Shown here piece after piece: positions 1 to 23,372 of a DNA stretch of 23,372 nucleotides. Each line of letters starts with the position of its first letter. Position 1 is the first letter of the stretch. This stretch comes from a virus. The position numbers were made by a program, and so were the translations under genes. The DNA lies in the IMG/VR virus record IMGVR_UViG_3300034104_001272, positions 1 through 23,372 of that record; one strand, written 5' to 3'. The notes beneath the pieces are model-generated. The model was not told the DNA's origin and did not search any database. It saw nothing but the letters and a program-made list of their open reading frames with translations.

Positions 1-247
1 TAAGTGATGCCTTGGCCCGCTCGGCTGGGCCTTTGGCGTTTTCTACAACTCCAGACATTCTGGCGCAAAAGGCTTTCTTACGGCCCTCATCAGCTTTTGT
101 CTTGGGGTTTGGTGCAGGAGCCTTGAGGTTCGAGCCAGTCTCGCGGTTGTACTTGGCTCGGCCCTTTTCTGTCAAGCCTGCGCCCTTGGATACAGGCAGC
201 TTCTCGCCACGACCGACAGAGAGTGAAACGCCTTTTTTGGTAGCCAT
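1..247 (-). CDS. DUF6321-like conserved phage protein, partial (3' end outside window)
   Basis: The reading frame starts at the ATG at 247-245 and is still open at the left edge, giving 82 visible residues. It is Lys/Arg-rich and reads MATKKGVSLSVGRGEKLP, then TEKGRAKYNRETGSNLKAP at about 26-44 and a KKAFCARM segment at 57-64. I recognise this pattern (GRxKYNRxTGSNLKAPxP...KxFCARM) as the small basic phage family called DUF6321, found in many aquatic phages; its function is unknown. The stop of terL and this start share one base (TGATG), so the gene is very likely translationally coupled to the terminase. It may be a structural or DNA-binding accessory protein, but nothing in the sequence proves that. 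Confidence 0.8.
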   Translation of the reverse strand, partial: MATKKGVSLSVGRGEKLPVSKGAGLTEKGRAKYNRETGSNLKAPAPNPKTKADEGRKKAFCARMSGVVENAKGPAERAKASL

Positions 248-1788
248 CACGAACCCATCCATGAAGTGAAAGTAGCGCCGTTTTGAGCGTTGCGCCGGGT
301 GGTTGTTCGTTCATTGTACTCCCGATGTGCCACGGGATGTGCAAATGTTACGGCAATCGCATCGGCTGCGTCAGGAGAGGCCAGTCCACGGGCTTTCATT
401 TCCTTCTTGCCTTCCAAAAAAATGGTGCCAGCCGAGTTGGGCTTCTTCATCGGGCCGACCAAATCGCTCTTGAGCAGCCTGTCCTGCGGAATCGAAGCGG
501 TCTTGAGCCAGTCGCGCATTGCACCCCAGATCTCAGCCCGCTTGTTGCCCCACATGGTCGGGTTCTTGGCCTTCCAGCCGAAGTTGACCCCGCGCACTTT
601 GTACTTCTGCTCGGTCAATCTGTCAAGGATGCCGTAGCCAAGCCCACCCTCGTCGATCACGGTCAGTGCTGGCCGGTACTCCTCGATGGCGTCAATGACG
701 TGGCCCACGGTGGTCATGGTGTCGTCGCCCTTGAACCGCTTGATCGCCACGATGTCACGCCCACGGCGCACGGCGATCACGGTGCTGTCCATGCCGCCAC
801 GGGCCGGGTCAACGCCGATCACGATGGGTGCAGTCATGTCCTTGTACTGTGGCCGCTTCATGGCGTCATCTACGCTGTGTGGTGCGATGAACTGGTCTTG
901 GCCTGACTTGGGGAAGTCACCATACACCTCGACCCGCGCCTCGTCGCTGTCCTCACCGTACTCGTTGATGATCTGCTGGTAGATGCTCTTGTCGGTACCC
1001 TCGACTGTGCGGGCGTCGATCTTCTCGCTCTCCCAGAACTCCCGTTTACTGCCGTCCACGGCCTCGTAGAAGTACCCGGTGTTGCGACGACCGTTACTGA
1101 ACGCCAGCCAGTACCGATCCAAGATGTTCTCTGTAAAGAAGCCCGCAGCCACGGACCAGATGCTGTCCGGGATACCTGACGCCTCGTCGAAGATCACCAT
1201 CATGCCGTCCATGTTGTGGACACCGGCGTAGGCGTCTGGGTTCTCCTCGCTCCACAGCTTACCCTCAGCGCCCCAGTACCGGGTGCCCTTCTTGAGGTCA
1301 CGCTCGACCAACTCAGTCAACCAGTTGGCTGGGTTTAGGCTCGTGGCCGTTGGCTCCCACCAGTGGGCGTTGATCGCCATCGTGACCCACTTAGTCAACT
1401 CACCCCACGTCACTTTACGCAACTGGTTCTCGCTGTTGGCACTGACAATCACGCTTGACCCGATCCGGGTACTCAGCATCCACAGGATCAGCCACGACAC
1501 GAGTGCAGACTTGCCCACACCCCGGCCAGAACTGATGGCCCTGCGCATCGCGTCGATCAACTCATCGTTGGTCAGCTTGCCCCGGTTCTCCTTGATGAAG
1601 TCCCGTATCCTGCGCAGCGTCCTGCGCTGCCACGCACGAGGGGCTTTGAAGTGTTCGAGTGGGGTGTTCTTCTGCCCCCAAGGGAACGCAAAGAGCACAA
1701 ACGCCTCAGGGTCGTCCTTGATAGACGGACTCCAAAGCTGGGCCATGAGCATCTGCTCGTCTTCAGGCGAGTAACGAGGCTTCTGCAT
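247..1788 (-). CDS. terL: Terminase large subunit (packaging ATPase/nuclease)
   Basis: This 513-residue protein is the motor that translocates DNA into the prohead and cuts the concatemer. The N-terminal ATPase shows a Walker A, SGRGVGKSA, at 87-95 and a Walker B, MMVIFDE, at 196-202. The C-terminal RNase H-like nuclease shows its acidic residues in VIGVDPARGG (D327), TVIDEGG (D379) and SPDAADA (D473/D476). Length and motif order are complete and normal for the family. The start at 1788 has a good Shine-Dalgarno (CTGGAG about 9 nt upstream) and overlaps the terS stop by one base (TGATG). Its stop overlaps the next start in the same way. The packaging strategy (cos or headful) cannot be read from this protein by eye. 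Confidence 0.96.
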   Translation of the reverse strand: MQKPRYSPEDEQMLMAQLWSPSIKDDPEAFVLFAFPWGQKNTPLEHFKAPRAWQRRTLRRIRDFIKENRGKLTNDELIDAMRRAISSGRGVGKSALVSWLILWMLSTRIGSSVIVSANSENQLRKVTWGELTKWVTMAINAHWWEPTATSLNPANWLTELVERDLKKGTRYWGAEGKLWSEENPDAYAGVHNMDGMMVIFDEASGIPDSIWSVAAGFFTENILDRYWLAFSNGRRNTGYFYEAVDGSKREFWESEKIDARTVEGTDKSIYQQIINEYGEDSDEARVEVYGDFPKSGQDQFIAPHSVDDAMKRPQYKDMTAPIVIGVDPARGGMDSTVIAVRRGRDIVAIKRFKGDDTMTTVGHVIDAIEEYRPALTVIDEGGLGYGILDRLTEQKYKVRGVNFGWKAKNPTMWGNKRAEIWGAMRDWLKTASIPQDRLLKSDLVGPMKKPNSAGTIFLEGKKEMKARGLASPDAADAIAVTFAHPVAHREYNERTTTRRNAQNGATFTSWMGS

Positions 1789-2372
1789 CAGTTGTTCTCC
1801 AGTCTTGGTGTCACATCTGAGACATCAATTACCTCACCCTCAATCACCCGAGCCTGTGCTTGTGCCAGCGCCTCAGTGATAGAGATGGTGCCACCGAGTT
1901 CAATCTGCTTGGTCTCGCCGTAGCGTTTCCTGTTATGCGCACTCATGAGCCACTTGCGCGTGTCGATGCGCAACTTGTCCCTGTTGACCGTATCGTTCGA
2001 TTGTGGGTCAACGGCCTCGGCCCCATCGGCAATCTCAATGATCTCGCCAGCCAAGAACTCAGTGCGCATCTCTTGCGCTTCCTTGAATCGCTCATGACGA
2101 ACCGGGTCACGCTTGATCCAGCGCAGAAAGTCCTCGTAGCTCACGAGTCGTGGGTCATCCTCGACAAGGGACTTGAGTGAGCGTCCACGGTAGACCTGTT
2201 CGATGAAGTTCTCGAACATGTTCTCGTATTGCAGGTGCAATAGCTCCCGCGCCACCTTGGAAGCATTCGAGGTTATCGGGGTGCTTGGTGGTGCATCTGG
2301 CACGGACAGCCAATTGGGTAGCGATTCATCGGTGACAACCGTGCCTACGAACGAGTTAGTGTCTTGTTTCAT
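1788..2372 (-). CDS. terS: Terminase small subunit
   Basis: A 194-residue protein directly upstream of terL. It has a helical, HTH-like middle (YEDFLRWIKRDPVRHERFKEA, about 99-119) followed by AGEIIEIADG and RDKLRIDTRKWLMSAHNRKRYG, a layout typical of small terminase subunits that bind the packaging site and regulate the large subunit. Its N-terminal 40 residues are polar and probably disordered. The start is the first ATG after the control region; a weak Shine-Dalgarno (GTAGG) precedes it. As first gene of the leftward unit it lies about 40 bp downstream of a candidate promoter that overlaps a palindromic operator. Assignment rests on composition, the RDKLRIDxRKW segment and position. Confidence 0.88.
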   Translation of the reverse strand: MKQDTNSFVGTVVTDESLPNWLSVPDAPPSTPITSNASKVARELLHLQYENMFENFIEQVYRGRSLKSLVEDDPRLVSYEDFLRWIKRDPVRHERFKEAQEMRTEFLAGEIIEIADGAEAVDPQSNDTVNRDKLRIDTRKWLMSAHNRKRYGETKQIELGGTISITEALAQAQARVIEGEVIDVSDVTPRLENN

Positions 2373-2409
2373 AGTGCCTACAGTGTACTACGGGATGTTC
2401 ATGGTGTCT

Positions 2410-2439
2410 AGTGTACCCATTGGGTTTTTGATTTTTGAA
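2410..2439 (-). promoter_or_regulatory. Candidate left-facing promoter with embedded operator
   Basis: On the minus strand, TTCAAA (2439-2434) and TACACT (2415-2410) are separated by 18 bp and face terS. Each hexamer matches the sigma-70 consensus at 4 of 6 positions, so on its own this is weak. The perfect palindrome at 2415-2425 fills the downstream half of the spacer and touches the -10. This mirrors the geometry of the much stronger right-facing promoter at 2903-2930. Confidence 0.45.
2415..2425. promoter_or_regulatory. Palindromic operator copy, left edge (ACCCATTGGGT)
   Basis: This is the outermost left copy of the 11-bp inverted repeat ACCCANTGGGT. Read toward terS it is ACCCAATGGGT, the same central base as the right-edge operator read toward the early genes. 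It overlaps the candidate leftward promoter, so a bound protein would block RNA polymerase there. Confidence 0.7.
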
Positions 2440-2529
2440 AAAAATTTCACGGGTTTTGTGATGCCTACGTAGCCGTGACCTCTGGGCGCTCGGCCCTACC
2501 CCCTCCCCCCTGATCAAGCGCACCCCTGC

Positions 2530-2656
2530 ACCCAGTGGGTCAACACCCCAGCACCCAGTGGGTCAGTCAACCCAGTGGGTTTCGGGGGTCAAGATGCACC
2601 ATTTGCACCCAGTGGGTCAATGCACCCAGTGGGTCATTTGCTTGCACCCAGTGGGT
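2530..2656. repeat. Cluster of six identical ACCCAGTGGGT palindromes
   Basis: Six identical copies lie at 2530-2540, 2553-2563, 2570-2580, 2607-2617, 2624-2634 and 2646-2656, with start-to-start spacings of 23, 17, 37, 17 and 22 bp. All have G at the centre on the plus strand. Flanks are also conserved: GC or TGC before and TCA after in most copies, so the extended site approaches TG(C)ACCCA-N-TGGGTCA. A one-base-degenerate copy follows at 2679-2689, and intact copies with a central A lie at 2855-2865 and 2914-2924. The array could be an operator array, replication iterons, or both. Confidence 0.9.
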
Positions 2657-2712
2657 GAGGGAATCCCTCGATTGCATGACCCAATGGGGCAAAAAGGGCG
2701 TGATTCGGGCAA

Positions 2713-2829
2713 CCTGTGACAAAATTCCTCCGCGCGGGCGAGGCTTAAAAAATCACCTTTTTTAAATTGCACAAGGATTAAGCAAGTACCCAAATCCCCA
2801 CCCCCCATTTTGAGTCCATTTGTCACAGG
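2713..2829. other. AT-rich hairpin inside a long inverted repeat; possible origin element
   Basis: CCTGTGACAAA at 2713-2723 and its exact reverse complement TTTGTCACAGG at 2819-2829 form an 11-bp inverted repeat 95 bp apart. Between them, TTAAAAAA (2745-2752) and TTTTTTAA (2758-2765) form an 8-bp AT-only inverted repeat with a 5-nt loop. There is no credible gene here. An easily melted stretch next to an iteron-like array is what many phage and plasmid origins look like, but this is inference from layout only. Confidence 0.5.
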
Positions 2830-2854
2830 CAGCATGGAAGCCTTTAAACAGCAT

Positions 2855-2865
2855 ACCCAATGGGT
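2855..2865. promoter_or_regulatory. Palindromic operator copy (ACCCAATGGGT)
   Basis: An intact copy of the palindrome with central A, 59 bp upstream of the copy inside the rightward promoter. No convincing promoter hexamers surround it. It may be an auxiliary site for looping or cooperative binding. Confidence 0.7.
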
Positions 2866-2902
2866 AGGGAAAGTACCTAGAAGATTTTTTTCGTTTAGGG
2901 TA

Positions 2903-2930
2903 TTGACACAATGACCCAATGGGTTAGAAT
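2903..2930 (+). promoter_or_regulatory. Strong rightward early promoter with operator in its spacer
   Basis: A perfect -35 TTGACA (2903-2908) is followed after 16 bp by TAGAAT (2925-2930), a 5-of-6 match to the -10. The palindrome ACCCAATGGGT at 2914-2924 lies wholly in the spacer and ends at the base before the -10. A protein bound there would exclude RNA polymerase. The first downstream ATG is at 2964, after a good Shine-Dalgarno. Confidence 0.82.
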
Positions 2931-2963
2931 TGAGCCATCATCAACCAGTAAGGAGTAAACGTA

Positions 2964-3152
2964 ATGCGAACCATGAAGACACTGATTAGCTATGACGCTA
3001 TCCCAAAAAGCGCCGTCTATCTCGGAAGTGAAGACGGCGGCGGCTCACTCGATGAATTCACCTATGACCTGATCGAAAACGCTGACGATCCTGTGCGCTA
3101 CCGCGATGAAGACGGGATCAATCACTACTTTGAGTTGATCAACCTGTATTAA
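2964..3152 (+). CDS. Small acidic early protein, unknown function
   Basis: A 62-residue acidic protein (about 16 Asp/Glu), MRTMKTLISYDAIPKSAV..., with no domain I recognise. It is the first gene after the early promoter. AAGGAG at 2950-2955 lies 8 nt before the chosen ATG; an internal ATG at 2973 is a possible but less well spaced start. First genes of phage early operons are often small host-takeover or anti-defence proteins, but nothing here shows a specific role. Confidence 0.75.
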   Translation: MRTMKTLISYDAIPKSAVYLGSEDGGGSLDEFTYDLIENADDPVRYRDEDGINHYFELINLY

Positions 3153-3157
3153 ACCCA

Positions 3158-3175
3158 GCGGGGCGCAAGCCCCGC
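3158..3175 (+). other. Intercistronic hairpin with GCAA tetraloop
   Basis: GCGGGGC (3158-3164) and GCCCCGC (3169-3175) form a perfect 7-bp GC stem closed by GCAA, a stable GNRA tetraloop. No U-tract follows, so it is not a classical terminator. It sits just after the first early gene and before the first leader repeat, and could protect or partition the mRNA. Confidence 0.6.
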
Positions 3176-3179
3176 ACCC

Positions 3180-3193
3180 TGTAACCCGTAACC
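3180..3193 (+). repeat. Leader repeat copy 1 (TGTAACCCGTAACC)
   Basis: First of three identical 14-nt elements before early genes. It ends 17 nt before the ATG at 3211, and a TAAGGA Shine-Dalgarno follows it. Confidence 0.75.
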
Positions 3194-3210
3194 ACTGTAA
3201 GGAATCAATC

Positions 3211-3414
3211 ATGTTTGACACTGGATATTTCACCATCAGCGACTCAGGTAAACGCAGCCGCCACTTGTCGTTCGAGTTAGCCGCATACACCGCGCACCGC
3301 CGTTCAGACATTGAGCGCGTGATTGAGATTGAGCGCGTCATTGTCAATGGTCAACTGACAATTCGTGAGCGAGACGTCACAAGTCAAGCCCTTGACCTGA
3401 TTTCCACACTGTAA
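3211..3414 (+). CDS. Small early protein, unknown function
   Basis: A 67-residue protein, MFDTGYFTISDSGKRSRH..., with no recognised domain. Residues 34-42 contain a near-duplicated IERV/IEIERV segment, mirrored in the DNA as repeated GAGCGCGT. The start follows leader repeat copy 1 and TAAGGA (3198-3203). The stop codon lies inside CTGTAAGGA, so termination and the next gene's Shine-Dalgarno coincide, which suggests translational coupling to the 32-residue gene downstream. Confidence 0.75.
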   Translation: MFDTGYFTISDSGKRSRHLSFELAAYTAHRRSDIERVIEIERVIVNGQLTIRERDVTSQALDLISTL

Positions 3415-3426
3415 GGAACCGACACC

Positions 3427-3525
3427 ATGACCCGCGAAACCTTGACCAATGTTCTTTTCGCCGTGCTTATCGGCTTAGCACTGTGCGCCCTTGTGCTGCA
3501 TGGCCTCGATGCACTTTTTCTGTAA
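3427..3525 (+). CDS. 32-residue single-pass membrane micropeptide
   Basis: The frame reads MTRETLTNVLFAVLIGLAL followed by CALVLHGLDALFL and a TAA. Residues 8-25 form one hydrophobic segment long enough to cross the membrane. AAGGAACC overlapping the previous stop gives a Shine-Dalgarno at normal distance. The stop codon lies within leader repeat copy 2. Very small early membrane peptides in other phages act on host envelope processes or superinfection, but this one shows no specific motif. Support comes from the ribosome site, the tight fit between neighbours and the clean membrane segment. Confidence 0.6.
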   Translation: MTRETLTNVLFAVLIGLALCALVLHGLDALFL

Positions 3526-3534
3526 CCCGTAACC
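3521..3534 (+). repeat. Leader repeat copy 2 (TGTAACCCGTAACC)
   Basis: Identical to the copies at 3180 and 3767. It contains the stop codon of the 32-residue gene and ends 19 nt before the ATG at 3554. Confidence 0.75.
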
Positions 3535-3553
3535 TTGTAATTGGAGATTGACC

Positions 3554-3712
3554 ATGAACCAATACGCCGCAACCATCGAAACCAATGATGACGAACTGAA
3601 CCGCGAAACATTCGAATATGACGCATTCAGCGCCAGTGAAGCGCAAGCCTACGCAATGGACGATCTTCAAGACAATCAGCGCATTGTCGCCATCTGGCAG
3701 CGCATTTTGTAA
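3554..3712 (+). CDS. 52-residue acidic early protein, unknown function
   Basis: The protein begins MNQYAATIETNDDELNRETF and ends NQRIVAIWQRIL. It is strongly acidic in its first two thirds and amphipathic helical at the end. A TTGGAG Shine-Dalgarno (3541-3546) lies 7 nt before the ATG, after leader repeat copy 2. The shared leader puts it in the same regulated group as the genes at 3211 and 3798. Its size and charge would suit a DNA-mimic or an inhibitor of a host DNA-binding protein, but that is speculation; no family is recognised. Confidence 0.65.
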   Translation: MNQYAATIETNDDELNRETFEYDAFSASEAQAYAMDDLQDNQRIVAIWQRIL

Positions 3713-3726
3713 AGATAACCCAGCCT

Positions 3727-3745
3727 AAAGCCCTGTTCGGGCTTT
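3727..3745 (+). other. Intercistronic hairpin
   Basis: AAAGCCC (3727-3733) pairs perfectly with GGGCTTT (3739-3745) over a 5-nt loop. It is followed by GGGG rather than a U-tract, so efficient termination is doubtful. Like the hairpin at 3158, it lies shortly upstream of a leader repeat. Confidence 0.55.
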
Positions 3746-3766
3746 GGGGTGTGCATCTCGCCACCT

Positions 3767-3780
3767 TGTAACCCGTAACC
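3767..3780 (+). repeat. Leader repeat copy 3 (TGTAACCCGTAACC)
   Basis: Identical to the other two copies; ends 17 nt before the ATG at 3798, with CTGTAAGGA between. Confidence 0.75.
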
Positions 3781-3797
3781 CTGTAAGGATCAACATC

Positions 3798-4223
3798 ATG
3801 ACTGCAACACTTGACACAATCGACACCCTCGAATCATTGCCCGTAAAAATCGACTATGTGGGCCAAACCAAACGCGACCACAATTGGGACTGCGACCAGT
3901 GGCGCGTGACTCTTTCGAGTAGGGCAGGGTTTCACTCTTTCGACTATTTCACCGGCTTGGGACTGCGCCACAAACCCAAAACATCATGGGTGACACCAAC
4001 ACCAAAGAAACCCAAAGTCGCGGACGTGCTGCACTCGCTGATCATGGACGCCAGCGCAGCAGATGAAAACTTTCACGACTGGTGCGCGAATTACGGCTAT
4101 TCGGACGACTCCATAAAAGCCATGAACACCTATAAAGCCTGTCTGGAAATTGCCGTGGCACTGCGCAAACACTTTTCACCCGACACACTGCGCCAAGTGC
4201 GCGAACTGTTGCAAGACTACTAA
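3798..4223 (+). CDS. Conserved phage hypothetical protein
   Basis: A 141-residue protein. The frame extends upstream to 3744, but the start at 3798 is chosen because TAAGGA and leader repeat copy 3 precede it. It has an N-terminal beta-rich part with WRVTLSSRAGFHSFDYFTGLG (wrap at 38-58) and a helical C-terminal half with VADVLHSLIMDASAADENF and WCANYGYSDDSIKA. I recognise this layout (FDYFTGxG..., DVLxSLxxDA...FxxWCxxxGYdxDSxkA) as a conserved family in proteobacterial phages and prophages. No biochemical role is known to me. It is probably cytoplasmic. Confidence 0.8.
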   Translation: MTATLDTIDTLESLPVKIDYVGQTKRDHNWDCDQWRVTLSSRAGFHSFDYFTGLGLRHKPKTSWVTPTPKKPKVADVLHSLIMDASAADENFHDWCANYGYSDDSIKAMNTYKACLEIAVALRKHFSPDTLRQVRELLQDY

Positions 4224-4239
4224 ACCCGGAGCACTGACC

Positions 4240-4455
4240 ATGAAACACACTTTTAAATTGTCCATTGACTGCGCGAACGCTGCATTCTGCGAAGACGACA
4301 CCCCGACACCAGAAAGCGCAGCCCCTGAACTGGCCCGCATTCTTCGCGCAATTGCTGACCGTATCGAGTCCGGCGACACCTTTGACACTTTCCGCAACTG
4401 CCACGACATCAACGGCAACACCGTGGGCACTTTCGCCCTCAAGACGGAGCAATAA
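4240..4455 (+). CDS. Conserved small phage protein, unknown function
   Basis: A 71-residue protein starting MKHTFKLSIDCANAAF. An upstream extension of the frame to 4150 is rejected because it overlaps the previous gene and lacks a ribosome site; CCGGAG lies before 4240. The pattern of F-L-I-x-C-x-N-A-A-F at the start, PELARILRAIADRIESG at 29-45 and DINGNTVGTFAL at 56-67 recurs in small proteins of many phages (ARILRxxAxxxxxG...DxNGNxVGxF). Function is unknown. It sits 16 bp after the previous gene and 3 bp before the next. Confidence 0.75.
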   Translation: MKHTFKLSIDCANAAFCEDDTPTPESAAPELARILRAIADRIESGDTFDTFRNCHDINGNTVGTFALKTEQ

Positions 4456-4458
4456 ACC

Positions 4459-4722
4459 ATGATCGACTTAACCAAACTTGACCCCACCGAAGCAGAGCGC
4501 ATTGCATATGCTGAGGGCTTTACTGGTGTATCTGCTTTGTATTCCCGCCTGAGCGATGCTGAACATTTGGTTAGCACTCAAGCGGATGAAATCGAAGCAC
4601 TCAGAGACACCCTGCTTCAGTGTTTGCCCTTTTTTGAAGACTGGAAAGACGAAAACGGGGTCTATAAGCCCCAAACCATGCAATTCATGATCAAGAAAAT
4701 CCGTCAATCACTCGGGGATTAA
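4459..4722 (+). CDS. Coiled-coil early protein, unknown function
   Basis: An 87-residue protein. Residues 1-25 (MIDLTKLDPTEAERIAYAEG...) are followed by a predicted coiled coil at about 28-54 (heptad-like LSDAEHLVSTQADEIEALRD) and a short basic tail. GGAG at 4446-4449 precedes the ATG at a suitable distance. Its TAA directly abuts the next ATG. No family is recognised. Confidence 0.7.
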   Translation: MIDLTKLDPTEAERIAYAEGFTGVSALYSRLSDAEHLVSTQADEIEALRDTLLQCLPFFEDWKDENGVYKPQTMQFMIKKIRQSLGD

Positions 4723-4797
4723 ATGATCACCGCCCTCCTGATCGCCTTGGGGGTAGCCGTGGCTATACCCCTGATAGAACGCTTTTTAGACCTTTAA
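4723..4797 (+). CDS. 24-residue hydrophobic membrane micropeptide
   Basis: MITALLIALGVAVAIPLIER followed by FLDL and TAA. Residues 2-18 are almost wholly hydrophobic and could span the membrane once. The ATG abuts the stop of the previous gene, and CGGGGA just upstream could serve as a weak ribosome site. Very short length makes this uncertain, but it fills the gap to the next gene and matches the other early membrane peptide at 3427 in style. Confidence 0.45.
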   Translation: MITALLIALGVAVAIPLIERFLDL

Positions 4798-4816
4798 CCA
4801 TAGGACACCCCCACCC

Positions 4817-5119
4817 ATGACCGAAACCCCCCTCAAACCCTTGAAAATCCCCCCTGCTGGGTCACTGGCCGAACGGGTCAGGCACACCCTCGACCGCTTA
4901 CACCTCGACGACACCCGTGGCGCTGCTTATCTGGGCGTGCCCGTGTTCACTGTTCGCAAGTGGATCACGGGCGAACGTGAGCCGGGCGCAGCCGTGGCCC
5001 GTCTACTCGATGTGCTGGGCATGGTCGAAGCACTGGCCCCCGCGCTGCATGGGTCGTTTATGCCATCGGAACCTGTTCAAGTGAAGAAATCCCGAACCAA
5101 GAAGGAGAAGATGCAATGA
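4817..5119 (+). CDS. HTH DNA-binding protein (Cro/C1-like)
   Basis: A 100-residue protein with a helix-turn-helix at about 31-52: DDTRGAAYLGVPVFTVRKWI, where AAYLGV forms the first helix end/turn and PVFTVRKW the recognition helix. This is the XRE/Cro-like pattern in which a partner-free helix reads operator DNA. The C-terminus is Lys-rich (KKSRTKKEKMQ). It is a candidate binder of the ACCCANTGGGT palindromes 1.9 kb upstream, since it is the only clear HTH protein in the operon they control. TAGGA before the ATG is a modest Shine-Dalgarno. Its stop overlaps the next start (ATGA). Confidence 0.75.
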   Translation: MTETPLKPLKIPPAGSLAERVRHTLDRLHLDDTRGAAYLGVPVFTVRKWITGEREPGAAVARLLDVLGMVEALAPALHGSFMPSEPVQVKKSRTKKEKMQ

Positions 5120-5340
5120 CCGCCCTTGAACACTTCGAGAAACTTTATGGTGACCTGAACCTTTCGCCCGAGGATGCGGCCAAATGGGTCTTTTTATCGG
5201 GCTGGAACAGTGCCATGCAGGAGGCCATGAAGCGCGTCAACGCCATGCCCTTTGGTGACGATACCCGCGCATCATTTGCTGTCTATTTCCAGCAGATGAT
5301 GGTGATTGACCCCTCGACCATTCAGGAGAAGATGCAATGA
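5116..5340 (+). CDS. Small early protein, unknown function
   Basis: A 74-residue, helix-rich protein, MTALEHFEKLYGDLNLSPED..., with Trp/Phe-containing amphipathic helices (WVFLSGWNSAMQEAMK). It overlaps both neighbours by four bases (ATGA). Its last residues (QEKMQ) and the junction DNA AGGAGAAGATGCAATGACC are identical to the end of the previous gene, so the ribosome site and overlap were duplicated. No family is recognised. Confidence 0.7.
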   Translation: MTALEHFEKLYGDLNLSPEDAAKWVFLSGWNSAMQEAMKRVNAMPFGDDTRASFAVYFQQMMVIDPSTIQEKMQ

Positions 5341-5762
5341 CCAAAGACGAAGCATTGGACTTGGCGCTGGAGGCGTTGGCAACAGAGGAATATCGGCTGC
5401 GTCAAATAGGGCAAAGTCAGGTGTATCCCGGCATTGGTTTTGCCATCACCGCCATCAAGCAAGCCCGTTCAGCACCTGCGCAGGAGCCTGTGGCGTTTAA
5501 CGCAGGCGTTCCGTTGCTCTACCCAGAGATGAAAGACGGCGAGACCATTTCTGTTGAATACACCACCCAACCCGCAGCACCTGTGCAGGAGCCAGCAATC
5601 AAGCAAGGCTGGGATGTGGACACGCTGCTCGACAAACCCGCAGCACAGCGGCAATGGACGGGGCTGACGGATGAGGAGCGCAACAAGATACGGTTCGACT
5701 ATTTGGACTATGACGAACGTGCCCGAGCCATCGAAGCCAAACTTAAGGAGAAGAACACATGA
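5337..5762 (+). CDS. Phage hypothetical protein with internal Pro/Ala repeats
   Basis: A 141-residue protein. Residues 1-43 form an amphipathic helical start (DEALDLALEALATEEYRLRQ). A low-complexity middle follows with two related segments, SAPAQEPVAF and AAPVQEPAIK; the DNA repeat CAGCACCTGNGCAGGAGCC occurs at 5470-5488 and 5575-5593. The end (WTGLTDEERNKIRFDYLDYDERARAIEAKLKE, long helix) is charged. This modular style resembles variable accessory proteins of lambdoid and other phages (Ead/Ea22-like), where such repeats mark recombination points. That comparison is impressionistic. AGGAGAAGATGCA gives the ribosome site. Confidence 0.7.
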   Translation: MTKDEALDLALEALATEEYRLRQIGQSQVYPGIGFAITAIKQARSAPAQEPVAFNAGVPLLYPEMKDGETISVEYTTQPAAPVQEPAIKQGWDVDTLLDKPAAQRQWTGLTDEERNKIRFDYLDYDERARAIEAKLKEKNT

Positions 5763-5887
5763 ACCAATGCAAACACCGCTGGCTGCTGACACCCTCGCAG
5801 ACTGGCACCCGATACCATTACCAATGCGCCAAATGTGCCCAAGTGGCATGGGCCACGATTAAGAAGGAAAACAATGACCCATTGTGA
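5759..5887 (+). CDS. 42-residue zinc-knuckle microprotein (CxH...CxxC)
   Basis: The protein reads MNQCKHRWLLTPSQTGTRYH then YQCAKCAQVAW and a basic tail. C4-x-H6 and C23-xx-C26 are spaced as in a small zinc ribbon. AAGGAG (5745-5750) lies 8 nt before the ATG, and ATG overlaps the stop of the previous gene (ATGA). It overlaps the next gene by 14 nt. Such microproteins in phages may bind nucleic acid or host RNA polymerase, but no specific role is shown. Confidence 0.7.
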   Translation: MNQCKHRWLLTPSQTGTRYHYQCAKCAQVAWATIKKENNDPL

Positions 5888-5984
5888 CGACTGCAAACGA
5901 CTCAGACTGCCAGAAGGCGGGGTGCAGATGTCCCCCACTCGCTGGATATGCGCTGAGTGTTGGCGAAAATTCTTTACCAGTTAG
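5874..5984 (+). CDS. 36-residue zinc-knuckle microprotein (CxxC...CxxC)
   Basis: MTHCDDCKRLRLPEGGVQMS is followed by PTRWICAECWRKFFTS and TAG. C4-xx-C7 and C26-xx-C29 form a paired CxxC zinc-ribbon signature. GAAGGAA just upstream is the ribosome site, and the gene overlaps the preceding zinc protein by 14 nt in another frame. It is the last gene before the bidirectional terminator. The pairing of two different zinc ribbons in tandem suggests related or joint roles, which is inference. Confidence 0.7.
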   Translation: MTHCDDCKRLRLPEGGVQMSPTRWICAECWRKFFTS

Positions 5985-5992
5985 GTAAACAA

Positions 5993-6019
5993 AAAAAGGG
6001 GACCAGTGGTCCCCTTTTT
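5993..6019. terminator. Bidirectional intrinsic terminator
   Basis: A five-A run (5993-5997), GGGGACC (5998-6004), loop AGT, GGTCCCC (6008-6014) and a five-T run (6015-6019) form a strong symmetric hairpin with U-tracts in both directions. It ends the rightward early operon and the leftward primase gene, whose stop codon overlaps the last T. Confidence 0.92.
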
Positions 6020-8505
6020 CATTCGTCCATGTCCGGGGTGTACCCCTTGACCAGTTTTCGCTCTTTGGGCGACAGTGCATAGATCTCATCCCGCTGGCGC
6101 TGCTTAGCCCTCAGAATGGCCTTGCGCTGCTCCTCAAACGTGGTCAGGATGGCCGGATTGATGGCCCACTCTGCTATGTGCCTGTGCACCTTTGACCCGT
6201 CATCGGTTCGGATCACGTACCGGGCCTGCTCCAGATCGCTCATGGTGTCAATGACCAGTTGATCTTTGGCCCAGTCGCTCATACTGTCGGGCCACTGCCT
6301 ACGGGCTGAACGCTTGATCTCTGACAAGGTGATCTTGCCCTGTGTGGCGTGCTGGACAATGTGCTCAGTCAACCACTTGTCGAACTCCCTACCCATCCCC
6401 TCATCGAAGGCGTACCGATAAGCCGGAACAAGGTAGGTTTTGGCAAACTCGACAACCCTTTGAGCCACATCGCCCGAGACCTGAGTGCTAAACGGGGTCT
6501 CGATCACGTGCCAGATCAGCATGAGCCGCCCGACTGTCCCCTCCAGCTTACCGAAAGCTGTCATAAACACCGGGCCGCTGTGCAGCAACACCTCGTCCTG
6601 CATCTTCTCGTTGTACCAGTACTGGAATTCCCGGTAAATGGCGAACGCCTCAGGGGACAGCTTGTACACCTGCGCTGGCAGGCTGTACGCCAAGCGCATC
6701 ACGCTGTCCCACGCCGCTGTGTTGACCATGAAGTCAGGCAGGGGCTGGCCCACGCCCCAATTACGATCTCGCAGCATCACGGGGATAAACCGCTGGAGCA
6801 GGCCGTCTGCTGCCAGTGACCTGCTGTTCTCCCGGAACACCTGCGGCTGGACGTTGCCGTAAATGCCCACGGCGAAGTTTTCGGCAAGGATAGACCCAGC
6901 GCCCACCCGGTCCATCTTGTAGTAATCGGCCTCATAGGCCACGACCCACGCTGATCGGTCATCGCCGCTGGACCTGTCGGTCATCTTGCCAATCCAGCCA
7001 TTCATCTCGTCCAGCACACACAGCAGCCCACGGGGATTGTCCGCTGCGTCACGCACCAGCTTCTGGCTGGTCACATCAGCGGTGACGATCTTCAGTGGTG
7101 CTGGTCGCTGGGCCAGATCGGGCACTGATGGGGCCAGATCACCACCGAGCAGGGCGTCAGGGCTGGCTGACCATTCGAGAAAGGACTTTTTGGCGCTGTT
7201 GTATGCCGCCTCCTTGCCCTCCCACTCCAGTGCTGCCTTGCTGTACCTCGGGCCGTCCTCCATCTCCAAATAGCGCAGCGTGGTGAACATGGGCTTGGAC
7301 GCCGGGGACTTCTTGAGAGACGGCTTGCCAATCGTCATGACCCACAGCACTGGGGGCACTTGATACCGGGGCATCAACTCCAGCCGGGAGCGTGCGTCAA
7401 TGGCCCCGCAGACAGCGGCCAACCCAGCGAACAAAGGGACCAAAGGGTCGCTACCCATCTCGCTTCCTATTTGCAGCGCACGATCACGCAGCACTGTGGG
7501 AAAAAGGTCCATGTTCACATCGGGTGCGCTGATGCGAAACCCCTCAATCAACTGGTCAGGGGTGACTGTGGGAGCCTCCACGGCGCTGAACAACTCGGAC
7601 GCATCGGGCAGGGGTCTGCTCCAGCCGTGCTGCTTGGCAATGTGAAAGAGTGTCCCCAACTTGACAGCGGTGGCCTTGTCAGGCTTGAAGCTGATCCACT
7701 GGGTCAGGATCTCACGCTCGCCGGGGTACTTGGTCTGGGCCGTGGCGCTCCACTCGTTCCACAAGGCCAGAGCCTGCTCAAGCTGGTCGGTCTGGGTGCC
7801 TGCCCAGTGCAGGGCCATGCCGATGCCCACCCATTCGTCACGGGTGCAGTCAGCAGGGACCGCATCGAGGGCTTGCCTGATCTCCTCCCACGAGGCGTCT
7901 ATCGTGCCGTCCGTGGCGATGGTGCGCTCTTTGTCCTGCGCCAGCAGACCGCCCCACAAGTCCAGCAGACCTTGGGGGATCATGGGCAGACGGGTCCAGT
8001 GGCCGTGGCCTGCCCAGTGGTAGGGCTGAAGTGTCTCGGGGTGTATGGACGGCGGCAGAACGTCCTGCACCGTGACGCCGCTGACAGTGGCGCAGCGCAG
8101 CTCGTATGCCGTGATGCCCCCGTGCATGATCTTTTTACTCGGCAGCGCAGCGCCGAAGGGCATCGCGTACAGCAGCTTGCCGTGTCCGGGCTTGCCCGAG
8201 TTGATGACCACGGCATCGGACGCAGCGTAGAGGGCATCGAGGTCAATCCCGTGCTCTGCCAGTAGGCTGGTCGTCACGGTCCAGTTGTCAATGTCAAGGG
8301 CCATCGTGCCGCTGTACGCATGGGCTAAGCCGATGCCGTAACCCGGTGGCAAGTCGCCTTGGGCCTTCAGGGCGTTCTCTCGCAGGTTCCACCCCGGTGT
8401 GCGTGGCCCCTTGGTATTGGCTGGGATGGGCACAAGTGACCACCCGTGCCGGATGTACGCATCGACTGACGCTGGGTGAGATTGCACGGTTTGAGGGGCT
8501 GTCAT
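6019..8505 (-). CDS. Primase-helicase: PrimPol + PriCT-2 + DUF3987
   Basis: An 828-residue replication protein. Residues about 10-185 form an archaeo-eukaryotic primase (bifunctional primase/polymerase) domain: GWSLVPI, motif I LDID (D71, D73), motif II region SGKPGHGKLLY (103-113) and motif III AYELR (E135) before VLPPSIHP (149-156). Residues about 205-295 match a PriCT-2 domain. From about 330 onward lies a DUF3987 helicase-like ATPase with Walker B LLCVLDE (494-500); its P-loop is poor (TIGKPSLKKSPAS, 391-403). The frame extends to 8643, but the added residues run through the promoter and hairpin, so the ATG at 8505 is chosen; it overlaps the stop of a 15-codon leader ORF. It makes primers and probably unwinds DNA for the family B polymerase. 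It is transcribed alone against its neighbours. Confidence 0.9.
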   Translation of the reverse strand: MTAPQTVQSHPASVDAYIRHGWSLVPIPANTKGPRTPGWNLRENALKAQGDLPPGYGIGLAHAYSGTMALDIDNWTVTTSLLAEHGIDLDALYAASDAVVINSGKPGHGKLLYAMPFGAALPSKKIMHGGITAYELRCATVSGVTVQDVLPPSIHPETLQPYHWAGHGHWTRLPMIPQGLLDLWGGLLAQDKERTIATDGTIDASWEEIRQALDAVPADCTRDEWVGIGMALHWAGTQTDQLEQALALWNEWSATAQTKYPGEREILTQWISFKPDKATAVKLGTLFHIAKQHGWSRPLPDASELFSAVEAPTVTPDQLIEGFRISAPDVNMDLFPTVLRDRALQIGSEMGSDPLVPLFAGLAAVCGAIDARSRLELMPRYQVPPVLWVMTIGKPSLKKSPASKPMFTTLRYLEMEDGPRYSKAALEWEGKEAAYNSAKKSFLEWSASPDALLGGDLAPSVPDLAQRPAPLKIVTADVTSQKLVRDAADNPRGLLCVLDEMNGWIGKMTDRSSGDDRSAWVVAYEADYYKMDRVGAGSILAENFAVGIYGNVQPQVFRENSRSLAADGLLQRFIPVMLRDRNWGVGQPLPDFMVNTAAWDSVMRLAYSLPAQVYKLSPEAFAIYREFQYWYNEKMQDEVLLHSGPVFMTAFGKLEGTVGRLMLIWHVIETPFSTQVSGDVAQRVVEFAKTYLVPAYRYAFDEGMGREFDKWLTEHIVQHATQGKITLSEIKRSARRQWPDSMSDWAKDQLVIDTMSDLEQARYVIRTDDGSKVHRHIAEWAINPAILTTFEEQRKAILRAKQRQRDEIYALSPKERKLVKGYTPDMDE

Positions 8506-8549
8506 AGAATAGACCTGTCGGTAATAGCAGTTGTCGACACTTTGTTCAT
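8502..8549 (-). CDS. 15-residue leader peptide coupled to the primase-helicase
   Basis: On the minus strand, AAAGGAG lies 7 nt before an ATG at 8549 that opens MNKVSTTAITDRSIL and a TGA. The TGA overlaps the primase ATG at 8505 (ATGA). The strongest ribosome site in this leader therefore serves the leader ORF, while the primase start has only a weak ACAGG. This suggests the primase is made by reinitiation or coupling. It could also be a chance ORF, with ribosomes scanning to the second ATG. Confidence 0.5.
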   Translation of the reverse strand: MNKVSTTAITDRSIL

Positions 8550-8566
8550 GTAGTTTCTCCTTTAAG

Positions 8567-8599
8567 CCCCGTGGTCCACAAACCACGGGGTTTTTCTTT
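8567..8599 (+). terminator. Plus-strand terminator-like hairpin; 5' UTR hairpin of the primase on the minus strand
   Basis: CCCCGTGGT (8567-8575) pairs perfectly with ACCACGGGG (8582-8590) across a 6-nt loop, then TTTTTCTTT follows on the plus strand. Rightward it is a good intrinsic terminator, protecting the region from antisense readthrough. In the leftward primase transcript the same 9-bp stem lies 2-3 nt before the leader Shine-Dalgarno, with no U-tract. Confidence 0.8.
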
Positions 8600-8624
8600 G
8601 CCTGAAAATAATTTTTCAAAACTG

Positions 8625-8655
8625 TTGCACAATCGTAGCACAACTCTGCTACACT
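8625..8655 (+). promoter_or_regulatory. Candidate rightward promoter for the replication operon
   Basis: TTGCAC (8625-8630) and TACACT (8650-8655) are 19 bp apart, each a 4-of-6 match. The direct repeat GCACAA occurs at 8627-8632 and 8638-8643, 11 bp apart (one helical turn), covering the -35 and spacer. It lies about 25 bp before the ATG of the RHH gene, which may bind this repeat. Confidence 0.45.
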
Positions 8656-8662
8656 GCGTCAA
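8632..8662 (-). promoter_or_regulatory. Candidate leftward promoter for the primase gene
   Basis: On the minus strand TTGACG (8662-8657) and TACGAT (8637-8632) are 19 bp apart. The site almost completely overlaps the rightward candidate, so RNA polymerase could use only one at a time. The 19-bp spacing is long, which keeps confidence low. Confidence 0.35.
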
Positions 8663-8679
8663 CGGTTAAGGAAATTTTC

Positions 8680-8889
8680 ATGCGTACCAACCAACCCAAA
8701 TCAGCGTTCATGACTGTCCGAGTGACAGACAAGACGCGCACCCAGTTTCATGACAAAGCACAGAAGATCGGCACCCCGAGCGAAGTGCATCGTGAAATCG
8801 TCGAGGCGTTTGTAGAAGACCGCCTCACAATCCAACCCCCTGTAATCCGTAAACTGGAGAAACTTTATGTCACTCGAACTCAAAATTGA
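8680..8889 (+). CDS. Ribbon-helix-helix (Arc/CopG-like) regulator
   Basis: A 69-residue protein with the RHH pattern: beta strand FMTVRV (10-15), helix A about 17-30 (DKTRTQFHDKAQKI) and helix B about 33-47 after the turn GTPS. Such proteins dimerise and insert paired strands into DNA at short repeats spaced about a turn apart. It is first in the rightward replication operon, next to paired GCACAA repeats, so autoregulation is likely. AAGGAA lies 7-8 nt before the ATG. The C-terminal 20 residues are outside the RHH core and overlap the next gene. Confidence 0.72.
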   Translation: MRTNQPKSAFMTVRVTDKTRTQFHDKAQKIGTPSEVHREIVEAFVEDRLTIQPPVIRKLEKLYVTRTQN

Positions 8890-9301
8890 AGCCCTGACCG
8901 CTGCCGTGGTTGCCCTGACTGCCAAGCTGGAGTCCAGCAATGTAGCAGCACCCGCACCTGTTGCACCAGCACCAGCCCCTGTGGTACAAGCTGCCCCTGT
9001 GCTTAAAACTGCTGAAGAATCTGCACGCATCGGGTCACCCGTGGCCGCGAATGTCACGGCTCCTGCCATGCCAGCGCCTCCCACATTCGCAGCCCCTGTG
9101 GCCGCACCTGCTGCCACTGGCGCACCGTTCACTGACGGCAAGGGTCTGATCGACTATGTGATGGGCGCCTACAAAGCCCTCGGCCCACAAAAGGGTGCTC
9201 AGATCCAAGGCGTCCTGACTGGCATGGGTTACCAGAACATCAACGATGTGAAGCCCGAGCACTACGGTGCTTTGTTTGCTGGCGTTGAGGCACTCAAGTG
9301 A
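8867..9301 (+). CDS. Coiled-coil/Ala-Pro linker phage protein, unknown function
   Basis: A 144-residue protein in three parts: an N-terminal helix (1-24, LELKIEALTAAVVALTAKLE), an Ala/Pro-rich flexible linker (about 27-86), and a compact C-terminal part (about 88-144) with LIDYVMGAYKALGPQKGAQI and GMGYQNINDVKPEHYGALF. I have seen similar proteins directly upstream of DUF2800/DUF2815 genes, so a recombination or replication accessory role is a fair guess. It overlaps the RHH gene by 23 nt, with CTGGAG as ribosome site, and its stop overlaps the GTG of the next gene. Confidence 0.72.
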   Translation: MSLELKIEALTAAVVALTAKLESSNVAAPAPVAPAPAPVVQAAPVLKTAEESARIGSPVAANVTAPAMPAPPTFAAPVAAPAATGAPFTDGKGLIDYVMGAYKALGPQKGAQIQGVLTGMGYQNINDVKPEHYGALFAGVEALK

Positions 9302-10584
9302 GCACCCACGCCATGCTGTCCCCCTCGAAGCGCAGCCGCTGGGCCTTGTGCCCCGGCAGCATTCGAGAGGAGGCCAAGTACCCCGACGAAGGTAGCGGCC
9401 CCGCTGCTGCCGATGGCACACACTCGCACACGCTGCTTGAGCACTGCATCAAGAACGACTTGTCGGACCCAATGGATCAGGTGGGGGAAACCTTTACCGA
9501 TCATGAAGGTACGTTCAAGGTGGACGCTGACCGCGCCGCACGGGTCAAGACCGCCATCGAGTACATCCGTGAGCAGTCGCTTGGCGGTATGCTGACCGTG
9601 GTGTCTGAGGAGCGTGTGGACCCTAAGTTCCTGCTGGGTCGTGACGACTTGTCAGGCACTGTGGACTGCCAGATTCTTGGCCCTGACTGGCTTGAACTCA
9701 TCGACTACAAAGACGGCATGGGCGTGGTGACGGCCGAGGGCAATATGCAGCTTGAGCAGTACGCCTACGGGGTGCTGGCAGGTTGCAAGCTGCCCGTGAA
9801 CGCCGAGTACCCGATCAAGACGGTTCGCATGACCATCATCCAGCCCAAGCTGGCGCTGAAGGGCATGAAGCCGATCACATCTCACGATGTGTCGGTGCGC
9901 TCTTTGCTCGACAACATGGGTACAATCATCGCTCAAGCTGCTGCCACTGACAAACCAGATGCACCGCTTGTACCGGGTGAAAGTCAATGTAAATTCTGCC
10001 GTGCTAAGGGTTCATGCTCTGCGCTGGCAAGTAACGTAATGAAGGAGGTCGGGATCATGTTCCAGCCTGTTGTAACGCAAACCCTCGATGTCGCACAGCA
10101 AAGTGCCGACAAAGATCCATCCACGATGGACGATGCCCAGATCCGTCAGATCATGGAAGCTGCTCCCCTGATGCGCCAACTCCTCGAAGGTGTGGAGAAG
10201 GAAGCACTGCGCCGTCTGAAGGCTGGTCAGACCATTCCCGGCCTCAAGCTGGTCAACGGTAAGGGTTCACGCTCATGGTCGCTGACAGAGGATGAGATCG
10301 CCGAGAAGCTGGTCAAGATGGGTGTCCCCAAGAGCGCGGTTTATGAGACCAAACTCGTGTCTCCCGCCAAGGCTGAGAAGCTGACGTGGAAGAAGAAAGA
10401 CGGCACCCAGATGCAACTGTCTGATCGCCAACTTAAAACAATGGAGAGCGAGTATGTGACCAAATTGGCTGGCGCTCTCACCGTTGTCCCCGAGTCTGAT
10501 GGCCGTCCTGCGGTTGTCATGAACGCTGCACCGTTGTTCAGTGCAGTGGAAACCCCTGCCGAGCTTCCCGCTTGGCTCCTGTAA
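9298..10584 (+). CDS. DUF2800 family PD-(D/E)XK nuclease with Cas4-like Fe-S cluster
   Basis: A 428-residue protein matching the DUF2800 family (SPSKRSRWALCPGS start). The RecB/Cas4-like core is visible: GTHSH (40-45) with a motif I histidine, GTVDCQ (D123), LIDYKDG (D136, K138; the D/E-x-K pair) and QLEQYAY (Q151xxxY155, a QxxxY motif). Cysteines C18, C231, C234 and C240 (QCKFCRAKGSC) are placed as in Cas4/AddB Fe-S nucleases, one at the N-terminus and three after the core. It probably resects DNA ends for recombination with the DUF2815 protein. The GTG at 9298 overlaps the previous stop (GTGA); an ATG at 9313 is an alternative, but family N-termini favour the GTG. Confidence 0.88.
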   Translation: MSTHAMLSPSKRSRWALCPGSIREEAKYPDEGSGPAAADGTHSHTLLEHCIKNDLSDPMDQVGETFTDHEGTFKVDADRAARVKTAIEYIREQSLGGMLTVVSEERVDPKFLLGRDDLSGTVDCQILGPDWLELIDYKDGMGVVTAEGNMQLEQYAYGVLAGCKLPVNAEYPIKTVRMTIIQPKLALKGMKPITSHDVSVRSLLDNMGTIIAQAAATDKPDAPLVPGESQCKFCRAKGSCSALASNVMKEVGIMFQPVVTQTLDVAQQSADKDPSTMDDAQIRQIMEAAPLMRQLLEGVEKEALRRLKAGQTIPGLKLVNGKGSRSWSLTEDEIAEKLVKMGVPKSAVYETKLVSPAKAEKLTWKKKDGTQMQLSDRQLKTMESEYVTKLAGALTVVPESDGRPAVVMNAAPLFSAVETPAELPAWLL

Positions 10585-10603
10585 TCATTGAAAGGTAATT
10601 GTC

Positions 10604-11284
10604 ATGTCCGAAATCATTTTCTTGTCGAACGTCCGTCTGTCCTTCCCCCACCTCGCTGAACCCCAGCGGCAGATGAACGAGGCCACAGGCAAAGAGCGTA
10701 TCTCGTATAACTGCGAGTTCATCATGCCCCAAGACCACGCTGGCTTCCAGCAGTTCATGGCGCGTTACGGTGCCTTGGCACTGGAGAAGTGGAAAGAACA
10801 CGCGCAAGCTGTCATGTCCATGATCCAGAACGACCGCAAGACCCGCTGCTTTGGTCGGGGTGAGGAGAAGGTCAACAAAAAGACCTTCCAGCCGTATGAC
10901 GGCTACGCTGGCAATGTGTTCATTACCGCAGGGCGTGACTCGGCCCCGCAGATGATCCAAGCCGATGGTACACCAGTCGATCCAGCTAACACAATGGCCT
11001 ATCAGCAACTGGCCCGCAAGATGTATGGCGGTTGCCGTGTCAACGCTGCCATTAAGCCTTGGCCGCAGGACAACAAGCATGGCCGTGGCATCCGCTGCGA
11101 CCTGATCGCTGTCCAGTTCGCCGCCGATGACACGCCATTTGGTGAAGGTGCTGTGGACGCATCGAACTTGTTTGGCGCTGTGGCCGGTGCTCCCGCTGGC
11201 TTTGGCGCTGTGGCTCCTGCTGCTGCCATGCCCGCTGCACCCTTTGGCGCACCCACAGGTCTGCCATCGTTCTTTGGTCAGTAA
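10604..11284 (+). CDS. DUF2815 family single-stranded DNA-binding protein
   Basis: A 226-residue protein that starts SEIIFLSNVRLSFPHLAEPQ and contains the family hallmarks YNCEFIMPQ, GYAGNVFITA and GCRVNAAIKPW. The OB-fold part ends near residue 180. The rest is a low-complexity Ala/Gly/Pro tail ending LPSFFGQ. DUF2815 proteins are phage ssDNA-binding proteins related in fold to T7 gp2.5. Unlike many SSBs, this tail lacks an acidic tip. It probably coats ssDNA for the polymerase and recombination nuclease. The structured RNA candidate begins 8 nt after its stop, so the two may share a transcript. Confidence 0.88.
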   Translation: MSEIIFLSNVRLSFPHLAEPQRQMNEATGKERISYNCEFIMPQDHAGFQQFMARYGALALEKWKEHAQAVMSMIQNDRKTRCFGRGEEKVNKKTFQPYDGYAGNVFITAGRDSAPQMIQADGTPVDPANTMAYQQLARKMYGGCRVNAAIKPWPQDNKHGRGIRCDLIAVQFAADDTPFGEGAVDASNLFGAVAGAPAGFGAVAPAAAMPAAPFGAPTGLPSFFGQ

Positions 11285-11291
11285 TTGAATC

Positions 11292-11390
11292 GGGGCTGAA
11301 AGCGGATGCTGTGAGGGCCGGTTTGATTCCGGTGTTGTGGGTGTGAACCCGGTGGTTCGACTCCACCAACAGACGCAGCGAGTAGGCCCC
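11292..11390 (+). ncRNA. Candidate structured RNA with nested stems and T-arm-like hairpins
   Basis: This 99-nt stretch between DUF2815 and dam folds by eye into nested helices. P1 is GGGGC (11292-11296)/GCCCC (11386-11390), extended by a U-G pair. P2 is GCTG (11308-11311)/CAGC (11376-11379). P3 is CCGG-TTTGATT-CCGG (11318-11332). P4 is TGTT (11333-11336)/AACA (11368-11371), enclosing P5 GGGT-GTGA-ACCC (11339-11350, a GNRA loop) stacked on P6 GGTGG-TTCGACT-CCACC (11351-11367). P3 and P6 loops resemble tRNA T-loops. No cloverleaf with a 7-bp acceptor can be drawn, so it is not a normal tRNA. It could be a cis regulator of dam or polB, a processed small RNA or a tRNA mimic. Confidence 0.6.
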
Positions 11391-11408
11391 ACCTACCCGG
11401 TAACCGTA

Positions 11409-11894
11409 ATGAGTAATCGAAATTTCAACACAGTGACAGACGGCCATGACGAGTGGCTGACGCCAAAGTACATCACCGACACCCTTGGGCCTTTTGACCT
11501 TGACCCATGCAGTCCCGGCACTCGTCGCCCTTGGGACACAGCGATGTACCACCTTGACGAAACGGACAACGGGCTTGTTGCGCCTTGGTTTGGCACAGTG
11601 TGGTGTAACCCACCATACGGTCGGGAAACATTTAAGTGGCTTGCCAAACTTGCAGACCACGGTAACGGAATTGCGCTGGTATTTGCCCGCACTGAAACAG
11701 TTGGCTTTTTTGAGCAAGTGTGGGAACGTGCAGACGCAGTGTTTTTCTTCAAAGGTCGGCTGAAGTTTTGCTACGTTGACGGCACTGAAGCCGATGTTGC
11801 AAACGCTCCAAGTTGTTTAATCGCTTACGGTAAATCAAATGTCGAACGACTGCGTGATTCTGGTTTTGCTGGGAAGCTGGTGGTATTGAAATGA
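11409..11894 (+). CDS. dam: Phage DNA N6-adenine methyltransferase (Dam family)
   Basis: A 161-residue protein of the phage DNA N6-adenine methyltransferase family. It shows EWLTPKYI (15-22), FDLDPCS (29-35, the S-adenosylmethionine-binding side), VWCNPPYG (64-71, catalytic NPPY) and IALVFARTET (88-97), then FFFKGRLKF. It methylates adenine in DNA, probably to evade restriction or mark replicated DNA. The frame continues upstream through the RNA candidate to 11337, but the ATG at 11409 fits family N-termini. No good Shine-Dalgarno is visible; CCCGGTAACC upstream resembles the early leader repeat. Its stop overlaps the polymerase start (ATGA). Confidence 0.88.
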   Translation: MSNRNFNTVTDGHDEWLTPKYITDTLGPFDLDPCSPGTRRPWDTAMYHLDETDNGLVAPWFGTVWCNPPYGRETFKWLAKLADHGNGIALVFARTETVGFFEQVWERADAVFFFKGRLKFCYVDGTEADVANAPSCLIAYGKSNVERLRDSGFAGKLVVLK

Positions 11895-13747
11895 GTAACG
11901 ATTATGTCTACGATGTGGAAACCTATCCCAACGTGTTCACGCTGGCAGTGGAACACGCAGAAGCACCTCTGCACTGGGTGTTCGAGATCAGTGACGTACG
12001 CAACGACAGTCGTCAGATCATTGAGTTCCTCCAGTTCCTCAAGGAGACCGACTCACGCATGGTCGGCTTTAACAACTTGGGGTTCGATTACCCTGTGATC
12101 CACACGCTGATCCGCATGGGTCACAGCGATGCGAACACGCTATACCAAAAGGCAATGTCGATCATCAACTCGCAAGATGATGACGAAGGCAGCAAGTGGG
12201 TACACCTTGTCAAGCCGTCAGACCAGTTCGTGACGCAGATCGACCTGTTCAAGATTCACCACTTCGACAACCGCGCCCGTTCTACCAGCCTCAAGGTGCT
12301 GGAGTTCAACATGAGATCGGACAGCATTGAAGACCTGCCGTTTCCCGTGGGCACGGTCCTGAACCGTGAACAGATTGAGGTGCTCAAAGAGTACAACAAG
12401 CACGATGTGGCGCAGACCAAGGCGTTCTATTACCACACGCTTGACATGATCCACTTTCGTGAAGAACTCACGCGCAAGTACCAGCGTGACTTCATGAACC
12501 ACAACGACACTAAGATCGGCAAAGACTACTTCGTCATGAAGCTGGAAGAAGCCGGTGTTGCCTGCTACGACTTTGGTCCCAAGGGTCGTACACCCCGGCA
12601 GACCAAGCGCCCCGTGATTCACCTCAAGGACGCCATCCTGCCGTGGATCAGGTTTGAGCAACCCGAGTTCAACCGGGTGATGAACTGGCTCAAGGCTCAG
12701 TCAATCACTGAAACCAAAGGGGTCTTCACGGACCTCACAGCAACAGTCAATGGATTCAATTTTGTATTCGGCCTTGGAGGAATCCACGGCTCAGTCGAGT
12801 CAGAGGTCATTGAGTCTGACAGTGAACACGTCATCGTGGACTTGGATGTCACTTCATACTATCCAAACTTGGCAATCACGAATGGGTTTCACCCGGCCCA
12901 TCTCGGAAAAGAGTTTGGCGTTATCTACAAGCACCTGTTCGAGCAGCGCAAGCAGTACCCCAAGAAGTCGGCTGAGTCAGCGATGTTAAAGCTGGCGCTC
13001 AACGGCGTCTACGGTGACAGCAACAACCAGTTCTCTGTCTTCTACGACCCGCTGTTCACCATGAGCATCACGCTCAACGGTCAACTGCTGCTGTGCCTGC
13101 TGGCCGAAGGATTAATGCACATCGAGGGTCTGCGCCTCATCCAAGTGAACACTGACGGCCTGACCGTGCGTGTACCCCGCACCCACAAGGTGCTGGTGGA
13201 TCTAGCCCGTGCTGCGTGGCAAGAGCGCACCGGGTTGAACCTTGAGGAGGCCGTGTACAAGGCCATGATGGTGCGCGATGTCAACAACTACATCGGCGTC
13301 TTTGAGAACGGCAGCACCAAGCGTAAAGGCGCTTACGAGTACAAGATGGGCTGGCACCAGAACGCCGGTGGTCTTGTGATTGCCAAGGTGGCCGAGAAGG
13401 TGCTGGTCGAGGGTGCGCCGATCAGGCAGACCGTGGAGCAGTGGCCTGACATCATGGACTTCATGCTGCGCACCAAAGTGCCCCGGTCGAGTCACTTGGG
13501 CCTTGAGGTTGACGGCGTGACCGTGCGACTGCAAAACACCACGCGCTACTACATCGCCAAGGGTGGTGGTCGCCTGTTCAAGTGGATGCCGCCGCTGGCA
13601 AAGAAGCCCGGTGAGTGGCGAAAGATTGGCGTCGAGTCAGGCTGGGGTGTGCAGGTCTGCAACGACATCAAGGATGCTGGCAAGCTGCCAGTCGATTTTG
13701 ACTACTACGTAAGAGAAGTGGAGAAACTATGTCTGGGCCTAGCATGA
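11891..13747 (+). CDS. Family B DNA polymerase with 3'-5' exonuclease
   Basis: A 618-residue replicative polymerase. The exonuclease domain shows YDVET (D8, E10), GFNNLGFDYP (N62, D66) and EYNKHD (Y168, D172), the three DEDDy motifs. The polymerase shows motif A DLDVTSYYPN (D319), motif B KLALNGVYG (367-375) and motif C as VNTDGL (419-424). The usual DTDS is NTDG here, but the second Asp, which binds metal, is kept (D422). Only 47 residues separate the motif A Asp from the motif B Lys, and 54 separate that Lys from D422, so fingers are minimal and phi29-type TPR insertions are absent. It is therefore likely primed by the PrimPol protein, not by a protein primer. It overlaps dam by four bases. 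Confidence 0.92.
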   Translation: MSNDYVYDVETYPNVFTLAVEHAEAPLHWVFEISDVRNDSRQIIEFLQFLKETDSRMVGFNNLGFDYPVIHTLIRMGHSDANTLYQKAMSIINSQDDDEGSKWVHLVKPSDQFVTQIDLFKIHHFDNRARSTSLKVLEFNMRSDSIEDLPFPVGTVLNREQIEVLKEYNKHDVAQTKAFYYHTLDMIHFREELTRKYQRDFMNHNDTKIGKDYFVMKLEEAGVACYDFGPKGRTPRQTKRPVIHLKDAILPWIRFEQPEFNRVMNWLKAQSITETKGVFTDLTATVNGFNFVFGLGGIHGSVESEVIESDSEHVIVDLDVTSYYPNLAITNGFHPAHLGKEFGVIYKHLFEQRKQYPKKSAESAMLKLALNGVYGDSNNQFSVFYDPLFTMSITLNGQLLLCLLAEGLMHIEGLRLIQVNTDGLTVRVPRTHKVLVDLARAAWQERTGLNLEEAVYKAMMVRDVNNYIGVFENGSTKRKGAYEYKMGWHQNAGGLVIAKVAEKVLVEGAPIRQTVEQWPDIMDFMLRTKVPRSSHLGLEVDGVTVRLQNTTRYYIAKGGGRLFKWMPPLAKKPGEWRKIGVESGWGVQVCNDIKDAGKLPVDFDYYVREVEKLCLGLA

Positions 13748-14028
13748 TTGAAATGACCCTTGAGGAAATCGAGGAGTGGAACAAAAAGACCGCACTGAGT
13801 AAACAAGTTGCCGGTAATCACTACAAGGACTTGCCGATCCAGCCAGTCCAGTACATCTACGCCAACGCACTCGGGTACTTTGAAGGGAACGTGATCAAGT
13901 ACATCAGCCGCTGGCGCAAGAAGAATGGCCTCGCTGATCTTGAGAAGGCCAAGCACTACATCGAGTTGCTGATCGAGTTGGAAAGCCGCAAACTAGACGG
14001 AGAGTGCAATGCTAGAAAAACAGATTGA
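13729..14028 (+). CDS. DUF3310 family protein
   Basis: A 99-residue protein carrying the DUF3310 core: QVAGNHYKDLPIQPVQYI (26-43), then GYFEGNVIKYISRWRKKNG and LADLEKAKHYIELLIE. DUF3310 proteins are common next to phage replication genes and are sometimes annotated as nucleotide kinases without real support; their role is unknown. GTGGAG (inside the polymerase gene) lies before the ATG at 13729, giving a 19-nt overlap with the polymerase. An internal ATG at 13744 is a weaker alternative. It overlaps the VRR-NUC gene by 20 nt. Confidence 0.88.
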   Translation: MSGPSMIEMTLEEIEEWNKKTALSKQVAGNHYKDLPIQPVQYIYANALGYFEGNVIKYISRWRKKNGLADLEKAKHYIELLIELESRKLDGECNARKTD

Positions 14029-14305
14029 GGCTAAGGTCTGCGACTACGCCAAGAAGTTCGGGGTAGGTGTCTACAAGTTCACCAGCCCCGCCCGTGCCGC
14101 TGTGCCTGATCGCATGTTTATCTACAAAGGTCGCGTGTTCTTTATCGAGTTTAAGCGCGAGGGGCAAAAGCCCACACCTGCTCAAGAACGTGAACACAAC
14201 AGAATGCGCCAGCACGAGATCAATGTGTTTGTGGTGGACAACGTGACTGAGGGTGAGTTTGTCATTGCCACCATGATGCAAATGATTGAACACAAACTAT
14301 GCTGA
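14009..14305 (+). CDS. VRR-NUC domain nuclease
   Basis: A 98-residue stand-alone VRR-NUC protein, a PD-(D/E)XK nuclease. AVPDRMFIYKGRVFFIEFKR (31-50) carries D34 and the E47-x-K49 pair. E7 in the N-terminal helix is a likely further acidic residue. PTPAQEREHNRMR follows as in the family (TxxQ). Stand-alone phage members are thought to resolve branched DNA, a role that would suit replication concatemers here. It overlaps DUF3310 by 20 nt and the next gene by 7 nt, typical of this crowded replication operon. Confidence 0.9.
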   Translation: MLEKQIEAKVCDYAKKFGVGVYKFTSPARAAVPDRMFIYKGRVFFIEFKREGQKPTPAQEREHNRMRQHEINVFVVDNVTEGEFVIATMMQMIEHKLC

Positions 14306-15177
14306 AAGAGAAATATCACATTTCGTTTTCGGGTGGGCGCACCAGCGCCTACATGACAAAGTTGTTAATTGACAACTGGTCAGACAGGTACGAATTTATC
14401 GTCACCTTTGCAAACACTGGCCTTGAGCACCCCAAGACATTGGAGTTCATCAACAACTGTGACAAGGTGTTTGGATTCAATACGGTGTGGCTGGAATCTG
14501 TGGTTCAGCATGACAAACGGTCAGCGCCAACGCACAAGATTGTCACGTTTGAAACTGCTTCCCGCAAAGGTGAGCCGTTTGAGGAAGTCATTAAGAAGTA
14601 CGGCATCCCCAATTCAGCCTTTCCCGGCTGCACTCGCGATCTTAAACTTGCACCCATCAAAAGTTACCTGAAATCGTTAGGTATTGACGAGCACAAGATT
14701 CGCACAGCAATTGGCATACGCACCGACGAAACCCGGCGCGTTAACGCTAAGACTGCTGAGGCAAGAACACTTGAATACCCGCTGATTACTGTGTGGCCTA
14801 GCGACAAACAAGATGTACTCGATTGGTGGGAAGATCAACCCTTCGACCTCGGGATTGACGAATTTGAGGGTAACTGCCTCGGGTGTTGGAAGAAGTCGTT
14901 GAAAAAGCACTTCTTGCAAATCGAGCGTGACCCTTCGGTGTACGACTTTCACAAACGCATGGAGGCCGAACATAAGTTCACAGGACCGCAGCAAGGTCAC
15001 CGTCACTTTTTCCGTGGTGACATGACCACAGTTCAATTGTTTAAAGCCTATGAGGAACAGGGTGGGCAACCCCGCCGCATGATTGAGCAGCCGCATGAAA
15101 ACAGTGGTTGTTCGGAATCCTGCGAGTTGTTCGAAACCCTTGTCGAAGATGCGGCGCTGCCGGAGTGGATGCGATGA
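14299..15177 (+). CDS. PAPS reductase-like PP-loop protein (CysH/DndC-like)
   Basis: A 292-residue protein of the PP-loop ATP pyrophosphatase superfamily. SFSGGRTSAYM (9-19) is the PP-loop, with the SGGxxS core. FANTG (37-41), FPGCTRDLK (C111) and GIRTDETRR (139-147) follow as in phosphoadenosine-phosphosulfate reductase and DndC proteins. GNCLGCWK (C193, C196) and C-terminal C271/C275 could hold a metal or Fe-S cluster. Many phages carry such proteins, usually named PAPS reductase, though their true substrate is unclear. With Dam and the nucleases next door, a role in DNA or tRNA modification is as likely as sulfate metabolism. No other Dnd/Ssp gene is present in the window. Confidence 0.82.
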   Translation: MLKEKYHISFSGGRTSAYMTKLLIDNWSDRYEFIVTFANTGLEHPKTLEFINNCDKVFGFNTVWLESVVQHDKRSAPTHKIVTFETASRKGEPFEEVIKKYGIPNSAFPGCTRDLKLAPIKSYLKSLGIDEHKIRTAIGIRTDETRRVNAKTAEARTLEYPLITVWPSDKQDVLDWWEDQPFDLGIDEFEGNCLGCWKKSLKKHFLQIERDPSVYDFHKRMEAEHKFTGPQQGHRHFFRGDMTTVQLFKAYEEQGGQPRRMIEQPHENSGCSESCELFETLVEDAALPEWMR

Positions 15178-16583
15178 TGCTGACACCTGACCTGCTCCAC
15201 GGCTACCAGCAAAAAGCTGTCAACTTCCAGTCCACGCATCCTCACTCGATGCTGTGGTTGGACATGGGGCTGGGCAAGACCGTGATCACCTTGACCACGC
15301 TGGCCCACTTGATCCGCACTAGCTTCCTGCGCGGGGTGATCATCGTGGCCCCCATCCGGGTTATCCGGCTGGTCTGGAGGCAAGAGGCTGCGAAGTGGGA
15401 ACACACCAAGCACCTCAAGTTCAGCATGGTGGCAGGCACTAAGGACCAGCGCACCCGCGCCCTGCTGCGCCCTGCCGATGTCTACATGGTGAACTACGAG
15501 AACCTCGGTTGGCTTGCTGAAACCTTACAGACCTACTTTGTCAAGAAGGGTCGCCCCATGCCCTTCAACGGCATCGTGTGGGACGAGATCAGTAAGATGA
15601 AGAACAGCGCCACGAACCGGGTCAAGGCGTTTCGCAAGATCGCTGACCAGTTCGACTGGACCACAGGCTTGACGGGCACACCTGCCAGCAATGGGTACAA
15701 AGACCTGCACGGTCAGTTCCTCGTGGTGGACAGGGGTGAGCGTCTGGGTACAAGCAAGACGGCGTTCCGCACCCGGTTCTACAAGAAGGTCGGACCCTAC
15801 AAGGAAGTGGCCTACGAGGACACTGAGGACACCATCAAGAAGCTGATCGGGGACATCACGCTGGAGATGTCAGCCGAGGACTACAACCCGCTGCCTGACC
15901 TGATCGTCAACAACATCGAAATCGAGATGCCCGACGATTTGAGGACCAAGTACGACAGGCTGGAGAAAGAGTTCTTCATGGTGCTCGACAGCGGCAAGGA
16001 GGTTGAAGCGTTCAACCAAGCGGCTCTGACAAACAAGTGCTTGCAGTTCTCCAACGGAGCCATGTACCCGATTGCCGGTATGCCCCTGTGGGAGCCAGTG
16101 CATGACATGAAGCTGGACGCGCTGGAGGACATCATCGACGAGGCTCAAGGCTCACCCATCCTGTGCGCCTATGCGTACCGCAGTGACGCCGAGCGCATCA
16201 TGACCCGGTTCAAAGACCTGCGGCCCATCAACCTGACCGAGTGCAAGAGCGAGGCATCGCTGACCAACGCCATGCACCGCTGGAAGACTGGCGACTGTGC
16301 CCTGATGATCGGCCACCCGGCCAGCATGGGTCACGGCATCGACGGCTTGCAGAAGAACGGCCACATCCTCGTGTGGTATGGACTCAACTGGTCGCTGGAC
16401 CTGTACGAGCAGTTCAACGCCCGTGTGCGCCGTCAGGGCCAAGGGGCACCGGTGATGTGCCACCGCATCCTCATGCAAGACACACTGGACCAAGCGCAAG
16501 CACTGGCACTCGATGAGAAGGCCACCACGCAGGCCGGATTACGTAACGCAGTCAAACAATACCGTCAATCGAAAGGACACTGA
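15174..16583 (+). CDS. SNF2/DEAD-like superfamily 2 helicase
   Basis: A 469-residue SF2 translocase. Motif I is DMGLGKT (30-36), motif Ia VAPIRVI (58-64), motif II WDEIS (136-140; DEIS in place of DEAH), motif III GLTGTPASN (165-173) and motif VI RVRRQGQ (417-423), the SNF2 arginine-finger signature. It uses ATP to move on duplex DNA, probably clearing proteins or remodelling forks. The frame opens earlier, at 15108, but the ATG at 15174 is chosen: GGAG lies 8 nt upstream and it overlaps the previous stop (ATGA). A second ATG follows at once at 15177. SNF2 genes next to VRR-NUC genes are a common phage replication pair. Confidence 0.9.
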   Translation: MMLTPDLLHGYQQKAVNFQSTHPHSMLWLDMGLGKTVITLTTLAHLIRTSFLRGVIIVAPIRVIRLVWRQEAAKWEHTKHLKFSMVAGTKDQRTRALLRPADVYMVNYENLGWLAETLQTYFVKKGRPMPFNGIVWDEISKMKNSATNRVKAFRKIADQFDWTTGLTGTPASNGYKDLHGQFLVVDRGERLGTSKTAFRTRFYKKVGPYKEVAYEDTEDTIKKLIGDITLEMSAEDYNPLPDLIVNNIEIEMPDDLRTKYDRLEKEFFMVLDSGKEVEAFNQAALTNKCLQFSNGAMYPIAGMPLWEPVHDMKLDALEDIIDEAQGSPILCAYAYRSDAERIMTRFKDLRPINLTECKSEASLTNAMHRWKTGDCALMIGHPASMGHGIDGLQKNGHILVWYGLNWSLDLYEQFNARVRRQGQGAPVMCHRILMQDTLDQAQALALDEKATTQAGLRNAVKQYRQSKGH

Positions 16584-16584
16584 A

Positions 16585-17016
16585 ATGACAACTGAAGCAA
16601 TTGAACTCTGGCACAAACGTGCCCGCCCAGAACCTACCGCTGCCGACTTCAATGTGCAGCTTGGGTGTCACTTCGAGGAGATCGAGGAGATGATGCGGTC
16701 CATCAACACCAACGATGAGGAGTTGTGGACCGATGTGCGGTTGTATATCTATGCGTTGTCAAAGCTGCTCAAGATCAACGAACTCAAGGTCACCGTCAAC
16801 GACCGTAACGAGTTCCTTGACAGCATCGCTGATCAGGTGGTCACCGGCATCGGTGCAGCCTACTGCGCAGGCATGAAGGGTGCTGATGCGTGTGACCGGG
16901 TGAACGCAAGCAACTGGTCCAAGTTTGACCACAACGGCCAGCCCATTCGTGACGCTAACGGCAAGATCACAAAGGGTCCAAATTATCAGCCGCCGGTGCT
17001 TGACGGCCTCTACTGA
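16585..17016 (+). CDS. MazG-like nucleotide pyrophosphohydrolase
   Basis: A 143-residue protein of the all-alpha NTP pyrophosphohydrolase type (MazG/HisE/PRA-PH). HFEEIEEMM (29-37) gives the ExxE-like metal site and FLDSIADQVVTGIG (77-90) gives the D79xxxD83 pair. The end has the phage-type tail SNWSKF...NGKITKGPNYQPP. It may hydrolyse noncanonical or alarmone nucleotides, or tune dNTP pools during infection. AAAGGA before ATG 16585 supports the start; an upstream extension to 16513 would run through the helicase gene. The stop is followed by a predicted promoter. Confidence 0.82.
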   Translation: MTTEAIELWHKRARPEPTAADFNVQLGCHFEEIEEMMRSINTNDEELWTDVRLYIYALSKLLKINELKVTVNDRNEFLDSIADQVVTGIGAAYCAGMKGADACDRVNASNWSKFDHNGQPIRDANGKITKGPNYQPPVLDGLY

Positions 17017-17039
17017 AAGTGTGATACACTTGTGTCACA
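17000..17039 (+). promoter_or_regulatory. Candidate mid-operon promoter with 20-bp imperfect palindrome
   Basis: TTGACG (17000-17005) and TACACT (17025-17030) are 19 bp apart, in the 44-bp gap before the gene at 17061. TGTGATACACTTGTGTCACA (17020-17039) is an imperfect palindrome (outer TGTGA/TCACA exact) covering the -10. The 10-bp centre rules out a standard CRP site (6 bp). Confidence 0.45.
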
Positions 17040-17060
17040 TCAACCACTGGAGTAACTGTA

Positions 17061-17270
17061 ATGATCCGAGAACTTGTTAACTGGGTAAAGAACGCCTACA
17101 CCACACCGACTGCCGAATCGCTGGCGCTGCGGGAATTGGAGGAAGCCAAGCGCAGGCTGCTGGAGGCCCAGACAGCGCGTGAATACGCCGACTCAATGTG
17201 CAAGTACCGCGAGGCGCAGATCAAGCGCCTGACGGCCTATCTGCACAAGGCCACTGAGGAGCAGCCATGA
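17061..17270 (+). CDS. Coiled-coil small protein, unknown function
   Basis: A 69-residue protein. Residues 1-14 (MIRELVNWVKNAYT) are amphipathic, and about 19-63 form a long charged helix with heptad-like Leu/Ala (LALRELEEAKRRLLEAQTAR). This is a common layout for small phage proteins near the end of replication operons. GGAG lies before the ATG, and a candidate promoter and palindrome lie just upstream. Its stop overlaps the next start (ATGA). Confidence 0.72.
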   Translation: MIRELVNWVKNAYTTPTAESLALRELEEAKRRLLEAQTAREYADSMCKYREAQIKRLTAYLHKATEEQP

Positions 17271-17509
17271 GAGACACGATAGACATGGCCCGTGAGGCTG
17301 GATGTGATGAGCTTTATGCGGAAAGAGTTTTAATCGGTATTCATTTCAAAACTCATTCGCTCAAAGCCTTTGAAGTCCTTGTCCGTGCTGACCAACGTGA
17401 GATTGATGCAAAGGTGTGTGAGGAAATTTACGCAGGCGAAGAAGCGTGCGGAGACTGGCCTACGCCAGAGATGTGCGCTGACGCCATTCGATCAAGGGAG
17501 CAGGCATGA
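17267..17509 (+). CDS. Small phage protein, unknown function
   Basis: An 80-residue acidic protein, MRDTIDMAREAGCDELYAER..., with LKAFEVLVRADQREIDAKV (32-50) and three cysteines in all (C13, C51, C61). The start MxDxxxMAREAG... with a later FxxLVRADE-like segment recurs in phage hypothetical proteins, but no function is known. Its codon use and base composition are more AT-rich in 17310-17440 than in its neighbours. It overlaps both neighbours by ATGA. Confidence 0.7.
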   Translation: MRDTIDMAREAGCDELYAERVLIGIHFKTHSLKAFEVLVRADQREIDAKVCEEIYAGEEACGDWPTPEMCADAIRSREQA

Positions 17510-17613
17510 CGTGGCCCTTCCCTCCTCCCGGTGGCCCTGTGCCGTGGACTCCACAGCAGGAGTCCGAGTATCAGCGCCAGCAGCGCAGCAATCTACCGGA
17601 GGCACCGTTTTGA
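17506..17613 (+). CDS. 35-residue Pro/Gln-rich microprotein
   Basis: The frame reads MTWPFPPPGGPVPWTPQQES then EYQRQQRSNLPEAPF and TGA. It has eight prolines and two tryptophans in 35 residues, so it is probably extended and used in protein contacts. AAGGGAGCAGGC supplies a Shine-Dalgarno, and ATG overlaps the previous stop. Its own stop overlaps the TTG start of the winged-helix gene. Tight overlaps on both sides make it a likely real gene. Confidence 0.65.
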   Translation: MTWPFPPPGGPVPWTPQQESEYQRQQRSNLPEAPF

Positions 17614-17993
17614 GCAGTCTCAACCGTGGGCAGCGGGTCATTGACACCACTGCCACTCTCGTGCAGTTAGGCGAGATCACTGCGAGTGAGTTGGCCGAGC
17701 ATCTGGGTATCACCCGGTACGATGCTCACGCCGTGCTCAACCGCATGAACAAGCGAACCAAGGCCGGACTCAAGCGTATCTACGTTGCGCGGTACGTCGA
17801 TGACCACGATGGTGCCCGCACATACCCTCGGGCTGTTTACGCACTCGGTGACAAACGTGACGCCAAGAAGCCCGTGGCTGACCAGCTTGCCGTCAAGCGC
17901 AGATACTACGCACGACTGAAGTCGCGCACCACCATGAACAGCGTCTTTAACCTTGGGATGCACTGGAGGGCTGGTACAAATGCCACGACCTAA
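17610..17993 (+). CDS. Winged-helix DNA-binding protein, TTG start
   Basis: A 127-residue protein. TTG at 17610 is chosen because GGAGG (17598-17602) lies 7 nt upstream and the codon overlaps the previous stop (TTGA), like the ATGA and GTGA overlaps in this operon. The open frame extends to 17370, but only by crossing two other genes. A winged helix is visible: VIDTTATLVQLGEITASELAEHLG (helices 10-33), recognition helix RYDAHAVLNRMNKR (36-49) and a wing near 51-66 (AGLKRIYVARYV). A basic tail follows. It may be a late-gene or autogenous regulator; the binding site is unknown. Confidence 0.75.
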   Translation: MSSLNRGQRVIDTTATLVQLGEITASELAEHLGITRYDAHAVLNRMNKRTKAGLKRIYVARYVDDHDGARTYPRAVYALGDKRDAKKPVADQLAVKRRYYARLKSRTTMNSVFNLGMHWRAGTNATT

Positions 17994-18192
17994 ACCACCG
18001 GAGCCACTGAAAGGCCGGGAAATTCGACTATCTGACACTCAGATGGCAAAATTCAAATCACTGGGCGGCTCGAAGTGGCTGCGCGACTTCCTCGATCAAA
18101 AGGAGACACCATGCCCAACTGTTGTGACGAGTACGGAACCTGCACCCAAGCCCAAGGGTGTCCTGTCCGTGTGGCGGCATATCATCCGGTAA
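17980..18192 (+). CDS. Small basic protein, possibly RHH-like
   Basis: A 70-residue protein, MPRPKPPEPLKGREIRLSDT.... Residues 11-44 (KGREIRLSDTQMAKFKSLGG, then SKWLRDFLDQ) could form a short strand-helix-helix unit as in ribbon-helix-helix proteins, with REIRLSD as the strand. The rest is polar and Pro-rich. GGAGGG lies 9 nt before the ATG. It overlaps the winged-helix gene by 14 nt and the next gene by 82 nt in another frame. DNA binding is a guess. Confidence 0.6.
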   Translation: MPRPKPPEPLKGREIRLSDTQMAKFKSLGGSKWLRDFLDQKETPCPTVVTSTEPAPKPKGVLSVWRHIIR

Positions 18193-18323
18193 TGCGAGCC
18201 GCTGACCCACTGCCACCGTCTGTTTGGCGTGACCAACTCAAACGGATGGCCTGCTGGGTCGGCTTGGTCTTGCTGGGATGGGTGGTCTGGGCACCGCTGG
18301 CTTATTTGGTCTTGCGCGAGTGA
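18111..18323 (+). CDS. Small Cys-rich membrane protein
   Basis: A 70-residue protein. The N-terminus MPNCCDEYGTCTQAQGCPVR holds C4, C5, C10 and C16; a transmembrane helix spans about 50-69 (CWVGLVLLGWVVWAPLAYLV). Similar small proteins (CCDxxGxCxxGxxCPxR plus a membrane helix) are common in phages, function unknown. AAAAGGAG lies 7 nt before the ATG at 18111; an upstream ATG in frame at 18075 lacks a ribosome site. Its start lies within the previous gene (82-nt overlap) and its end overlaps the convergent holin gene by 22 nt. Confidence 0.72.
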   Translation: MPNCCDEYGTCTQAQGCPVRVAAYHPVMRAADPLPPSVWRDQLKRMACWVGLVLLGWVVWAPLAYLVLRE

Positions 18324-18670
18324 AACAGCGTCCTGTCACCGAACAGGTAGAACCCCACGGCGGCGGCAAAGTTATCTACTGAGGCGCTGTCCATGTTGTT
18401 CAGCTTGAGTGTGGCCCACGTACCCAGCACAATCACGGCCACAGCGGGGCGCATCAGGCGCACAGCAGCCTCGACCCAAGGGTATGAGGGGTTGGTACCA
18501 CCGGCATCATTCATCGCCTTGAACATGTCCAGATCAAGCTGGCGCATCTTGACGTACTCGTCCACGTTGACGGGCTTGTAGGTGTCAGTTTGAATAAACC
18601 GACCAATCAGGGATTTCCCTAAGTCAACTGCCAGCGGGCCAAGGGCTGCAAGGATGGTTAGCGGGTCCAT
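18302..18670 (-). CDS. Putative holin (three-helix phage membrane protein)
   Basis: A 122-residue protein with hydrophobic segments at about 3-22, 68-88 and 98-112, and a C-terminal FYLFGDRTLFHSRK motif. This three-segment layout with a middle charged region (30-55) matches phage holins sometimes called 3TM holins. Holins form membrane lesions that release or activate the endolysin. The start at 18670 overlaps the endolysin stop (TAATG). Its last 22 nt overlap, tail to tail, the gene on the other strand, with no terminator between them. Confidence 0.75.
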   Translation of the reverse strand: MDPLTILAALGPLAVDLGKSLIGRFIQTDTYKPVNVDEYVKMRQLDLDMFKAMNDAGGTNPSYPWVEAAVRLMRPAVAVIVLGTWATLKLNNMDSASVDNFAAAVGFYLFGDRTLFHSRKTK

Positions 18671-19041
18671 TACTGATAGTCCCAGATGGTTGGCGATGGC
18701 AGACCTGAGCCGCCGATGCCGAGGTGAATGAACGTCTTGGCGATGCCGATACGGGGAAACCCTAGCTGCAACGCAAGCCGGATGATTTGGTATCGGTCAG
18801 CGCCCGAAGTGCAGGCGATGTCGCAGCAGGTGCCCCGAGTGTGTTCACCAGTCGTGTGACTTTTGCGGGCCTCTACCGGGTGCGTGTGGTGCCGGTATCC
18901 GCTGGTGATGGTCATGGGCTTGCCGTACATCGAGCGCAGCGTTTGCAGCAGCTTCATGAACTCCGGCTTCATTTCGTTGAGGCCGGTGTGTTTGCAGTCG
19001 AACTCGGCCTTGGTGAAGTTAGGGTAGTCCGACCAGTTCAT
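18670..19041 (-). CDS. Endolysin, M15-family peptidase
   Basis: A 123-residue protein like the short Peptidase_M15_3 group, which cleave peptide cross-links in peptidoglycan. TSGYRHHTHP (46-55) and GEHTRGTCCDIA (65-76) give H67 and D74, and FIHLGIGG (104-111) gives H106, together a likely zinc triad. The usual HxD pattern at the end reads HLG here, so one secondary acidic residue is missing. No signal peptide is visible, so it depends on a holin. The start at 19041 has AAGGGA upstream; a 10-residue longer start at 19071 would overlap the previous gene. Confidence 0.85.
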   Translation of the reverse strand: MNWSDYPNFTKAEFDCKHTGLNEMKPEFMKLLQTLRSMYGKPMTITSGYRHHTHPVEARKSHTTGEHTRGTCCDIACTSGADRYQIIRLALQLGFPRIGIAKTFIHLGIGGSGLPSPTIWDYQ

Positions 19042-19042
19042 C

Positions 19043-19285
19043 TCAGTGTCCCTTGACCCAACTAAGGGCAAACCCTATGGCGCTAGAGATAAACGACACG
19101 AATGCCATGCCCGCCCAGAACCCACCTTTGCCCTTGTTGGCGAGGGCCACCAGCTTCTCGACGTTCGCCTCCATCTTGTCCATCTTGTTGGACATTTCAT
19201 CGAAACGGCGCTCGTAATTTTGCACGCGCTCCCAGAGCACTCCATATTTCACTGGGTCGATTTCACTGGCCATAACTGCATCCAT
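19043..19285 (-). CDS. Coiled-coil plus membrane-helix lysis-associated protein (XhlA-like)
   Basis: An 80-residue protein: a heptad-rich coil at about 14-50 (LWERVQNYERRFDEMSNKMD, KMEANVEKLVALA) followed by one membrane helix at 56-76 (FWAGMAFVSFISSAIGFALS). This layout is shared by XhlA-type lysis accessory proteins and some antiholins, and its place before endolysin and holin supports a lysis role. No clear Shine-Dalgarno distinguishes the start at 19285 from an internal ATG at 19273. Confidence 0.7.
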   Translation of the reverse strand: MDAVMASEIDPVKYGVLWERVQNYERRFDEMSNKMDKMEANVEKLVALANKGKGGFWAGMAFVSFISSAIGFALSWVKGH

Positions 19286-19303
19286 GATGAAGGGTTCCGT
19301 ATT

Positions 19304-21214
19304 TTAACGACTGAGGGCGTTTTGGTTTTCCGACTCGCCAGCCAAAGCGTTGGCAGCACCGCGAATAGTGGGCGCAACAAGTCGCTGATTCAACTCGCCG
19401 GGGTTATTCAAAAACTGGATAACCCGATTACGTTCGGACGTTGGAAGTGATTCCAGCAGATTCGCAGCAGATTCCGGACTTTGCATGGCGTCTGACAATG
19501 TTTTCATGGTCTTTTGACCAAGACGCTTTTCCAACTCACCGATTGTCTTGTTACCCGCAGCAGCCCAAGCATTGACGAACGAAGGGAGGCGCAACATAGA
19601 CGTGTTTTGAGCTACCAAATTTGCCAGTGCTTTTGTGCCCTCGGTTGCCTGTTTTGCAGACGCAACGCGAAGTAGGTGATCGCTGGCTTGTTTGCGTAAC
19701 ACGTTCATTGTGCTGTCTGCCAACTCGACCGCGATGTTGTATCGACCGGGGCCGAGGAACCTTTCAACAACTTCCGGCGACTCGTTTTGCACCAATCGAA
19801 CGAATCCGTCTTTGTTGTTTTTGTACAAATCAAGGGCTTCGCCGGTCAGTTTTTTCTCGGCAATTTTCTGCATTCCCTTGGCGTGGGTTGTCAGATAGTC
19901 GCGCCAGCCTGCGCCACCAGCTTCCTCGATGGCGTTGTCAATCAAGGGTTTGATTTTAGACATGACGCCCGCAGCAGCATTGCGCTGAGTTGTGGCGTCT
20001 GCACCGGGGCGCAGTCGGGCAATTGCTGCGTCAACAGCGTTTTTACGGATAGCCTCAAGCGCGTCAGCATCAATGATGCCGTTGCGGCCAGTCCATTCAC
20101 GAATGCCTTCGGCCACATTGTCAGCAGCGCCTTTGATCAAGTCATTCTTGGCGTATGCTTTGTTTTGCGAAATGCCTGCAATTTTGTCAGCAAGTGGCGC
20201 ACCTTCCAGCGGTTTAATGCCAACAGACCGAAGTGCCTTTTCAGCACCAGTTGCTTGCGCAGCAAATCGAACAGGGTCAATCTGAGAACCGGACCCCATC
20301 AAAACAGCAAGGTCATTTGCCTCACGGGCAACAGCCTCGTCGGCGACATATTTGCCGATGTTTGCGCGACCCAAAGATGCTTCACGCATCGGTGTGGTGA
20401 TGGTGTTCAGATTCTGTTTCGCCAAATCCGTAGTGGCTCGGACATCTGTGGCTGTTCTGCCACCCACCAGCTTGGACAAAGCATTAACAGCTTGGTCGTC
20501 GGTCATGGTGCCCAGCTTGCTCAAATACTGAGCACCTTCGGGTGTGGCCTCCAGCGAGTCTTTAACCAAAGCCTGAAACGCAGGATTCTGAAACCTAGCC
20601 GTGGCTTGTCCGACACCCACATCCGATGGGGATGCGCGAAGCGCATTGACCACAGCCTTAAGGTCAGAACCAACGGCTTCCTTTGCAAGTTTGGCAGCGC
20701 GTTGCTGGGGAATGTTGCGCAGGTCGGCGATTTTGCCACCAACGTAACCAAGGGCTGGGCCAAGAGCACGACCGCCCGCCTCAAAGGTAGCCCCTTCGAG
20801 AATGTTACGGATTGGTTGAGTTTGGGCTTGATCGGGTGTCATACCACCCAGATAAATGTCGCCCAGCTTCAGGGCTTCTTCGGCCATTCCGTAACCAAGA
20901 CCTGCGCCACCAACAGCACCCGCTGGACCCAACGGCGCACCAAGCATACCGCCAGCAATGCTACCGGCTGCTTGAACAGTGGGTGCAATTACAGGACGAA
21001 TGATGTTGCGATACACCTTTTGACCAGTGGATACGTTCTGTGTTGGAACGGCGGCGGGAGCGCGAACACTGGAGCCGGGAATCTGGTCAACAATGGTGCC
21101 AGTCATGCGAGGACCGGGTATTTCACCCGGCGCAGCACCCATCGGCTGACCGGCAGCTTTCGCCTCCAGTTCAGCCATGCGGCGCAACGCTGCCAGTTCT
21201 TCACGAGGTGTCAT
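19304..21214 (-). CDS. Large Ala-rich virion protein, probable internal/ejection protein
   Basis: A 636-residue protein. The N-terminal region is Pro/Ala-rich, then a Gly/Ala hydrophobic stretch at about 70-116 (IAPTVQAAGSIAGGMLGAPL, GPAGAVGGAGLGYGM) could insert in a membrane. The remainder is long alpha-helical, Ala/Lys/Glu-rich sequence. This is typical of phage proteins carried inside the head and injected with DNA, although no specific catalytic motif is visible. It overlaps the preceding gene's stop by ATGA and follows the other two ejection-like genes. A long antisense frame exists opposite it but is a shadow. Confidence 0.7.
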   Translation of the reverse strand: MTPREELAALRRMAELEAKAAGQPMGAAPGEIPGPRMTGTIVDQIPGSSVRAPAAVPTQNVSTGQKVYRNIIRPVIAPTVQAAGSIAGGMLGAPLGPAGAVGGAGLGYGMAEEALKLGDIYLGGMTPDQAQTQPIRNILEGATFEAGGRALGPALGYVGGKIADLRNIPQQRAAKLAKEAVGSDLKAVVNALRASPSDVGVGQATARFQNPAFQALVKDSLEATPEGAQYLSKLGTMTDDQAVNALSKLVGGRTATDVRATTDLAKQNLNTITTPMREASLGRANIGKYVADEAVAREANDLAVLMGSGSQIDPVRFAAQATGAEKALRSVGIKPLEGAPLADKIAGISQNKAYAKNDLIKGAADNVAEGIREWTGRNGIIDADALEAIRKNAVDAAIARLRPGADATTQRNAAAGVMSKIKPLIDNAIEEAGGAGWRDYLTTHAKGMQKIAEKKLTGEALDLYKNNKDGFVRLVQNESPEVVERFLGPGRYNIAVELADSTMNVLRKQASDHLLRVASAKQATEGTKALANLVAQNTSMLRLPSFVNAWAAAGNKTIGELEKRLGQKTMKTLSDAMQSPESAANLLESLPTSERNRVIQFLNNPGELNQRLVAPTIRGAANALAGESENQNALSR

Positions 21215-22443
21215 GGCTTATTCCCAAATCGTTTACGAAGCTGGTCCAGTTCGGCTTGTTCGGCTGGGCTGAGACCACCGGTGGCGGGAGCATTACCCCC
21301 GGCACGGGATGGCGCAGCAGTCGGTGCAGCACCTTCGTATGTCAGATCGTATCGTTCTTGCACAGTGTTTGCAAAGTTTTTGGCTTGCCGAACGATGTCG
21401 CGCAGTTGCACATCGAGGTTGCCAGCAGCAGGGTCTAGTGCTTGAATACTGTCAGACACGAATTTCCATTCCTGCACGGCCATGTTGCCCAGTTTGCCTT
21501 CCAACGATGCAAGCTGACGGCCAAAGGCCATGACCTTGCCTTTCATTGTTTCCAGCTTCTGCTGTGCCTTTCGTGCGTCTGACTTAGGCAATGATGGGAT
21601 CAGGGCTTGGAAACCTGTGATGCCACTCAAACCGGGGTCAGGACGAATACCTTTTTCAGGATTGCCCACCAGTTCATCAGTCAGCTTCTCAAGTTCGCCA
21701 ACTACGGATTGCGAAGCTCTGACACTGGTTTTGTCAGCAGCCATTTGTTTGCGGGACGACTGTTGCTGCAACTCGGTCATTGGCTTGGGTGCAGGCTCAC
21801 GAGTGGCACTACCAGCGCCACCAGCACCGCCGCCCATCAGTTTGACGGCAGCAGGAGTAAATGGTGTCATGCCGATAGATTGCTCACGGCTTACATACTG
21901 CGGCCTGCCGTCTGGACCCATGACAGCAACAGGTGCGCTAGGTGCAGACTCACGGGGTGCTGTGATGAACCGATTTTCACCGGGCAAGAACACAGCGTTG
22001 CCCGCCACCTTTGGCATCTGCGACTTAAGCCATTCGCCCATGCCCATCGCCTCTTGCTGGCGGTATCTTTCAAACTCGGCAGGATCGTCCGAGATTTCCG
22101 CAAGGGCTTGCTCCAGCGATGCCGCTTGCGAAAGAATGGGTGCCAAGTCAGGATCGGCATACTGCATCTGCACTAAACGTCGAGCATCGTCTGGTGTGCG
22201 GGCACGAAGCAGGCGCTCACGAAACATGCCGGTTTTTTCAGCGGCTCTGTTTTTAACGCGAGTTTCTTCCTGTGTCTGGATTTGACCAGTCAACTGCTGA
22301 CGACGAAGGGCGTTCATCTCCTGATCTTGCGCTGCTTTCTGCTGCGCTAACTCGCGGTCCATCGTAGCCTGCTGGCCTTGGAAAAACGCATTGACAGGGT
22401 TTGAACCGCTTGCTGGTCGAAGAAGATTGAAATCGAGCGCCAT
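21211..22443 (-). CDS. Probable internal virion/ejection protein
   Basis: A 410-residue protein, MALDFNLLRPASGSNPVNAF..., with an N-terminal coiled coil (about 20-75, Gln/Arg-rich), a Pro/Gly-rich middle (about 160-225) and a second helical part (about 225-365). The tail ends in AEQAELDQLRKRFGNKP. It shares the size, Ala/Gln richness and gene position of ejection proteins found after head genes in podovirus-like phages. AAGGAAG lies before the ATG. Its stop overlaps the next start (ATGA). The function is inferred from context, not from a motif. Confidence 0.68.
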   Translation of the reverse strand: MALDFNLLRPASGSNPVNAFFQGQQATMDRELAQQKAAQDQEMNALRRQQLTGQIQTQEETRVKNRAAEKTGMFRERLLRARTPDDARRLVQMQYADPDLAPILSQAASLEQALAEISDDPAEFERYRQQEAMGMGEWLKSQMPKVAGNAVFLPGENRFITAPRESAPSAPVAVMGPDGRPQYVSREQSIGMTPFTPAAVKLMGGGAGGAGSATREPAPKPMTELQQQSSRKQMAADKTSVRASQSVVGELEKLTDELVGNPEKGIRPDPGLSGITGFQALIPSLPKSDARKAQQKLETMKGKVMAFGRQLASLEGKLGNMAVQEWKFVSDSIQALDPAAGNLDVQLRDIVRQAKNFANTVQERYDLTYEGAAPTAAPSRAGGNAPATGGLSPAEQAELDQLRKRFGNKP

Positions 22444-22452
22444 GATTCTTCC

Positions 22453-23145
22453 TTAATCCATACCGAGGTAGGTGCGTTCAATGTCTCTGTTGGACGGTGA
22501 TCCACCGCCTGATCCACCAAAGTAACGACCTGCCAGATTGGCAAGCTGATTTGTGGTATCACCGTAAGCCGATGCACGAGCCATTCTTGCGTTACCTTGA
22601 TTCATGGCGTTAGTCATGCCAATGTTACCCACCGTGTTGGCAAACCCTGTACCAGCGGCACCCAACTCTCGCGATGTCGTTTGACCAACGCCAGCCAACG
22701 ACTGCAACGGAGCCAATCGACGCTCTCGCTCAACGCCGTAGCGGTTGAATGCGTTTTGAAACTCTTGTGACGCAAGGTCTTGACCGAAGCGTTGAATGTT
22801 TTTGAGCGTACCACCTGACAGCAAACCGCCACGGGCAGCAGCGGATCGCTCCAACCCCTTCATACCTTCGGCCATGCGAAACGCATAACCGGGGTCGGCT
22901 TGAAACTGCTCCATGCCAAATGGCGTGTATTCGGACGCCAGCGGAACCAGTCTGTTCAGAGCATTGACACCAGCTTCACGGAACGGAGCGTTCAACTCGA
23001 TGTTGCGCTCAAACATCTCGCGCTGGAGTTCCGTAGCGCGGTCCGCTGCTGCGGCAGAAGTGTTAGCCGCACTCTGTGCAGCCTTTGCCGATTGACGGCC
23101 ACCAATCAGTGCTGCGGCGGCGGGGATGATTACGTTCCAGACCAT
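22453..23145 (-). CDS. DNA transfer/ejection protein-like virion protein
   Basis: A 230-residue protein. A short hydrophobic start (VWNVIIPAAAALIGG) leads into an Ala-rich helix (about 20-50). The centre carries the pattern ADPGYAFRMAEGMKGLERSA, followed by ARGGLLSGGTLKNIQRFGQ and QNAFNRYGVERERRL. I recognise this as a phage family often annotated as DNA transfer or tail-associated protein, found in many proteobacterial phages. The end is Gly/Ser-rich. AAGGAG lies 7 nt before the ATG. The exact place in the virion is not known from sequence. Confidence 0.75.
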   Translation of the reverse strand: MVWNVIIPAAAALIGGRQSAKAAQSAANTSAAAADRATELQREMFERNIELNAPFREAGVNALNRLVPLASEYTPFGMEQFQADPGYAFRMAEGMKGLERSAAARGGLLSGGTLKNIQRFGQDLASQEFQNAFNRYGVERERRLAPLQSLAGVGQTTSRELGAAGTGFANTVGNIGMTNAMNQGNARMARASAYGDTTNQLANLAGRYFGGSGGGSPSNRDIERTYLGMD

Positions 23146-23155
23146 TTCGATCTCC

Positions 23156-23372
23156 TTATGTCACTTCGCGGCCAGAAACCCGCATGTTGATGGCGCTGGC
23201 GGTTCCAGCAATTGTACTGATGAAGTCGCCGGGATTCAAAACCTGTCCGACCAACTCGGGAAACGTGTAGACCTCGGACGGCTGAAGCGTCTTGGTCTTG
23301 GTGATCAGGTTGCTGTTGCCAGCGGAGAACGACACAGTGACCAAGTTGACCGAGATCGTGGCAGCACTGGCG
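23156..23372 (-). CDS. Virion-associated hypothetical protein, partial (5' end outside window)
   Basis: The frame is open at the right edge, so its true start lies beyond the window; a TTG at 23344 is not needed as a start. The visible 71 residues are beta-rich (ASAATISVNLVTVSFSAGNS... VYTFPELVGQVLNPGDFIST) and end in NMRVSGREVT. The pattern with PELVGQVLxxGD suggests a small virion or head-associated protein found near coat and ejection genes, but I cannot name a family. It ends 10 bp before the next start. Confidence 0.65.
   Translation of the reverse strand, partial: ASAATISVNLVTVSFSAGNSNLITKTKTLQPSEVYTFPELVGQVLNPGDFISTIAGTASAINMRVSGREVT

Follow-up and report, generated by a model that had tools for sequence, protein, structure and literature searches.

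A conserved palindrome array between the early and terminase genes of freshwater podoviruses is a probable operator array for a phage-encoded HTH protein

Between the divergently transcribed early and terminase genes of an uncultured lake-water phage, an 11-bp palindrome occurs as a cluster within 510 bp of the contig analysed here (23,372 bases, called the window throughout). We judge this cluster, with a probability of about 0.65, to be the operator array of an HTH protein that the phage encodes in its own early operon, and that would turn the early genes off and probably the late genes on. After infection, host RNA polymerase would fire the near-consensus early promoter (2903-2930), and the HTH protein, as it accumulates, would bind ACCC-ANT-GGGT as a dimer. 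At 2914-2924 it would cover the spacer between -35 and -10 and silence the early operon, to which its own gene belongs, and at 2415-2425 it would probably contact RNA polymerase and switch on the late operon from the weaker terS promoter. The copies in the core of the array may raise local occupancy or form a higher-order complex that couples both promoters. The features are collected in Table 1.

Table 1. Features of the control region and its flanking genes, with positions in the window.
Feature	Position	Strand	Basis
Large terminase gene	247-1788	-	Homology
Small terminase gene (terS), Sf6-like, first late gene	1788-2372	-	Homology
Predicted late promoter, TAGACA-N17-TACACT, 9/12 consensus	2382-2410	-	Sigma-70 scan; equivalents in relatives
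Putative operator O-late, upstream of the late (terS) promoter and 4 bp from its -35	2415-2425	-	Motif and promoter scan; conserved in relatives
Conserved A/T-tract box abutting O-late (GTGAAAATTTTTTCAAAAATCAAAA in relatives)	2426-2450	-	Alignment of relatives
Putative core operator 1 (ACCCAGTGGGT)	2530-2540	no strand	Motif scan
Putative core operator 2	2553-2563	no strand	Motif scan
Putative core operator 3	2570-2580	no strand	Motif scan
Putative core operator 4	2607-2617	no strand	Motif scan
Putative core operator 5	2624-2634	no strand	Motif scan
Putative core operator 6	2646-2656	no strand	Motif scan
Putative degenerate core operator, ACCCAATGGGG	2679-2689	no strand	Motif scan and alignment of relatives
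Putative second early operator, lying 59 bp upstream of the one in the promoter	2855-2865	+	Alignment of relatives
Conserved GGGAAAGYACCTAGAAGATTTTTTTCG box upstream of the early -35, UP-element-like	2866-2893	+	Alignment of relatives
Predicted early promoter, TTGACA-N16-TAGAAT, 11/12 consensus	2903-2930	+	Sigma-70 scan
Putative operator O-early, within the early promoter spacer, abutting the -10	2914-2924	+	Motif and promoter scan
Accessory ORF, not conserved, the first one after the early promoter	2964-3152	+	ORF list, relatives
XRE/lambda-repressor-like HTH protein of 100 aa, proposed as cognate regulator; Lys48 in recognition helix 43-51	4817-5119	+	Homology, model
Predicted site form AGCCANTGGCT, proposed counterpart of ACCCANTGGGT for the Asn48 protein of the relative L226			

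A scan of the window located nine exact copies of ACCCANTGGGT (starts 2415, 2530, 2553, 2570, 2607, 2624, 2646, 2855 and 2914) and one degenerate copy with a single mismatch at 2679; exact copies outside 2415-2924 were absent from the whole contig, and the reversed pattern, used as a control, had 0 matches. The preliminary description had counted the same nine exact and one degenerate palindromes, confined to this interval, and had given the core spacings as 17, 22-23 and 37 bp; we measured 23, 17, 37, 17 and 22, followed by 33 to the degenerate copy. When up to two mismatches were allowed, 27 matches were found versus 12.6 expected, a number reached in 0 of 100 shuffles, and this surplus is due to the array. 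That description had also sorted the central base of the copies by position, which holds in this record; among relatives the rule is a tendency only, as both the core copies and the centre of the terS-side site vary (of 50 control regions, 34 have A at that centre, 12 G, 3 C and 1 T). An Rfam search of positions 1500-6100 gave no match.

The array is a real and recurrent feature of a P22/Sf6-like podovirus group. A terS search of IMG/VR yielded 80 loci, and nearly all of those with the control region have exact sites in it, up to nine of them. The 51 deduplicated control regions hold 3-10 sites each (mean 6.7, with the relaxed form ACCC[AG]N[CT]GGGT counted), some relatives having mainly ACCCAGCGGGT or ACCCGCTGGGT in place of ACCCANTGGGT. 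All 16 larger records (35.9-47.4 kb) contain 4-10 exact copies, and in the 15 whose copies could all be placed they lie within a single region no longer than about 1.2 kb; the sixteenth, G027 (47 kb), has two further copies beyond the matches listed. Copies scattered through the genome were looked for both in the window and in its relatives and did not occur, and conservation did not fail either, the array recurring in nearly every relative. Site centres were the same in 46% within one genome versus 21% between genomes, and this higher likeness suggests that sites are copied within each array or are under matched selection there. Phage DSL-LC05 from Dishui Lake, whose TerL shares 92% identity with that of the window, has a 37.6-kb circular genome with a P22-type structural set and no annotated integrase, and has been predicted to be virulent (PMC10611076). 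When 84,980 bacterial and archaeal genomes were searched for the terminase, only one relative was found, on a 3.2-kb MAG contig, and the search therefore gave no prophage or host evidence.

The preliminary description proposed the binding array of a phage master regulator, with the HTH protein as its first candidate, and both proposals are well supported by conserved sites, by their positions within promoters and by a single cognate HTH protein that is predicted to bind them. Every one of the 40 relatives whose early-side sequence exceeds 4.5 kb encodes a homologue of this protein, while the neighbouring early genes are patchy. An IMG/VR scan for close palindrome pairs, in which no protein was used, returned 113 loci, some of them from the same contigs, and among these the HTH gene accompanied 40 of 60 loci with at least four sites versus 4 of 53 with two or three (Fisher p = 3e-11). 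Several of the 20 loci with at least four sites and no HTH gene are short or cut contigs, and for three (L135, L138 and L143) a whole-record search found the gene elsewhere in the record. The ACCCANTGGGT clusters of L188/L197 and L115, where the HTH gene is absent, were treated as unrelated, which is not proven; that of L188, a distant phage, lies within AT-rich AACCCA/TGGGTT repeats and includes a AACCCAYTGGGTT cluster at 1786-1988. We rejected as arrays L106, a 171-kb phage in which a 21-bp unit repeats regularly, and L102, L126, L134 and L171, which appear to be short tandem repeats.

The AlphaFold model of the HTH protein (pLDDT 85) has the five helices of an XRE/lambda-repressor-like fold, with a recognition helix at residues 43-51 and the first 16 residues unstructured. 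Fold matches in the PDB were weak, the HTH proteins among them all being of the lambda-repressor-like class, the Pfam HTH_3 score was below cut-off (14.2 vs 23 bits), and profile searches matched MqsA, HigA2 and P2 C. The best profile match to a solved structure was the MqsA HTH (E = 1.5e-4, over the HTH part only). MqsA reads ACCT-N3-AGGT through Asn97 and Arg101 (PMC4901048, PMC5422877), and these align ungapped with Phe44 and Lys48 of the phage protein, placing the base-reading residues at equivalent positions. The array site had been said to match no known operator; its 11-bp geometry with a 3-bp centre is nevertheless that of the MqsA operator, the half-site being ACCC here and ACCT in MqsA. 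The two proteins differ in that the 100 residues of the phage protein are an HTH with unordered tails, lacking the zinc N-terminal domain of MqsA, and in the phage context; no gene for MqsR, the toxin partner of MqsA, was seen beside the HTH gene, where the neighbouring ORFs are accessory genes. Because the gene is present in all 40 relatives with enough early-side sequence, the operator layout equals that of MqsA and the sites have changed in lineages with a different residue 48, the HTH protein is very probably the binder of the array.

In that last change, residue 48 of the recognition helix varies together with the second base of the half-site. All Lys48 proteins found pair with ACCC-type arrays, even at 33-40% identity (L127, L090, L193 and L156) and in the distant L143 record, whose TerL is 48% identical. 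Four lineages (L222, L225, L226 and L238/L239) have Asn48 (LRNWRTGKR), and these carry A[GT]CCANTGGC[TC] at the early promoter instead of the ACCC site, exact ACCCANTGGGT being absent from L222, L225 and L226. Their early promoters read TTGACA-ACGTG-AGCCAATGGCT-TATACT in L226, TTGACT-TAGTA-AGCCATTGGCC-TATACT in L225, TTGACT-GACTA-ATCCAATGGCT-TATACT in L222 and TAGACT-ATAT-AGCCATTGGCT in L238, so that the half-site is altered at its second base and its promoter position is unchanged. The Asn48 lineages form one clade and therefore represent one evolutionary event, and within this clade other helix residues (Arg50, Lys53) and the RHH and TerS proteins differ too. The covariation strongly suggests that Lys48, the equivalent of MqsA Arg101, sets operator specificity.

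Early genes run rightward from 2964 and terminase genes leftward from 2372. A plain sigma-70 scan of positions 1700-5200 found two promoter-like sites alone, 2903-2930 (+) and 2410-2382 (-). Shuffled sequence gave 2.1 such sites on average, so neither score nor number is evidence for these promoters; the evidence is their conservation and their relation to the operators. In 35 of the 51 deduplicated control regions a site occupies the spacer, 16-17 bp long, that separates a TTGACA-like -35 from its -10 (at least 9 of 12 matches). In about one third the early site departs from this strict spacer position, lying over or beside the -35 or being accompanied by a weak -35. A second site 58-60 bp upstream of the early site is common, and 59 bp is the most frequent site spacing across the 51 regions. 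A protein bound in the spacer must compete with RNA polymerase, and repression is therefore the natural reading; judged from the anatomy of the site, it is highly likely that the HTH protein represses the early promoter through O-early. A leader, GTAACCCGTAAC, is repeated before several early genes (3181, 3522 and 3768), in relatives too.

The terS side is arranged differently. Late promoters match the consensus at 5-9 of 12 positions versus 9-12 of 12 for early promoters (51 control regions). The terS-proximal site starts 53-54, 62-65, 72-74, 86, 95 or 106-107 bp before the ATG, distances that are phased at 10.6 bp (R = 0.84, 35 contexts). For 22 cassette/position combinations R was 0.86, a value reached by 0 of 20,000 uniform or jittered draws in a test that counts promoter cassettes as independent, which they are not fully, as recombination seems to have spread a 33-bp element. 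One promoter cassette occurs at several phases, e.g., 65, 73-74 and 106-107. Helical phasing among all sites of the 51 control regions, core included, was absent (R = 0.04 at 10.5 bp), and therefore the phase is to the late promoter; together these results argue against looping between operators as its cause. Phase to the terS promoter implies contact with RNA polymerase there, so that the movement of O-late in whole helical turns from terS suggests activation. That the HTH protein activates the late promoter we regard as somewhat better than an even chance.

Several further features were observed on this side. The terS -10 lies about 17 nt before the ATG and ends about 10 nt before it (2372-2387, minus strand), a spacing kept in relatives, and the terS mRNA may thus be nearly leaderless. 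Beside the terS-side site, at 2460-2479, is a strongly conserved GATGCCTACGTAGCCGTGAC block with the palindrome TACGTA. Five relatives (L015, L016, L017, L055 and L068) share the 33-bp element between O-late and differing terS promoter cassettes; the element carries a second operator that is one base longer, ACCCCANTGGGT, and its distribution suggests modular exchange among terS cassettes.

The main competitor is an HTH protein that only represses, in the manner of Aca or Cro proteins, at both promoters or at the early one, with the late genes activated in some other way. An operator within the early spacer and a regulator encoded in the operon that it would control are what such a protein would have, and the inverted repeats to which Aca1 and Aca2 bind overlap -10/-35 (PMC8434428). 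This explanation does not account for a terS-side site that is clear of the late promoter and keeps its helical phase over 53-107 bp, nor for the weakness of that promoter, and we consider it unlikely, though the strongest of the alternatives. Identity of the binder is a separate matter, for which the preliminary description had also named the conserved ribbon-helix-helix (RHH) protein encoded at 8680-8889. Proteins of this type bind short palindromes; here, however, the DNA-reading strand varies among relatives (SAFMTVRV, SAYLTVRV, TKFLTVRL, TKFLSTRV) while the ACCC operator stays the same, and the gene lies outside the early operon, making this protein a very improbable binder and a weaker candidate than the HTH protein. 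Packaging (pac) sites bound by TerS are the least credible explanation of all: terS always adjoins the array in relatives, but packaging gives no reason for a fixed site in the spacer of the early promoter, at least 0.5 kb away, and the motif is unchanged although TerS falls to 38-40% identity (L090, L193).

A replication initiator had been suggested as well, and the array would then be an origin whose iteron-like sites are recognised by the HTH protein or by a different initiator. The array is multi-copy, intergenic and variable in copy number, an inverted repeat GTGACA..TGTCAC is conserved in 25 of the 51 regions with its arms about 107 bp apart, and DnaA boxes occur in 8 of 51. Against this, the spacings are irregular and not helically phased (17-37 bp in the core of the window), rather than the regularly spaced direct repeats of iterons, in the window and relatives alike; the most conserved sites are the two that belong to promoters, not the core array, and GC skew in DSL-LC05 makes no clear switch at the region. 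The initiator proposal thus gained no support, and we think it improbable that the array itself is an origin; an origin or replication role in the same region is possible. In the window a perfect 11-bp inverted repeat (CCTGTGACAAA / TTTGTCACAGG) occupies 2713-2723 and 2819-2829, 95 bp apart, and may serve a second protein as its binding site or belong to an origin. The DnaA-box-like TTATCCACA, often an inverted pair around an operator, was seen in L005, L009, L016, L034, L064, L067, L075, L083 and their equivalents.

The closest logic to that of the proposed HTH operator array appears to be found in phi29 p4 and the Aca repressors, and the circuit would be p4 logic built from an MqsA/Aca-like part. 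At early promoters, p4 sites overlap the -35 and the protein represses; at a late promoter whose -35 is poor, it acts as an activator (PMC3100819). As in phi29, a single early phage protein would act at several inverted-repeat sites between early and late promoters, sites overlap early promoter elements, and A-tracts (which matter for p4) adjoin the site. The late promoter here is the weaker one and has a helically phased upstream site, from which it may be activated. The p4 system differs in its long sites (CTTTTT-N15-AAAATG), in working with p6 and in a fold described as novel (PMC3100819), whereas here a lambda-repressor-like, XRE-type HTH would act on 11-bp sites in a variable array of 3-10 copies under divergent transcription. 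Aca1, Aca2 and Aca10 are also small HTH proteins of phage early operons that autorepress through an inverted repeat over -10/-35 (PMC8434428, PMC9410881), and the protein described here is likewise encoded in the operon whose promoter bears its predicted inverted repeat, where it would act as a repressor. Aca sites are about 20 bp long and few, in contrast to the present late-promoter site and array, and no known acr gene was recognised here. Lambda CI and Cro are HTH dimers with multiple palindromes between divergent promoters, and CI both represses and activates (in part PMC3100819); unlike lambda, a lysogeny module is absent here, DSL-LC05 being predicted to be virulent and the terminase search having given only the one MAG contig.

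The core copies of the HTH array may serve cooperativity, titration (as a timer) or the assembly of a larger complex. We suggest, tentatively and as a doubtful extension of the main reading, that a protein of about 100 aa, MqsA/Aca-like, may be the whole early-to-late clock of a large lytic freshwater phage group. Such a clock would work by occlusion of the early spacer and by activation from any whole-turn position over 53-107 bp, with the copy number of a fast-evolving, unphased cluster timing the switch. The array gives these abundant, uncultured freshwater podoviruses a concrete candidate circuit, with an operator, a cognate protein, a putative specificity residue (Lys48) and both promoters, and it provides a natural series in which HTH proteins change operator preference and an upstream site shifts by helical steps. 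With it, the early-late switch would have a further route, one that is non-lysogenic and MqsA/Aca-like.
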